This document shows, piece after piece, positions 1 to 64,000 of a DNA stretch of 64,000 bases; positions within the stretch are counted from its first letter, which is position 1, and every line of letters starts with the position of its first letter. The position numbers and the translations under genes are program-made. Origin of the DNA: Desulfovulcanus ferrireducens (GTDB taxonomy: Bacteria > Desulfobacterota > Desulfovibrionia > Desulfovibrionales > Desulfonatronovibrionaceae); the NCBI RefSeq assembly GCF_018704065.1, contig NZ_JAGUQP010000010.1:1-64000 (forward strand), given 5' to 3'. The notes beneath the pieces are model-generated. The model did not search any database. It was not told where the DNA came from and saw only the letters and a list, made by a program, of their open reading frames with translations.

Positions 1-85
1 ACATGAACAAAATGAACAACGAAACAAATCGCCTAACTTATTGCCTTTATTGAAATATTTTTAACCGGACACTAGTGAGATAATT
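1..85 (-). mobile_element. possible end of an insertion sequence (partial)
   Basis: No gene is visible here. Read on the minus strand, positions 78-62 give TCACTAGTGTCCGGTTA, which matches 15 of 17 bases of a sequence at 13285-13301 on the plus strand, at the opposite border of the CRISPR-Cas locus. Both face outward from the locus in the same sense. The TGTCCG-GTTA pattern resembles the terminus of a transposable element, but no transposase is in view, so this is inference. The rest of the presumed element lies outside the window. Confidence 0.35.
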
Positions 86-106
86 TAAAAATGGGTGGCA
101 TTCCTT

Positions 107-1000
107 GTCTCAATCCTTTTTTCTCAAAGGTACATCTCTATTCTGTAAAAGATGTGAAGTTTATTTTAACGAAGACGATTATTGGGTCTCAATCCTTTTT
201 TCTCAAAGGTACATCTCTATTAAGATTTAACTTGGTGTAAAAATCAAATATTTGAAATGAAAGGTCTCAATCCTTTTTTCTCAAAGGTACATCTCTATTT
301 ATAATGTCTTATTGGTGGTCTTATAAACCTGGAGACATTGGTCTCAATCCTTTTTTCTCAAAGGTACATCTCTATTGGGAATTTCCTGAAATGTATGAAC
401 ATCTTGAAAGAGTTGAAAATAGTCTCAATCCTTTTTTCTCAAAGGTACATCTCTATTTCCATAGCGAGCCAATAGGATTCTATTCCCTAATAGAGGCATA
501 GTCTCAATCCTTTTTTCTCAAAGGTACATCTCTATTCTCAAATTAAAAGTAAAGGTTTATTAAACATTGTCTTAATCAAGTCTCAATCCTTTTTTCTCAA
601 AGGTACATCTCTATTCACTAAAAAACCTTCTTTGTATAAAGCAGGAGCGGAAAAGGTCTCAATCCTTTTTTCTCAAAGGTACATCTCTATTACCTGAATT
701 TAACCTCGGCCATGTTCAGGTATTTCCAAAGTGTCTCAATCCTTTTTTCTCAAAGGTACATCTCTATTCCCAAATATCACATTTTAAAATCTATCCAAGA
801 AAAAGATTTGTCTCAATCCTTTTTTCTCAAAGGTACATCTCTATTGATGAGAATGGCTTTATAAGAACTAAGGTTGATAAAACCAAAGTCTCAATCCTTT
901 TTTCTCAAAGGTACATCTCTATTCTGGACTAATTTCATTATTATTTAAACGATTTTGAACTAAAGTCTCAATCCTTTTTTCTCAAAGGTACATCTCTATT
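107..1000 (-). CRISPR. CRISPR array 1, 12 repeats and 11 spacers, type III-A
   Basis: Twelve copies of a 36-base repeat start at 107, 186, 264, 341, 422, 501, 580, 656, 733, 810, 888 and 965. Spacers are 40 to 45 bases long. The plus-strand repeat begins GTCTCAATCC and ends TCTCTATT; on the minus strand it ends ATTGAGAC, a good match to the 8-base 5' handle that Cas6 leaves on type III crRNAs. A leader-like sequence lies at the right end, so transcription should run leftward, in line with the cas genes. All twelve repeats appear identical by eye. The spacers are AT-rich and most can be translated on the plus strand, the strand a leftward crRNA would bind. Confidence 0.97.
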
Positions 1001-1210
1001 CCTGCCTTCCTAATCTCCAATCATTCCACTCCTTTATCCCCCACCTTGCGCGAACCTTTTTCCCAAAATCATCTTTACCCTCCAACCACACTTTACCTTA
1101 CTCCTTTTTTCTCAATCATCCCAACTAATTAGACCTTTGCGCCAACCAGACCCAATTTTGCCCATTTCCCCCTTTTTGCCAGGTCAGCGCACATTTTCCC
1201 CCCCCACTTA
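1001..1210 (-). promoter_or_regulatory. CRISPR leader of array 1
   Basis: About 210 bases directly to the right of array 1 are closely matched, roughly nine bases in ten, by the sequence to the right of array 2 (4641-4850). A non-coding sequence conserved at the same end of two arrays is the expected signature of a leader, which carries the array promoter and the integration-anchoring site. Inside it, 1102-1115 repeats 14 bases of the CRISPR repeat itself (TCCTTTTTTCTCAA), and leader 2 keeps the same internal match. Array orientation is inferred mainly from this leader, the ATTGAGAC handle and the degenerate repeat at the far end of array 2. Confidence 0.85.
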
Positions 1211-1249
1211 TAGTAGTTACAATCCTATAATCCATAGCTACTCCTACGG

Positions 1250-1538
1250 TTAAATTTCCAGCTTAATTGCATCAGTAGCAAATTTATGCAAAATTGATGC
1301 AATCAATGTTTGGTATGGAATAGCAGATTCAACACTTTTCCTTTTTTATCTTAAACAAATCCTGTCTGGACAATCTAATGCTTATCTGCGCCTTTTTATT
1401 CACATAGTCTTTCGCTACTTCCTGAAACATCATTTTTTCTTTTGCAACATTGTCCCACTGTTTATACTTGCCACTTTCTAAATCGTCCAGAATTTCCATT
1501 TCTTCTCTATCCAGTTCTTGTTCTAGAATTTCCTTCAT
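1250..1538 (-). pseudogene. frameshifted CopG/BrnA-like antitoxin
   Basis: The first frame reads from an ATG at 1538 to a premature stop at 1329. It contains a short acidic helical N-terminus and then the ribbon-type motif ISIRLSRQDLFKIK. The family continuation, IPYQTLIASILHKF, is found at once in another frame and ends at a TAA at 1250-1252. Removing one A from the A-run near 1345 restores a protein of about 96 residues. The order toxin then antitoxin on the minus strand, with the toxin stop 8 bases upstream, fits a type II toxin-antitoxin operon. Either the gene is dead or the A-run carries a sequencing error. The nearby toxin carries a separate frameshift, which favours decay. Confidence 0.8.
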
Positions 1539-1545
1539 TTTTTTC

Positions 1546-1775
1546 TCATAAATATTTTCTAGTCATTTTTCTACTGGGAATGATTGCTTTTAAAAAAAGT
1601 TCATTTTATTTTTATTGCTCACGAATGGCACTTTGCAGTAGTATTCGTTGATTTCAACTATCATACTCTTCTGATGAGGATATTTGGCTTGATTGTAATG
1701 TCCTAGTATATCAAGAATATCTTCCTGAGACATCGCCCAAATAACATCTTCAAAACATATCCCTCTAAATTGATT
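1546..1775 (-). pseudogene. truncated, frameshifted BrnT-like toxin
   Basis: Reading from 1775 leftward gives a recognisable BrnT-type RNase toxin body: FEDVIWAM, an LDI-H-N-KYP block, then VEINEYYCKVPFV. After a run of seven T the frame is lost; adding one T recovers LKAIIPSRKMTRKYL and a TGA at 1546-1548, the usual end of this family. The normal N-terminus (a W-D-x-x-K-type segment) is missing: the frame runs straight into a solitary CRISPR repeat at 1779-1814, where it meets a stop. So the gene has lost its 5' end and carries an internal frameshift. It sits just upstream of the matching antitoxin remnant. Confidence 0.8.
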
Positions 1776-1778
1776 ATA

Positions 1779-1814
1779 GTCTCAATCCTTTTTTCTCAAA
1801 GGTACATTTCTATT
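1779..1814 (-). repeat. solitary CRISPR repeat
   Basis: A full 36-base copy of the array repeat, differing at one base (C to T at 1808), stands alone with no second repeat or spacer beside it. It is about 780 bases from array 1. It lies exactly where the toxin remnant loses its 5' end, and the minus-strand ORF at 1796-2050 takes its last codons and its TGA from it. The simplest reading is a relic of an earlier array or of recombination between arrays. Confidence 0.93.
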
Positions 1815-2050
1815 CTGTCTTTTAACTTTTCAAAAATTTCCATATCTTCTATCAATCTTTTGCAGACAATCTTCCTGCCATCTCCACAAATATCCACCAC
1901 CTTCCATCTCATAACAATTTTATCTTTAAATTTCCACATATTACATTTTGCGCATACCAAAGGCATTTCCCCAATATTTTCAAACCGTCCTGAGGCCCAC
2001 GCAAATAGAGCCAAGCAGCCACAAAATCTAAATATCTTTTTGCCCTCCAT
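1796..2050 (-). CDS. small cysteine-containing hypothetical protein, 84 aa
   Basis: I do not recognise this protein. Its ATG at 2050 overlaps the end of the upstream CARF gene by 23 bases, with a purine-rich GGGGAAG before it, so it could be translationally coupled. The sequence has CxxC at residues 33-36 (CAKC) and two more cysteines (CGDG and VCKRL) that might form a small metal site. It has a hydrophobic N-terminal stretch but no clear signal peptide. The last residues and stop are encoded by a stray CRISPR repeat, so the native C-terminus may have been cut off. It may be an accessory of the CARF protein, a truncated remnant, or not a gene. Confidence 0.4.
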   Translation of the reverse strand: MEGKKIFRFCGCLALFAWASGRFENIGEMPLVCAKCNMWKFKDKIVMRWKVVDICGDGRKIVCKRLIEDMEIFEKLKDRIEMYL

Positions 2051-3164
2051 ACTTCTTCCCCAAATAAACAGCCGCCCAATTCAATGCATTTTTAGACTCA
2101 TCAGAAATACGAATCCTGAACCTGGCGCCAAAATCCTTGTGTTTATAGGTTCCGATTAATTTGTATCCATCTTTGTCCGACTTTACTCTGAAATGCTTGC
2201 CCTTAATGTCTCTTTGTCCGTAATATGGTTCAGTATGGATAGTCTTTATCCATTTATTTTCTTCCCAAATCTTGTTGACAAACTTCTTAAGACCGCCTGG
2301 ATAATGGTGGTCATTGCCAAAAGTGGGCTCTTTGCGTTCTACTGCCTTTTCAAGTGTTTGCGGCGCGCTCTGATGTCTTCTGTCATAGCTAAGCAGATAA
2401 ACCTGCCCAATCGGACTCAATTCATAAAGCCTTTCGCCATCAACCTCCACCTCGGTCAAAAATATTTTGAGCCTTTCATCTATCACCCCCAGCTCGCTCT
2501 CCGCAAAACAACTCCCTTGTTCAAGACTCATCAATATATCTGCGTTTTCACCCACTAGGTCATAGTCCAACGAAATTGGCAAGGGAGGAAAATCAATGAT
2601 CTCGTTGAAACGTTCATGCTTGTAGTAAACGGGTATGTTCAGTGCCTGTCCGATAACCACGGCAATGGCAATCTGCGCTTTATAGCCCCCTGTTGCATCC
2701 AGGGCGACAAACCTCTCGCCCCCAAATCTCTGGATATAGTCGCCTATGGTTTTGACCAGGTTCCTGAGTCCTTTAGTCCTGAAGTCCCTTGGCGCCTCAT
2801 CCTGCAAATTTTCGATCACGGCATAATCCAGGGTCTTAAATTTCAAATCCTTTCTCAGGGCAAAATATTTCTTCAGGAACTGCCCCATGTTCCTGCCCTG
2901 TTCAGTATCAGAAACAAGAAAAATAAGGTTATCCAAGTCTATCCCTTTTTTATACCTTAAGTGTTCAATGGTATTGATCTCTGCCCCGCAACAACCATGC
3001 GCAGGATCAATGTTTGCCATTAACCTGGCCACTCTTTTCCAATCCTTTTGCTCCGAGGAGAGCCGAATTTCTTCCCACTCAGCCGGCATGTCCGAGCCTG
3101 GTTCCAGCCGTTTCAAATTGCCCAGAAAACTGGTTCCTACAGTACAAAGAAGCGTATTTCTCAT
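2028..3164 (-). CDS. CARF-domain protein with wHTH and unrecognised C-terminal domain, 378 aa
   Basis: This belongs to the CARF proteins of the APE2256/TIGR02619 type, which bind cyclic oligoadenylate made by Cas10. The N-terminus has the strand and loop LLCTVGTS, and residues 156-163 carry the second ligand-binding motif (DATGGYKA). Residues about 230-262 look like a winged helix (ELSPIGQVYLL), as in its neighbour at 4872. The last 100 or so residues (280-378) are rich in His, Lys and aromatic residues and end in predicted strands (IGTYKHKDF, FRIRIS). I cannot assign this domain with confidence; a divergent RelE-like RNase is one possibility. The start has GGAGCGAG just upstream. It lies 14 bases after the end of a decayed csm5 and overlaps a small downstream ORF. 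Confidence 0.82.
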   Translation of the reverse strand: MRNTLLCTVGTSFLGNLKRLEPGSDMPAEWEEIRLSSEQKDWKRVARLMANIDPAHGCCGAEINTIEHLRYKKGIDLDNLIFLVSDTEQGRNMGQFLKKYFALRKDLKFKTLDYAVIENLQDEAPRDFRTKGLRNLVKTIGDYIQRFGGERFVALDATGGYKAQIAIAVVIGQALNIPVYYKHERFNEIIDFPPLPISLDYDLVGENADILMSLEQGSCFAESELGVIDERLKIFLTEVEVDGERLYELSPIGQVYLLSYDRRHQSAPQTLEKAVERKEPTFGNDHHYPGGLKKFVNKIWEENKWIKTIHTEPYYGQRDIKGKHFRVKSDKDGYKLIGTYKHKDFGARFRIRISDESKNALNWAAVYLGKKYGGQKDI

Positions 3165-3178
3165 GGCTCGCTCCGTTT

Positions 3179-3888
3179 TTATATAATTTCCAGCAATTTT
3201 TTATACCAATCTTTCTTTTTGCACCTTTTTTCAGACCCGTATCCTTAATAAACTCCACAATTATTGCGCTTGCCTGTTTTTGAAACTCAGTGTCATCATC
3301 GTCTAAAACCTCGCGGCCAATATTAGGCGGCGAGCCGGCACGCTGATTAGCAGGCATGGCACCCAAACGCAGCGTCAGGGCAGCAATTTTTTGCGCACTT
3401 ACCTCCAAAGGATCAAGTTTATCCTGCTTTAGAATTTCAGGCGCCGATCCTTGCTGGCCCTGCGCATTCTCTGTTTGAGATTTATATGGCTTATAAGCGG
3501 ACAAAATATTTTTCGGACAAAATCCCTCTTGCAAACGCAGCATAACCCAACCAAAAGGATACCTGCTTCCGGCAAGAGTCCTAGTTTGTGCCTTAAACTA
3601 TTCTGCCCTTATTTGTTTTGTCTGTTGGTCTGCTCACCTCATCCCAGGTCATACTCTCAACATGAGGGTATTTCCCAAGCCGCAATAAAGCACAGGTTTT
3701 GCTGTTTTTTATTTGCTCTATCCGCTCCATTACCGGCCTTAAACTGGCTATCTATAAAATTTTTCCATCTCTTCCTGAAATCTAGCGCAATAAAACAGGT
3801 TTAAAGCCAGCACAAGCTCACCTAAACCAAAAAAAAATATTTTACGTTCGCATTTTTTAAGGTTTTTGTCCGCAAAATTGCCAATAAT
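3179..3888 (-). pseudogene. csm5: decayed 3' part of a second csm5
   Basis: Read leftward from 3888, fragments in shifting frames match the intact Csm5 at 5992: a segment with FADKN, CERKI and ALNLFYCARFQEE, then a stop; VESMTW; YPFGWV; and a long C-terminal piece with PANQRAG and DTEFQ. The final frame shift near 3210 recovers KKKDWYKKLLEII and a TAA at 3179-3181. Over the C-terminal block about two thirds of residues match the intact copy, so this is not a recent duplicate. The 5' half of the gene is missing; homology stops at about 3888, 24 bases before the terminal repeat of array 2. The CARF gene follows directly, mirroring the csm5-CARF order of the intact locus. Confidence 0.9.
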
Positions 3889-3912
3889 GTAAGTGAACTA
3901 TATTGGAATAAA

Positions 3913-4640
3913 GTCTCAATCCTTTTTTCCTAAAGGTACATCTCTATATGCAGACTAGGGTACAGATGTATGATGCTGCATTAAGGTAGTCTCAATCCTT
4001 TTTTCTCAAAGGTACATCTCTATGAAAGAAAAAGGTTAAATAGATAAATGGAGGGTTTATCATGTCGGGTCTCAATCCTTTTTTCTCAAAGGTACATCTC
4101 TATTTTATTTAAAGATTTAGCGGAATTGTACTATAGAGGGTTCGCGTCTCAATCCTTTTTTCTCAAAGGTACATCTCTATATGCAGACTAGGGTACAGAT
4201 GTATGATGCTGCATTAAGGTAGTCTCAATCCTTTTTTCTCAAAGGTACATCTCTATAAGCTATGATTAAAGCTTATTGTAAAAAATACGAAATTGACGAA
4301 AATGTCTCAATCCTTTTTTCTCAAAGGTACATCTCTATTATATGTGTAAAGATATAGAAATGGCAAAACTTGCCGATTGGTCTCAATCCTTTTTTCTCAA
4401 AGGTACATCTCTATGAAATAACAAGTTGAATATATATGAGGGGTTAATGCCCGTCTCAATCCTTTTTTCTCAAAGGTACATCTCTATTTCAAAAAATACC
4501 TAATGCTGTATGTTGTGTTGGAATTGCTTTGTCTCAATCCTTTTTTCTCAAAGGTACATCTCTATAGCGAACCGATAGGATATAGAGTTATAATTTAACT
4601 TCCCTGTCTCAATCCTTTTTTCTCAAAGGTACATCTCTAT
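3913..4640 (-). CRISPR. CRISPR array 2, 10 repeats and 9 spacers, type III-A
   Basis: Repeats start at 3913, 3989, 4069, 4146, 4222, 4304, 4380, 4453, 4531 and 4606. They are the same as in array 1, but the conserved unit is 35 bases because the final base varies. The repeat at 3913 has two changes (TCC-T for TCT-C), as expected at the leader-distal end. Spacers are 38 to 47 bases. The spacer at 3948-3988 is repeated exactly at 4181-4221, so only eight spacers are unique. The leader lies at the right, 21 bases from the stop of the CARF-RelE gene, so array and cas genes point the same way and could share transcription. Confidence 0.97.
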
Positions 4641-4850
4641 ACTGCCTTCCTAATCTCCAATCATTCCACCCCATTATCCCCCACCTTGCGCGAACCTTTT
4701 TCCCAAAAATCATCTTTACCCTCCAACCACACTTTGCCTTACTCCTTTTTTCTCAATCATCCCAACTAATTACAGCTTTGCGCCGACCAGAGCCAATTTC
4801 GCCCACTTTCCCCTTTTTGCCAAGTCAGCGCACATTTCCACCCACTTATC
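4641..4850 (-). promoter_or_regulatory. CRISPR leader of array 2
   Basis: This sequence parallels leader 1 over about 210 bases with scattered substitutions and one indel in an A-run. It fills almost all of the gap between the CARF-RelE stop (4872) and array 2. The 14-base internal match to the repeat is kept at 4743-4756. No clear -35/-10 pair was found by eye. Confidence 0.85.
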
Positions 4851-4871
4851 CATATCACCGCACAACCCAGC

Positions 4872-5966
4872 TTACAGATGCTCATCTAACCTATCCACCA
4901 CAAACACATTCCCTTCAAAATACCCATAAACCCTATCTCCCTCACCAGTCCACGCGTAAAACTCGTGCGTACACGGCTCCATTGCCTTTCCCTCAATGGG
5001 GTGAAAGCGCAAACTCCTGGGATTAAATCCTTCATCTCTCAAACATCTAATAAGCTGGTCAATGCGATCGTTCATTTCTTTTTTTCTAGCCTCAGGTAAT
5101 CCATTAATCTGTTTTACAAATTTTTCAGAAAACCGCACATATTCCACTGGCTCCGGCCAGAGCCGCTCTCGATACAAGACTTCTTTGGCCCTGTTCCAGA
5201 CCACCTTGCCCCAAGGTGAAAAATCCACTTCTTCTTCCAGCCTGAAGACAAATATCTCAGGTAATCTTTCTGCTTCTTCAGGCTTTAGAAGCCTTGCCTC
5301 AAGCCGTCTGAACAAAGAAATGTTTTTTTTAATCCCCCCTTCCATATCAATTTGAATGGGCAGTCTGGGAATACGCAGCAGGGTTGAACCAGACTCAAAC
5401 ACATAAATAATCTCATCTGCATAAAACATGGCAATGACCTGCAAAAAACCCTGCACGCTTTTAAATCCTCCTGTCAGGTTAAACACAATGTGATATTGGT
5501 TTTGCCTGTAACCTGGCAAAGTAGAATCAAACAACTCTGCCAGTTCTGTTAAAGCCAATTGAAAGGACAGCATATTTTCTGTTTGTAAATCTGTTTGCCG
5601 ATGCACCTCAACGCTCATTTTGTCATTTTGCTTGATGAGCCAATCACGAATCATGGTGCCTGTTTGTTCACCAAGCCAAGTATCAGTACAAAGCAGAAAA
5701 TGATAATCACCTGCCATGAAGCGACCATTGTAAAATTTCACCAATGCGTTTAGTTCGGCAGAACGCCTGGTTACACCTGCGGGGCCGAGGGCAAACAATT
5801 CTTCCTTTACCTTTTGTACCCTTTTTTCCAGCAATGACCGATGTTCAGGTTCTATATCGCCTGGATTTTTATAATTGGCATAACGGGTCAATAAGGCGCG
5901 TGTTTCACCATCAGCCCCGCCGGTTAAAAGACTTGTTCCGCATGGAGACACAATGTAATTGGGCAT
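4872..5966 (-). CDS. CARF-RelE fusion, candidate cOA-activated mRNA interferase (Cami1-like), 364 aa
   Basis: The N-terminal CARF domain (about 1-205) has the loop SPCGTSLL and the ligand motif NLTGGFKS at 163-170, so it should bind cyclic oligoadenylate. A short winged-helix-like segment follows (FSPWGKVV, 249-256). Residues about 275-364 look like a RelE/ParE toxin: a strand YVRFSEKF, two helices, then LRFHPIEGK, HEFYAW, RVYGYF and a terminal strand ending VVDRLDEHL. A CARF-RelE protein, Cami1, is known as a ribosome-dependent mRNA interferase switched on by cyclic tetra-adenylate; similarity to it is inferred from architecture. The gene follows csm5 by 25 bases with a strong GGAGGAAG site. 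There is no separate antitoxin gene, which suits allosteric control by the CARF domain. Confidence 0.85.
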   Translation of the reverse strand: MPNYIVSPCGTSLLTGGADGETRALLTRYANYKNPGDIEPEHRSLLEKRVQKVKEELFALGPAGVTRRSAELNALVKFYNGRFMAGDYHFLLCTDTWLGEQTGTMIRDWLIKQNDKMSVEVHRQTDLQTENMLSFQLALTELAELFDSTLPGYRQNQYHIVFNLTGGFKSVQGFLQVIAMFYADEIIYVFESGSTLLRIPRLPIQIDMEGGIKKNISLFRRLEARLLKPEEAERLPEIFVFRLEEEVDFSPWGKVVWNRAKEVLYRERLWPEPVEYVRFSEKFVKQINGLPEARKKEMNDRIDQLIRCLRDEGFNPRSLRFHPIEGKAMEPCTHEFYAWTGEGDRVYGYFEGNVFVVDRLDEHL

Positions 5967-5991
5967 AATTCTTCCTCCACAGCCATAATTT

Positions 5992-7416
5992 TTATCCGTT
6001 CACCAGTTCATGATACCATTTCTTTTTCTTTACGCTTTTCTTCAAACCTGTCTTTTGCACAAATTCCACAATAACCTGCCTGGCCTGATTTTGAAACTCT
6101 GTATCCTCATCAGCCATGACCTCATGTACAATATTAGGCAGAGAACCTGCCCGCTGATTGGCTGGCAGGGCTTCAAGACGCTGTTGCAAGCTCTTCAATT
6201 TCTCCCTGCTCTGATTAACTTCCGGCTCCTGTAGGTCCTGATCCGGTTCGTCAGCTTTACTGTGCTCTTTTACGCTTGCTGTTACAGGCATGGCAAAAGA
6301 CGGGATATGCTCGTCGGGACTGTAACCCTCGTCAAAGGTAAGTAATACCCAACCAAAAGGATAGCTGGCTTCGGCCAGGGTCCTGGTAGTGCCATAAACA
6401 TATCTATTTCCAATTTTTTTGCCTTTTGGTTTGCGCACCTTATCCCAGGTCATGCTTTCCACATGGCAAAAATGACCAATCCGCATCAATGCCTGATTGT
6501 TTTTTATCTGCTTTATGCGCTCCATCACAGGCTTTAAGCCAGCACCTACCTGACGCAAATGAGGAAGATTATAAAACTTTGTTATTTCTTCCTCAAACCT
6601 GGCCCGATAAAATTGATTCAGGGCAAGCAACAATTCATTCAAGCCAAAACTAGGTATTTTGCGCTTGCACTTTGCATCTTTTTGATCCGCAAAATCACCA
6701 ATGGACAACCTGGCCTTCAGGCGCAAATCATGTCCTGCGCAAAGACATTTTAGAGCCTCAACATAACCTTTCGGCACAGACCGTTTATTCGGATTTTTAC
6801 CCACTTCCACAGGACGCACAATTTCAGCTCCATCCTCAGGCACAACAGCATCAGATATTTTAAGGTGTTTAAAAACGTCAAAACGAACATCGCCAAAGAT
6901 AATCTTATTATACGAGTCAAAACACTCCTTTTGTTTACGCTCGTTGAAAGAACATTTTCGCTCTGCCTCGGCAGTTACAGTATGAGCCAAAAAACTTCCT
7001 ATGGCCGTGCGTATGGCTCCCTTAATACTGCTGCCCGGAACATAGGCATAATCTCCCACAGGATTGCGCGGCAAAAGATTAATGCGCAATTCATTTTCAT
7101 TACGCTTGCCCTGCATGGCCTGACTGTAAAAATCCACCAATTCCTGTGCTGCCACAGGTATTTTTGCTGTTGCATAACTGCTTATATCTCTGGCTCTGCT
7201 TAAAATACGCCTTAATTCCAGATAATTGTAATTTTTTAACGCCCTTGCCACATCTGGCTCCTGCGCATGGTCAGCAAACCACCGGCCACTATCCACAAGA
7301 AAAATATACGCATCTTTGTCCTGTTTTTGCAGCACATAATTTAACGCATCCAGGTCTTCACCAGTTCCAACATGCACAGGCGTTAATACTTCCAGAGTCA
7401 GGGTATAATATGTCAT
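5992..7416 (-). CDS. csm5: Csm5, type III-A RAMP capping subunit, 474 aa
   Basis: Csm5 caps the crRNA 3' end of the Csm effector and is linked to crRNA maturation. The RAMP signature is plain: EVLTPVHVGTGE near the start and YVPGSSIKGAIRTAIG in the first third. I take the ATG at 7416, which overlaps the csm4 TGA (ATGA) and has GGAGGTGG upstream; an upstream ATG at 7449 lies inside csm4 and lacks support. The protein is longer than usual for the family, with a C-terminal tail of about 90 residues (from ASVKEH, including PANQRAG) that ends in a lysine cluster. The same tail is kept in the decayed copy at 3179-3888. Confidence 0.93.
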   Translation of the reverse strand: MTYYTLTLEVLTPVHVGTGEDLDALNYVLQKQDKDAYIFLVDSGRWFADHAQEPDVARALKNYNYLELRRILSRARDISSYATAKIPVAAQELVDFYSQAMQGKRNENELRINLLPRNPVGDYAYVPGSSIKGAIRTAIGSFLAHTVTAEAERKCSFNERKQKECFDSYNKIIFGDVRFDVFKHLKISDAVVPEDGAEIVRPVEVGKNPNKRSVPKGYVEALKCLCAGHDLRLKARLSIGDFADQKDAKCKRKIPSFGLNELLLALNQFYRARFEEEITKFYNLPHLRQVGAGLKPVMERIKQIKNNQALMRIGHFCHVESMTWDKVRKPKGKKIGNRYVYGTTRTLAEASYPFGWVLLTFDEGYSPDEHIPSFAMPVTASVKEHSKADEPDQDLQEPEVNQSREKLKSLQQRLEALPANQRAGSLPNIVHEVMADEDTEFQNQARQVIVEFVQKTGLKKSVKKKKWYHELVNG

Positions 7417-8468
7417 ATTCCACCTCCGACAATACGAAGCGGTAACCACAGGCCCATAGCATAGTGCCTTATGCGTGCATCCACATGCACATCCTGTAAA
7501 AGTGCCCCAGCTGGCGCAGTATTGTCCTTAAAAACAGCTCCTGGTTCCAACAAAATCATTGGTTTTTTAAAGGGATTGGGTTTACTGCCATCAGGGCTAT
7601 GCACAGCAAAACTACCGCCTAATTTACCAAATCTGGAAAATACACTATAATAGCAAGGTAAATCTGGCATCCTCTCAAATCCCAGCAAAGACAGGCTCAT
7701 CCAGGCATTGTATTCTTTCAGGTCAAACAAACACCCAGGATTAAACTCATTGTCCTGCTCAATAACAAGTTGCCCTGCACCAGTGCTTTTATCTTTGCCA
7801 AAGCCAGTAGGCACAATATATTCCTGCCAAACTTCATCCCATAAGTTTTGATATTCCTGAGATGCAAATTTCACATACACATCAAAACAACTGCCCGGAT
7901 TAGCCCAGCTTTCACGGACAAAATACAGGCCCCCAGGTTCAAGCACAGTGCCTGTCTTGCGGCTAATAGTGTTGTGGGCACGCACTATTGATTTCCAGAC
8001 GCTCTCCTGGTTATTTCCTCTAAACGTTTTCTGATTTAACTTCTCTGCTGCCATACAAATCATGTTTTCCTGAGTTGCATTCTCACGCAATCTTAACCAA
8101 TCATCTATAGCTATCCATTTTTGCTTACGAATCTTCTTTAAAACCTGACTGCCCCAGAACAGCTTTTCATCCTCGCTTTTATCTCCTAATTTTTCATTAG
8201 CAGCAGCTATCTTCAAAGCTAATTTTCTAAGAAGCGACCTCTCAAGGGCTGGTAAGACAGGCAAAGGCAAATAGTTATGGGGAAAGGCGCAGGAAATAAG
8301 CATGGGCGCATCTTCCAAAAGGACATCATCAAACGCATCCAAAAAAGATTGTAAAAACTTCTCCCCCTTAAGATAACGCAGCCCCCAGCAAAGATGACCA
8401 AAAATAGTGTCAGAGTAGAGTGGCGTTATCAAACGGGATAAAAGGGTTATTTTATAACGCACATACAT
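7413..8468 (-). CDS. csm4: Csm4, type III-A RAMP subunit, 351 aa
   Basis: Csm4 binds the 5' handle of the crRNA and pairs with Cas10. The N-terminus has the family hallmark SDTIFGHLCWGLRYLKG, and a glycine-rich stretch (VPTGFGKDKSTGAGQL) in the second half matches the G-rich loop of RAMP proteins. It starts two bases after the csm3 stop and its stop overlaps the csm5 start, so the genes are tightly coupled. Length is close to the usual 300-350 residues. Confidence 0.93.
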   Translation of the reverse strand: MYVRYKITLLSRLITPLYSDTIFGHLCWGLRYLKGEKFLQSFLDAFDDVLLEDAPMLISCAFPHNYLPLPVLPALERSLLRKLALKIAAANEKLGDKSEDEKLFWGSQVLKKIRKQKWIAIDDWLRLRENATQENMICMAAEKLNQKTFRGNNQESVWKSIVRAHNTISRKTGTVLEPGGLYFVRESWANPGSCFDVYVKFASQEYQNLWDEVWQEYIVPTGFGKDKSTGAGQLVIEQDNEFNPGCLFDLKEYNAWMSLSLLGFERMPDLPCYYSVFSRFGKLGGSFAVHSPDGSKPNPFKKPMILLEPGAVFKDNTAPAGALLQDVHVDARIRHYAMGLWLPLRIVGGGI

Positions 8469-8470
8469 AA

Positions 8471-9181
8471 TTAATCTCCATTTTCAGATTGCAAACCAAC
8501 AGGCACATCCGCTTTTAATGCCTCCTGTAAATGTTCGTATTTGACTTCCTCTTCATCAATGCGCACATTACAAAATTTAATCTGACCACAACCTCTTGAA
8601 CCACATCCACCCAGGGCATCAAGTTCTAAAAGAGCCATTGCCTGTTTGATGGCTGTTAAAATATTATTCTTGTTTTGCCCATCAAGATCAAAAAGACGAA
8701 CACTAATGTTAAAATCAAATTCTACACCAGCAGGGACTCTTTCTAAAGGACGGGGATTTTCTGCTGTGCCTTTTATCCGATTAATGACATTTTCGTACTT
8801 AATTTCCATTGGTAAATCGCCATTTCTAAATTCATTTTTCCATTTTTCAGTCATATAGGCATCACGCACCAAGATACGCGTTGGACCTATCTTGGTTTTG
8901 CTTTTCTCAGCTCCACTAAACCCAAAAAGGCAACAAACTATACATTTACCACAATCACAGGGACCACCATCTCCTTTTAGCTTATTGTATTTTACTTCCA
9001 ACAAAGAACGCATTTTGCCTTTTAAAGATGAACCAGGAATATAAGGTTCACCTGTCAAAGGATGTTTGATAATTGGCTGATCTAGGCCACCAATTTCCAG
9101 GGCTGCATCACCACCGCCAATGTGTAAACCAGTTAACAGCTTAATTGTGCCTGTAATATGAGTAATTTTTTGTAATTGCAT
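8471..9181 (-). CDS. csm3: Csm3, type III-A backbone RNase subunit, 236 aa
   Basis: Csm3 forms the backbone filament and cuts target RNA every six bases. The sequence shows IGGLDQPIIK followed by PYIPGSSLKGKMRSLLE; Asp34 is at the position of the catalytic aspartate of known Csm3 proteins, so target RNA cleavage should be intact. A cluster of cysteines (CDCGKCIVCCLFG, about 77-89) matches the zinc-binding insertion of the family. It starts 12 bases after csm2, with GGAGG ahead of the ATG. Confidence 0.95.
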   Translation of the reverse strand: MQLQKITHITGTIKLLTGLHIGGGDAALEIGGLDQPIIKHPLTGEPYIPGSSLKGKMRSLLEVKYNKLKGDGGPCDCGKCIVCCLFGFSGAEKSKTKIGPTRILVRDAYMTEKWKNEFRNGDLPMEIKYENVINRIKGTAENPRPLERVPAGVEFDFNISVRLFDLDGQNKNNILTAIKQAMALLELDALGGCGSRGCGQIKFCNVRIDEEEVKYEHLQEALKADVPVGLQSENGD

Positions 9182-9193
9182 TGTGTACCTCCA

Positions 9194-9586
9194 TTAATTA
9201 ATCTTTAATCCATATTCTTTGGCAAAATGATAGTAAAATCCAACTACAGCTTCAAAAAACAATATGAAATCCATAAACTGCTCTTCTGTTTGTATATCTT
9301 TTACTGCATTTTCAATAAATTGCCTAAAACTTTGAGGAATTTTACCCCTCGCTGCATTGTAATTAACCTGCGCAACCTGCAAGGCAATTAATGGTTCTAA
9401 TTTTTGATAATCAAGACCATTTTTTAACTTCATTTCCAAACGTTTAAACTCACCGTAAAATTTTCGTAACTGACTGCTGCTCAATGTTTCTGTTTGTCTG
9501 TTACTTGCTTTACCATTTCTTTGTTTTCTTATAAATTTGTCAGCTTCTTGTCTTGCTTTGTCTATTAAATCTTCTTTAGTCAGCAT
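9194..9586 (-). CDS. csm2: Csm2, type III-A small subunit, 130 aa
   Basis: This is a short, all-helical, lysine- and arginine-rich protein in the place of the small subunit that lines the target RNA in the effector. The motif SSQLRKFYGEFKRLE is typical of Csm2. The start is set at 9586 because AAGGAGGTG lies five bases upstream and overlaps the cas10 stop; an ATG ten codons earlier has no such site. The C-terminus ends in a helix with FFEAVVGFYYH. Confidence 0.92.
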   Translation of the reverse strand: MLTKEDLIDKARQEADKFIRKQRNGKASNRQTETLSSSQLRKFYGEFKRLEMKLKNGLDYQKLEPLIALQVAQVNYNAARGKIPQSFRQFIENAVKDIQTEEQFMDFILFFEAVVGFYYHFAKEYGLKIN

Positions 9587-9597
9587 ACCACACCTCC

Positions 9598-12090
9598 TTA
9601 TTTTCTTATTGCACAAAGTGCATATTGTATTCCAACTATGTTTTTAGCAAATCCTTTTGCGCCTTCATTTACCTGAATAAGCTCGCGCAAATACTTAATT
9701 TCATCTTCATTTTGCACTTTTCCCTCCTTTACCTTCATTATGTTTCTGGCCAGATCATAAAGGGCGTGAGAAACATAAAGTCCGCAACGCCAATCAAAAG
9801 ATGATTTTTGCTCACTGTCTTCCCATCTTGCAATGACTTCTGCATCCCTGGCATACTTTAACAAACGATAGATAAAGGCCCTGCTTACCAGACTATCTTT
9901 GTCCATAGCCATTTCTGCCAGCCTTGTTCCAACTTCCACCTGCCTTTCCAGTTCATCCCAGGTCAACACCTCATCAAACAGACAAACAGCATCTTTAACT
10001 GTAAACCCCTGTTCGTCTTTTCTGGCCTTGGCCTTTTCCAGGGCTTCCTCTGCCAGTGGTGCTGCCCTGCGCACTGGAAAACCTGGTTTTATCAGATACA
10101 AACCACAGGAAAGGGAAAAGTCTTTATTGCCCGCACAAAACTCAGCAAACTCCTTTCTTATCTCCAGCGCCAGATCTATAGTCTGATGCCAAGGACCAAT
10201 GAGGAAAAGATCATCTCCGCCAGCAAAGACCACATAAGTATCCTGAAACTTCTCTGTCTGTTTTAACTTCTCCACTAGATAACCAGCAAAAAACACATTG
10301 AGCATCCTGGACAGCGAGGCAAACCTGGATAAGGAAAGCCGTTCTTTTAAGCCCAGGCTAAACACCAACCCCAGGTTATCCACATCTGCCTTTAAAAGAC
10401 ATAATAAGGCCCTTCCCCTGCGATCTTCACCTTCGCCTTCACACGATTTCAAGGCAATAAGACCAAAAGTCTTTGTCCGTCCTGGCAAATCTTCTTCTTT
10501 AACGTCAGGATAACTCTCTTTTGCCAATTTAAAAAAATCTTTATTCTTTAACTCCTCTCCTGTAATTTGAGGCATAAAACCAGCAAGCCACCATTGACCA
10601 AACTCAGTATCTGGCTTTACTCCTAAAACTAAGTCTGCCTTTTTTAAATCAATCTCATTTTCTGCATTGATAAACACATTTATATTTCCAAACACCTGAA
10701 ACCCGTCGCGGCCAAACACAACATATCTGGCTCCGGGTAGCTTCTTGCCAATGATTTTAATTTGTTCATAACACAAAGAACAAACAGAAGCGCCATCAAT
10801 CTCTTTTTCTGCAGGCAATTTTTCACAGGCTCTGCATTCACCTTTCCAGGCATACAAATCATAACCATCGTCCAGAACAGAACCTTTTTGTTTTAAATAA
10901 CTTTGAAAACGTGTATGCTTACTTTCATCCAGACAGAGATTAAATTTATCCAGGGTGGAGGCAAAATTTTCCAGCAGCAAATCTTTACCACTGACTTCCA
11001 GATGGGCCAGACAAAGGGCCAGTTCACCTTTAAAGCTGGCAATAAAAAACTCATCCACTTTAGTCTGAAAGTCTGCCACTATTTTTTTCACTCGCGGGGT
11101 ATTGGGCAAAAGTAAAATAAACTTGCCTCCAGCATCCATCACCTGAGCAACCAGACCAAGCCCTGCCTGTTTACAAAAGTCCAGAGTTATTGAACGCGTA
11201 AGTACCTGCAAATAAAAGGACCTGGCCCGAAATAACCGCACAGCCCCTTTGATGCCACTTTCACTTACGCCAAAAATAAAGCGCTGAATCCCTGAAAGGT
11301 CGCCACCAAACAAAATAAATTTCTTAGCATCATCTACCTGTGTTAGTGCTACCTCTGGATGGTCCTGATGATAAAGCCACAGGGCCTGGGCAACGGCAGC
11401 GGTAACCAGACAGTGGTCATACAAGGAGATATCCGGCAGGGTTTTGTAAGAAGAAGACGGCACGCACCAGAGATATTTTTCCATGATGCGCAGAAGCCAG
11501 GGCAGATAGTGCTTAAAGGGCAAGTTTTCAGGCATTTTTTCCAGTTCAGCAAGAAATCCTTTATACAAATTCTCGTATTCCTGGCCAAACTCATCCTCTT
11601 TTTTATCTTCCTCTTCCAGTCGTTGGACCGAAAAAATAGCCTCTTTTTCCGGCTTAAACTCCACGAGCTTCATCCGCCATTTGCCTGGCTCAAAAAACTT
11701 ATTTTGAGCCAATGACACCTCTTCCAGGATGCAATTGAGCCGGGCAGCGCGAAAATCTTCTGTAATTTTGTCCTTCACCCGATCAATACCAGCAGCCAGC
11801 CTATCCCCAACTGCAACACACATCTGATCCAGCCTTTCTTCATGAGGCTTATGATGAATGGACGCCAGAATTGCGAGTTCATCGCGCCTGCCTTCGAGTT
11901 CCGCAGGCAAAGGCAAAAAATGACGCACAAAATAGTCAGTATAAAGCACATGCCAGTGCGAATGGTGCCCATCTTTAAAAGGCATCAACTCGTCATCCTC
12001 TGGACTTCTGTCCGCTTTTGCCCGCTGCCCCAGCTTGCCTATATCGTGCACAAGGCCAGCCAACACAACCATCATTTGTTTTTCATCCAT
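9598..12090 (-). CDS. cas10: Cas10/Csm1, HD nuclease and cyclic oligoadenylate synthase, 830 aa
   Basis: Cas10 is the large subunit of the Csm effector. The N-terminal HD domain is intact (LVHDIGKLG, His15-Asp16, plus HHSHWH and SIHHKPHE), so cleavage of single-stranded DNA is plausible. A first palm domain contains GGDLSGIQRFIFG. A treble-clef zinc motif (CRAC...CSLC) lies near 415-445. The second palm holds GGDDLF at about 624-629, the active site that converts ATP to cyclic oligoadenylates on target binding. This product would be the signal for the two CARF proteins nearby. The gene follows cas6 by 22 bases with an AAGGAG site. Length is typical. Confidence 0.97.
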   Translation of the reverse strand: MDEKQMMVVLAGLVHDIGKLGQRAKADRSPEDDELMPFKDGHHSHWHVLYTDYFVRHFLPLPAELEGRRDELAILASIHHKPHEERLDQMCVAVGDRLAAGIDRVKDKITEDFRAARLNCILEEVSLAQNKFFEPGKWRMKLVEFKPEKEAIFSVQRLEEEDKKEDEFGQEYENLYKGFLAELEKMPENLPFKHYLPWLLRIMEKYLWCVPSSSYKTLPDISLYDHCLVTAAVAQALWLYHQDHPEVALTQVDDAKKFILFGGDLSGIQRFIFGVSESGIKGAVRLFRARSFYLQVLTRSITLDFCKQAGLGLVAQVMDAGGKFILLLPNTPRVKKIVADFQTKVDEFFIASFKGELALCLAHLEVSGKDLLLENFASTLDKFNLCLDESKHTRFQSYLKQKGSVLDDGYDLYAWKGECRACEKLPAEKEIDGASVCSLCYEQIKIIGKKLPGARYVVFGRDGFQVFGNINVFINAENEIDLKKADLVLGVKPDTEFGQWWLAGFMPQITGEELKNKDFFKLAKESYPDVKEEDLPGRTKTFGLIALKSCEGEGEDRRGRALLCLLKADVDNLGLVFSLGLKERLSLSRFASLSRMLNVFFAGYLVEKLKQTEKFQDTYVVFAGGDDLFLIGPWHQTIDLALEIRKEFAEFCAGNKDFSLSCGLYLIKPGFPVRRAAPLAEEALEKAKARKDEQGFTVKDAVCLFDEVLTWDELERQVEVGTRLAEMAMDKDSLVSRAFIYRLLKYARDAEVIARWEDSEQKSSFDWRCGLYVSHALYDLARNIMKVKEGKVQNEDEIKYLRELIQVNEGAKGFAKNIVGIQYALCAIRK

Positions 12091-12112
12091 AATTCTTCTC
12101 CTTCAAACACCT

Positions 12113-13054
12113 TCACGCTTCCACACATTTATATTTTCCCAGCCCAAAACTGGTGTTTTTGCCTACATGGAAATATTGGCCCAAGAGCAAAAAGGGCCAG
12201 AAAGGCTCAAAATCGCCTTTAAAAGTAATGGATCCCACAAGGCCACCGCTTGGCATAATTGATTTCTGTCTTGTGGAGTATCGGCTCCAATGAAACCACT
12301 TAGTATTGTCCTCCAGCGTTTGAATGTTGGCTGCCAGATCAATCAAACCCTTGAAATCAACATCTGGTTGAGCAGCACAGTGAAATGTGGACAAAAGCGC
12401 TATCCGGCGCAGAAGGGAGCGAAACAAATCCTGAAAACTCAAACCTTTTTTTATGACCTGTCCTTTGCGCACAAGCTTGAGAGGGGTCAAAAATTCCAAG
12501 CTAATCCGCTCTCTTGGTGGCGCGGAAGCTAAAAGTTCGCTCCATTCAAATGGTGTAACAGGCTTAATCTCGCTAGAGCCCTGAGAAAAAACAGTTTTGT
12601 CCTTGCAGCGCACACATTCCAGAATGCATTTGCCTTTGTCCGCTCCTATCCCCTGGTTGCCCAGGGCCTCCATAACCAAAACAAAATAGGGTAAATAATC
12701 TATGGCCTTGCCTATCAAAGTTAAACCTACAACAAGCCTCGCATTTCTCTTTACCAGACGCTCCTTACCAAGAGGTGGACAAAGAACAAATGGGTGAGGT
12801 ATATGCTCGTACTTACGCATAATCTCTGCCTTTTGGGGCCGAGGGGTCTCAAATACATAGGCATAAATACAGGATGTAGCTAGTATGCAATCCTTACACT
12901 CAGATGTAGACCTAGCAACGCATACGCTCTTTTTAAAAATATGGCCAAATCCGCCCCTGAAGGTAGCACCTTTGTATGCAGGGAGCACAAACTCCTCTTT
13001 TGCACTAAACTCAAATTCCAACGGGAGAAGTTTCATCTCTTCCATCCAAGACAT
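12113..13054 (-). CDS. cas6: Cas6 crRNA-processing endoribonuclease, 313 aa
   Basis: Cas6 cuts the pre-crRNA within the repeat. The C-terminal RAMP glycine-rich motif is clear: GGLVGSITFKGDF and then GKNTSFGLGKYKC at the very end. Early in the protein a conserved block GATFRGGFGHIFKK is followed by cysteines (CVARS, CKDC, SCIY) as in the PF10040 group. I use the ATG at 13054, preceded by AGGTG, since the longer frame to 13186 adds a hydrophobic 44-residue stretch that does not belong to the family and starts inside a palindrome. It is the first gene of the cas operon. Confidence 0.93.
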   Translation of the reverse strand: MSWMEEMKLLPLEFEFSAKEEFVLPAYKGATFRGGFGHIFKKSVCVARSTSECKDCILATSCIYAYVFETPRPQKAEIMRKYEHIPHPFVLCPPLGKERLVKRNARLVVGLTLIGKAIDYLPYFVLVMEALGNQGIGADKGKCILECVRCKDKTVFSQGSSEIKPVTPFEWSELLASAPPRERISLEFLTPLKLVRKGQVIKKGLSFQDLFRSLLRRIALLSTFHCAAQPDVDFKGLIDLAANIQTLEDNTKWFHWSRYSTRQKSIMPSGGLVGSITFKGDFEPFWPFLLLGQYFHVGKNTSFGLGKYKCVEA

Positions 13055-13180
13055 ACCAACACCTATTCTAGTCAAAAGTTTAAGATATAAATTGAAAATA
13101 CAAATAACAGCTATAACTAAATGACTCAATAACAGACCAGCCATTAAAATTACTATCAAAAAAACTCCATAAATCTTTAT

Positions 13181-13205
13181 AAACAATATTTAGCAAATAT
13201 TGTTT
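13181..13205. promoter_or_regulatory. 25-bp palindrome upstream of cas6, candidate operator
   Basis: Positions 13181-13191 and 13195-13205 are perfect 11-base inverted arms (AAACAATATTT / AAATATTGTTT) around a 3-base centre. The site lies about 127 bases upstream of the cas6 start in the AT-rich region where the promoter of the leftward operon should be. A perfect dyad of this size suggests a dimeric regulator, but no regulator gene is seen and the binding protein is unknown. The arms are too AT-rich and lack a T-run for an ordinary terminator. Confidence 0.5.
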
Positions 13206-13284
13206 TACCAAAGAAAACATAATTCATTGGAAAAATCATAAAATTACAATCTCTTAAATAGGTTTGCAAAGAAAGACAATAACT

Positions 13285-14060
13285 TCACTAATGTCCGATT
13301 AGAATCGGGTTAAATTTCAGGGGAAATATGGTAATCAACGGTTTTTTGACGGTCCAAGTTGCCGTGAACCTAAGTTGAGCAATTTTTAGGCGCCAAAAAG
13401 ATACTTCAAACATGGTTTCATCAAGGACCTGCCTGAGATACCAGGTTGCCTGAAGAAGTAGTGCTGGACTGGCCTATTCGTAGGTAGGGTGCAGATAGAT
13501 TGATCATTCCGGAAGCGTTGATTTTGATATCGCTTTTCATGCGAAAGAGTAACGATGTTTATTGATCCTAAGAATCGCCTTAAAGATTCTGAAATCTGCC
13601 GGCGAATGTTTTGCGCTGGGCCAAGATTCCGGTTAAGATGAAGTAAGCTCTCAACAAGGAGGACCTTGCTGAATCTCGGCGGCGTCTACGGTGACAAGGA
13701 CGCGGGCAATCCCATCGAGTACGACCTCTTAAAACTCGTTCTCACGAACGACTCTTTTTATATTCTCTCGCTCCCCCCACTTCTCACTCCTCAAGTTCCC
13801 TTTATTTTGCTAACTACTTCTTATCCTCAACAATCCCCCTGGCTGAGTTAAAAGGCAATCTTCCTTGACGCTGTCTTCGATTTCAAATAATCAACTGGGT
13901 TTTCATAAGCTTAAAAAGTACGTGAGCAAACACCGACCGTTTAACCGTTTAAAAGAAGTTAGGAACATAGGAAGTTAAGGAGTTTGGAGAATACCGAAAG
14001 GACCAGTTCATCCTTCCCCTCCAATCTTCCCAGCGACCCAACTTCTTAACTTCCCATTTT
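13285..14060. other. gene-less border region with IS-like end and degenerate sequence
   Basis: About 800 bases between the CRISPR locus and lysS hold no convincing gene. It begins at 13285-13301 with TCACTAATGTCCGATTA, a 15/17 match to the minus strand at the left border of the locus. Six-frame reading of 13300-13850 gives only short pieces broken by stops (for instance a 60-codon frame at 13666), which may be an eroded transposase but cannot be assigned. Positions 13369-13386 (CCTAAGTTGAGCAATTTT) resemble part of the dispersed repeat at 31.8 kb. From 13945 to 14056 there are two arms of low-complexity inverted sequence (GGAAGTTAAGG / CTTCTTAACTTCCC). Confidence 0.45.
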
Positions 14061-14100
14061 GACCACGTACTCGAAAATTAAAGAATAGAGGTAAGTTAAG

Positions 14101-15606
14101 TTGAACAAGGAGCATTCAAAAGAAGAAAGTCAAATCTTAAAGCACCGCAGGGAAAAGGCCAAATTTCTTCAAGATGCTGGGATCCCTCTTTACCCCAATA
14201 CCTTCCGTAAAAACACCGATATTGCTGATATTTTAGACAAATACGGGTCATTTACTGTTGAGCAGTTGGAAGAGGTAGGAAACGACTTTTTGGTTGCCGG
14301 CAGGATTGTGGCCCTGCGCTCTTTTGGCAAGGTAACTTTTTTTCATATCCAGGACCATACGGGCAAAATCCAGGTCTATGCCCAGCGCGATCTTATCGGC
14401 CCTGAGAATTATAAAATTTTCAAAAAATACGACATCGGGGACATTGTTGGAGTCAAGGGAGGCCTGTTCCGGACCAAGACCGGTGAGCTGACCATCAAGG
14501 CCGAGCACATTGAGCTGGTGACCAAATCCATGCGCCCGTTGCCGGAAAAATACCATGGTCTTAAAGACGTTGAGACCAGGTACAGGCAGAGATATGTGGA
14601 CCTTATCGTCAATCCCCGGGCCAGGGAAATTTTTATCAAACGGACCCAAATCGTCCGCTTTATCCGCAATTTCTTAGACTCCAAGGGATTCATGGAAGTA
14701 GAGACCCCCATGATGCAGCCTATCCCAGGCGGGGCAACTGCCAGGCCCTTTGAAACTCATCACAACGCCCTGGATATGAAGCTTTATTTACGCATTGCCC
14801 CGGAACTTTACCTGAAAAGACTTTTAGTAGGTGGTTTTGAGCGAGTTTATGAAATCAACCGCAACTTCCGTAATGAGGGAATCTCCACCCAGCACAATCC
14901 AGAGTTCACCATGCTTGAATTCTATATGGCCTATGCTGATTTCCACATGCTCATGGAGCTTACCGAAGAACTATTTTCCAAGCTGGCCACGGAAATCTGT
15001 GGCAGTCCCAAGATTACCTACCAGGGCCAAACCGTTGACTTGACACCACCCTGGAATAAACTTTCTTTTTATGAATCCCTGGAAAAGATAGGGGGGCTTA
15101 AGCCAGAGGATTATCAGGATTACGACCGGGCCAAGGAATTGGTCCGGAAACTAGGGGAAAATGCTCAAGTGGGCGAAAAGCTGGGCAAACTCCAGGCCAA
15201 ACTCTTTGACATCCTGGTTGAACCGAAACTTATCCAGCCCCATTTTATCTATCATTATCCAACTGATATTTCCCCGTTATCACGCAAAAATGAACAGGAT
15301 CCAACCATAACTGACAGGTTCGAACTATTTATCACCGGTCGGGAAATGGCCAATGCTTTTTCTGAGCTCAACGACCCCTTTGATCAACGTGCCCGCTTTG
15401 AAGAACAGGTCAAGGAAAAAGAAGCAGGTGATGACGAAGCCCACCGTATGGACGAAGATTATATCCGGGCCCTGGAGTACGGTATGCCCCCGGCAGGCGG
15501 CGAAGGCATTGGCATTGACCGCTTGGTCATGCTCCTTACTGACTCACCATCCATTAGGGAGGTCATTCTTTTCCCTCTACTAAGACCAGAGGTTGCATCC
15601 GGTTAA
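14101..15606 (+). CDS. lysS: lysyl-tRNA synthetase, class II, 501 aa
   Basis: This charges tRNA-Lys in the cytoplasm. The OB-fold anticodon domain covers about 55-165. Class II motif 2 (FRNEGISTQHNPEFT) and motif 3 (GIGIDRLVMLLTD) are complete, along with PGGATARPF. The start is TTG at 14101 with AGAGG about 9 bases upstream; no better ATG exists. The stop overlaps the ATG of the lolC-like gene (TAATG), so lysS is transcribed as the head of the envelope cluster. tRNA-Lys-CTT is also in this window at 55.2 kb. Confidence 0.97.
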   Translation: MNKEHSKEESQILKHRREKAKFLQDAGIPLYPNTFRKNTDIADILDKYGSFTVEQLEEVGNDFLVAGRIVALRSFGKVTFFHIQDHTGKIQVYAQRDLIGPENYKIFKKYDIGDIVGVKGGLFRTKTGELTIKAEHIELVTKSMRPLPEKYHGLKDVETRYRQRYVDLIVNPRAREIFIKRTQIVRFIRNFLDSKGFMEVETPMMQPIPGGATARPFETHHNALDMKLYLRIAPELYLKRLLVGGFERVYEINRNFRNEGISTQHNPEFTMLEFYMAYADFHMLMELTEELFSKLATEICGSPKITYQGQTVDLTPPWNKLSFYESLEKIGGLKPEDYQDYDRAKELVRKLGENAQVGEKLGKLQAKLFDILVEPKLIQPHFIYHYPTDISPLSRKNEQDPTITDRFELFITGREMANAFSELNDPFDQRARFEEQVKEKEAGDDEAHRMDEDYIRALEYGMPPAGGEGIGIDRLVMLLTDSPSIREVILFPLLRPEVASG

Positions 15607-16835
15607 TGAACTTTGAACTCTTTGTCTCTCTTCGCTACCTTTTGGCCAGGCGCAAGCAGGCCTTTATCTCCATTATTTCCCTTATCTCCATTTTAGGGGT
15701 GGCCATGGGGGTGGCCTCTTTAATTGTGGTTCTGGGAGTAATGAACGGGTTCAGCCAGAACCTGAGAGACAAGATCCTGGGAGTCAATGCCCATGTGATT
15801 GTTAGCAGCTTCCAGGGAGGCATCGCGAACTACTATAAGCTCAGCCGGAAGATAAGCTCTCTCTCTGAAGTTAAAGGCATAACTCCTTTCATCTATACTG
15901 AAGTTATGCTCAGTACCCCTGGAGGGGTAAAAGGAGTGGTTTTGCGCGGCATTGATCCTGATGTAGCGGGACAAGTGCTCAGCCTGGCCCAGGACATGCG
16001 TAAAGGAAAACTTGAGGACTTGAATAATCAAGGTCCGTTTCCGGGGATAATCATTGGCCATGAACTGGCCAGCCGTCTAGGCCTGGTCATCGGCAGCAAG
16101 GTAAACCTCCTTTCACCTGCAGGCAAAAAATCAGCCGCAGGCTTTTCCCCCAAAATAGAGATATTCGAAGTTCGGGGCATTTTTAAGACCGGCATGTACG
16201 AATACGATTCTTCGCTGGCCTATACCACCATCTCGGCCTGCCAGAAGCTGTTAGGTTTTAAAAAAGACCTGGTCACCGGGCTGGAAATACGCCTCCGGGA
16301 CGTATACAAGGCAGAAGTCATTGGCCAAAAAATCCAGGAGCTACTCGGAGGTTATCCTTTTTATGTGCGAAATTGGATGGAGATGAACCAGAATCTGTTT
16401 TCAGCGCTCAAACTGGAAAAGACAGCCATGGGTGTCATCTTGATTATGATTGTTCTGGTCGGTTCATTTAGCATCATTACCACCCTGGTCATGTTGGTTA
16501 TGGAAAAGACCAAAGACATTGCCATTATGATGTCCATGGGTGCTACTACAGCGATGATCCGGCGTATTTTTATGTTTCAGGGGCTGATTATCGGTTTTAT
16601 CGGCACTAGCCTGGGGTATATCCTGGGTTTGTCTATCAGCTTGCTCCTAAAAAAATATCAGTTTATCAAGCTGCCGGCAGATGTATATTATTTAGATCAC
16701 CTGCCTGTTCTTCTGGAATGGTCGGACATGATTGTCATCGGCCTGGTGGCCATGCTCCTTTGTTTTCTGGCCACTATTTATCCTGCCAGACAGGCGGCAC
16801 GCCTCAAACCATCTGAGGCCTTAAGATATGAGTGA
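15606..16835 (+). CDS. lolC: lipoprotein-releasing ABC transporter permease LolC/LolE, 409 aa
   Basis: This is the inner-membrane subunit that extracts mature lipoproteins for transfer to LolA. The fold is of the MacB/LolCE type: one N-terminal membrane helix (about 18-45, ISLISILGVAMGVASLIVVL), a large periplasmic domain, and three C-terminal helices from about 275. A single permease gene suggests a homodimeric LolCE-like system, sometimes called LolF. It is coupled to lysS at its start and overlaps lolD by 8 bases. The chaperone gene lolA is far away at 63.1 kb. Confidence 0.93.
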   Translation: MNFELFVSLRYLLARRKQAFISIISLISILGVAMGVASLIVVLGVMNGFSQNLRDKILGVNAHVIVSSFQGGIANYYKLSRKISSLSEVKGITPFIYTEVMLSTPGGVKGVVLRGIDPDVAGQVLSLAQDMRKGKLEDLNNQGPFPGIIIGHELASRLGLVIGSKVNLLSPAGKKSAAGFSPKIEIFEVRGIFKTGMYEYDSSLAYTTISACQKLLGFKKDLVTGLEIRLRDVYKAEVIGQKIQELLGGYPFYVRNWMEMNQNLFSALKLEKTAMGVILIMIVLVGSFSIITTLVMLVMEKTKDIAIMMSMGATTAMIRRIFMFQGLIIGFIGTSLGYILGLSISLLLKKYQFIKLPADVYYLDHLPVLLEWSDMIVIGLVAMLLCFLATIYPARQAARLKPSEALRYE

Positions 16836-17508
16836 TACTTTGTACGTCCTAAAGGGCTTGGGTAAAGAATATAAAACCCCCTCCGAGCAAGTAACGGTGC
16901 TCAAGAAGATTGATCTGGAGATCAGGCAAGGAGACAGTGTGGCCATTTTAGGGACATCCGGCTCAGGCAAAAGTACTTTGCTCCATATCCTGGGCACGCT
17001 TGATTCTCCATCCTGGGGGAAAATCACCTTTAGGGGTTATGACCTAACCAAGATTGATGCTAAAACCAAAGCTAATTTACGCAGAAAAGAAATTGGCTTT
17101 ATTTTTCAGTTTCATCACCTTTTACCTGAGTTCAATGCCTTAGAAAATGTGGCCATGCCGGCCATTATTTCAGGTATAAAAATGAACATGGCCAGGGAAA
17201 TGGCTGCCAAAGCCCTGGAGCAGGTAGGTTTAAAGCACCGCATAGACCATAACGTAACAACTTTATCCGGAGGAGAAAGACAACGCGTAGCCATAGCCAG
17301 GGCCATCTTACTTAAACCCCGAGTCCTTCTAGCAGATGAGCCAACAGGCAATCTGGATGAAAATACCGGTGAATCCATCAGTCAACTTTTGATTAAATTA
17401 AATCAAGACTTGGGCATGACCCTGGTCGTTGTTACTCATAATAATAGTTTGGCCCAAAAAATGAATCAAAAACTAAAACTTCATCTGGGAGTATTGCATG
17501 AGATGTAG
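16828..17508 (+). CDS. lolD: lipoprotein-releasing ABC transporter ATPase LolD, 226 aa
   Basis: This powers lipoprotein release. Walker A (GTSGSGKST), the ABC signature ([14 protein letters not shown]), Walker B ([12 protein letters not shown]) and the H-loop (VVTHNN) are all intact. It overlaps the permease gene by 8 bases at its start, and its end overlaps the longest bamA frame by 11 bases. Length and motifs are standard for the MacB/LolD family. Confidence 0.95.
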
Positions 17509-20197
17509 GGCACGAACCACAGGACCTGCCTTAGGCAGAAAAAGAGTGAGGTTAATCGGCTGGTTCTTTATCCTTTTTCTCTGGCTGACAGCTTCTGCTT
17601 ATGCCCAGGACCTGACCAAAATCAGACTTATGGTCCTGCCTTTTGAAATAAATGCAGGCTCTGACCTGGACTATCTGCGTGAAGGACTGCCCAAGCTCCT
17701 GATTCAATCTCTTCGCGAACAGGGTTTTGTCGTTCAGGATTTTCAAGAGACATTAAAAATAGTTGAAGACCAGCAGGTAGATTATCTGGACCTGGCCACC
17801 GTCAAAGACCTGGCCCTGCTGGGGAATGCCCAATATGCCGTTTATGGCAATTTCAACCAGGTTGGGGAAACCATCAGCATTGATGCCCGACTGGTTGAAG
17901 CTTTTGGACTCAAAACTCCCAGGGCCCTTTTTGTGGTCAAAAAAGGGACCATCAATATCCTGCCGGCCATAGAAGAATTAGCGGCAAAGATAAAATTAGA
18001 GCTGCTCAAGAAAGAACGCATTACTGAAATTGAGGTCAAGGGAACCAAAATCCTGGATAAGGACGTGGTTTTACTGCGTTTAAAAATCCAGAAAGGTGAT
18101 ATCTTTGACCCAAAACAAATCAATACGGAACTAAAGAGACTGTTTGACCTGGGTTATTTTGATGATGTGCAATTCAAGGTAAGCGACCTGCCCGAAGGCA
18201 AAAAAATCACCATCATTGTAAAAGAAAAGCCTTTAATCCAGGCTATTAGCGTTATCGGGGCCGATGCCATTGACGAAGATGATATTTTAGAGGTCATGTC
18301 CACCAAAACCGGCTCGGTTTTAAACCCCAAGATCCTTGCCGAAGATTTAAACAAAATCCGAGAGTTGTATCGTAAAAAAGGATATTACCAGGCCAAAGTA
18401 AGCTATGAACTGGAACAGACCGACACCAGACAGGCCCGTTTAAACATAAAAGTCAAGGAAGGGGAAAAATTATATATCAAAAAAATTCGCATCGAAGGGG
18501 CCAGACAGCTCGACCCGGATGATCTCAAGGATCAACTGGCCCTGGCTGAACGAGGCTTGTTTTCCTGGCTGACGGGTAGCGGAGTGCTCAAAGAGGAACT
18601 TCTTGAACGTGATGCGGCCGCCCTGGAAGCTTACTATGGCAATCGCGGCTTTCTTGATGCCCGGGTGGGCCAGCCCGAAATAGAGTTTAAAGATGATGGC
18701 ATCTACATAACCTTTAAGGTCATAGAGGGTCAGCGCTACAAAGTAGGTAAAATCGATTTTAAAGGGGATATCCTCGTTAGTGAAGACAAACTAAGGAACA
18801 TAATCAAACTGGACGACCTGGCCGAGGAGGATGAATATTTTGATCGCTCGGTCATGCGCCACGATTTACAGGCCCTGGCAGACTATTATACTGATTTTGG
18901 CTATGCCTTTGCTGAAAGCGATGTTAAATTGGACAAAGACAAAAAAAACAATAAGATCAACGTAACTTATATCCTGAACAAAGGGCAAAAAATATTCATC
19001 CGCAGAGTGACCATTGACGGTAACACAAAGACCAGAGATAATGTAATCCGTAGAGAAATGCGGCTTTCTGACGGTGACCAATTCAGTGGAAGCGCCTTGC
19101 GACGATCCAATATTCGCCTCAATAAACTGGATTATTTTGAAACCGTAGAAATCGAGACCCTCCCCACAGACAGCCCGGATCAAATGGACTTAAAGGTAAA
19201 GGTCAAGGAGAAAGCAACCGGGATGCTCTCGTTGGGGGCCGGATACTCATCCCTGGACAAGTTCTTTGTTTCCGGTCAAATCCAGGAACGTAATCTTTTT
19301 GGCAAAGGATATGTCTTAGGGCTTAAAGGAACTTTTAGTGGCAGAAAGACAACCTATGATTTTAGCTTCTGGAATCCGCATCTCCATGACTCTAAGCTGG
19401 GGATCGGAGGAGACTTATATTTGATAGATGAAGAATTCTTTGATTATGACAAAAAATCCACGGGGGGCAAAATAAAGTTTGCCTATCCATTAGGTGAGTA
19501 CACAAGGCTTTATTGGAACTATCGCCTGGAACAGTACGCCATTACTAATGTTAGCGATAGTGCAGATGAGGACATTAAAGCTTTAAAAGGCGAAAACTGG
19601 GCCAGTGCTCTTTATGTAGCCGCCTCCAGAGATACAACCAATAGACGTCTTAATCCCTCCAAGGGTAGCATCAACAGCCTATCCATAGAGTATGCTGGCG
19701 GCCTAATCGGTGGAGATGATAACTTTATCAAGTATATCTTCGACAGCAGCATTTATTATCCACTCTTCAAGGAAACAGTATTTCACTGGCATGGTCGAGC
19801 CGGCTATGTGACGCCCAATAGCGACGATGAAATTCCCTCTTTTGAACGTTTTTATATAGGTGGGATTAATAGTGTTCGCGGGTATCCCGGACGAGAAATT
19901 GCGCCTAAATACGACAATGGCGACTATAAAGGTGGAAACAAGGTCTTTTTTACCAACTTTGAATACCTTTTCCCATTAAATAAAGAAATAGGCCTTATGG
20001 GACTTGTCTTTTTTGATGCAGGTAATGCCTGGGATGAAACCGAAGGCATTGACCTTGACTTGTACAAGAGTGTCGGTGCAGGTATTCGCTGGTACTCGCC
20101 TCTTGGTCCCCTGCGCCTAGAATATGGCTATGGTCTGGATGAACTTGACGGTGAAAAACACAGCAAACTCGAATTTAGTGTTGGTCAGTTCTTTTAG
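17498..20197 (+). CDS. bamA: outer-membrane assembly factor BamA with N-terminal TolB/FlgO-like domain, up to 899 aa
   Basis: BamA folds and inserts outer-membrane barrels. After a signal peptide (hydrophobic stretch about 20-36, cleavage near AYAQD) there is an unusual region of about 145 residues (IRLMVLPFEIN to about 180) that resembles the TolB/FlgO-like nucleotide-binding-like fold. Five POTRA domains follow (start at ITEIEVKG), then the Omp85 barrel from about 590, with the VRGY motif (NSVRGYPG) and a C-terminal Phe, as barrels require. The ATG at 17498 overlaps lolD; a GTG at 17546 gives a cleaner signal peptide and may be the true start. It precedes ompH, as usual. Confidence 0.94.
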   Translation: MRCRARTTGPALGRKRVRLIGWFFILFLWLTASAYAQDLTKIRLMVLPFEINAGSDLDYLREGLPKLLIQSLREQGFVVQDFQETLKIVEDQQVDYLDLATVKDLALLGNAQYAVYGNFNQVGETISIDARLVEAFGLKTPRALFVVKKGTINILPAIEELAAKIKLELLKKERITEIEVKGTKILDKDVVLLRLKIQKGDIFDPKQINTELKRLFDLGYFDDVQFKVSDLPEGKKITIIVKEKPLIQAISVIGADAIDEDDILEVMSTKTGSVLNPKILAEDLNKIRELYRKKGYYQAKVSYELEQTDTRQARLNIKVKEGEKLYIKKIRIEGARQLDPDDLKDQLALAERGLFSWLTGSGVLKEELLERDAAALEAYYGNRGFLDARVGQPEIEFKDDGIYITFKVIEGQRYKVGKIDFKGDILVSEDKLRNIIKLDDLAEEDEYFDRSVMRHDLQALADYYTDFGYAFAESDVKLDKDKKNNKINVTYILNKGQKIFIRRVTIDGNTKTRDNVIRREMRLSDGDQFSGSALRRSNIRLNKLDYFETVEIETLPTDSPDQMDLKVKVKEKATGMLSLGAGYSSLDKFFVSGQIQERNLFGKGYVLGLKGTFSGRKTTYDFSFWNPHLHDSKLGIGGDLYLIDEEFFDYDKKSTGGKIKFAYPLGEYTRLYWNYRLEQYAITNVSDSADEDIKALKGENWASALYVAASRDTTNRRLNPSKGSINSLSIEYAGGLIGGDDNFIKYIFDSSIYYPLFKETVFHWHGRAGYVTPNSDDEIPSFERFYIGGINSVRGYPGREIAPKYDNGDYKGGNKVFFTNFEYLFPLNKEIGLMGLVFFDAGNAWDETEGIDLDLYKSVGAGIRWYSPLGPLRLEYGYGLDELDGEKHSKLEFSVGQFF

Positions 20198-20289
20198 GGA
20201 GTGTAAAGTGTGAGTTTGGAGTTAATTCAAAACTCTCCTGCTCTCAAAATTTTTTCAAACTTCAAACTCAAACCAAAAGGAGTTTAGCA

Positions 20290-20835
20290 ATGATGAAAAA
20301 AATTACCTTGGCTTTAATCTCTATTCTTTGTTTTTCCAGTTTCGCCCTGGCCCAGACAAAATTGGCCATCATTGATATGAAAGAAGTCATTTCCAAATCA
20401 GAACCAGGGCAAAAGGCCATGGAAGAGCTAAAGAAAAAATTTGACAAAATGAAACAAGGCCTGGACCAAAAGAAACAGGAATTACAAGCCCTGCGTGAAG
20501 AACTCCAAAAGCAAAGTCTGGTTCTTAGCCAGGAAGCAAAACAGGACAAGGAGTTGGAGTTCAAGCGCAAAGTCAGAGACTTTCAAGACATGTTTCAAAA
20601 TTATCGACGCAAAATCCGTATGGAAGAAAAGAAACTGAGCGATCCGATCATTGAACAACTCGTTCAAGTAATCAAAGAGTATGGTAAAAAACACAAATAT
20701 ACAGCAATCTTTGATACCAAGTCCAGCGGACTACTCTACGCTGACGATGCCATAGACATCACCAAGGAGATTATTGTCGAACTCAATCGTGCCTGGAGAA
20801 CAAAACAAAACTCAAAAACCGGAAAGAAAAAATAA
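20290..20835 (+). CDS. OmpH/Skp-like periplasmic chaperone, 181 aa
   Basis: This protein escorts unfolded outer-membrane proteins to BamA. It has a signal peptide ending near FALAQT, the family opening [19 protein letters not shown], and a long charged coiled coil (about 45-125) for the trimeric tentacles. AAGGAG precedes the ATG. The stop overlaps the lpxD start (TAATG). Position between bamA and lpxD is the standard one. Confidence 0.93.
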
Positions 20836-21860
20836 TGCTTCTTTCAGAACTAGCGCAAAAATTGGGACTTAAACTCGTAGGCGATGACCTGGAAATAACC
20901 GGTGTCAACACCTTGGATAAGGCCAAAGAAGATGAAATCTCTTTTTTGGCCAATCCAAAATATATACCATTATTAAAAACAACAAAAGCCGGAGCGGTCA
21001 TTGTCGATGAAGAACACGCCACTAAACTTAACCGTGCTTTAATCAGTGCCAATCCTTATCTGGACTTTGTGCGCACAGTACAGTTATTTGCAAAGCCTCA
21101 AGGCTCATTTACAGGCCAAAGTCCTCTCGCTTATATCCATGAAGCTGCCGAAGTCCATCCTTCAGCGACCATCTATCCACATGTCTATATCGGGCCGGGA
21201 GCAAGGATTGGAGAAAACACTCAAATCTTTCCTTCGTGCTATATTGGCGAAAATAGTGTTATTGGCGATAATTGCATTATTTACCCAAATGTAAGCATAA
21301 TGGCCAGGACCATAATCGGGAACAAGGTCATTATACATGCCGGTGTAGTTATAGGTAGTGATGGCTTTGGTTTTGCACAAGGAGAGTTGGGCCTGGAAAA
21401 ATTCCCTCAGGTTGGACAGGTGATCATTGAAGACAATGTTGAAATCGGAGCCAATACAACCATTGATCGTGCGGCCTTGGGTGAAACAAGAATAGGCCAG
21501 GGCACAAAAATAGATAACCTGGTCCAGATAGGACACAATGTTAAAGTAGGCGAAAATTCTATTCTTGTTGCGCAGGTAGGTATCGCCGGCAGCACTACTT
21601 TAGGCAAAAACGTAATTCTGGCCGGACAGGTTGGAGTAGCAGGGCACCTGGAAATAGGAGACAATTGCCGGGTAGCCGCCCAGGCAGGTGTCGGCAAAAC
21701 CCTGCCACCGAATACGGACGTAGGGGGAAGTCCGGCTATGGAGCACAGCGCTTACTTGCGTAGTTCTGTCCTTATGCCCAAACTGCCTGAACTGTTTAAA
21801 AAAATCAGGCAACTGGAAAAAGAAATTCTGTGCCTAAAAGAAGAAAACAATAAAAAATGA
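20835..21860 (+). CDS. lpxD: UDP-3-O-acylglucosamine N-acyltransferase LpxD, 341 aa
   Basis: LpxD adds the second acyl chain in lipid A synthesis. A uridine-binding N-terminal domain (about 1-100, with [11 protein letters not shown]) is followed by a left-handed beta-helix of hexapeptide repeats (for example [27 protein letters not shown]). The catalytic histidine lies in the [15 protein letters not shown] segment. It is coupled to ompH and sits 43 bases before fabZ. The C-terminus has the usual short helix. Confidence 0.95.
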
Positions 21861-21903
21861 TATCCATGAAAGCTACGTATCACAAATATAAAGGAGACAA
21901 GAT

Positions 21904-22368
21904 ATGAAAGGCCCGAGTCACGGTGAAATTGTAACCAAAGATATCCTGAACCTCCTCCCGCATAGATATCCGTTTTTGCTGGTAGACAGAGTACTGGAAT
22001 TTGAGCCTTTTAAATATTTGAAAGCCATTAAAAGTGTTACCATAAACGAACCTTTCTTTCAGGGTCACTTTCCAGCATTTCCGGTCATGCCTGGTGTTTT
22101 GATTTTGGAATCCCTGGCCCAGGCCGGTGGAATTTTAGTGGTCAAAAGCATCCCTGAAAAGATGGAGGGCAAAATATTTTTATTTACTGGCATAGAAAAA
22201 GTCCGCTTTCGTCGCTCTGTGTTTCCTGGAGACCAAATGGTTCTGGAAGTAGGTTATGAAAGGCATAAACTAAATCTGTGGAAAATGAATGCCAAGGCTC
22301 TGGTCGATGACAAAGTTGTTGCCCAGGGCATTCTGACTGCAGCTATTGCCGACCGGGGGGAACAGTAG
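21904..22368 (+). CDS. fabZ: 3-hydroxyacyl-ACP dehydratase FabZ, 154 aa
   Basis: FabZ removes water from 3-hydroxyacyl-ACP in fatty acid synthesis and competes with LpxA/LpxD for substrate. The hot-dog motif with catalytic His and Glu is present (FQGHFPAFPVMPGVLILESLAQ). AAGGAG lies ahead of the ATG. It is embedded in the lipid A run, and its stop is adjacent to the GTG start of lpxA. Confidence 0.96.
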   Translation: MKGPSHGEIVTKDILNLLPHRYPFLLVDRVLEFEPFKYLKAIKSVTINEPFFQGHFPAFPVMPGVLILESLAQAGGILVVKSIPEKMEGKIFLFTGIEKVRFRRSVFPGDQMVLEVGYERHKLNLWKMNAKALVDDKVVAQGILTAAIADRGEQ

Positions 22369-23156
22369 TGGCAACTAATATCCATCCTACAGCAATCATA
22401 CACCCTGGTTGCGAGTTAGGCCAGGATGTCCAGATCGGACCTTACGTTATTATTGAAAACAAGACCATTATAGGCGACCGCACCAGGGTTGATGCCTTTG
22501 CCCAAGTCAAATCTTATACTCAAATGGGCACTGACAACCATATATATTCTTATGCCTGTATCGGAGAGGTTCCCCAGGATTTAAAATTTAAAGGTGAGGA
22601 AACCTGGCTTAAAATAGGCAACAATAATAAAATCCGGGAATACAGCACGTTAAACAGGGGGACCGGAGAAGGAGGAGGAGTAACCACAATAGGCTCAAAC
22701 TGTTTTTTTATGGCCTATACCCACGTGGCTCATGACTGCCACCTTGAGGACGGGGTCATCCTGGCAAATTGTGCAACTTTAGCCGGTCATGTCCATGTAG
22801 GACAAAAATCAGTAATCGGTGGTCTCTCAGCAGTGCATCAGTTTGTCCACATTGGAGAATATGCATTTATTGGGGGTAAAACAGGAGTGGCCCAGGACGT
22901 GCCCCCGTTTATGCTTGTAGCTGGCGAACGGGCCAAGGTTTATGGCCCCAATACAATTGGCCTGCGCAGGGCAGGATTTTCCAAAGAGCAAATATCAGCA
23001 CTAAAAAAAGCCTACCATACCCTCTGGCGCTCTGGTTTAACCCAGGAACAAGCCCTGGAAAAAATCCAGGCAGAATTTGGCCAGTTGGACGTAATTCAAA
23101 AGTTTGTCCAGTTTGTCAAAAACAGCCAAAGAGGTGTGGTCTCTCCCAACCCTTAA
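22368..23156 (+). CDS. lpxA: UDP-N-acetylglucosamine acyltransferase LpxA, 262 aa
   Basis: LpxA carries out the first step of lipid A synthesis. It is made of hexapeptide repeats from the N-terminus (IHPTAIIHPGCELG) with the catalytic His in the YTHVAHDCHL region and the family segment AVHQFVHIGEYAFIGG. The C-terminal helical domain starts near GLRRAGFS. The start is GTG at 22368, sharing a base with the fabZ stop. Length is typical. Confidence 0.96.
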   Translation: MATNIHPTAIIHPGCELGQDVQIGPYVIIENKTIIGDRTRVDAFAQVKSYTQMGTDNHIYSYACIGEVPQDLKFKGEETWLKIGNNNKIREYSTLNRGTGEGGGVTTIGSNCFFMAYTHVAHDCHLEDGVILANCATLAGHVHVGQKSVIGGLSAVHQFVHIGEYAFIGGKTGVAQDVPPFMLVAGERAKVYGPNTIGLRRAGFSKEQISALKKAYHTLWRSGLTQEQALEKIQAEFGQLDVIQKFVQFVKNSQRGVVSPNP

Positions 23157-23158
23157 AA

Positions 23159-23995
23159 ATGTCTGAAAACAAAGTCTTAGGCTTAATTGCCGGCGGGGGC
23201 CAGTTTCCTTTTCTGGTAGCTGAAAATGCCCAAAAAGAGGGGTTCAGGGTCGTTGCTGTTGGCTTTGTCCATGACACAGACCCGGGCCTTGAAAGCAAGG
23301 TCCACTCCTTTCTATGGCTGAAACTTGGCCAGCTAAACAAGCTGATAAAGTTTTTCAAAAAAAATAATGTCCAAGAGGTAGCCTTTGCCGGCCCCATCAA
23401 TAAGCCCCGGGCTCTTGATATCAGGCCAGACCTTAGAGCAGCCAAACTCCTGTTTAAGCTTAAAAGCAAAAACGACGATGCCATTTTAAGGGCAGTGGCA
23501 GCTGAACTTGAGCAGGAAGGCCTGGTAGTTGTTGCGGCCAATAACTTTGTACCCGAACTCATCTCCCCAAGAGGTCAAATAAGCAAAAGGAAGCCAAGTC
23601 CTGGAGAAATTCAGGACATCATCTTTGCCTGGCCCCTGGTAAAAAAGCTTGGCGAGCTAGATATCGGTCAATGCATAGTTGTGCGGGAGCAAATGGTCGT
23701 GGCAGTGGAAGGCATGGAGGGAACCAATGCCACTATTTTACGGGCCGGACAGTTAGCGGGCAAAGGTTGCACGGTGGTCAAGGCATTCAAGCCAGGACAA
23801 GACAATCGAATTGACCTTCCCGCACTTGGTCCGAAAACCATTGAGGCCATGGTTAAAGCCCAGGCAACCTGCCTGGCCTATGAGGCAGGCAAAAGCCTTT
23901 TTTTTGAGCTGGATCAAGCCATCTCACTGGCCGACAAGTATAAAATAGCCATTATAGGCGTTGACGAACAGTTATTACAAGGGCTTAAGGACTGA
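23159..23995 (+). CDS. lpxI: UDP-2,3-diacylglucosamine pyrophosphatase LpxI, 278 aa
   Basis: LpxI (DUF1009) hydrolyses UDP-2,3-diacylglucosamine in place of LpxH in many delta-proteobacteria. The N-terminus LGLIAGGGQFPFLVAENA and the C-terminal DLPALGPKTIEAM block with a late IIGVDEQ are characteristic. It starts two bases after lpxA. lpxB, the next enzyme, is not here but at 52.7 kb. Confidence 0.94.
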   Translation: MSENKVLGLIAGGGQFPFLVAENAQKEGFRVVAVGFVHDTDPGLESKVHSFLWLKLGQLNKLIKFFKKNNVQEVAFAGPINKPRALDIRPDLRAAKLLFKLKSKNDDAILRAVAAELEQEGLVVVAANNFVPELISPRGQISKRKPSPGEIQDIIFAWPLVKKLGELDIGQCIVVREQMVVAVEGMEGTNATILRAGQLAGKGCTVVKAFKPGQDNRIDLPALGPKTIEAMVKAQATCLAYEAGKSLFFELDQAISLADKYKIAIIGVDEQLLQGLKD

Positions 23996-24032
23996 TTTTT
24001 TAAAGTAGCTCACAAGACTCAATCCCCGAAAA

Positions 24033-25481
24033 TCACCCCTCCTTTTTACTCAACCCCAGTATTTCCACGATTCTATTGCCCACTTCTAAAGTAAACTCTC
24101 TACCTTGTAAGGTCTTCTTTTCTTGTTCGCCAAGGACTTGTCTAGGAGTATTAATAAACTCCTTTTTAGGCTTGATTTCATAGTCAGGAGGAAATGAATC
24201 CTCAAAATACATTTGCTGAAAGCCAATAAATTTCAGACTATGCGCCGTTGCATCTAAAATAGCCAGCTCATCCTTATCCAAGAGACCGGCCTCTTTTGCC
24301 CTGATAAGCCCAGCCAGGCACTCACCTCCTTGGGTACAAGCAATGTGCCCGTACCTGTTGGCTAAAAGCATACCTTCGATGATCTCCTGCTCTTCAACCT
24401 GGACCACGTTAAATATACCTGGCCCGCCAACCCGCTCATACTCTTCTACCAAAGCCTTTACCCTGGGGAAAGAGACAGGATTGCCAATCATTGCGGCCTG
24501 GGCCACACTTGGACTTACTTTAACCGGAGCAAACCGGCGCTTTCCAGGTTCCTGGGCGTAATATTTAAAAACCGGATCAGCATGGCTGGATTGGACACCA
24601 ATAATCCGGGGCAACTCATCTATAATGTTTAATTTCTTCAATTTTAAAAATCCGCTCATAATAGCGGTTATATTTCCGGCATTGCCAACGGGCACAAAAA
24701 CAGCCTTGCCCTGCATATCCCAGTCATACCACTGGGCGACTTCATAAGCATAACTTTCCTGACCAAGGATGCGCCAGGCATTTTTGGAATTTAAAAGTGC
24801 CACTCGAAAATTATCAGCAAGATATTCCACCACCTTCATACAGTCATCGAATACTCCCGGAATCTCAAGCACAACAGCGCCACTACCAAGAGGCTGAGCT
24901 AACTGCTGGATAGTAACCTTGCCCTGGGGTAAAAGAACCACGGACTTAATCGGGTCCCCGACATAGGCAGCATAAAGGGCTGCTGATGCTGATGTATCTC
25001 CGGTAGAAGCACAGATAGTCAGGACCTGGCCCCAGTTTTTCTTGCGCACCAAAAATTTTAAATAACTAAAGGCACAAGCCATGCCTCTATCTTTAAACGA
25101 TGCACTAGGATTTTGACCATCGTTTTTATAGGCTAATGGCTGGCCAATTTTCTTTGTTAAAGTCGGGCTTGAGGTAATAATTGGTGTGTTACCCTCTCCC
25201 AGGTAAACAATATCTTCTTCTTCCACTACCGGGGCTATAAGCTCATAAAAACGAAAAATGCCTCTTAAGGCGTTCTTTTTTGTCCTGGTTCGCTGATCAA
25301 AAATATCCTGCCACTTCTTTCCTGGTATTTCTTTTAAGTTTTCAAATTTTTTATCGTTTAATAAAAAAACTCCCTTACAGTCCGGACAGGTGTAATACAG
25401 TTCGTCTGCCGGGAATTTTTTCCCACATCCCAGACAAGAGTATTCCAATTCACCCCGATATTCTGGAAATTCATTGTGCAT
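24033..25481 (-). CDS. thrC: threonine synthase, 482 aa
   Basis: This PLP enzyme converts O-phosphohomoserine to threonine. It has an N-terminal zinc ribbon (CLGCGKKF...CPDC, about 15-36) and the PLP lysine in NPSASFKDRGM. The serine/glycine loop that holds the phosphate is visible as PVGNAGNITA. A further conserved block is CTQGGECLAG. It is convergent with lpxI, with only 37 bases between the two stops and no clear hairpin there. Confidence 0.94.
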   Translation of the reverse strand: MHNEFPEYRGELEYSCLGCGKKFPADELYYTCPDCKGVFLLNDKKFENLKEIPGKKWQDIFDQRTRTKKNALRGIFRFYELIAPVVEEEDIVYLGEGNTPIITSSPTLTKKIGQPLAYKNDGQNPSASFKDRGMACAFSYLKFLVRKKNWGQVLTICASTGDTSASAALYAAYVGDPIKSVVLLPQGKVTIQQLAQPLGSGAVVLEIPGVFDDCMKVVEYLADNFRVALLNSKNAWRILGQESYAYEVAQWYDWDMQGKAVFVPVGNAGNITAIMSGFLKLKKLNIIDELPRIIGVQSSHADPVFKYYAQEPGKRRFAPVKVSPSVAQAAMIGNPVSFPRVKALVEEYERVGGPGIFNVVQVEEQEIIEGMLLANRYGHIACTQGGECLAGLIRAKEAGLLDKDELAILDATAHSLKFIGFQQMYFEDSFPPDYEIKPKKEFINTPRQVLGEQEKKTLQGREFTLEVGNRIVEILGLSKKEG

Positions 25482-25498
25482 TATAAACTCCCTTTGAT

Positions 25499-25621
25499 TT
25501 ATAAGAAGATTAGAAGTCAGGAAGTTAAGATGTTTGGAGAGTAAGTATTAACTTATTATCTACTCACTCTCTTCCAGACCTCCTATCTTCTTATCTTCCC
25601 AACTTCTTCTTCCAGACTAAT
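25499..25621. repeat. low-complexity inverted intergenic repeat
   Basis: The left arm (about 25503-25545, with AGTCAGGAAGTTAAGATG) and the right arm (about 25562-25615, with CTTCTTATCTTCCCAACTTC) form an imperfect, word-like inverted repeat around a short centre. The same kind of sequence recurs near 13.95-14.05 kb and 46.98-47.03 kb. Function unknown. Confidence 0.6.
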
Positions 25622-26491
25622 TCATATTTTAAAAAATAAGTCCCCTAATACTCCGGCAAATAAAACCATAGAGACAAGACCATTTAAAGTAAAAAAAGAT
25701 ATGTTAATCCGACTTAGGTCATCCGGAGAAATTATAAGATGCTCCACTACTAGAATTAGGGATACAACCCCCCAGGCCACAAAATAAATCCACTGCGCAC
25801 CGTAGGCGAGACCTGCCAAAGCAAAAAAAATAACAGTGTTTACATGACTGAAAGCAGAATATCCAAAAGCAGCCTCTATGCCAAATCTGGCCGGTATTGA
25901 TCTCAAATTCCGGCTCTTGTCAAAGTCCACATCCTGGATTGCATATAGGATATCAAATCCCGCCACCCAAAAAAGAACACCAAGGGCAACCAGCAGAGGA
26001 GTCATATTAAATTCCGGTCTGTAGGCAATCCATCCTGCAATGGGAGCAAGGCCCAGCACAGAGCCCAGAATATAATGGCATAACCAAGTAAATCTTTTGC
26101 TGTAGCTATAAAATGCCGACCATGCCAGGGCTATAGGAGATAAGTACAAGCAAAGTCTGTTCAGCAATGCACATGACCCAACAAAGATCAAGGCACAAAA
26201 GAAAATGAAGACAAGCGTTGCCTTTATACTGATTTCCCCCGTGACCAGAGGTCTTGTCCTGGTGCGCTCATTTTGGGCATCGAATTTAAGATCTGCCAAC
26301 CGATTAAAGGCCATGGCAAAAGATCGCACAGCCACCATGGCCAAGGTGAGGGCCAAAAACTTCGCAAGACCAGGCCATCCGCCAGCTGCCCAAAAGAGTC
26401 CAATATAGGCAAAAGGTAGGGCAAATACTGAGTGCTCGATTTTGACCATCCTGGCCAGGATGACTGTCTTCTTGAATATATCTTTGAACAT
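25622..26491 (-). CDS. UbiA-family prenyltransferase, probable MqnP, 289 aa
   Basis: This is an integral-membrane polyprenyltransferase. The first Asp-rich motif (NRLADLKFD, about 62-70) and a second near QDVDFDKS are present, with seven to nine hydrophobic helices. Because mqnC of the futalosine pathway is in the same window, the most likely role is prenylation of the menaquinone precursor (MqnP) rather than ubiquinone synthesis. This is inference from context. The gene stands alone between thrC and tyrS. Confidence 0.85.
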   Translation of the reverse strand: MFKDIFKKTVILARMVKIEHSVFALPFAYIGLFWAAGGWPGLAKFLALTLAMVAVRSFAMAFNRLADLKFDAQNERTRTRPLVTGEISIKATLVFIFFCALIFVGSCALLNRLCLYLSPIALAWSAFYSYSKRFTWLCHYILGSVLGLAPIAGWIAYRPEFNMTPLLVALGVLFWVAGFDILYAIQDVDFDKSRNLRSIPARFGIEAAFGYSAFSHVNTVIFFALAGLAYGAQWIYFVAWGVVSLILVVEHLIISPDDLSRINISFFTLNGLVSMVLFAGVLGDLFFKI

Positions 26492-26775
26492 TTTTAACTT
26501 TCCCTCACCCTCTCGCTAGGGCTTGCTAGTGACACAAAGACCCAAAAAAATTTCCCTGCCAGGGATTTCTGACAAAAAACTCCGGCCTTAACCGACTGTA
26601 TCAACAGTTAATCATCACAGCTTATAGAGCCTCTGGCCAGACACTATTCTAACCGCTGATTGAAAGTCTTGGTTTCTTTCATGCTGGTACCAAGACTGAA
26701 ATAACACCATGGCATTTAAGTTGATTAAGAAGGTCCGGCCCAGGCTCTATAACATTTAACCAACTTCTTTGCTAC

Positions 26776-27978
26776 TCAAGCAACCACCACTTTCAAAAAC
26801 CTCTTCTTGCCCACTTTAAGCACATATTCACCAGGGGCAAACACATGTTCCGGATCCTTTATTTTCTCTCCGCCGAAAATGGAAACAGCATTTTGTTTAC
26901 AAAGCCTTTTGGCCTCACTCTTGGAAGCACAAAGTTTACTCTCAAACAAAATCTCCACCAACTTCTTCTTATCCTTCTCGCTAACATTAAAAACAGGCAT
27001 GTCCTCGGGCAGACCACCCTTGGCAAAAACCTGGTTAAATGCCTCAAGCTCTTTTAATGCCGTCTCACGGCCATGAAATCTGGCCGTTATTTCCAGGGCA
27101 AGTTCCTCTTTGCATTTTTTGGGATGAATCTTCCCTTCTTGAACACCTTTTTTCAACTTCTCGATCTCAGACATGGGCTTGTCAGACAAAAGCTCATAAT
27201 ACCGCCACATGAGATCATCTGAGATGGACATAAGCTTGCCAAACATATCCTTGGCAGGTTCTTCAATGCCAATATAATTGCCCAAGGACTTGCTCATCTT
27301 CTGGACCCCATCCAGACCCTCTAAAATGGGCATGGTCATAATGACCTGGGGTTCCTGCCCGTATTCCCTCTGTAGAGTCCTGCCCATAAGCAAATTAAAT
27401 TTCTGGTCCGTGCCGCCAAGCTCTACATCTGCTTTCAAGGCCACTGAATCATATCCTTGAACCAGAGGATAGAGAAATTCATGGATGGATATAGGTCTGT
27501 TTTCTTTAAACCGCTTTTCAAAATCATCTCTCTCCATCATTCTGGCTACAGTGTATTTTGAGCATAATTCTACAAAATCTGCAGCAGTAAACTTATCCAT
27601 CCATGTTGAATTAAAAACAATTTCTGTCTTATCAGGATCTAAAATTTTGAAAATCTGCCGCTTGTAAGTCTCGGCATTGGCCAAAACTTCCTCACGGCTC
27701 AACTTTTTTCTGGTTTCGGATTTTCCTGTTGGGTCGCCAATCATTCCAGTAAAGTCGCCAATTAAAAAGATAACCTGATGCCCCAGGTCCTGGAAGTGCT
27801 TCAGCTTTTGAATAAGCACTGTATGTCCTAGATGCAAATCAGGAGCAGTGGGGTCAAAACCGGCCTTGACCCTCAGGACTTTCTTTTTTTTCAGCTTTTC
27901 CACAAGCTCCTTTTCATCGATTATTTCGACACTTCCACGACGGATAATCTCTAAACTTTTTTCAATATCCACAGACAT
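26776..27978 (-). CDS. tyrS: tyrosyl-tRNA synthetase, 400 aa
   Basis: Class I synthetase. The HIGH-type motif is HLGH (in DLHLGHTVL) and the second signature is KMSKSLGN, which places it in the TyrZ-like branch rather than the E. coli TyrS type (KFGKT). The C-terminal S4-like RNA-binding domain covers about 335-400 ([12 protein letters not shown]). It is 21 bases downstream of the phosphoesterase gene and probably co-transcribed with it. Confidence 0.96.
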
Positions 27979-27999
27979 CTTTAACTAACACCCCTTAAT

Positions 28000-28815
28000 T
28001 TAATTAGTCTGATCGAATTTCCATGCCTGGATATCCAGACAATGGCCTGTTTGCAAATCAAAATCTATGATCACACCATTCAGCTCAACCGAGCCTTTGG
28101 CCAATTCAAAGCGAACCGGTCTTGCAGTTTGAAATTTCTGCAACACAACACCGGGCTCCATGCCCAAAACCGATTCCTTTGGACCACACATCCCCACATC
28201 GGTTATATAACCTGTTGTCCCGGCCATGAGTTGGGCATCATTGGTTTGAATATGGGTATGAGTACCTATCAATGCAGTAACCCTGCCCTGTAGAAAATAG
28301 CCCATAGCCTTTTTTTCAGAAGTAGCTTCGGCATGAAAGTCAACAATAATCGGTATATCTGCGGGCAATTTCTCAATAGCTTCCTGAGCTTTTCTGAAGG
28401 GACAGTCCACGGCCTCCATAAAGACACGCCCTTGCAAATTCAGGACGGCCAGGGGTCTATCCCAAAAATTTTCATAAATATGCACACCTTTGCCCGGAGC
28501 ACCCGAAGGATAATTTAAGGGCCGCAGAAGCCAATCTGTTTCCTCCAGAAATAAATTTATCTCTTTATATTTCCAGATATGATTGCCAGAAGTTAGTATA
28601 TCAATCCCTGCGTTGTGGAGTTCCCTGGCGTTCTTGGATGTAAGCCCTAAGCCGCCTGAAGCATTTTCAGCATTAGCTATAACCAAATCAATAAAAAATT
28701 TCTCTTTAATTTCAGGCAGATGCTTTTTTATACACTTTCGTCCGGGCTTGCCCACAATATCGCCCAGGAAGAGTATTCTTTTCCGTTCCATTCTCTTTTG
28801 CAAACTAAAATCCAT
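28000..28815 (-). CDS. YmdB-like metallophosphoesterase (TIGR00282 family), 271 aa
   Basis: Proteins of this family hydrolyse cyclic mononucleotides and in Bacillus affect RNA turnover. The metal-binding blocks are visible in order: LFLGDIVGKPG, NAENASGG, SGNHIWKYKE, DFHAEATSEK and GTHTHIQT. The ATG at 28791 (MERKRILFLGD) may be the real start, since the family opens right at KRILFLGD; neither start has a strong ribosome site. It lies directly downstream of rny, the classic arrangement, which supports a link to RNA decay. Confidence 0.93.
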   Translation of the reverse strand: MDFSLQKRMERKRILFLGDIVGKPGRKCIKKHLPEIKEKFFIDLVIANAENASGGLGLTSKNARELHNAGIDILTSGNHIWKYKEINLFLEETDWLLRPLNYPSGAPGKGVHIYENFWDRPLAVLNLQGRVFMEAVDCPFRKAQEAIEKLPADIPIIVDFHAEATSEKKAMGYFLQGRVTALIGTHTHIQTNDAQLMAGTTGYITDVGMCGPKESVLGMEPGVVLQKFQTARPVRFELAKGSVELNGVIIDFDLQTGHCLDIQAWKFDQTN

Positions 28816-28888
28816 TAACCAGTGTTCTGCTTATCTCAACTTCCGTGGTTATCTAATATGTTCCCAAGTGGAGCGATTTTTTATTGAG

Positions 28889-30448
28889 TTATTTAGCATA
28901 GCCCACAGCTCGTTTTTCTCTAATCACTGTCACCTTTATCTGACCCGGATATGTCATATTGTCCTCGATCTTCTGGGCAATATCTTTGCATAAGAGATAT
29001 GTCTTATCGTCATCCACATGATCGCAATCAACCATGACTCTAAGTTCCCGGCCAGCTCGAATGGCATATGCCCTGTTTACTCCCTCAAAACTGGTAGCTA
29101 TATTCTCCAATTCTTCCAACCGCTTGACATAATTCTCCAAGAGTTCCTTTCTTGCTCCTGGTCTTGCGCCGGATAAACTGTCCGCAGCCTGGACCAGGAC
29201 TGCCAGGATAGAAGCTGGAGCAACATCCTCGTGGTGAGCTGCAATGGCATGAACAATTTCTTTAGACTCACCATATTTTTTTGCCAGGTCTGCTCCGATC
29301 AAAGCGTGGGGGCCTTCTACCTCATGATCCACAGCTTTACCCAGATCATGAAGGAGCCCTGCCCGTTTTGCCTTCTTCACATCTACACCCAATTCAGCAG
29401 CCATAATTCCGCATAAAAAGGCCACTTCAAGTGAATGTTGTAATACATTCTGAGAAAAACTGGTCCGATAATGTAAATGTCCCAAAAGCCGCACTAATTC
29501 CGGATGAATACCATGTACGCCTACATCAAAAGTGGCTTGTTCACCAATTTCGCGCAATTTGACTTCCATCTCCTGCTCTACCTTGCGCACTATGTCTTCT
29601 ATTCTAGCCGGATGAATCCGCCCGTCACTGATCAGCCTTTCCAGGGCCTGGCGAGCAACCTCACGCCTTAAAGGACTATAAGCTGATAAGACAACTGTCT
29701 CCGGAGTATCGTCTATAATTAAGTCCACTCCGGTTGCAGCCTCTAATGCCCTGATATTTCTGCCCTCACGACCAATAATTCTACCTTTCATATCTTCGCT
29801 GGGCAACTCCACAGCAGTAACGGTATTCTCAGCAACATATTCACCTGCATATCTTTGAACAGCTGTGGCCAAAATTTCCCGGGCCTTTTTCGCTGCCTTT
29901 TCTTGGGCCTCCATCTCAATGACCCTAATCATTTTAGCTGCCTCATGCCTGGTTTTACTCTCAATTTCGGCCATTAGCCTTGCTTTGGCCTCTTCTATTG
30001 TAAGCCCTGAAATCTCCTCCAACTTTTTGCACTGATCTTCAATAAGCCTTTGCAACTCGCTTTGCTTATCTTCCAATGATCTTTCCTGCTTGGCCAGCCT
30101 GTTTTCCCAGGCCACAACCTCGCTTTCTTTTTGGGCCACTTTCTCCAGCTTATGCTCCAGGCGCTCCTCCTTTTCCTGCAGCCGCTGCTCTTGCTTTTTT
30201 AGCTCCCTTTCACGCTCCCTGACTTCTCTTTCCCACTCTTTTTTCTGTCTAAAAATCTCATCTTTGGCTTGAAGCAAGGCCTCTTTTTTTTGTGCGGCTG
30301 CCTCTTTACGGGCCTCTTCTAAAATCTTGTCAGCAAGTTTCTGGCTTTCTTTTAGTTCCTTATTCAAAAAATATCTCTGGGCCATGATCCCCGCCACGGC
30401 ACCCAGCCCCAGACATATAAAAGCAGTTATTATTATACTACTGATCAT
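28889..30448 (-). CDS. rny: ribonuclease Y, 519 aa
   Basis: RNase Y is a membrane-anchored endonuclease that starts mRNA decay. An N-terminal transmembrane helix (about 3-24) is followed by a long charged coiled coil (25-190), a KH domain with [13 protein letters not shown], and the HD domain with [12 protein letters not shown]. The C-terminus is complete ([13 protein letters not shown]). Length matches the family. Its partner phosphoesterase is immediately downstream. Confidence 0.97.
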
Positions 30449-30799
30449 AGTTCACTCCTTACTTTTATTACTTCTATTTTAAATTATATCATCTTATTAC
30501 ATACTCAATTGTTATTCGTGACTTAACGACATTTTAAATGGCTATTACTTAATCCGGTCCCTAAAATAAACTTCAAAAGCTAAATAACACATCTGCATTG
30601 ATGCTTATTCAGCAACTCAACCTTTGTTTTGCAAGCGACATTATCCTGAATGTATCAGTGAAACTACTCGAAAAATATAAAAACTTCCAAGCAGCGATAC
30701 CGACAACATAAGCACGAGCTTAAACACATCTAATAAATTTTTAAAGAATTAGAAAAAAAAGGAGGGATTAAAGAGTTGAAAGCTAGGAAGGGGTATTTA
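30449..30799. other. intergenic region upstream of rny
   Basis: About 350 bases between 6S RNA and rny contain no supported gene or strong hairpin. It probably holds the rny promoter (minus strand) and the 3' end of the 6S transcript: a run of eight T on the minus strand near 30752-30759 could end transcription. Confidence 0.4.
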
Positions 30800-30990
30800 T
30801 CTTTATCCCCGGAAGGCCGTGTTGTGATCTATTTTGAACCGCGTACATGTATAAGTGGGCGCCAAAGCAACCCCTTTAGGCTTCCCTCTTCTAAAAGAGG
30901 GCATGCACACCGGAGCTGCACAACGGCTCCCGTAACGGCTGTGTTGGCTCAAAATAAATGTACACAATCACGCACCTTCCAGGAAATTTT
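30800..30990 (-). ncRNA. ssrS: 6S RNA
   Basis: Just downstream of zapA, the standard place for ssrS, the minus strand folds as a long near-continuous hairpin. The closing stem pairs TCCTGGAAGG (30984-30975) with CCTTCCGGGGA (30816-30806). An inner stem of about 14 pairs joins ATTTATTTTGAGCC and GGTTCAAAATAGAT. Unpaired sequence between these stems would form the open-promoter-like bubble that traps sigma70 RNA polymerase. Ends are approximate. The call rests on structure and location, not on a covariance search. Confidence 0.78.
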
Positions 30991-31014
30991 ATATCTCCGC
31001 TTGTTGAGATATCT

Positions 31015-31281
31015 TTATTTATCATGGTTTTCCAATCTATGTAAAAGCTTGGCCAGTGCTTTTTCCTGTTCTTCTAACCGCTTACTGGTCTGTAAATAAT
31101 CATCGGCCAGGCTTAACGCTAAATATATGAGTAACTTTTCTTTGCTTAACTTCCTTCCTCGCTTTTCTAACTCTTGGAATCGCTCCTCAATTAATGCCTT
31201 TGCCTTTTTAACACGATCAGGTCCAACATCGGTTTTAAAAGCGACCTCAAGACCAAGAACATTTAAATTATAGCCAGGCAT
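31015..31281 (-). CDS. zapA: cell division protein ZapA, 88 aa
   Basis: ZapA bundles FtsZ at the division ring. The N-terminal fold opens with YNLNVLGLEVAFKTD and leads into a helix with AKALIEERFQEL, then a long coiled coil ending near HRLENHDK. It starts 3 bases after the stop of a small coiled-coil ORF and is followed by 6S RNA, matching the usual zapA-ssrS pairing. Confidence 0.9.
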   Translation of the reverse strand: MPGYNLNVLGLEVAFKTDVGPDRVKKAKALIEERFQELEKRGRKLSKEKLLIYLALSLADDYLQTSKRLEEQEKALAKLLHRLENHDK

Positions 31282-31284
31282 TAA

Positions 31285-31464
31285 TTAATCTATATGTGCA
31301 TCTTCAATCTTTTTCAATAGGCTATTAATTCTGGCCATAACTTGTGCGTTTTTTTGCCTTTCTTCGTTCAGCTCTTTAATAAGAGACCGATTTTCTTCAC
31401 GTAAACGCTTATTAGCCTCAATAACAGCCTCAATTTTTTTACTAAGTTGAGCTATCACGTCCAT
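31285..31464 (-). CDS. short coiled-coil protein, ZapB-like, 59 aa
   Basis: An ATG at 31464 opens a 59-residue frame that ends at a TAA at 31285-31287, three bases before zapA. The whole sequence is a heptad-like charged helix (IEAVIEANKRLREENRSL, then MARINSLLKKIE). Small coiled-coil proteins directly upstream of zapA are common and are usually annotated as ZapB-like division factors. Function is inferred from position and composition. Confidence 0.75.
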   Translation of the reverse strand: MDVIAQLSKKIEAVIEANKRLREENRSLIKELNEERQKNAQVMARINSLLKKIEDAHID

Positions 31465-31669
31465 TCTGTTTATAGATAATCATATTGTTGCTTTTTTTCA
31501 AGCAAATTTTTCCTTTTTCAATCAAAGTAAGGCAACCCTTCATCTTAACCTATTGATATCAATAAGCAATTTATTCTGATTTCTTTAAACTCTATCCCCA
31601 CAATTCCTTTTGAGTCTGTAGCCAAACCCTACTTAATAGAACAATTTTTTATAATTTTTCAATGGTGAT

Positions 31670-32090
31670 TTCTTTCAAGCTGGTGCAAATGCCAGGACCC
31701 ATCTACCCCGGTTGAATACTGGCAAAGCCAGCGCAGCTTCGCTGGATTTAACGGGGTAAAAGGCTTGCTTGTGGGCAGAGCATAATGGGATATTTTGGGT
31801 AAACAAATAGTCTTTTAATTATACCTAAGTTGAGCGATTTTCACTCAATGGGTGAGATTGCCACGGACAGCTTCGCTGCCCTCGCAATGACAATTTCGCC
31901 CCTGTCATTGCGAGGGCAGCAAAGTGGAGCGAAGCAATCTCAAAGTTTGAACTGCAAAAAAATCGTTCAATTTAAACTATAGATAGTTACGGCAAGTAGC
32001 ACCAGGTATCTATCTTTGTCACCCAGATGCTCTGTTTTTCCCCTAGCTTCGCCAAGATGTGTTGCCCAGCCTCAGGAAGCCAGGATTTCT
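31670..32090 (+). repeat. dispersed MITE-like intergenic repeat, copy A
   Basis: About 420 bases match the reverse complement of 57.33-57.71 kb along most of their length. The core (31849-31943) is a large imperfect hairpin with GAGATTGC...GCAATCTC ends and the paired blocks TGCCCTCGCAATGACA and TGTCATTGCGAGGGCA. A further 53-base palindromic insert (31705-31757, ACCCCG...CGGGGT ends) is present only in this copy. No coding capacity. It fills the gap between the zapB-like ORF and glmU. Confidence 0.88.
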
Positions 32091-32140
32091 AATCTAGTAA
32101 TCAAAAAAATGGAGTTTGGCCACAGACTCTTTTGATACAC

Positions 32141-33511
32141 CTAGCGTCTTTTTAAATTTTTTTGCCTGGCTCTTGCAATTCCCAGGTTATTCTCTGGCAC
32201 GTCTCTGGTAATAGTTGAGCCGGCTCCAATCAGAGCCCTGGCTCCAACTTTTACCGGGGCCACCAGAGCTGTATTGCTACCAATAAAGGCACCGTCTTCA
32301 ATTATAGTTTTGTGTTTATTCTGGCCGTCATAATTACAGGTAATCGTCCCGGCACCGACATTTACTTTCTCGCCAACTTCACTATCACCTATATAGCTCA
32401 AATGATTGACTTTGCTCCCTTGACCAATAACACTCTTTTTGACCTCGACAAAATTGCCCACCCTGGCCCCCTTTTTGATTCTGGTACCGGGTCTAAGCCG
32501 TGCATATGGGCCAATATTCACATCATCATCCACTTCTGTCTCAACAATATGCGAGAATGAAAATACATGTGCAGCACAGATTTTACTGTCTTCTACATAG
32601 CAGTGAGATTCTATGACCGCTCCCCGACTAATTTTAGAAGACCCATAAATCTCAGCCGGTCCTGTTATCTCTACTCCTGGCTCAAGTTGTACCTTCGGGC
32701 CTATTCGTACAAAATCCGGACTGCGAATTATAACACCTTTATCAAGCCATTTATTTACTATTTTCTTACGCAGAGCTTCTTCCTGTAACACAAGCTCCTT
32801 AGGGGTATTCACACCCAAAAGTTCTGTATTTTCACCACAATTTAAAGCCAGGATTTTATTCTTCCTGGCTGATGCCAGACCTATTAATTGAGTTATATAA
32901 TATTCGTTTTGTCTGTTTTCATTGTCTAATTTTGCTAGCAAATCATGAGCAGATTCGACTTTTAGAAGGTAAACTCCTGCATTGACTTCTTTTACCTCCT
33001 GACCGAACTTACTATCATCAAAATCCTTGGCCTCTATTATGGCCTGAACATGACCCTTCTCATCTCTTATCACACGGCCATAACTCCCCGGATCATCCAA
33101 GGTTATGGTCAGAATTCCTATATCTGCATCCTTGGATATGCAAAGCCTGATCAATTCCTCCAGCTTCTCTTCTGGTATAAGTGGCGTATCTCCATTGACT
33201 ACCAGAACCCAGTCAAGCTGTTGATCCACAACAGTTTGCCAGGCAACCTGCACAGCGTGGCCAGTACCCAATTGTTCCTTTTGCAAAATAAATCTACCCT
33301 TGTACCTGGGGAAACCATCCTCAACCTTGTAGGCTTGGTGTCCAATTATCGGCCAGATATTCTCGCCAACCACATTTTCCAAGGTTTTTAATACATACGC
33401 CAACATTGGTTCTTTTAAAATTGTCTGTAACACCTTTGGGCCTTCTGCATTCATCCTTGTACCTTTGCCTGCGGACAAAATAAGAGCACCGATATTTTTG
33501 TGACTAAACAT
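32141..33511 (-). CDS. glmU: bifunctional UDP-GlcNAc pyrophosphorylase / GlcN-1-P acetyltransferase GlmU, 456 aa
   Basis: GlmU makes UDP-GlcNAc, which feeds peptidoglycan and lipid A. The uridyltransferase domain opens with LILSAGKGTRMNAEGPKVLQ and has VNGDTPLI. The left-handed beta-helix acetyltransferase domain begins near 250 (GVIIRSPDFVRIGP) and ends with LVAPVKVGARALIGAGST. All main signatures are intact. It stands alone, 350 bases after the atp operon. Confidence 0.97.
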   Translation of the reverse strand: MFSHKNIGALILSAGKGTRMNAEGPKVLQTILKEPMLAYVLKTLENVVGENIWPIIGHQAYKVEDGFPRYKGRFILQKEQLGTGHAVQVAWQTVVDQQLDWVLVVNGDTPLIPEEKLEELIRLCISKDADIGILTITLDDPGSYGRVIRDEKGHVQAIIEAKDFDDSKFGQEVKEVNAGVYLLKVESAHDLLAKLDNENRQNEYYITQLIGLASARKNKILALNCGENTELLGVNTPKELVLQEEALRKKIVNKWLDKGVIIRSPDFVRIGPKVQLEPGVEITGPAEIYGSSKISRGAVIESHCYVEDSKICAAHVFSFSHIVETEVDDDVNIGPYARLRPGTRIKKGARVGNFVEVKKSVIGQGSKVNHLSYIGDSEVGEKVNVGAGTITCNYDGQNKHKTIIEDGAFIGSNTALVAPVKVGARALIGAGSTITRDVPENNLGIARARQKNLKRR

Positions 33512-33525
33512 AACTTCGAACCTTG

Positions 33526-33676
33526 TTTAAAATTTAAAGTTTAAAGTTAATTGAAATTAAAAATACAAAAAAATCATTAACTCAACCATTTAATTTTATT
33601 GACAATTATTAGCACAGCTAAATAACAAAACCTGCTTGATTCAACCCCCATTAACTTTAAACTTTAAATTTTAAGT
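33526..33676. repeat. inverted AT-rich intergenic repeat
   Basis: Positions 33526-33552 (TTTAAAGTTTAAAGTTAATT-like) and 33650-33675 (the near-exact inverse) form arms of about 23 bases around 97 bases of AT-rich spacer. It is of the same word-like type as other intergenic spacers in this window. No gene is seen in 33512-33690. Confidence 0.6.
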
Positions 33677-33691
33677 TTAATTCTGTCCATC

Positions 33692-33719
33692 AAAAAAAAA
33701 GCCCCGCACAGCGGGGCTT
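33692..33719 (-). terminator. intrinsic terminator of the atp operon
   Basis: GCCCCGC-ACA-GCGGGGC (33701-33717) is a perfect 7-bp G+C stem, and on the minus strand it is followed by nine T (33700-33692). It lies about 140 bases after the atpC stop and matches a Rho-independent terminator for the leftward operon. Confidence 0.88.
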
Positions 33720-33860
33720 GCTTGGTACAATCAAATGCTTATCTTTGGGGAAGGATAGAGGTAATTCCAGCACAAAAACGTTTTTTTAAACGTTTTTCAT
33801 TTTCTACCCATCCCCATGTTTTGCTAGCTATTAATCATCTTTGAATTAGTTCTTCCTTAA

Positions 33861-34286
33861 CTACATACAGGTGCCTGCCTCTTCAGCACATTCACGGCAC
33901 TTCATTCTGTGCAGTGCTCTGGCAAGTGAAGCCTTCGCCCTGGCATAGGCTTCGCGATCTTTTTGCTCTCTTAGTCTCATTTCAGCTCTTTCTCTAGCCT
34001 TGCGAGCGCGCTCAACATCAATCTCTTCAGCCTTTTCAGCTATCTCAGCCAAGACAGAGACTTTTGTCGGAGTCACTTCTGCAAAACCACCAGCAACAAA
34101 GACATAATAGTTTCTGCCGTTCTTTTTATAGTAAAGGCTGCCAATGCCTAAAGCGGACAAAAAGGGTATGTGATTGGGCAGGACACCGAACTCACCATTA
34201 ATCCCAGGTGCACCGACATATTCAACTTCTTCGGAAAGAAGTTTGCGATCCGGTGTCACTATTTCTAATTTTATTGAGTTAGCCAT
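33861..34286 (-). CDS. atpC: ATP synthase epsilon subunit, 141 aa
   Basis: Epsilon is the regulatory stalk subunit of F1. The N-terminal beta-sandwich is clear ([31 protein letters not shown]), followed by the C-terminal helical hairpin ([14 protein letters not shown]). The last residues are unusual: a cysteine-bearing tail ([14 protein letters not shown]) with CxxC and a third Cys follows the second helix. It is the last gene of the atp operon. Confidence 0.95.
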
Positions 34287-34301
34287 ATATCCTCACCCTA
34301 T

Positions 34302-35711
<1,410 letters not shown>

Positions 35712-35727
35712 TTATTTTTGCCCCCTA

Positions 35728-36603
35728 TTATCCTTGTTTTAGTGCTTCTGCACCGCCAACTATATCCATTAGCTCTGCCGTAATGGTTGCCTGCCTGGCT
35801 TTATTATAGGCCAGGGTCAAATCATGAACCAACTCATCGCAGTTCTTGGTGGCATTGTCCATTGCCGTCATACGAGCTGCGTGTTCACTGGCCGATGTAT
35901 CTAACAGGCCACGATAAACCTGGACCTTGATATATCTTGGTAGAAGTTCAGCCAAAAGCCCTTCCACTGACGGCTCAAAAATATACTCGCTTGATGGTCC
36001 TTCTTGGACAGTCTCAGTGGTTGATTCAACAGGCAGTATTTGGGCTACTTTGGCTTCCTGCCTGATCACGGTCACAAATTGACCGTAGACTATCTGAACT
36101 TCGTCCAGGTCTGCAGCAATGTATTTATCAATTATTTCATTTCCAATGTCGTTGGCGAGTTGAAAGTCAAAATTATTCATTATATCCGCTTTGGCATCAA
36201 TAATCTCAAAGCCTCTTTTGCGGATGTAGTCCCGACCTTTCTTCCCTATACAGATAAATTTAACTGTTTTTCCTTCAGCCTGCTTCTGGCTGGCCAGCTT
36301 CTCTGCCTTCACACATAAATTGGTGTTGAAGCTTCCGCACAATCCCTTATCGGAGGTGACCAAAATGATACCAACATTTTTTACGGCCTCTCTCCTTTCC
36401 AGTAAGGGATGCACACTGGCATCAGCCCGAGAGGATAAATCCGCTATTATTTCATAGTATTTATCAGCATAGGGACGAAAGCGTTCGATGCGCAGTTGCG
36501 CGTTGCGCAATTTAGCCGAGGCCACCATATTCATGGCCTTGGTAATCTGCTTGGTCTTTTTGACCGCACCGATTTTTCGCTGAATGTCCCGTAATGAAGC
36601 CAT
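35728..36603 (-). CDS. atpG: ATP synthase gamma subunit, 291 aa
   Basis: Gamma is the rotor shaft of F1. The N-terminal helix (IQRKIGAVKKTKQITKAMNMVA) and the C-terminal helix (AARMTAMDNATKNCDELV, then NKARQATITAELMDIVGGA) are the conserved coiled-coil parts. The central Rossmann-like domain begins with ILVTSDKGLCGSFN. It lies 14 bases after atpA. Confidence 0.97.
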   Translation of the reverse strand: MASLRDIQRKIGAVKKTKQITKAMNMVASAKLRNAQLRIERFRPYADKYYEIIADLSSRADASVHPLLERREAVKNVGIILVTSDKGLCGSFNTNLCVKAEKLASQKQAEGKTVKFICIGKKGRDYIRKRGFEIIDAKADIMNNFDFQLANDIGNEIIDKYIAADLDEVQIVYGQFVTVIRQEAKVAQILPVESTTETVQEGPSSEYIFEPSVEGLLAELLPRYIKVQVYRGLLDTSASEHAARMTAMDNATKNCDELVHDLTLAYNKARQATITAELMDIVGGAEALKQG

Positions 36604-36617
36604 TTATCTCTCCTATA

Positions 36618-38132
36618 TTATGCCTTAAAGGTCTTCTTAAATTCCTCAATAGCAGCTGCAATTTTTTTATCTAGGTCTGCGCTTAAATCCTTTGTTTCAA
36701 CAATTTCATTCAAGATATCTGCCTTCTGGTTGCGCATGAAATCTAAAAGTTCATCTTCAAACTTACGTACAGCTTCAACAGGGATGTCATCTAAATATCC
36801 TCTGGTACCGGCATACAGAGAGATAACCTGTTCTTCTACAGGCATTGGCTGATACTGAGGCTGCTTCAAAAGTTCGACCAGCCTTTCACCACGAATAAGT
36901 TTTTGCTGAGTAGATTTGTCCAAATCTGAGCCAAACTGGGCAAAAGCTGCCAATTCCCTGTATTGGGCCAGATCGAGCCGCAGGGTACCGGCAACCTTTT
37001 TCATGGCCTTAATCTGAGCAGCACCACCAACCCTGGATACTGACAGACCAACGTTAATAGCCGGACGGATACCAGCGTAGAAGAGGTTAGGCTCAAGATA
37101 AACCTGGCCGTCAGTAATAGAAATAACGTTGGTAGGAATATATGCGGAAACGTCACCAGCCTGGGTCTCAATGATAGGCAAAGCAGTAAGTGAACCTGCC
37201 CCCAGATCATCACTCATCTTAGCTGCACGTTCCAGGAGCCTTGAGTGAAGGTAAAATACGTCACCGGGGAAAGCCTCACGTCCCGGAGGACGGCGCAGAA
37301 GAAGGGACATCTGCCTGTATGCTACAGCCTGCTTGGACAGGTCATCATAGATAATCAAAGCATGCTTGCCGCTATCTCTATAATATTCAGCCATGGTACA
37401 ACCTGTGTAGGCCGCAATAAACTGCAATGGTGCAGGCTCTGATGCAGTAGCAGAAATTACTGTAGTGTATTCCATGGCCCCATGTTTACGTAAGGTATCA
37501 ACAACCTGGGCGACTGTAGATTTCTTCTGACCGATGGCCACATAAAAACAATGAATATCAGAATTTTTCTGAGCCAGGATTGCATCAATACCAATAGCGG
37601 TTTTACCAACCTGACGGTCACCAATGATCAACTCACGTTGTCCCCGGCCAATAGGTGTCATGGCATCGACAGCCTTAAGACCGGTGTACATTGGCTCATG
37701 GACTGACTTACGGGCAACAATACCGGGAGCTTTGATTTCAACAAGCCTAAACTCTGAGGCCTGAATTGGACCCTGTCCATCCAGTGGATTACCCAAAGGA
37801 TCAATAACACGACCCCGAACAGCATCGCCCACTGGCACCTGAACGATTTTACCGGTCCTCTTAACAACATCTCCTTCCTTGATCTCTGTGTCTTCACCAA
37901 GCAAGGCTACACCAACACTATCTTCTTCCAGATTGAGAACCATGCCCATAACACCGCCAGGAAATTCCAAGAGTTCCATGGCCATGGCGTTTTCAACACC
38001 ATAAACACGGGCAATACCGTCACCTACAGACAGAACTACACCGGTTTCACTCATTTCAACCCGCTTTTCGTAGTTCTTAATCTGCTCCTCAATGATCTGG
38101 CTGATTTCTTCTGCTTTTATTTGCATAGCCAC
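36618..38132 (-). CDS. atpA: ATP synthase alpha subunit, 504 aa
   Basis: The non-catalytic nucleotide-binding F1 subunit. Walker A is [13 protein letters not shown] and the conserved arginine-finger region is in [13 protein letters not shown]. Length and motifs are standard. Its start shares a base with the atpH stop. Confidence 0.98.
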
Positions 38133-38683
38133 TACTCACCCCTCTTGATGTTTTCTTTCAAAATTTCGATTTGCGCCCTAATACTGGCATCTAAAACTTT
38201 GTCCCCCACCTTCAGCACAAGTCCGCCCAAGATCTCCGGATCTACACTGTAGTCCAAGATAATCTTGCGACCGGACTGCTTTTGCAATTGTTCCACAACT
38301 TCTTGCTTTAGATCGTCTGCCAGATCAATGGCTGTGACCATCTCACCCCGGACAACGCCCTGAGCCATATCCAGGAGTTGATTAAAATAAACCTGTATGT
38401 CTGGCAGAAAAGCCAGCCTGTCCTTGTCGGCCAGCAAAAAGCAAAAGTTTTTAACCATGGGCACAGGCTTAACCCTGTCCAAAACTTTGTCCAGGACAGC
38501 CTTTTTTTCCTCCACACTAAAAACCGGATTGCGGAAAACCTTAAACAGCTCTGGCGCACCTTCCAAGACATCGACAAGCTCAGCAAGGCCTTTCCCGTAA
38601 GCTGCAAGCTCTTCTTTACCTTGCGTCTCGCCGATGGCAAAGAGAGCGCGCGCATATCTTCTGGCTACTATGTTACCTGTCAA
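38132..38683 (-). CDS. atpH: ATP synthase delta subunit, 183 aa
   Basis: Delta joins the peripheral stalk to the top of F1. The N-terminal helical bundle ([17 protein letters not shown]) and the C-terminal signature ([24 protein letters not shown]) are intact. The ATG overlaps the atpF stop by 4 bases. Confidence 0.96.
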
Positions 38684-39252
38684 TTTAGCACCACCCTTGT
38701 TAAATAATCGTTAATTAATGCCTTATGACCTTCCTCAGTCAACTTTTCGCTAACTATTTTTTCTGCAGCTTCGGCAATTTTGTCAGCCAGCTCAGCTTTA
38801 ACTGCTTCATAAGCCATTTTGGCCTCCTGTTCAGCTGACAACCTTGCCTGAGCTTTAATCTGTTCAGCTGTTTGCTTGGCCTTTTCAATAATCTGGACCT
38901 TAAGTGCCTCGCCCTGCTCCTTGGCTGCTGCTAAAATTTCCTCCCGCTCCTGCTCCAAGTTTGCGATCCGGCGTTCGACTTCTTTCAACTTCTTCTCTGC
39001 CTCATCCCGACGGGCATCTAGATCTTTTAACTCGGTCTCGATCTGATAAGTCCGACTGGAGAAAAACTGAGCAATCCTCTTACCCATAAGCTTGTAAATA
39101 ATCCCGACCACAATGACAAAATTTATTACCCGGTATACGAGATTCATCCACTTTGAAGAATCTCCCCCGCCACCGTGCTCAGAAGCCACCGCTATCCCAG
39201 CCATGAGCAAGAGCATAGCCACGGCCATGCTAATTCTGAATATTTTTCTCAA
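38680..39252 (-). CDS. atpF: ATP synthase b subunit, about 190 aa
   Basis: Subunit b is the membrane-anchored peripheral stalk. I place the start at the TTG at 39252, which has GGAGGG eight bases upstream; the longer frame to 39375 would overlap the previous gene by about 95 bases. The N-terminus then has two hydrophobic segments: a signal-like one (SMAVAMLLLMAGIAVAS) and the membrane anchor (VINFVIVVGIIYKLM). A long charged coiled coil follows. The extra hydrophobic N-terminus is typical of this subunit in Desulfovibrio-like bacteria. Confidence 0.88.
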   Translation of the reverse strand: MRKIFRISMAVAMLLLMAGIAVASEHGGGGDSSKWMNLVYRVINFVIVVGIIYKLMGKRIAQFFSSRTYQIETELKDLDARRDEAEKKLKEVERRIANLEQEREEILAAAKEQGEALKVQIIEKAKQTAEQIKAQARLSAEQEAKMAYEAVKAELADKIAEAAEKIVSEKLTEEGHKALINDYLTRVVLN

Positions 39253-39280
39253 AACACTGCCCTCCTTTTCCAAATTTATT

Positions 39281-39703
39281 TTAGGCCTGCCCCAAAATCT
39301 TTTCAGCGGCCATTTGGGCAAACTTATCGACTTGTTCTTTAAGGGCTGCGATGGCTGATTTCTTTTCAGAAGCAATCTTTTCCTTGGCGGCCTTCAAGAT
39401 TGAACCAGCCTCTGCTGAAGCAGCCTCAACGAGTTTCTTCTCTTCAGCATACCCTTCTTCCTTCATGCTCATACGTACTTCCTGAGCTTGCCTGCGGGCA
39501 TTATCCAACTCCTGCTCATATGCAGTCATCTTCTCTGAAGCCTGAGCAGTAAAGCGCTCAATCTCTTCCAACCTTTGAGCCATCACCTCTGCCCGCTTTT
39601 GAATGATCCCCCTGATTGGGCGATACAAAATAAGGTTTAACACAAGCAAAACTATCAAAAAATTAACCAATTGAATGAAAAAGGTAATGTTTAGTTCAAT
39701 CAT
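39281..39703 (-). CDS. atpF2: ATP synthase b' subunit, 140 aa
   Basis: This is a second, shorter b-type stalk subunit: one N-terminal membrane helix (FFIQLVNFLIVLLVLNLIL) and a coiled coil to the end. The b/b' pair forms a heterodimeric stalk. It heads the atp gene run in this window; no a or c subunit gene is nearby, so F0 a and c are probably encoded elsewhere, as is usual in this bacterial group. Confidence 0.92.
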   Translation of the reverse strand: MIELNITFFIQLVNFLIVLLVLNLILYRPIRGIIQKRAEVMAQRLEEIERFTAQASEKMTAYEQELDNARRQAQEVRMSMKEEGYAEEKKLVEAASAEAGSILKAAKEKIASEKKSAIAALKEQVDKFAQMAAEKILGQA

Positions 39704-39874
39704 GATGCCCCCTCAGAGTATGTGAATTTTTGTTCAAAGTCATTGCGCCTTTAGCTAATTTCAAGACTTGTGTCAAAGCATTTTTCATAAATTCTAGGCT
39801 CAAAATTGCCTGGAAACCCTTGTCACACAAGGCTTGTTAACCATTTCACAAATTTTTTTTCACAATTAAAAATC

Positions 39875-40225
39875 TTAACCCTGGACTTCTTCCTTGTCTT
39901 CTTTGGCCATATTCACTTGGCCTTGAATAATTGCTCCTTCCTCTACCATCAACGATGGAGTTGTAAGAGTACCGAAAAATTTTGCCTCTTTGTACATAAC
40001 CATTTTAGATTTGGCCAAAACATCACCGTCAACCCGTCCGCTGACAATTATCTGGCCTACTTTAATATTCCCTTTGACCAGTGCTTCTTTACCCACTACC
40101 AAGGTTCCCTCAGATTCAATCTCTCCACGAAATTCACCGTCTACACGCACTGTACCTTCAAACGCCAGCTTGCCTTCATAAAAAGTCCCTGTCCCTAAAA
40201 AAGCATTTATCTCATCTTTAGCCAT
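39875..40225 (-). CDS. bactofilin, 116 aa
   Basis: Bactofilins polymerise into cytoskeletal scaffolds. The sequence is a run of short beta-helix turns: FLGTGTFYEGKLAFEGTVRVDG, GEIESEGTLVVG, VKGNIKVGQIIVSGRVDGDV. Flanks are short and charged, as expected. It lies between the rod-shape operon and the atp operon and is co-directional with both, 172 bases upstream of b'. Confidence 0.92.
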   Translation of the reverse strand: MAKDEINAFLGTGTFYEGKLAFEGTVRVDGEFRGEIESEGTLVVGKEALVKGNIKVGQIIVSGRVDGDVLAKSKMVMYKEAKFFGTLTTPSLMVEEGAIIQGQVNMAKEDKEEVQG

Positions 40226-40316
40226 ATAGACTCCTTAATGATTAAGTGGTTTTATTAGCAAAGCAAACTAGCCAGTAATTAATATTACTGCATGAACAAC
40301 TCTACCACTCTTCTAC

Positions 40317-41429
40317 TCATCCTGACTTAAACATAAACTTACGCATGGACACATTCATTACCAAGCCAATCAAACAAAAGTTAACCAAAGATGCGCTACC
40401 TCCATAACTTATAAAAGGCAAGGGAATACCAACAACCGGCATAAGCCCAAGGACCATGCCCATATTGATTAAAACCTGCCAGAAAAAGTAAAAAAACACT
40501 CCGATTACAAGATAAGTTCCAAACTTATCCTTTGCTTCCTGAGAGACCAAAAAAATCTGATACAAGAAAGAACAAAAAAAGATGAGTAAGATTATAGAAC
40601 CAACAAACCCCCATTCTTCTCCGAACACTGCAAAGGCAAAATCCGTATGTTTTTCCGGTAAAAAGCGTAGTTGACTCTGGGTACCTTCTAAAAAACCTTT
40701 GCCCCAAAATCTACCGGATCCAATGGCAATCTGAGATTGAATAATATGATACCCTGAGCCTAAAGGATCACGCTCGGGGTTTAAAAAAGTCAGGATGCGC
40801 TCCTTCTGGTAATCGTGTAAAAAATTCCAGGCTAATGGGAGCAGCAAGGGAAGCATGATCAACAGGGTTTTAAAAACCCTCTTTTTTAACCCCTTGTATA
40901 AAATCATTCCCCCTAAAATCAAAATCAGGATCAGCCCTGACCCAAGGTCAGGTTGCTTGATAATTAGTATGGCCGGCAGCAAGGCCACACTCATAACCTT
41001 GACCAAATCCCTCCATCCAAGAACATCCTCGGTTTTCGTCAATACCTTGGCCCCTAAGATTAGCACGCACACTTTGGCCATTTCACTGGGTTGAAAATTA
41101 AAAAAACCAAGGCCCAGCCATCTTTTAGCTCCATAAATAGTTTTACCCCAGATTGGTACGCAAAGAAGAAAAATAATAGTCAGGAGATAAAGATACCAGG
41201 ATAATGATTTTAGATGCCTGTAATCAATAATCATTATCAGAAGCATAACAAGAAACCCGGCCCCTCCCCAGACCAGTTGCCTCATGTAAAAAGGTGTAAG
41301 GGTTAAGCCTCCTTCTACCCTTAAAGCACTGGCTGAATAAAGGTTGAGCACTCCGGCCCCGAACAATATAAAGGCCAGACCCAATAAACTCCAGTTTATG
41401 TGCTGCAGTAAACGGCGATCAAACATCAT
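40317..41429 (-). CDS. rodA: rod-shape SEDS glycosyltransferase RodA, 370 aa
   Basis: RodA polymerises lipid II during cell elongation with PBP2. About ten membrane helices are visible. The catalytic region FLPEKHTDFAFAVFGEEWG and the C-terminal PVVGIPLPFISYGGSA are hallmark SEDS motifs. It follows mrdA after a gap of 127 bases that holds a low-complexity repeat. Confidence 0.96.
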   Translation of the reverse strand: MMFDRRLLQHINWSLLGLAFILFGAGVLNLYSASALRVEGGLTLTPFYMRQLVWGGAGFLVMLLIMIIDYRHLKSLSWYLYLLTIIFLLCVPIWGKTIYGAKRWLGLGFFNFQPSEMAKVCVLILGAKVLTKTEDVLGWRDLVKVMSVALLPAILIIKQPDLGSGLILILILGGMILYKGLKKRVFKTLLIMLPLLLPLAWNFLHDYQKERILTFLNPERDPLGSGYHIIQSQIAIGSGRFWGKGFLEGTQSQLRFLPEKHTDFAFAVFGEEWGFVGSIILLIFFCSFLYQIFLVSQEAKDKFGTYLVIGVFFYFFWQVLINMGMVLGLMPVVGIPLPFISYGGSASLVNFCLIGLVMNVSMRKFMFKSG

Positions 41430-41439
41430 TGGGTAGATG

Positions 41440-41550
41440 AGTTTATGTGTGTGTACGGGTTAATGGGCTAATGGGTAAATGAGTGTAAGTGTTCATGAGT
41501 TAATGGGTTGATGGGTTTATGAGAGAAGGCAATCTGCCCATTAACCCACC
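41440..41550. repeat. word-like low-complexity intergenic repeat
   Basis: Between mrdA and rodA the plus strand cycles through GGGTTAATGGGCTAATGGG, TGAGTTAATGGGTTGATGGG and then the inverse CCCATTAACCC at 41537-41547. It is another member of the quasi-palindromic spacer type of this genome. No coding signal. Confidence 0.6.
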
Positions 41551-41556
41551 TCGTTT

Positions 41557-43344
41557 CTATTGTTCAAAAATAAAATCAAAGATAGCGCGAACAATGGGGC
41601 CAGCAGCAGAACCACCATGACCACCATGCTCGACCATAGCAACGACCACATAGCTTCTATCTCCTTTTTTGGCAAAGCTGGCCATCCAGGCGTGATCGCG
41701 AAAGCGATAGGGAATCTCCTCGATCTCTTTTTCCTCATATTCGCTCAAAAGCTTTACTACCTGAGCTGTGCCGGTCTTGGCTCCTATAATTATACCATCC
41801 TTTCTCAACCCCCTGGCAGTACCATGGTCAGCTTCAACTGTTCGAATCATGGCCCGGATAATCTTCTGACGAATATCATCCGCAAATGGTAAGGCTTTTG
41901 CTTTGGCCCTTGACTCTTCACTCAGCAAAGAGGGCTTATATAATTTGCCCCCGTTAACTAACGCAGACACAAACCTGGCTACTTGAAGAGGCGTAACTAG
42001 AGTATAACCCTGACCTATAGACATATTCAAAGTTTCTCCACCCTGCCAAGGTTCCTTAAATCTTTTCAATTTCCAGTTCCGGTCAGGGATCAATCCTCTC
42101 TTCTCATGGGGTAAATCAATACCCGTAAGCTGGCCAAATCCACACTTTTTAGCAAAGGAGGAAATTCTATCCACTCCTAATTCTTCTCCTAATTTGTAAT
42201 AATAAACATCACATGATTCCACCAGGGAACGCGTAAAATCTACCCGCCCATGGCCATGCTTCTTCCAGCATCGGAAAACCCGCCGGCCTAAACGATATGC
42301 ACCTGAGCAGTAAATCTTTTCTTCCAGATCAATTTTTTTCTCAAACAATCCACAAGCGGCAACGACAAGTTTAAACACTGAGCCCGGAGGATAGACACTT
42401 TGAATACATCTGTTCTGCAAAGGATGCAGTGGGTTTTTAATTAGTTTGCGCCAATCTTCTATTGAAACACCTTGCACAAACTTATTGTTGTCGTAGCTGG
42501 GGCTACTAACCAAAGAAAGAATCTGACCGGAATCAGGCTCCATGACCACTACTGCCCCGGCTCTGCCCTCCATCAACTCATAGACTTTTTTCTGCAGTTC
42601 AAGATCCAAACTCAAATGAATGTCTTCTCCTGGCTGGGGAGGACGGAGCACCTCTTCGTGCAAGCTACGACCAACAGCATCTACTTCCATTCTTTTCAGG
42701 CCCTTTTTACCTCTAAGTCTTTTTTCCAAAACGTATTCAAGGCCTTGCTTGCCTATATTATCTCCCAAGGCTAGCTCAGAATCTTTGTTCAGCTCTTCTT
42801 CACTTGCTTGAGCCACATAACCTAAAACATGGGCAAATACCGGACCTTGCAAATATTTTCTTCTGGGTCTGACCATGATTTTCAAGCCGGGCCAGCGTGG
42901 AGCATAGGCCTCAATTTTGGCTAAGACTTCAAAAGACAAATTGGGGATGATGATTTGGGGTTCAAAAGACTTTACCCGTCTTCGTCCACGTTCAAAATTA
43001 GCTTTGAGCTCATCAAAAGGAACACCTGTCCATTTACTCACTTGAAGCAGTGTCTTATCGATCTCAGGGCAATCCTCGCGAACAATGGCCAAACTATATG
43101 ACGGTTCATTAATGGCAAGAAGCTTCCCCTTGCGGTCCATGATCAGACCGCGTGGAGCATATATAGACTGTTTGCGCAACCGGTTATCTTTTGCCTTCTG
43201 GGCAAAAAACTCACCTTTATAAATTTGCAAATACCAAAGCCTTAATCCAAAGACACAAAACAGTCCCCATATGAGGACCAAAATCAAATAGGGACCATAA
43301 TCCCTTTCCCACTTTTTTTTACTATTGAACAGGCTCATGGCCAA
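41557..43344 (-). CDS. mrdA: penicillin-binding protein 2 (elongation transpeptidase), 595 aa
   Basis: PBP2 cross-links peptidoglycan with RodA. A membrane anchor (about 17-37) is followed by the dimerisation domain and the transpeptidase domain. The active-site SxxK is in PPGSVFKLV, the second motif in VESCDVYYY, and KTG in IIGAKTGTAQV. The start overlaps the mreD stop by 23 bases. Length is typical. Confidence 0.97.
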   Translation of the reverse strand: MAMSLFNSKKKWERDYGPYLILVLIWGLFCVFGLRLWYLQIYKGEFFAQKAKDNRLRKQSIYAPRGLIMDRKGKLLAINEPSYSLAIVREDCPEIDKTLLQVSKWTGVPFDELKANFERGRRRVKSFEPQIIIPNLSFEVLAKIEAYAPRWPGLKIMVRPRRKYLQGPVFAHVLGYVAQASEEELNKDSELALGDNIGKQGLEYVLEKRLRGKKGLKRMEVDAVGRSLHEEVLRPPQPGEDIHLSLDLELQKKVYELMEGRAGAVVVMEPDSGQILSLVSSPSYDNNKFVQGVSIEDWRKLIKNPLHPLQNRCIQSVYPPGSVFKLVVAACGLFEKKIDLEEKIYCSGAYRLGRRVFRCWKKHGHGRVDFTRSLVESCDVYYYKLGEELGVDRISSFAKKCGFGQLTGIDLPHEKRGLIPDRNWKLKRFKEPWQGGETLNMSIGQGYTLVTPLQVARFVSALVNGGKLYKPSLLSEESRAKAKALPFADDIRQKIIRAMIRTVEADHGTARGLRKDGIIIGAKTGTAQVVKLLSEYEEKEIEEIPYRFRDHAWMASFAKKGDRSYVVVAMVEHGGHGGSAAGPIVRAIFDFIFEQ

Positions 43345-43779
43345 ATAGTTTTTTATATGCCGGAAAAATAACCGCCCACATACCCAAATAAACTACGAAC
43401 TGGGTTACAAACATTTTCATGGAAAAAAACTCAACTACAATTTCCTGTAAGTTACCCAAAATATAGAGAAGAATTGACCGACATATAGTCAGACCCAAAA
43501 AATAACCAAAGACAAAAAATAAATTTGTAGGTGTAAGCAGCCAGGTACCTAAAACAAAAAGTAAAAACAGCCCTAATTCCAGAAGAATTATCAGCCCAAA
43601 GTTTAGACTTCCTACTCCCTCCTGGACAAACAGGACCACGATACCCAGAAGTATGGCAGACTTCAGACGATTAAATTGGAGCAAAACCAGGAGACCTGGA
43701 CTGAAAAAATCAGTGCCGGGGACAAGTTCTTGACCCCAGATACACAAAAAAAAATAACCGAGCCAAAAACAAAAAGGAT

Positions 43780-46043
<2,264 letters not shown>

Positions 46044-47006
46044 ATGAACCGATATTACAGCTTATCAACTTACCTGCGCACTCGTTTTGGGGAACGCGTC
46101 CAAAAAATACCTTTAGATGCGGGATTTTCCTGTCCCAACCGAGACGGTACAATTTCCAGAAACGGATGTATTTTTTGCAACCCAAACGGGTCTGGTACCG
46201 GACTAGGCTCCAAGGGCTTAAGCTTGAAAGAACAATACTTATTTTGGCAAGAAAAATTTTCAAAAAAATATAAGGCCAAACTATTTCTGGCATATCTTCA
46301 ATCATATACTAACACTTACGGCCCGTTAAAAAAAATTGAAGAGATACTTGAACAGCTAAAAAATCTACCGGGATTAGTCGGTTTATGTCTCGGCACCAGG
46401 CCTGATTGCCTGGACAATGATAAGTTAAACCTTTTAGCTTCTTACCCCTTCCAGGAAATCTGGTTAGATCTGGGCCTGCAAAGCTCCAATAATCGCACCT
46501 TAGAGCTTATCAACCGGGGACATAAAGCCGAGGACTTTACCAGGGCCGCCACCCTTGCCCATAAAATGGGCATCAAAACTTGCGCCCATATCATTGCTGG
46601 CCTACCCCGAGAAACCCTGGAAGATTTTCTGGAAACCATTGATTTTTTAAACAAGCTGCCCATATCAGGCATCAAAATTCATAACCTCTATATTTGTAAG
46701 GATACCCCTCTGGCAAAACTCTGGCGCACAGGTGTTTACAAACCGCTAACCATGGACGAGTATATTCTCTGGCTAGAACGAGCTCTTTTTTCGCTCAGAC
46801 CAGATATAGTCATCCACCGTTTAAACGGCGACCCAGCTCCTAACGAACTCTTAGCTCCGGACTGGGCCAGTCAAAAACATGTTATTTTGAAAAAAATCAA
46901 GCAGAGTTTGGTCGATAAAAATCTATGGCAAGGCAAATCCTCGCACCCCGACACCATTCCCCCCTGGTTTGAAGGAAGTCGGGAAGATGGGAAGTTGGGA
47001 AGTTAA
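46044..47006 (+). CDS. radical SAM protein, TIGR01212/YhcC family, 320 aa
   Basis: A radical SAM enzyme with the family-specific cluster spacing CPNRDGTISRNGCIFC near residue 28, followed by downstream motifs LCLGTRPDC and LGLQSSNNRTLELINRGH. The substrate of the YhcC family is not known to me. I use the ATG at 46044, which has GGAG five bases ahead; a TTG four codons earlier is possible. The last codons run into low-complexity intergenic-type sequence (GSREDGKLGS), so the C-terminus may have been extended by it. Confidence 0.9.
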   Translation: MNRYYSLSTYLRTRFGERVQKIPLDAGFSCPNRDGTISRNGCIFCNPNGSGTGLGSKGLSLKEQYLFWQEKFSKKYKAKLFLAYLQSYTNTYGPLKKIEEILEQLKNLPGLVGLCLGTRPDCLDNDKLNLLASYPFQEIWLDLGLQSSNNRTLELINRGHKAEDFTRAATLAHKMGIKTCAHIIAGLPRETLEDFLETIDFLNKLPISGIKIHNLYICKDTPLAKLWRTGVYKPLTMDEYILWLERALFSLRPDIVIHRLNGDPAPNELLAPDWASQKHVILKKIKQSLVDKNLWQGKSSHPDTIPPWFEGSREDGKLGS

Positions 47007-47038
47007 GAGGTTAAGAAGTTGAAAAGTTGAGTAAGTAC

Positions 47039-47515
47039 ATGGAGCATGAAGTTTTTGGCAATTCTTTTTTTATCCTTAAGGTAAGCTGGAAAGAAGGACA
47101 GATTTATTCCACCAGCATAACCAGGACTGGAAAAAATATAGCAAACACCCCTTCATGTTCTTATTACCATCCTTATTCTAAAATTATCGCCCAAAACATC
47201 GCCAATTATGAAACGCAAAAATCTGTAATATGGCCTGAGGCCCCTCTTTTTTGGGAGAGAGTTTCGCCATTTTCCAAAGTAGTTCTATCGACCCTGCTGA
47301 CACGGGTAGGTTTTGGTCAAGTAGTTACTTATAGTCAACTGGCCCAAATGTGCGGTAAGCCCAAGGCCATCAGAGCGGTTGGGCAAGTTATGGCGCATAA
47401 CCCCTGGCCTCTACTTGTCCCCTGCCATAGAGTCATTGCCCAAAAAAGCTTGGGAGGCTTTGGGCCGGGTCTTGAACTAAAAAAAACGATCTTGCACCTG
47501 GAAGGCGTAATCTAA
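47039..47515 (+). CDS. ogt: methylated-DNA--protein-cysteine methyltransferase, 158 aa
   Basis: This suicide enzyme removes alkyl groups from O6-alkylguanine. The active-site PCHR motif is in LLVPCHRVIAQKSLGGFG, preceded by the DNA-binding helix with GQVVTYSQLAQMCGKPKAIRAVG and the arginine finger. The start could be the ATG at 47039 or a TTG at 47027; neither has a strong ribosome site. It follows the radical SAM gene after a low-complexity spacer. Confidence 0.93.
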   Translation: MEHEVFGNSFFILKVSWKEGQIYSTSITRTGKNIANTPSCSYYHPYSKIIAQNIANYETQKSVIWPEAPLFWERVSPFSKVVLSTLLTRVGFGQVVTYSQLAQMCGKPKAIRAVGQVMAHNPWPLLVPCHRVIAQKSLGGFGPGLELKKTILHLEGVI

Positions 47516-47555
47516 AATTCACCCATCCAACTACGCTTTCTCCCAACATAACCGC

Positions 47556-47584
47556 TTGACTAAGTCCTTTTTTGAGTTTAATTT
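47556..47584 (+). promoter_or_regulatory. sigma70-type promoter of rpmH
   Basis: TTGACT (47556-47561) and TAATTT (47579-47584) are separated by 17 bases, and rpmH starts 33 bases after the -10. This is a good sigma70-type match ahead of a highly expressed ribosomal protein gene. No start site data. Confidence 0.6.
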
Positions 47585-47616
47585 GTGAATTTACTTTTTT
47601 GGAAGGAGCGAAAAAA

Positions 47617-47751
47617 ATGAAGAGAACTTATCAACCAAGCAAGACTAGAAGAAAAAGAACTCACGGATTTTTGGTCCGCATGAGGACAAAAAACGGACGC
47701 AAAGTGATTAACAGAAGAAGGGCAAAGGGTAGGAAAAGATTAGCCGTCTAA
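47617..47751 (+). CDS. rpmH: 50S ribosomal protein L34, 44 aa
   Basis: L34 is a small basic protein of the large subunit. The sequence [18 protein letters not shown] and the ending [16 protein letters not shown] are unmistakable. GGAAGGAG precedes the ATG. Its 3' end overlaps the reconstructed rnpA start. Confidence 0.98.
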
Positions 47752-48101
47752 CTTTTCCCAAAAAATTCAGGATCACTAAACGGCCCCTGTATCTTGCATG
47801 CTATTCCAGGGGCCGTCGTTATTTTACACCACATTTTATTCTCTTTGTTCTTCCCCAGGATTTGGGGCATTGGCGGCTCGGTATTGCGGTCAGCAAAAAA
47901 ATTGGCTCCGCAGTGAAAAGAAATCGCCTTAAAAGACTGATTAAAGAATTCTTTCGCCTACATCAAAATGAAATAAACTTGAGTGCTGATATTGTTGTTG
48001 TGCCAAAAAAAACAAAAGATTTGGACAAGTTGGATCTACACAAAGTCGAACACGAACTCGCTGCAGTAATTAATATCATAGAAAAAAAACATAATCCGTG
48101 A
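47739..48101 (+). CDS. rnpA: ribonuclease P protein component, about 120 aa, apparent ATT start
   Basis: RnpA is the protein cofactor of RNase P, which trims tRNA 5' ends. The first conventional start (TTG at 47862) would leave only 79 residues and lose the conserved N-terminus. The same frame is open up to 47733 and encodes that N-terminus: [13 protein letters not shown], a CYSRGRRYF block and [10 protein letters not shown], before the RNR motif ([17 protein letters not shown]). No ATG, GTG or TTG lies in that stretch; ATT at 47739 overlaps rpmH by 13 bases and has AGGA four bases upstream. A 10-bp hairpin lies inside this coding region. Confidence 0.85.
47780..47816 (+). terminator. terminator-like hairpin inside rnpA
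   Basis: ACGGCCCCTG (47780-47789) and CAGGGGCCGT (47807-47816) are perfect 10-base inverted arms with a 17-base loop, followed by CGTTATTTT. It lies 28 bases after the rpmH stop but within the RnpA coding frame. It could end most rpmH transcripts and so keep RnpA low. The T-tract is weak, so termination is only a possibility. Confidence 0.5.
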
Positions 48102-48187
48102 TTCGAAATTCGTGGCTTCTTTTATTCGAGTCCAAATTTGTTTGCCTTTTTTATAAATCACGAATTAGGATCACGAGTCATAAAAAT

Positions 48188-48436
48188 ATGCGTACATTCC
48201 TTGTTTCTTGCATCTCGCTTTATCAAAAGTTTATTTCTCCCCTCTATCATCCATGTTGCCGTTACTATCCTACTTGTTCAAATTATGCCCGGGAAGCAAT
48301 AACGCGTCACGGGATTTGTAAAGGTTTGATCCTCTCCCTTTTGCGTATTTTAAAATGTAACCCTTTATTCTCAGGGGGCATTGACCCTGTCCCTGATAAA
48401 CTGACAATTTTTAGGAGCAATAAAGCCGATGGATAA
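48188..48436 (+). CDS. yidD: membrane protein insertion efficiency factor YidD, 82 aa
   Basis: YidD assists membrane protein insertion with YidC. The family core is clear: [28 protein letters not shown] with its conserved cysteines, then [20 protein letters not shown] use the ATG at 48188, since the family begins there; a longer frame from 48098 covers a low-complexity inverted spacer (48098-48180). It overlaps yidC by 8 bases. Confidence 0.94.
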
Positions 48437-50036
48437 TAAAAGAGTACTCGCTGCTGTTATCTTGTCACTAGCTGTTTTGGTTCTCTGGAACTGGCTTTTC
48501 CCACCTGTTCCCCCAAAGCAGAACTCAGTCAACCAGACTCAGATCCAGAATGCAACGCCCCAAGAGACTAAAAAAACCGAACCAAGCAGTTCATCCGCTG
48601 TCGTGTCTGATTCTCCCCTCGTATTTAATCCGGCCAGGGGGCAAAAAATAACCGTTGAGACCCCCTTGTACAAAGCAGTGTTCAATTCACAAGGTGGAAT
48701 TTTAGAACATTTTATCCTCAAGAAATATAAACAGAGCATAAAGCCAGATGCCCCGAATATCGACTTGATCACACCGGAAGCCTTACCCAAAGGCCCACTG
48801 GGTATTGTGTGGGACAAAATACCAACTTGGATTAAAGCTGAGTGGTCAACTAGTGGTAATGATGTGATCCTTAGCTCCGGGCAAACCCATACACTGACCT
48901 TTGTGGGCAGGCTGGGAAATCTTGAATTCCACCGACAGTTAAATTTTTATGCAGACTCTTATCAGATAAAAGAAACCTTGCAGGTACTAAACCTGGCGTC
49001 TAGTCTTGTCCCGGGAGAACTCTCTTTTATCATATCCAGCCCAAGCCTTAGTAAAGAAGGGGATCGTTACAACCCAACCCGCATAGCCTATTTTAATGAA
49101 GATGGCTTATATGAAGAAAGCGATAAAGATGACTTGAAACTTGGTCTTAAAGTCGATCCACCTGTCAAGTGGGGGGCTATTACCAGCAACTATTTTCTCC
49201 TGAGTCTAATTCCTGGCGATACAGACATGACCTTCAAGACCAAACTGGAAAAAAACATCTATCGTCTGGCCTTAAGCCAGAAGATCCAGGTTGCGGGTAA
49301 TATGCAGTCGCAAATTTCTTGTACCTATTACCTTGGTCCCAAAGATGATAAATATTTAAGTAAGGCCCCGGCTGACCTTCAAGCAGCCGTTCATTACGGC
49401 TGGTTTGACATTATTGCAAAACCTTTAATCAAGGTTCTAAATTTCTTTTATAACTATACGGGCAACTACGGTTTGGCCATCATTATTCTGACCATCATCA
49501 TCAAAATCCTATTCTGGCCCCTATCGCAAAAAAGTTATCAATCAATGAACCAGATGAAAAAGCTGCAACCCATGATGGCCAAAATCCGGGAGAAATATAA
49601 AGATGATCGACAAAAAATGAATGAAGAGTTAATGCGGTTGTATAAAACTTATAAAGTCAATCCCGCAGGCGGCTGCTTGCCCATGGTCATTCAAATTCCT
49701 GTATTTTTTGCTCTGTATCAAGCTCTGCTTGGGGCAATTGAACTTCGCCACGCGCCGTTTATCTATCATCTGCCTTTTACAGACATAGTCTGGCTGGCAG
49801 ACCTGTCAGCGAAAGATCCTTTTTACATTACCCCCTTGATTATGGGCGCAACTATGTTTATCCAACAAAAAATGACGCCTGCTCCAGGGGATCCAACCCA
49901 GGCCAAAATCATGCTCTTTATGCCAATAATATTTACTTTCTTGTTCATGAATTTTCCATCTGGGCTGGTGATCTACTGGCTGGTAAATAACATTCTCTCC
50001 ATCGCCCAACAATGGTGGATGCTCAAAAAATCTTAA
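48429..50036 (+). CDS. yidC: membrane protein insertase YidC, 535 aa
   Basis: YidC inserts proteins into the inner membrane with or without Sec. It has an N-terminal anchor (about 7-24), a large periplasmic domain (about 60-320), and the conserved C-terminal five-helix core with [21 protein letters not shown] (read as two segments) and [14 protein letters not shown]. Overlaps yidD at its start. Length is standard. Confidence 0.97.
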
Positions 50037-50476
50037 TTCAAGAAAGATTAACAACGCCCGGTTCATTTAATTTAACCTTGGCTCAAACTAAAGAGAGTGT
50101 GGAGTTTAAAGTCAAAAATCTAGAGTTTAGGGTAACGAGTGTCGAGTATAAAAACAAAAAATAACAGCATAGCCAGGCACGCTCTAAAAAGAAGTCAATG
50201 CCACACAACCCAAAACTCGTAACTCGTAACTCTTTTTAACAAAAAATTAAGATAAACAATAGCTACCAGGAAAAGCTCTTAATCCAAAAAAAACTTAAAT
50301 TAACTCTACACTCTAAACAGCAAACTAAATAAAGTTTGAGCACAATTCCCAACCTTGACTTGTGGGCAATGGAGAGAAAAGCATGGAAACTTAGGTTGGG
50401 AGACCACCTCGATAATTAAACCTGCTCTTTGAAAATATGTATAACCGGGCCAATACACTTGACTGAAGGAGTTAGC
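50037..50476. other. intergenic region yidC-jag with word-like repeats and a hairpin
   Basis: About 440 bases with no supported gene. From 50095 to 50330 it repeats and inverts words such as GTGTGGAGTTTAAAGT, AACTCGTAACTCGTAACTC and CTACACTCTAAAC. At 50348-50400 CCCAACCT pairs with AGGTTGGG around a 37-base loop, about 77 bases before the jag start, and might be a structured leader. Confidence 0.5.
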
Positions 50477-51151
50477 ATGGACGAATTCGTGGAATTCTCA
50501 GGTAAGAATGTGGACGAGGCCATAGCTAAGGCTTGTGAACACTTTCAAACTGATCGCGACCAACTGGAAATCGAAATTATTACTGGTGGCTCATCCGGGA
50601 TATTTGGATTGGTGGGGGTAAAAAAAGCCAAGATAAAAGCAAAAAAAAGAAACAACTTGCGTGAACTTGAACAGTTAATTGAAGACATCATAACAAACCT
50701 GACCAGGCCTCTGACCCCCAATCCGGAAATATCTGTTGATATGCAATCTGAACCTATCACGGTCACTATTAAAGATAAGGAAAACTCCGGGTTAATCATT
50801 GGTCGCGACGGACAGACAATTACCGCCCTGCAGTACATTGCCAACAGAATCATTGCCAAAAAATGGCCAGGAGCTTCACGTATCCAATTGGACACCGGAG
50901 ATTACCGGCAAAAACAAAATGAAAAATTGAAAAAAACGGCTATCTATCTGGCCCAACGGGCCAAAAGGGCGGGCAAGACCATGAGCACACAGCCTTTGAG
51001 TTCTTACCATCGCAGATTGATTCACTTGGCATTACAGGATGACCATAGTGTTCAGACCAAGAGTAAAGGTGAAGGGCCGATGAAAAGGGTCCTTATTATG
51101 CCCAGGAAGAGACGAAAAAGAACCTTTAAATCCAAAGAATCACGCTACTAA
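50477..51151 (+). CDS. jag: RNA-binding protein Jag/KhpB, 224 aa
   Basis: Jag-family proteins bind RNA and affect cell elongation. The order is Jag-N (MDEFVEFSGKNVDEAIAKA), a lysine-rich linker, a KH domain (SGLIIGRDGQTITALQYI) and an R3H domain (SSYHRRLIHLAL). The start at 50477 is set by AAGGAG six bases upstream; an ATG 16 codons earlier is not supported. The C-terminus is very basic (PRKRRKRTFK). A terminator follows. Confidence 0.94.
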   Translation: MDEFVEFSGKNVDEAIAKACEHFQTDRDQLEIEIITGGSSGIFGLVGVKKAKIKAKKRNNLRELEQLIEDIITNLTRPLTPNPEISVDMQSEPITVTIKDKENSGLIIGRDGQTITALQYIANRIIAKKWPGASRIQLDTGDYRQKQNEKLKKTAIYLAQRAKRAGKTMSTQPLSSYHRRLIHLALQDDHSVQTKSKGEGPMKRVLIMPRKRRKRTFKSKESRY

Positions 51152-51161
51152 ACGCGTTTAC

Positions 51162-51191
51162 AAAAGGCGGAGAATTTTTCTCCGCCTTTTG
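51162..51191 (+). terminator. intrinsic terminator after jag
   Basis: AAAAGGCGGAGAA (51162-51174) pairs perfectly with TTCTCCGCCTTTT (51178-51190) around a 3-base loop, followed by a further G/T stretch. It is 11 bases after the jag stop. The flanking A and T runs make it potentially bidirectional. Confidence 0.88.
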
Positions 51192-51265
51192 TTTGTGGTT
51201 TATTGGTTTACCGATTAAAAGACCAACCACACAACCAATAAACTACTCAACAACTCAACCAAGAT

Positions 51266-52654
51266 ATGTATCAACCAGATAAAAATGACACTATTGTAGC
51301 TATTGCTACTCCCCTGGGGCCTGGCGGAGTAGGCATTGTACGTTTAAGCGGAAAAGAAAGTTTAAAGCTGGCGTTACAGCTTTTTACTTCCGCTAAAAGT
51401 GATTTCCAGGGGGTTAAACCTTATCGCCTGCATCATGGCTGGATCAAGGACTACAAAGGCAGAACTTTGGACGAGGTGCTTTTAACTTACATGCCCGGAC
51501 CAGGTTCCTATACCGGCGAAGATGTAGTGGAGTTCAACTGTCATGGTGGGCCGGCTATTTTACAGTCCTTAGTGGAAACCCTGGTCAGCCTGGGGGCTAG
51601 ACCTGCTGAGCCAGGAGAATTTACTTATCGAGCCTTTTTAAACGGCCGTTTGGATTTAACCCAGGCTGAAGCTGTAGCCGAAATGATTACAGCACCCACC
51701 AGGGCCTCAATTTCCATGGCCCAGGCCAAGTTAAAGGGGCTGCTCAAACAAAAAATAACAGAGCTACGATTAAAACTGGAAAATTTACGTCAGGACCTGT
51801 GCGTGGCCGTTGATTTTCCGGAAGAAGACCTGGAATGTCTGCCAAGAGAGCAACTGGTACAAAAAGTAAAAGATTGTATTCAGGAAATTAACGAATTAAT
51901 CGACAACTATAAACAAGAACACATCTGGCAGGACGGCGCACTAGTTGTTCTGGCCGGTCGCGTCAACGCCGGCAAATCCAGCCTGCTCAATGCCCTGTTG
52001 GGGCGAGAACGTGCTATTGTCACAGATATACCCGGAACAACAAGAGATTATCTCGAAGAAACCATAAATTTGCAGGGCTTGCCTGTACGTCTGGTGGACA
52101 CGGCAGGACTACGCAGGACAAACAATATTGTTGAAAAAGAGGGTTTTTTACGGGGCCAGGAATTAATCAGTAAGGCTGACCTGTGCCTGGTGGTTATTGA
52201 CTCTCAACTTGGTATAAGCCACGAAGACAGAAATATTCTAAGAAATCTAGCAGCTGACAAAGTGATCCTAGTGGCTAACAAAATGGACTTAATTGAAACT
52301 GAGCCTGACTGGACCAATGAGTTTAAAGAAAAAAATCTTGACCTACTTTTTATTTCTGCCAAGTACGGCCAAGGCCTTAAAGAGCTAACAACACTTATCC
52401 GAAAAAAAATCATCGGCCATAAAAAAGAACCGGAACCAGGCAGACTTGTTCCTAATTTGCGTCAAAAAAACAGCCTGGAAAAAGCGAGAGACGAGTTGAG
52501 TGTCCTGGCAGAGGAAGCGAAAAAAGAAATACCCTATGACCTGCTCGGCACTCGTCTTGATTATGCATGTACACTCCTGGCCGAAATTACAGGAGAGATT
52601 ACCCCTGATGACGTCCTGAACAGAATTTTTGAAAACTTCTGTATAGGAAAATAA
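51266..52654 (+). CDS. mnmE: tRNA modification GTPase MnmE, 462 aa
   Basis: MnmE with MnmG modifies wobble uridine of certain tRNAs. The N-terminal folate-binding domain (TIVAIATPLGPGGVGIVRLSG) is followed by the inserted G domain: G1 GRVNAGKSSLLN, G3 DTAGLR, G4 NKMD. The C-terminal CIGK motif, with the catalytic cysteine, is intact at the end (ENFCIGK). Position after jag is standard. Confidence 0.97.
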   Translation: MYQPDKNDTIVAIATPLGPGGVGIVRLSGKESLKLALQLFTSAKSDFQGVKPYRLHHGWIKDYKGRTLDEVLLTYMPGPGSYTGEDVVEFNCHGGPAILQSLVETLVSLGARPAEPGEFTYRAFLNGRLDLTQAEAVAEMITAPTRASISMAQAKLKGLLKQKITELRLKLENLRQDLCVAVDFPEEDLECLPREQLVQKVKDCIQEINELIDNYKQEHIWQDGALVVLAGRVNAGKSSLLNALLGRERAIVTDIPGTTRDYLEETINLQGLPVRLVDTAGLRRTNNIVEKEGFLRGQELISKADLCLVVIDSQLGISHEDRNILRNLAADKVILVANKMDLIETEPDWTNEFKEKNLDLLFISAKYGQGLKELTTLIRKKIIGHKKEPEPGRLVPNLRQKNSLEKARDELSVLAEEAKKEIPYDLLGTRLDYACTLLAEITGEITPDDVLNRIFENFCIGK

Positions 52655-52744
52655 CGTAATTTAATTTAGATTGATGCTTGTGCACGCGTTATCTTATTTT
52701 TGATGTATCTGTAAAATTCCAATTATACCTTTTTAACTTTAATA

Positions 52745-53851
52745 ATGAACACTATCTGGCTTAATGTTGGTGAAGCATCGGCTGATATTTATGGGTCTTT
52801 ACTGATTCGGGAGTTACTCTCCAAAGACCCTCGGTTAAATATAATCGGCATGGGCGGGCCATCAATGCGCGAAGCTGGCCTAAAGGCAATAATTAAGGCC
52901 GAAGACCTGTCAGTCATGGGTCTAACCGAGGTGGTGGGAGCCCTGCCTAAAATTTTGGGATTTTTAAAAAAAATAAAAAGAGAACTGGAGAGACAACGGC
53001 CAAAGGTCCTGGTTCTTTTTGATGCCCCTGACTTCAATTTTCGCCTGGCCAAAATGGCTAAAAAATTGGGGATTCCTGTCATCTATTATATTGCCCCCCA
53101 GGTCTGGGCCTGGCGTAAAAACCGAATCAAATTCCTTAAACGCTTTGTGGATCGCATTCTTTGTATTTTCCCCTTTGAACAGAGTTTTTTTGCCCAGCAC
53201 GGCATAAAAACTGTTTATATCGGTCACCCCCTTCTTCAGGTAATGGACCTGAAAAAACTAAATCAAATTACACCTGACCCCAATAAAATAGTCATCCTGC
53301 CCGGAAGCAGAGTTAAGGAAATAAAAGCTCTCTTGCCTGTATTTGCTGACAGTTGCCAGATTTTAAAACAAAAAAAACCAGAGCTTACATTTTCCATTGT
53401 AAAGGCCCCGCACATCAACATGGACTTGCTCCGGACCTATTGGCCCAAATCTCTTCCTGTGACCATCCACCCGCCTAAAGAACGCCACCGGGTCATTGCA
53501 CAGTCTTGTCTTGCCCTGGCAGCTTCTGGCACTGTTACCCTGGAATGCGCCCTGTTAAAAGTACCCACCATTGCGGCCTACAAACTGTCCTGGTTAAGTT
53601 ATCTCGTGGGTCGACTATTGGTTGATGTCCCTTTTATCAGTATGCCCAATCTCATTTTAAACCAGAAAATTTTTCCTGAATATATTCAGGACCAGGCCAA
53701 TCCGGATAAAATAGCAGCTAAGGCACTCTCCTGGCAGGAAGATGACACCCAAAGACAAAAGATCAGATCCGGGTTAACCAAGATACAACAGATTCTTGGC
53801 CAAAACCAAGCTACCCAGGTGGCAGCCAGAGCCGTGATGGAGTATGTATAA
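52745..53851 (+). CDS. lpxB: lipid-A-disaccharide synthase LpxB, 368 aa
   Basis: LpxB joins UDP-2,3-diacylglucosamine and lipid X. The opening LNVGEASADIYGSLLIREL and blocks GMGGPSMREAGL, YYIAPQVWAWRKNR and LPGSRVKEI are standard. The acceptor-side motif VTLECALLKVPTIAAYK is present. It is separated from the other lpx genes at 20.8-24.0 kb and followed by an oxidoreductase gene, a pair often seen in lipid A clusters of this group. Confidence 0.95.
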   Translation: MNTIWLNVGEASADIYGSLLIRELLSKDPRLNIIGMGGPSMREAGLKAIIKAEDLSVMGLTEVVGALPKILGFLKKIKRELERQRPKVLVLFDAPDFNFRLAKMAKKLGIPVIYYIAPQVWAWRKNRIKFLKRFVDRILCIFPFEQSFFAQHGIKTVYIGHPLLQVMDLKKLNQITPDPNKIVILPGSRVKEIKALLPVFADSCQILKQKKPELTFSIVKAPHINMDLLRTYWPKSLPVTIHPPKERHRVIAQSCLALAASGTVTLECALLKVPTIAAYKLSWLSYLVGRLLVDVPFISMPNLILNQKIFPEYIQDQANPDKIAAKALSWQEDDTQRQKIRSGLTKIQQILGQNQATQVAARAVMEYV

Positions 53852-53906
53852 TTGGGGGATAAGGATTAAGAGGTAAGGGGTAAAAAGGAGTTAGGAAGGA
53901 AAGATT

Positions 53907-54914
53907 ATGAGAAAAATCAATTATGGCATCATTGGTGTCGGGCATCTTGGTAATTTCCACGCCCAACTTGCCAAAAAAATAGACCAAATCAACCTGGTCG
54001 GCGTTTATGATATCGATTTAAAAAAAGCTCAGGAAGTTGCTGACACTTGCCAGACAAAAGTCTTTTCTTCCTTAGAAGAATTATTGACCCAGGTCGAGGC
54101 TGTGAGCATTGTCGTTCCGACAATTCATCACTACCAGACAGCACTAAAGGCCTTGGAATACAATTGTCACCTCTTTATTGAAAAGCCCATAACTTCAACA
54201 ATAGACCAGGCCCGGGAGCTTATATCCCTTTCCCAAAAAAAGAAACGCAAACTTCAGGTGGGTCATATCGAACGATTTAATCCAGCCATCCTGGCCATCA
54301 AAGACTACCCTTTACAACCTATGTTTATTGAATCCCATCGCCTTAGCCAATTTAACCCCAGGGGGACAGATGTAAGTGTTATCCTGGACCTGATGATTCA
54401 CGACATCGACATTATTTTGCATATTGTCAAAAGCCCTTTGACCTCCATCGACGCCTGTGGTGTTGCTGTGGTCTCCGACTCAGAAGACATAGCCAATGTC
54501 CGCTTGAAATTTGCCAATGGGTGCGTGGCCAACCTCACCAGCAGTCGCATCTCAGTCAAGGCCATGCGCAAAATGCGTATCTTTCAAAAAAATCACTACA
54601 TCTCCATTGATTTTTTAAAGAAAAAATCGGAAATTTTTAAGCTGGAAGACTGCGACTTAAAACCTGGTGAAGCAGGTTTTTCCATGCTCGTAGACACCAT
54701 TGGAGTTGGTGAAAAGAAAAAAAATATTATCTATCAACAACCGAAAGTTCCAGAGGTAAATTCACTCCAGGCCGAGCTTGAAGAGTTTGCCCGGACAATC
54801 TTGCTGGACAAAGAACCTCCAGTCACTGGCGAACAGGGACTTCAAGCCCTGGAAGTAGCCACAACTATTTTACACCAAATCCAGCACCCCAAGAAATTTA
54901 ATGCCTTTAATTGA
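53907..54914 (+). CDS. Gfo/Idh/MocA-family oxidoreductase, 335 aa
   Basis: A NAD(P)-dependent sugar-type dehydrogenase. The Rossmann fold opens YGIIGVGHLGNFHA, and the family EKPIT motif with the catalytic lysine is at about 93-97. The C-terminal alpha/beta domain contains DLMIHDIDIILHI. Its substrate is unknown. It follows lpxB by 55 bases with AGGAAGG ahead of the ATG, which suggests a role in lipopolysaccharide or nucleotide-sugar metabolism. Confidence 0.9.
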   Translation: MRKINYGIIGVGHLGNFHAQLAKKIDQINLVGVYDIDLKKAQEVADTCQTKVFSSLEELLTQVEAVSIVVPTIHHYQTALKALEYNCHLFIEKPITSTIDQARELISLSQKKKRKLQVGHIERFNPAILAIKDYPLQPMFIESHRLSQFNPRGTDVSVILDLMIHDIDIILHIVKSPLTSIDACGVAVVSDSEDIANVRLKFANGCVANLTSSRISVKAMRKMRIFQKNHYISIDFLKKKSEIFKLEDCDLKPGEAGFSMLVDTIGVGEKKKNIIYQQPKVPEVNSLQAELEEFARTILLDKEPPVTGEQGLQALEVATTILHQIQHPKKFNAFN

Positions 54915-54939
54915 AAACAATATTGTCCGAAAAATACTC

Positions 54940-54969
54940 TTGACAAAACTCTAAAACCATGACAAATAT
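54940..54969 (+). promoter_or_regulatory. promoter of tRNA-fMet
   Basis: A perfect TTGACA (54940-54945) is followed after 18 bases by AAATAT (54964-54969), 14 bases ahead of the tRNA. The -10 is a weak match, the -35 a strong one. Confidence 0.55.
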
Positions 54970-54982
54970 TTTCTTCTGTTGA

Positions 54983-55059
<77 letters not shown>

Positions 55060-55075
55060 AAAAAAAATACAAAAA

Positions 55076-55107
55076 GGGCTTAGCCAACCTCGGCTAAGCC
55101 CTTTTTT
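55076..55107 (+). terminator. intrinsic terminator after tRNA-fMet
   Basis: GGGCTTAGCC (55076-55085) and GGCTAAGCCC (55092-55101) form a perfect 10-bp stem with a 6-base loop, followed by six T. It lies 16 bases after the tRNA. Confidence 0.93.
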
Positions 55108-55167
55108 ATTTTCTCAACCTTACATAATGGCACTTGCTGGAGAGAGATAAACTCGGATAATTTTTCC

Positions 55168-55203
55168 AAAAAAAAGCCCCCAAGGAGTAGTCTCCTCGAG
55201 GGC
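55168..55203 (-). terminator. intrinsic terminator after tRNA-Lys
   Basis: On the minus strand a 12-pair stem (55203-55192 with 55187-55176, some G-U pairs) with a 4-base loop is followed by eight T (55175-55168). It ends the leftward tRNA-Lys transcript. Confidence 0.85.
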
Positions 55204-55220
55204 AGAATTATACTCAAAAG

Positions 55221-55296
55221 TGGTGGGCCACCAAGGAATCGAACCTTGAACCTCCGGATTAAGAGTCCGCTGCTCTGCCAATTGAGCTAGTGGCCC
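55221..55296 (-). tRNA. tRNA-Lys (CTT)
   Basis: A 76-base cloverleaf with encoded CCA. The acceptor stem pairs GGGCCAC with GTGGCCC. The anticodon CTT is at 55263-55261, flanked by CT and AA. The D-arm (TAGCTCAATTGGCAGAGC) and T-arm (GGTTCGATTCC) are canonical. Confidence 0.97.
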
Positions 55297-55432
55297 ATTT
55301 GTCAAGCACTTGACTTGCTCAACGGTTGGCATAGATAGACCTCTCCTTTTTTTTTGTCAAGAAAAATTATATGTAAAAACGGATACATCAAACTCGACCG
55401 TAAAATATCAACATTCCGGTAAGTTTTAATTT

Positions 55433-57274
55433 ATGAAAACAATAGTCAAACTTTTTATTTTTTTTATCATCATCCCTTTCTTTTCTGTCCCTTCTGCCTA
55501 TGGACAGAGTTATCCCCTGGATACCAAGTGGGAAGTGTATACCCTCGATGATACCGGGACTGATTTTCAAGCTCTGGCCATTTTATGGCTTATCCCCAAA
55601 GAAGGATGGCACACTTACGCCCACACTCCAACTTCTCTTGGCCAACCCACAACTGTTACGGCAACACTTTCTCCCGCTGCTGCCGCTAACGACCGACTCC
55701 AGCTTCCGGTCTTTTACCCTCCTGGTCAAAAACAGAAAGATATTTTTGACCCCGAAATAGAAGTCCGGGTCTATGAGGGGCCAACGCCTATTTTTATACC
55801 TTTGCCGGCCATTCCAGGACAAGACCAGACCATTTCTGCTCACATTCGTCTTCTTTTGTGTTCCGCTAAGAGCTGCTATCCTGTTGATACGAATCTTGAA
55901 CTAAAGTTCACTGCGCAAATTCTAAACAAACTTAAACCAGCCCAAAATCAACCCTGGTGGGTTCAATGGCTAAAATCCATCTCACAATCTTCCAACATCC
56001 AACATTCAACATTCAACATTCAACATTATAATTTCTCACCACTCTCATTTACCCCGGGGCTGGAAGTAACCAATTTGAGCAGGGCCGCTTTACTGGCCAT
56101 GTTAGCCGGGCTAATTTTAAATTTCATGCCCTGTGTCCTGCCCGTTATCAGTCTAAAACTTCGGGGGATGTTGCCCAGGGAAACGGAAGGCAAAAGCTTA
56201 AGGCAAAAAAAAAGAGCTTTTAGAATCCACAATTTCTTCTTTGCCCTTGGTATGCTCCTTTATTTCTCAGCTCTGGCCCTGATTATCTCTTTAACGGGCA
56301 TGGCCTGGGGACAAATTTTTCAAGATAGCAAGGTCGTCTTGGTCTTGAGCCTGCTTGTTTTCGCGTTATCCTTAAGTCTATTTGAAGTTTATGATCTGCC
56401 AATTATAGACCTCAAACACAAGAGTACCGCAATCAAACACCCGCATACGGAGGCCTTATTTACAGGCATACTGGCTACACTCCTGGCCACTCCGTGCAGC
56501 GGACCGTTTCTAGGCGGAGTACTGGCCTGGACCCTAACCCAGCCTCAGGATATCATCGCGCTGGTCCTCTTTTGTATCGGCCTGGGAATGGCCAGTCCGT
56601 ACCTGATTATGGCCCTTTTTCCGGGACTGATTCGCATCTTTCCGAAGCCCGGACCCTGGACCCTTTACCTGGAAAAAATCCTGGGCTTTTTGCTTTTGGC
56701 GACCTGCATTTACCTAATCAGTCTTTTGCCTGACAGCCTTGTACTTCGCGCCTTGGTCATGTTTTGGGTAATCGGCTTCGGGGCCTGGATGTGGGGAAAA
56801 TGGACAAACTTAAACCAGAGCAGGCTGAAGAGATGGTCCATTCGCCTCCTGGCCATTGGACTGATCTTTTCCGCTGGTTTCTTTTTATTTATAGAGCCCA
56901 AAAGCCCAGAACCATGGGAAAATTTTGAGAGTCAAAAATTTACTCGCCTTCTTGGACAGGAAAATTTTATTTTAGACTTTACTGCTGATTGGTGCTCAAA
57001 TTGTAAATTTCTGGAAAAGACAGTACTTACGCCCGGTTTTTTAAATGACCTCAAAGTAAAGCATGGTCTGCGATTGATACGCGTTGACTTAACCCGTGCC
57101 AATCCGTCCGGCCAAAATCTGCTTAAAGCCCTGGGTAGTCATAGCATCCCTACTCTGGCCATTTTTTCTAAGGAAAACCCTCAAAGCCCGCTAATCATCC
57201 GTGATCTTTTTACTAGAAGCCAACTGGAAAAGGCCATTAAGCAGGCGCTAGCAAATGCAGCCTCAAAGCCATAA
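55433..57274 (+). CDS. dsbD: thiol:disulfide interchange protein DsbD, 613 aa
   Basis: DsbD carries electrons from cytoplasmic thioredoxin to the periplasm. After a signal peptide (cleaved near AYGQS) an N-terminal domain has its cysteine pair (LLCSAKSCYPVD). The eight-helix core has its redox cysteines in MPCVLPVISLKL and LATPCSGPFLGG. The C-terminal thioredoxin domain has DWCSNCKFLEK. Between the N-terminal and membrane domains, residues about 182-200 (SQSSNIQHSTFNIQHYNF) are encoded by repeated CATTCAACATT words that look like captured intergenic DNA. Confidence 0.95.
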   Translation: MKTIVKLFIFFIIIPFFSVPSAYGQSYPLDTKWEVYTLDDTGTDFQALAILWLIPKEGWHTYAHTPTSLGQPTTVTATLSPAAAANDRLQLPVFYPPGQKQKDIFDPEIEVRVYEGPTPIFIPLPAIPGQDQTISAHIRLLLCSAKSCYPVDTNLELKFTAQILNKLKPAQNQPWWVQWLKSISQSSNIQHSTFNIQHYNFSPLSFTPGLEVTNLSRAALLAMLAGLILNFMPCVLPVISLKLRGMLPRETEGKSLRQKKRAFRIHNFFFALGMLLYFSALALIISLTGMAWGQIFQDSKVVLVLSLLVFALSLSLFEVYDLPIIDLKHKSTAIKHPHTEALFTGILATLLATPCSGPFLGGVLAWTLTQPQDIIALVLFCIGLGMASPYLIMALFPGLIRIFPKPGPWTLYLEKILGFLLLATCIYLISLLPDSLVLRALVMFWVIGFGAWMWGKWTNLNQSRLKRWSIRLLAIGLIFSAGFFLFIEPKSPEPWENFESQKFTRLLGQENFILDFTADWCSNCKFLEKTVLTPGFLNDLKVKHGLRLIRVDLTRANPSGQNLLKALGSHSIPTLAIFSKENPQSPLIIRDLFTRSQLEKAIKQALANAASKP

Positions 57275-57329
57275 AAGCTGATGGGTCTCTGGCAAAACCC
57301 ATTTTGACCACCAGATTGAAAATCCTGGT

Positions 57330-57710
57330 TTCTGAAATACATTACAAACGGCTTGGGCAACCCATCTCAGGGAAGCTTGCGAAAAAACAGAGCATCGGGT
57401 GACAAAGATAGATGCCTGGTGCTACTTGCCATAACTATCTATAATTTAAATTGAACGTTTTTTTTGCACTTCAAACTTTGAGATTGCTTCGCTACACTTT
57501 GTTCCACTCGCAATGACAGGAGCGAGATTGTCATTGCGAGGGCAGCGAAGCTGTCCGTGGCAATCTCACCCATTGAGCGAAAATCGCTCAACTAAGGTAT
57601 AATTAAAAGAATATTCATTTATCCTAAATGCCCCATTATGCTCTGCCCGCAAGCAAACTATAGATGGATCCAGGCATTTGCACCAGCTTGAAAGAAATCA
57701 GGATTAAAAA
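57330..57710 (-). repeat. dispersed MITE-like intergenic repeat, copy B
   Basis: The reverse complement of this stretch matches copy A at 31.67-32.09 kb from TTTCTTTCAAGCTGGTGCAA through the hairpin core and on to CACC-AGGCATCTATC and CTCTGTTTTT. It lacks the 53-base palindromic insert. The part nearest 57335-57365 (TGAAATACATTACAAACGGC) also matches the last 25 bases of the window, where a third copy seems to begin. No coding capacity. Confidence 0.85.
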
Positions 57711-57750
57711 AACTATGAAGAATTGTCCTCTGAGTAAGGTTCACAGACTC

Positions 57751-57781
57751 TGATATCTGGGAATTTAATTCCCAGATATCA
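57751..57781. promoter_or_regulatory. 31-bp perfect palindrome
   Basis: TGATATCTGGGAATT (57751-57765) and its exact inverse (57767-57781) flank a single base. There is no T-run after it. It lies about 100 bases beyond the pepP-like stop. It may be an operator, a hairpin that protects transcript ends, or part of a repeat family. Confidence 0.5.
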
Positions 57782-57877
57782 TGTGATAACATTAAAATAT
57801 AATTAAACGAGACATTTATTATGAACTAATCTTCACCAGCACATATTACGCATATACGTTTCCACGCATACACGCAT

Positions 57878-59095
57878 TCAAACCAGCACCGGATTATATT
57901 CCTGGCCCGTTAAACACCTGCCTCCATTTGCGGTAACTAAAAAGGTATTTTCCACGCCTACCATTCCTATGCCAGGCAAACCGATTTTAGGCTCCAGGGC
58001 CAGGACCATATTTTCTTCCAGAGGCTCATCAAATCCTTTGGCAATAACCGGATATTCATCAATGGCCAGGCCAATTCCATGCCCGACAAACTTAACTTTA
58101 TTTTCTCCCAGGGCCATAAAACCATCGCCAAACCTGCTCTTTTCAGCCATGGCAAAAACCTGTTCGTACAATTCAGACGGCACTGCCCCCGGCTTTAAAT
58201 TCTCCGCCAAAAATGCCTGCACCTCTACACAAAACTTATGAGCGTCCACCACTTTTGAGGCTGGCTTCCAATTTTCAGAGAAATACACTTGCGTCTTATC
58301 TGTTTGATACCCTTCCAGACAAAAACCCACATCTACCACTAAGGGCTCGTTTTCCTGCCAGGTTTTACCGGCATAACCCATGTGGGAAATAGCAGGATGC
58401 TGACCCCTTAAGCCAACGGGGCCATTAAACACGCTTGGATAATTGGCACTATCACCAGCAGCAACGTGACCCAAAAATATCTCTTCCCCGAAGTTCTGCA
58501 TGCGCATCATGCCATGATGGCCGAGGCCAAAAAAGATTTCCCAAACTTTTATGGCTATTTCCCTTTCATTCATTCCCGGCCTTATTTTCTGAGGCAAAAG
58601 CTGGTAAAGGGCCTGGTTGTGTCTTTGCCCTGCCAGGTCCATCTTTCTTATTTCCCATTCTGTTTTCAGAGCCCTGGTCCTGGCAATAAGCTGATCAATA
58701 GCCACAAAATCGCGCTGAACAACTCTTTTTTGCAAACTATCTGCCAGTGCCCAGGAAATACCCGTCTTTTCTACACCTATAACCTTCGGTAAAGACTGGC
58801 CAAAATCACGCAGAATACCCTCTACCTGGCCATAAGACTTAAACGGAACAATATTTTTGAGAGGAGACTCAAGTTTGGCCCGCTGTAGTCCCCGCCGGCA
58901 CATAAGTATGGGCTCGCCCTCAAAAGGAATGAAGAGCAGGCCATTTCCCCAGGTACCGGTAAAATAATAGATGTTTATGCGGGAAAAAATAAATACGCCC
59001 TGACATTCAGGGCACTCCTCTTTCCACAGCCCGCGCAACCTCTTTAAGCGGCGGGCAATTTCCTTTTCTTCCATTTTCTCAAGTGGGTCAAACAA
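57878..59095 (-). CDS. M24-family Xaa-Pro aminopeptidase, 405 aa
   Basis: A metallopeptidase that removes residues ahead of proline. The N-terminal creatinase-like domain (FSRINIYYFTGTWGNGLLF) is followed by the pita-bread domain with metal ligands in VVDVGF, QTDKTQVYF, VGHGIGLAIDE, ALEPKIG and VENTFLV. Length is right for the family. It is 15 bases downstream of mqnC and on the same strand, so the two may be co-transcribed. Confidence 0.92.
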   Translation of the reverse strand: MFDPLEKMEEKEIARRLKRLRGLWKEECPECQGVFIFSRINIYYFTGTWGNGLLFIPFEGEPILMCRRGLQRAKLESPLKNIVPFKSYGQVEGILRDFGQSLPKVIGVEKTGISWALADSLQKRVVQRDFVAIDQLIARTRALKTEWEIRKMDLAGQRHNQALYQLLPQKIRPGMNEREIAIKVWEIFFGLGHHGMMRMQNFGEEIFLGHVAAGDSANYPSVFNGPVGLRGQHPAISHMGYAGKTWQENEPLVVDVGFCLEGYQTDKTQVYFSENWKPASKVVDAHKFCVEVQAFLAENLKPGAVPSELYEQVFAMAEKSRFGDGFMALGENKVKFVGHGIGLAIDEYPVIAKGFDEPLEENMVLALEPKIGLPGIGMVGVENTFLVTANGGRCLTGQEYNPVLV

Positions 59096-59110
59096 CCTTA
59101 TCCTCCTTAT

Positions 59111-60133
59111 TTACAATAAAGTATAATCCATCTTCCGCCTTCTCGGCTCAAAACCGGCACTTGAAATAAGCTTACGCAAATCTTCTTCAGGCAATCTGAA
59201 ATGTACCCCTGTAGCAGCCACGACATTTTCTTCGATCATCGTTGAACCAAAATCATTAGCTCCCCAAAAAAGAGCAAGCTGCCCCACTTTTGGGCCCTGG
59301 GTGACCCAGGAAGCCTGAATATTGGGGATATTATCCAAAAAAATTCGGCTAAGAGCCAAAAATTTTAAATATTCAACCGATGAAACTTCAAATGTGGAAA
59401 TTTTTGTATTTCTCGGTTGAAAGGTCCAGGGAATAAATGCGGTAAATCCTCCGGTCCTGTCCTGCAACTCTCGAATCTTTTCCAGGTGCTCAAGGCGCTC
59501 ATCCAGTGTCTCGATATGGCCGAACATCATGGTAGCCGTTGTTTTTAAACCAAGTTTATGCGCTTCTTCCATAACTTTAAGCCACTGGCTGGCAGAGTAT
59601 TTATTGGGTGAAACCTCTTTTCTCACTCTATCCACAAGAATTTCTGCCCCGCCTCCGGGAATAGAATCTAGTCCTGCCTCCTTGAGTTCGGCTATAATTC
59701 CGGCTATGGGCACCCCTTCTTTCTCGGCCAGAAAAATAATCTCCGGCGGAGAAAACCCATGCACAGCTACCTGAGGAAAGTTGGTCTTTAAAAAGGCGAG
59801 CAAAGATTTATAGTAATCAAGGCCCAGATCAGGATTCATTCCGCCTTGCAGGAGGATCTGATAACCTCCTAAGTTTACAGTTTCCCGTACCTTTTGAGCC
59901 AATTGTTCAAAGCTTAGTACATACCCGTCCCTATGCCCGGGTGGACGATAAAAGGCGCAAAATTTACACTCGGAAACGCAGATATTGGTATAATTTATAT
60001 TGCGGTCTACAATATATGTGACTATCATCTCTGGATGAAGTTTTAGACGAACGGAATGAGCCATTTGGCCCAAATGAAAAAAATCCATTTCTTGCCAGAG
60101 CGTTCTGGCTTCTGACACACTTATTCTTTGCAT
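59111..60133 (-). CDS. mqnC: cyclic dehypoxanthinyl futalosine synthase MqnC, 340 aa
   Basis: MqnC is a radical SAM enzyme of the futalosine route to menaquinone. The iron-sulfur motif is CVSECKFCAFY (about 52-62), and the family blocks LLQGGMNPDLGLDYY, DSIPGGGAEILVDRVR and TTATMMFGHIET are intact. Conserved IPWTFQP near the end is typical of MqnC/MqnE. It supports menaquinone-based respiration and is consistent with MqnP being the UbiA protein at 25.6 kb. Confidence 0.95.
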   Translation of the reverse strand: MQRISVSEARTLWQEMDFFHLGQMAHSVRLKLHPEMIVTYIVDRNINYTNICVSECKFCAFYRPPGHRDGYVLSFEQLAQKVRETVNLGGYQILLQGGMNPDLGLDYYKSLLAFLKTNFPQVAVHGFSPPEIIFLAEKEGVPIAGIIAELKEAGLDSIPGGGAEILVDRVRKEVSPNKYSASQWLKVMEEAHKLGLKTTATMMFGHIETLDERLEHLEKIRELQDRTGGFTAFIPWTFQPRNTKISTFEVSSVEYLKFLALSRIFLDNIPNIQASWVTQGPKVGQLALFWGANDFGSTMIEENVVAATGVHFRLPEEDLRKLISSAGFEPRRRKMDYTLL

Positions 60134-60237
60134 TTGACACTCCGTACTTCTCGCTTTTTGCGAGGATTAAATCCATTTTTTATATATTACGGCTCAATAT
60201 TTTTCACTGGCTATCAATACAAAAGAGGTTCGACTAA

Positions 60238-60663
60238 ATGTTAACTATCGTAGATCACCAAGAAGTGAAAAAAACTTTAAGCCAGGTCAAGACAATAGCC
60301 ATAATCGGGGCTAAAGACAAATCTGGCCAACCGGTAAACGATGTAGGACGCTATTTAATTCAAGCTGGTTTTACTGTCTATCCGGTACACCCAAAAAGGC
60401 AAAATGTATGGGGGCTCCCTACCTATACCAGTATCCTGGACATCCCTGACCAAATTGATTTGGTCAACGTTTTTCGCGCCCCGAAATTTTGCCCTGACCA
60501 TGCACGGGAGGTTTTACAACTCAAAAAACTTCCATTAATCTTCTGGCTACAACTGGGCATCCTCTCTGAAGAAAGCCGAAAGATTCTACAAGATAAACCC
60601 GTCTTGTTTATCCAGGACAAATGCCTGATGGTCGAGCATAAGCGACTCTTTGGCGACAGGTAA
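60238..60663 (+). CDS. CoA-binding (YccU-like) protein, 141 aa
   Basis: A single Rossmann domain of the CoA_binding type related to succinyl-CoA synthetase. Motifs are IAIIGAKDKSGQPVNDVGRYL, GFTVYPVHPKR and FWLQLGILSEES. The physiological role is unknown. It is divergent from mqnC, with about 100 bases between, and probably heads the short plus-strand series that follows. Confidence 0.88.
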   Translation: MLTIVDHQEVKKTLSQVKTIAIIGAKDKSGQPVNDVGRYLIQAGFTVYPVHPKRQNVWGLPTYTSILDIPDQIDLVNVFRAPKFCPDHAREVLQLKKLPLIFWLQLGILSEESRKILQDKPVLFIQDKCLMVEHKRLFGDR

Positions 60664-60743
60664 AGTGAGGCCAATTGGTGAATTTGGTATGATTGCTTAA
60701 ACTCGAAAATCAAAAAAATTAAACTTACAACAAGGTCAACAAC

Positions 60744-61205
60744 ATGTCAGAAAAACTCGCCTTTACCTGCCAAATGTGCGGGCAATGTTGTCAGGGCCAA
60801 GGTGGCATTGTGGTAACGAACGAAGAACAGCAAGTCATTGCCAGTTTTTTAAACCAGACTTTGGCAGACTTTAGAGAGATATATATTTACACCAAAGCAG
60901 GCAAAGACTTTATTCGCACCAATGATCAACAATTTTGCATCTTTTTTAAAAAGAGTTCCGGATGTTTGATTCATCCGGTCAAACCCAAAGTATGTCAGGC
61001 ATGGCCTTTTTTCAGAGGCAATTTGGTTGACAAGACTAGCTGGGAAATGGCTAAAGAGTATTGTCCAGGGTTATGCCGTGATGTCAGTTTTGAAGAATTC
61101 GTCCATCAAGGCCTTGCTTATCTACAAAAAAACGGCCTCATATCTAAAAAAGACCACCGGGAGGCCAATGCCCTGAAGGTCCAGGATGTTCAACAAAAAC
61201 TATAA
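60744..61205 (+). CDS. YkgJ-family cysteine cluster protein, 153 aa
   Basis: A small protein that probably binds metal or an iron-sulfur cluster. Cysteines come as CQMCGQCCQGQGG near the N-terminus and then CIFFKKSSGCLIHPVKPKVC (two segments), with a late CPGLC. This is the CxxCxxCC pattern of the YkgJ/UPF0153 family. Function is not established. Confidence 0.88.
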   Translation: MSEKLAFTCQMCGQCCQGQGGIVVTNEEQQVIASFLNQTLADFREIYIYTKAGKDFIRTNDQQFCIFFKKSSGCLIHPVKPKVCQAWPFFRGNLVDKTSWEMAKEYCPGLCRDVSFEEFVHQGLAYLQKNGLISKKDHREANALKVQDVQQKL

Positions 61206-61282
61206 ACTCATAGAGGTTTAATCCTTCTATTAACACCGCCTTTGCGGGACTAGCCTTGAGAGCCTAATTCCAAATTTTAAAC

Positions 61283-62029
61283 ATGAATACGAGTAAGTAC
61301 TATGAAATTCTTGGCCTGAGACCAGGAGCAAGCCTAGCGGAGCTCAAAAAAGCTTACCGCGCCCTGGCCTTTAAGTATCACCCTGACCTCAATAAAAATG
61401 ACCCCAGGGCTGGACAAAAATTTCAGCAGATAAATACTGCTTACGTCATTTTAAGGCAAAGTCTTGAATCTTCAGCAGGCAGGAGCCAGGATTTTACTAA
61501 TCCTAAACCTGAAAAAAATACACAAAAAACATCCTCAACAAAAAAAAATCAATCCCAGGCAAAACATACGCGCGATAAATCCCACCGCCAAAAATTTTAC
61601 GCCCGCCAGGAGGAGATTTTAAAAGAGATCTTAAATGATCCTTTTGCCAGACAGGTTTTTGAAGATATTTTTCAAAAAATAAAAAAGCGAGCTTCTGATG
61701 CCCCGGTACTCAAACAAAGAAGATTTAAAATTGAGTGGGGAAAATTTAACTTGGACCTGGATCTATCCCAGGGGCCAATCAAAGCAATTAAACAATGGCT
61801 GCGCAGGCAATTGGATGACGAACAAATCGTTTACCTACCGGCCCGCAAAATGCTCCCGGGCTCCAATTTACGCATTCAGGTTCAACATAAATGGTCTGGC
61901 CCGGCCAAAACCGTGAAGGTAACCTTGCCCCTGGATTTTACAGTTGGCCGACCTATCCGTCTTAAAGGACTCGGCCGGAAAATCGGCCCATGGAAAGGAG
62001 ACCTCTATCTGCGCTTTTTGGTCAAATAA
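61283..62029 (+). CDS. DnaJ-domain protein, 248 aa
   Basis: A J-domain co-chaperone. Residues 5-60 form the J-domain with the HPD motif ([11 protein letters not shown]). A lysine- and glutamine-rich linker (65-110) follows. The C-terminal part resembles the DnaJ substrate-binding domain ([21 protein letters not shown] and GDLYLRFLV). There is no zinc-finger region, so it is a CbpA-like or stand-alone J protein rather than DnaJ itself. Confidence 0.88.
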
Positions 62030-62066
62030 CGTGTAGATGTGAGGATGAGTGAAACGGAATTTTTAG

Positions 62067-62822
62067 ATGAGTTCCCTTATACGTCTTAATAAATTTCTGG
62101 CTCGGGCAGGAGTTTGCTCTCGAAGAAAAGCTGACGAACTCATTGCCCGGGGCCAAGTGCAGATCAACGGTCAGGTTACTACGGAGCTGGGGCAAAAAAT
62201 TGATCCGGCGAGGGATAAAGTGATAGTTGCGGGCAAAATCATCTCACCTGACCAAGTACTAAATAAAAAATTTACCTATGTCCTGATGAACAAACCTATT
62301 CAGGTGGTCACAACTTTAAAAGATCCCCAAGGCCGAAAAACTATCGTTTCTCTTCTGCCTCGTAGCCTGCAAAAGCAAAGGCTCTTCCCCGTTGGCCGTC
62401 TGGACTATTATTCCCAGGGACTCATTATTTTAACTGACGATGGCGAACTGACTTTACGCATGACTCATCCCAGATGGGAACATCCCAAAACTTATGAGGT
62501 CCTGGTCCGGGGCAAAATCACAGCGCATAAACTGGATACTATGTCCAAGGGTATGGTTTTAAGGGAAGGAGAAAAATTGGCCCCGGTTAAAGTAAAAATC
62601 ATCTGGCAAAAACCTGAGCTTGCTCTTCTGCGAATGACCCTTATCCAGGGCGTAAACAGACAGATCAGACGCATGTGCCGGGACCTTGACCTGACCGTAT
62701 TAAAACTTGAACGCACCCACCAAGGCCCTGTTAGCCTGGGTTCATTAAAACCAGGCCAGTGGCGATACTTACACCCCAAAGAAATCAAGGCCTTGCGTAA
62801 AAGTGTGGGGCTTCTTTCTTGA
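62067..62822 (+). CDS. 16S/23S rRNA pseudouridine synthase, RsuA/RluB family, 251 aa
   Basis: An S4 RNA-binding domain (RLNKFLARAGVCSRRKADELI) is followed by the catalytic domain with the Asp-bearing motif PVGRLDYYSQGLIILTDDG. Later blocks GVNRQIRRMCRDL and LKLERTHQGPVSLG fit RluB/RluE-type enzymes, which modify 23S rRNA. The exact target base cannot be read from the sequence. Confidence 0.92.
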   Translation: MSSLIRLNKFLARAGVCSRRKADELIARGQVQINGQVTTELGQKIDPARDKVIVAGKIISPDQVLNKKFTYVLMNKPIQVVTTLKDPQGRKTIVSLLPRSLQKQRLFPVGRLDYYSQGLIILTDDGELTLRMTHPRWEHPKTYEVLVRGKITAHKLDTMSKGMVLREGEKLAPVKVKIIWQKPELALLRMTLIQGVNRQIRRMCRDLDLTVLKLERTHQGPVSLGSLKPGQWRYLHPKEIKALRKSVGLLS

Positions 62823-62845
62823 GACGCACAACCATGCGTCTTTGC
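62823..62845. terminator. possible bidirectional terminator
   Basis: AGACGCA (62823-62829) pairs with TGCGTCT (62836-62842) around six bases, directly after the pseudouridine synthase stop and just before the convergent small gene's stop. The flanking T/A runs are short, so termination is uncertain. Confidence 0.45.
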
Positions 62846-63015
62846 TAATCAAAATTACGAACAATAACCTGTTCCCTGCGCAAGGGACACCAGCCAGGTG
62901 CATCCCCGGTTTCAATAACCCTGTATTTTGGGGTGGCGACACTGCACTTAGGTTTTTCCCCTGGGATAATTGTGCAAAACGGACATTCACTGCATTTTTT
63001 GACCACAATAATCAT
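62845..63015 (-). CDS. small cysteine-rich protein, 56 aa
   Basis: An ATG at 63015 with AGAGGT seven bases upstream opens a 56-residue frame. It has CSECPFC near the N-terminus (CxxCxxC), a further KCSVAT and then a WCPLRRE near the end, five cysteines in all, suggesting a small zinc or iron-sulfur protein. The start and downstream order fit a real gene, and it occupies the gap between the pseudouridine synthase and lolA. I do not know the function. Confidence 0.65.
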   Translation of the reverse strand: MIIVVKKCSECPFCTIIPGEKPKCSVATPKYRVIETGDAPGWCPLRREQVIVRNFD

Positions 63016-63124
63016 CGCTGACCTCTTTTATTAGTTAAGCAGTTTTTGGTTAAATGATTTACCATGCATACGCAGCCATTCAACCTTTCAACCACTTAAC
63101 AGAAATAACCACGTCTAACCCAAA

Positions 63125-63757
63125 TCATTCCTGAGTATTATCCTGTATTTGCACTCCCTTGGGAGGATTAAACTTAAACAAGCTATCCTCTAACAAAGGA
63201 TTTGGCTCAAGGTTTTTAAGTCTTACTTCATTGCCATTGCCAAAAAAATCCACCAGCAAGACTTTTTTTAAAAGAAAACTCTCCTGGTCCACCCAGATAT
63301 AGGCTAAGACCAGATTTGGTTCCGGATTTTTAGGTATGAGCTTGAGCTTGAACAACTCCTGGTCCAGTCCCTGGTTTTCTACTATAAAATCCTCTTTGAG
63401 ATTTGCCTGCCCGGAAATAAACCGGATCATGGTTTTAGAAGATAAAACTGTTTGCACAGGGTATTTATAAGCAATCTCTTCTTCGACAAAATAGTTCCAA
63501 ACTATGTCCTGCCCTACAATCAACAGCTCTGCTTCTGGCCTGCTCGTTTCCCAACGAATTAACCTGGGTTTTTTAAAATAAATTTTCCCGTAACGCTGCT
63601 CCTGTTCTTTAGTGGCGGCATTGGTCAAAATTTGCTCGAATTCAGCTTGAAATGCTTTCAGACTTTCGTACTGCTCCTGTACCTTACCGACAATATCCTG
63701 GGCCCAGACAGCGGAAGAAAAAAAAACAAAAAAAATAACCGCCACTCGTAAAAACAT
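63125..63757 (-). CDS. lolA: outer-membrane lipoprotein carrier protein LolA, 210 aa
   Basis: LolA ferries lipoproteins across the periplasm from LolCDE to the outer membrane. A signal peptide ends at VWAQD. The family fold is visible in YESLKAFQAEFEQIL, GKIYFKKPRLIRWE and FVENQGL-type blocks (IVENQGLDQELFKL). The Arg in RWE is the conserved hydrophobic-lid residue. Its transporter partners are at 15.6-17.5 kb. Confidence 0.93.
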   Translation of the reverse strand: MFLRVAVIFFVFFSSAVWAQDIVGKVQEQYESLKAFQAEFEQILTNAATKEQEQRYGKIYFKKPRLIRWETSRPEAELLIVGQDIVWNYFVEEEIAYKYPVQTVLSSKTMIRFISGQANLKEDFIVENQGLDQELFKLKLIPKNPEPNLVLAYIWVDQESFLLKKVLLVDFFGNGNEVRLKNLEPNPLLEDSLFKFNPPKGVQIQDNTQE

Positions 63758-63971
63758 ATCTACTCCTTTACCTGTGAAACATGAAGGTCAAAACGTGAAG
63801 AAAGGACTCGGGGCTTTACACTCACACAAACTTCTATTTACCGAACAAACAGACTTTCTTCAATACCCATTAAATCAGCGAGCAGACCTTAAAAAGATAG
63901 CCATAAATAACGGAAATCAACTTTCGAAGTTGGCTAACTCACTACAATTTCAACACTTTTGGAGAGCGCAT

Positions 63972-64000
63972 TTTTGGAAATGCATTACAAACAGCTTGGA
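63972..64000 (-). repeat. start of a third dispersed repeat copy (partial)
   Basis: The last bases (GAAATGCATTACAAACAGCTTGGA-like) match 57337-57361 with two or three changes. The window ends before more can be seen. No gene is supported between 63758 and 64000. Confidence 0.5.

Follow-up and report, generated by a model that had tools for sequence, protein, structure and literature searches.

The window, by which we mean the whole analysed stretch of 64,000 nucleotides from Desulfovulcanus ferrireducens, holds a type III-A CRISPR operon whose genes all lie on the minus strand in the order cas6-cas10-csm2-csm3-csm4-csm5-effector, with the effector as the last gene. The genes and arrays of the locus are, by position:

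107-999, minus strand: CRISPR array 1, 12 repeats, same repeat as array 2
2028-3164, minus strand: second CARF7 effector, CARF_DUF2103 type, 378 aa (PDLC01930, E 5e-99)
3211-3885, minus strand: broken 3' remnant of csm5 (tblastn, 39.5% to the csm5 of the operon; interrupted by stops and broken frames)
3913-4640, minus strand: CRISPR array 2, 10 repeats and 9 spacers, one spacer present twice
4872-5966, minus strand: effector gene, CARF-wHTH-RelE, 364 aa (open reading frame, PADLOC profile and AlphaFold2 model, see below)
5992-7449, minus strand: csm5 (TIGR01899, E 7.2e-19)
7413-8468, minus strand: csm4 (TIGR01903)
8471-9181, minus strand: csm3, GGLD motif kept (TIGR02582, E 4e-66)
9194-9616, minus strand: csm2 (PF03750)
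9598-12090, minus strand: cas10/csm1, HD and GGDD intact (TIGR02578, E 1e-175; motifs)
12113-13186, minus strand: cas6 (PF10040)

Profiles of Pfam, PADLOC and NCBIfam show a complete Csm set, and the components by which type III-A is assigned (Cas10/Csm1, Csm2-5, Cas6 and an array) are all present. An earlier note on this DNA, made from the letters alone, had placed the effector with a complete Csm complex whose Cas10 keeps GGDD, and both points are borne out: csm2-5, cas10 and cas6 are detected by profiles, and Cas10 has HDIGK at residue 15 and GGDD at residues 624-627. This is the only Cas10 detected in a genome-wide search of the draft assembly, which is 98.6% complete; a second match to the Cas10 palm, on contig C2, is a GGDEF diguanylate cyclase. 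Two CARF7 (Cas_APE2256) proteins were found in the draft genome, both of them at this locus.

That 4872-5966 is a coding open reading frame stands as first reported, without mention of a strand; the strand is minus, and a plus-strand reading is ruled out by stops throughout. The gene starts 25 nt past the csm5 stop, and GGAGGAAG, upstream of its ATG, is a good match to a Shine-Dalgarno sequence. The PADLOC profile PDLC01934 (CARF7--CARF_RelE) spans residues 1-364 of the effector (profile positions 1-358/359, E 1.9e-117), and Pfam Cas_APE2256 matches residues 67-202 (E 9.4e-30). Within the gene the following parts can be placed:

5352-5966, minus strand: CARF domain of CARF7/APE2256 type, residues 1-205 (Pfam PF09651; fold match to Sis0811 and SSO1393)
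5931-5933, minus strand: Ser12, 100% conserved in 81 members
5460-5474, minus strand: TGGFK motif, residues 165-169, with K169 in 98% of 81 members
5157-5351, minus strand: winged-helix-like linker, residues 206-270 (secondary structure of the model; alignment to Sis0811 reaching residue 266)
4875-5156, minus strand: RelE-fold domain, residues 271-364 (Foldseek: 3bpq (MjRelE), 4lsy, 1z8m and Cami1)
4962-4970, minus strand: THE motif, residues 333-335 (92-96% conserved), a candidate for the active-site strand
4932-4934, minus strand: Arg345, 100% conserved in 81 members
4878-4880, minus strand: His363; 72 of 81 members have a His among their four final residues

The CARF-RelE architecture claimed in the earlier note is upheld by the full-length profile match and by a structure search with the model, TGGFK is indeed found at residues 165-169 of the translated frame, and the RelE-like domain that it had set at 275-364 is present at about 271-364.

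The AlphaFold2 model of the effector was built on a 66-sequence alignment and has a mean pLDDT of 94.4. The top four matches in a Foldseek search of the PDB were four Cami1 chains (8phj/8phb, best E 8.7e-17), followed by Crn1-type ring nucleases. With VIA-align, Cami1 8phj_X aligned with 319 residues at Z 20.3 and rmsd 7.7 (model residues 3-364), and the ring nuclease Sis0811 also at Z 20.3, over residues 1-266. A different placement of the domains probably accounts for the large rmsd to Cami1 (7.7 and 10.4). Comparison of the RelE domain, made on the whole-protein model, gave local Foldseek matches to the RelE toxins 3bpq (TM (target) 0.62, probability 1.00), 4lsy (probability 1.00) and 1z8m. 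The refuting outcome named at the outset, a C-terminal domain that fails to match RelE/ParE in a structure search, was checked in this way and did not arise; the suggested likeness to Cami1 is supported by its being the best PDB match over residues 3-364. At the level of sequence, likeness to Cami1 ends at about residue 263, and phmmer with longer relatives did not recover the Cami1 RelE sequence. Pfam gave no RelE/ParE match for the C-terminal part of the effector or for the isolated C-terminal domains of eight members, one of which gave a weak Gp49 match. When the C-terminal alignment was compared by hhalign with YafQ and ParE sets taken from relatives, the probabilities were 25 and 7 over 47-48 columns, too weak to align catalytic residues. 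A search of a viral structure library gave no match under E 0.001.

Conservation across 81 sequences is most pronounced at S12 (100%), R345 (100%), K169 (98%) and N299 (98%), followed by E335 (96%), T333 (93%), H334 (92%) and A338/W339 (92-93%). On alignment evidence, THE..AW..R appears as a RelE motif specific to the family typified by SyCsm6 of Synechocystis, a detail that is new here. The known catalytic residues are K52, K54, R61, R81 and Y87 in E. coli RelE and E46, R65 and H83 in YoeB. By topology of the model, the T333-H334-E335 strand would replace the K52/K54 strand of E. coli RelE, R345 may be the counterpart of RelE R61 and YoeB R65, and the terminal His (His363) that of YoeB H83. 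K169 corresponds to the ring-nuclease position K169 of Sis0811 and K167 of SyCsm6, and Ser12 to S12 of Sis0811; in Cami1 chain 8phj, which is bound to the ribosome, an Ala stands in place of this Ser. As judged by these alignments, the CARF domain keeps the ring-nuclease residues S12 and K169. The RelE domain has a dN/dS of 0.08 between the effector and that of genome G016 and is under purifying selection and not decaying; in other pairs dS was saturated, as it was in most, or the ratios were low, with dN only 0.08-0.24.

Relatives of the effector were sought by an alignment-based scan with one genome per species, in which 132 were found and 80 kept. Their hosts include Desulfobacterota, cyanobacteria, Pseudomonadota, Calditrichota, Planctomycetota, Spirochaetes and others, and none was found in phages or viral contigs. 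The earlier claim that known fusions of this kind are few is not sustained: in addition to the 132 relatives found here, Cami1 occurs in 135 of 1,113 type III loci (PMC11229360), and CARF-RelE fusions were on record by 2014 (PMC4012209). CARF-RelE effectors are a widespread kind that has already been described, and this protein is one more case. At least one CRISPR-Cas gene lies nearby in 61 of the 80 loci; by a rough best-hit assignment with overlapping classes, 18 of the 80 are Csm-like, 20 Cmr-like and 16 III-D-like, so the effector family serves all main type III subtypes. Just 12 of the 80 showed a csx1-like neighbour. Two members of the PDLC01934 family (L010 and L028) have a distinct C-terminal domain that lacks the THE motif and ends in HSINENP or HSINDNP, a second RelE-like version under the same PADLOC name.

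The closest relatives point to exchange of the effector itself. Four effectors of one bacterial family share 70-79% identity behind different complexes. Between the window and genome G015 identity is 72% for the effector, 68% for Cas10 and 58% for Csm5, while between the window and G016 it is 79% for the effector, 32% for Cas10 and 28% for both Csm5 and Csm4. In Desulfonauticus sp. 38_4375 (G014) a 77% identical effector lies downstream of cmr3-, cmr4- and cmr6-like genes, named from sequence reading and best hits, not from a profile scan. By locus, the 72-79% identical effector stands behind a Csm-B complex in L029, a Cmr complex in L030 and a Csm-A complex in L031. At the nucleotide level, likeness to G016 and G014 starts at the effector start. 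Similar effectors behind dissimilar complexes, with likeness from the effector start, indicate that the effector was swapped among two Csm lineages and one Cmr lineage; its exchange among the Csm-A, Csm-B and Cmr complexes of closely related bacteria is, as read from the sequences, another new detail. Such movement of the effector as a module, from one type III complex to another that is unrelated, implies a shared signal.

The surroundings of the gene, namely the second CARF protein (2028-3164), the two arrays and the csm5 remnant, were omitted from the earlier note. Of 395 genomes sampled across the phylum, 25 have the CARF_DUF2103 family; the C-terminal domain of the protein here has no Pfam match, and its single-sequence model is poor (pLDDT 48). 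Our literature search found no paper naming CARF and DUF2103 together, and this protein, a further new detail, may be the more novel of the two effectors. Directly in front of its gene lies the csm5 remnant. The arrays share one 36-nt repeat, of which a lone copy lies at 1779-1813, and their leaders (1002-1202 and 4642-4843) are 91-97% alike; the spacer at 3948-3988 is duplicated at 4181-4221, and no spacer of the window arrays matched a phage. The remnant, the common repeat and the near-identical leaders fit an insertion of a csm5-CARF_RelE-array unit into an older csm5-CARF_DUF2103-array unit, an order of events that we infer. On contig C14 (101-970, L206) another array has the identical repeat and adjoins cas1 at about 1079, probably as the adaptation module for the window arrays; another cas1 lies in a different gene cluster on contig C38.

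We consider the effector, with a probability of about 0.7, to be a CARF-wHTH-RelE protein of a type III-A system that acts in the manner of Cami1 and has a built-in off switch. It is most likely a self-limiting mRNA interferase triggered by cA4, where we infer both the activation and the dependence on the ribosome. The Csm complex would bind phage RNA and Cas10, judging by its GGDD, would make a cyclic oligoadenylate, most likely cA4. By analogy with homologues, the ligand would bind between the CARF domains of an effector dimer, and as in Cami1 the bound dimer would reposition its RelE domains for entry into the ribosomal A site, where cutting of mRNA would arrest translation. The CARF domain may then slowly cut the ring by way of the conserved Ser12 and Lys169, an activity known for SyCsm6, and so end the response. 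Destruction of its own signal, as by SyCsm6, is probable since the CARF domain keeps ring-nuclease residues, and is a point absent from the earlier note. The Cami1-like reading is favoured by the full-length family match, the fold match to Cami1 over the whole length and the local matches to RelE toxins; by the conserved S12, K169, THE, R345 and terminal His together with purifying selection on the RelE domain; and by homology to SyCsm6, the activity of Cami1 and an operon shared with the only Cas10 detected. Counted against it were the end of sequence likeness to Cami1 at about residue 263, the lack of a Pfam RelE match, the weak hhalign result, the absence from the effector of about 57 C-terminal residues of Cami1, and the fact that our literature search found no report of RNase activity in the SyCsm6-type subfamily.

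A rival idea is that the effector is mainly a ring nuclease which damps the signal for CARF_DUF2103, its RelE domain having little or no RNase activity. SyCsm6, a probable dimer, converts cA4 and cA6 to linear products, an activity abolished by K167A; it leaves total RNA uncut with or without cA4 or cA6, and it quenches its neighbour SyCsx1 (Ding et al. 2022, PMC9676260). A second CARF effector likewise adjoins the effector here. However, SyCsm6 was assayed on free RNA only, which is not the right substrate for an enzyme that depends on the ribosome; to leave naked RNA uncut is what is expected of a ribosome-dependent RelE, and the authors themselves speculated that the RelE domain requires translated mRNA (PMC9676260). 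The keeping of the RelE domain across phyla, with an invariant R345, the THE motif and purifying selection, and the scarcity of csx1-like neighbours further make a mainly damping role unlikely.

The RelE domain might instead cut a target different from A-site mRNA, such as free RNA of a preferred sequence, tRNA or rRNA, with a T-H-E/R/H site of its own. Its conserved residues differ from K52, K54, R81 and Y87 of E. coli RelE, and profiles join it unconvincingly to the YafQ or ParE sets. Yet the CARF-wHTH-RelE layout is that of Cami1, the best whole-length structure match is ribosome-bound Cami1 and total naked RNA is uncut by SyCsm6, and such a target is regarded as very doubtful. Improbable, too, is that the mechanism holds with an activator other than cA4, be it cA6, cA3 or several rings. 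The sequence does not reveal the products of Cas10, and SyCsm6 cleaves both cA4 and cA6, but cA4 is used by Cami1 and the Crn1-type CARF7 ring nucleases, and similar copies behind three complexes, Cmr included, fit the commonest signal. Beyond the Cami1-like reading of this protein, we tentatively propose, at somewhat less than even odds, that the SyCsm6 type forms a separate ribosome-attacking branch that has its own T-H-E...R...His set and no Cami1-like tail, unites sensor, trigger and timer, and recombines as a cassette among III-A, III-B and III-D.

Among known systems, the RelE toxins (MjRelE 3bpq; H. pylori 4lsy and 1z8m) have the fold of effector residues 271-364 but, unlike the effector, are free, paired with antitoxins, endowed with catalytic residues that appear to differ, and without CARF. 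The Crn1-type proteins Sis0811 and SSO1393 (7pq2, 3qyf) combine CARF and winged helix, share S12 and K169 with the effector position for position, and lack a RelE domain. Cami1 (PDB 8phb, 8phj; Mogila et al. 2023) has the same CARF-wHTH-RelE layout and whole-length fold and shares the CGTS and TGGFK motifs, whereas identity is only about 17%, the RelE domains are not alignable by sequence and the roughly 57 C-terminal residues past the aligned part have no counterpart in the effector. According to the summary given in PMC11229360, Cami1 is activated by cA4 and cleaves mRNA within the A site of the ribosome; ring-nuclease activity has been reported for it as well (PMC12409355, PMC12830947). The closest studied homologue is SyCsm6 (Sll7062, Synechocystis sp. 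PCC 6803, plasmid pSYSA), with 39.5% identity over 100% of the effector length and membership of the same PADLOC subfamily (E 2.9e-124 to PDLC01934). The two share the THE..AW..R..H motif, the ring-nuclease residues and the last position in a type III operon, but SyCsm6 accompanies a III-D complex and the RNase Csx1, whereas the effector here accompanies a III-A complex and CARF_DUF2103. Translation arrest is established for Cami1, while only ring-nuclease activity is on record for the SyCsm6-type branch, and the present locus offers a clean case for asking whether that branch cuts ribosome-bound mRNA.
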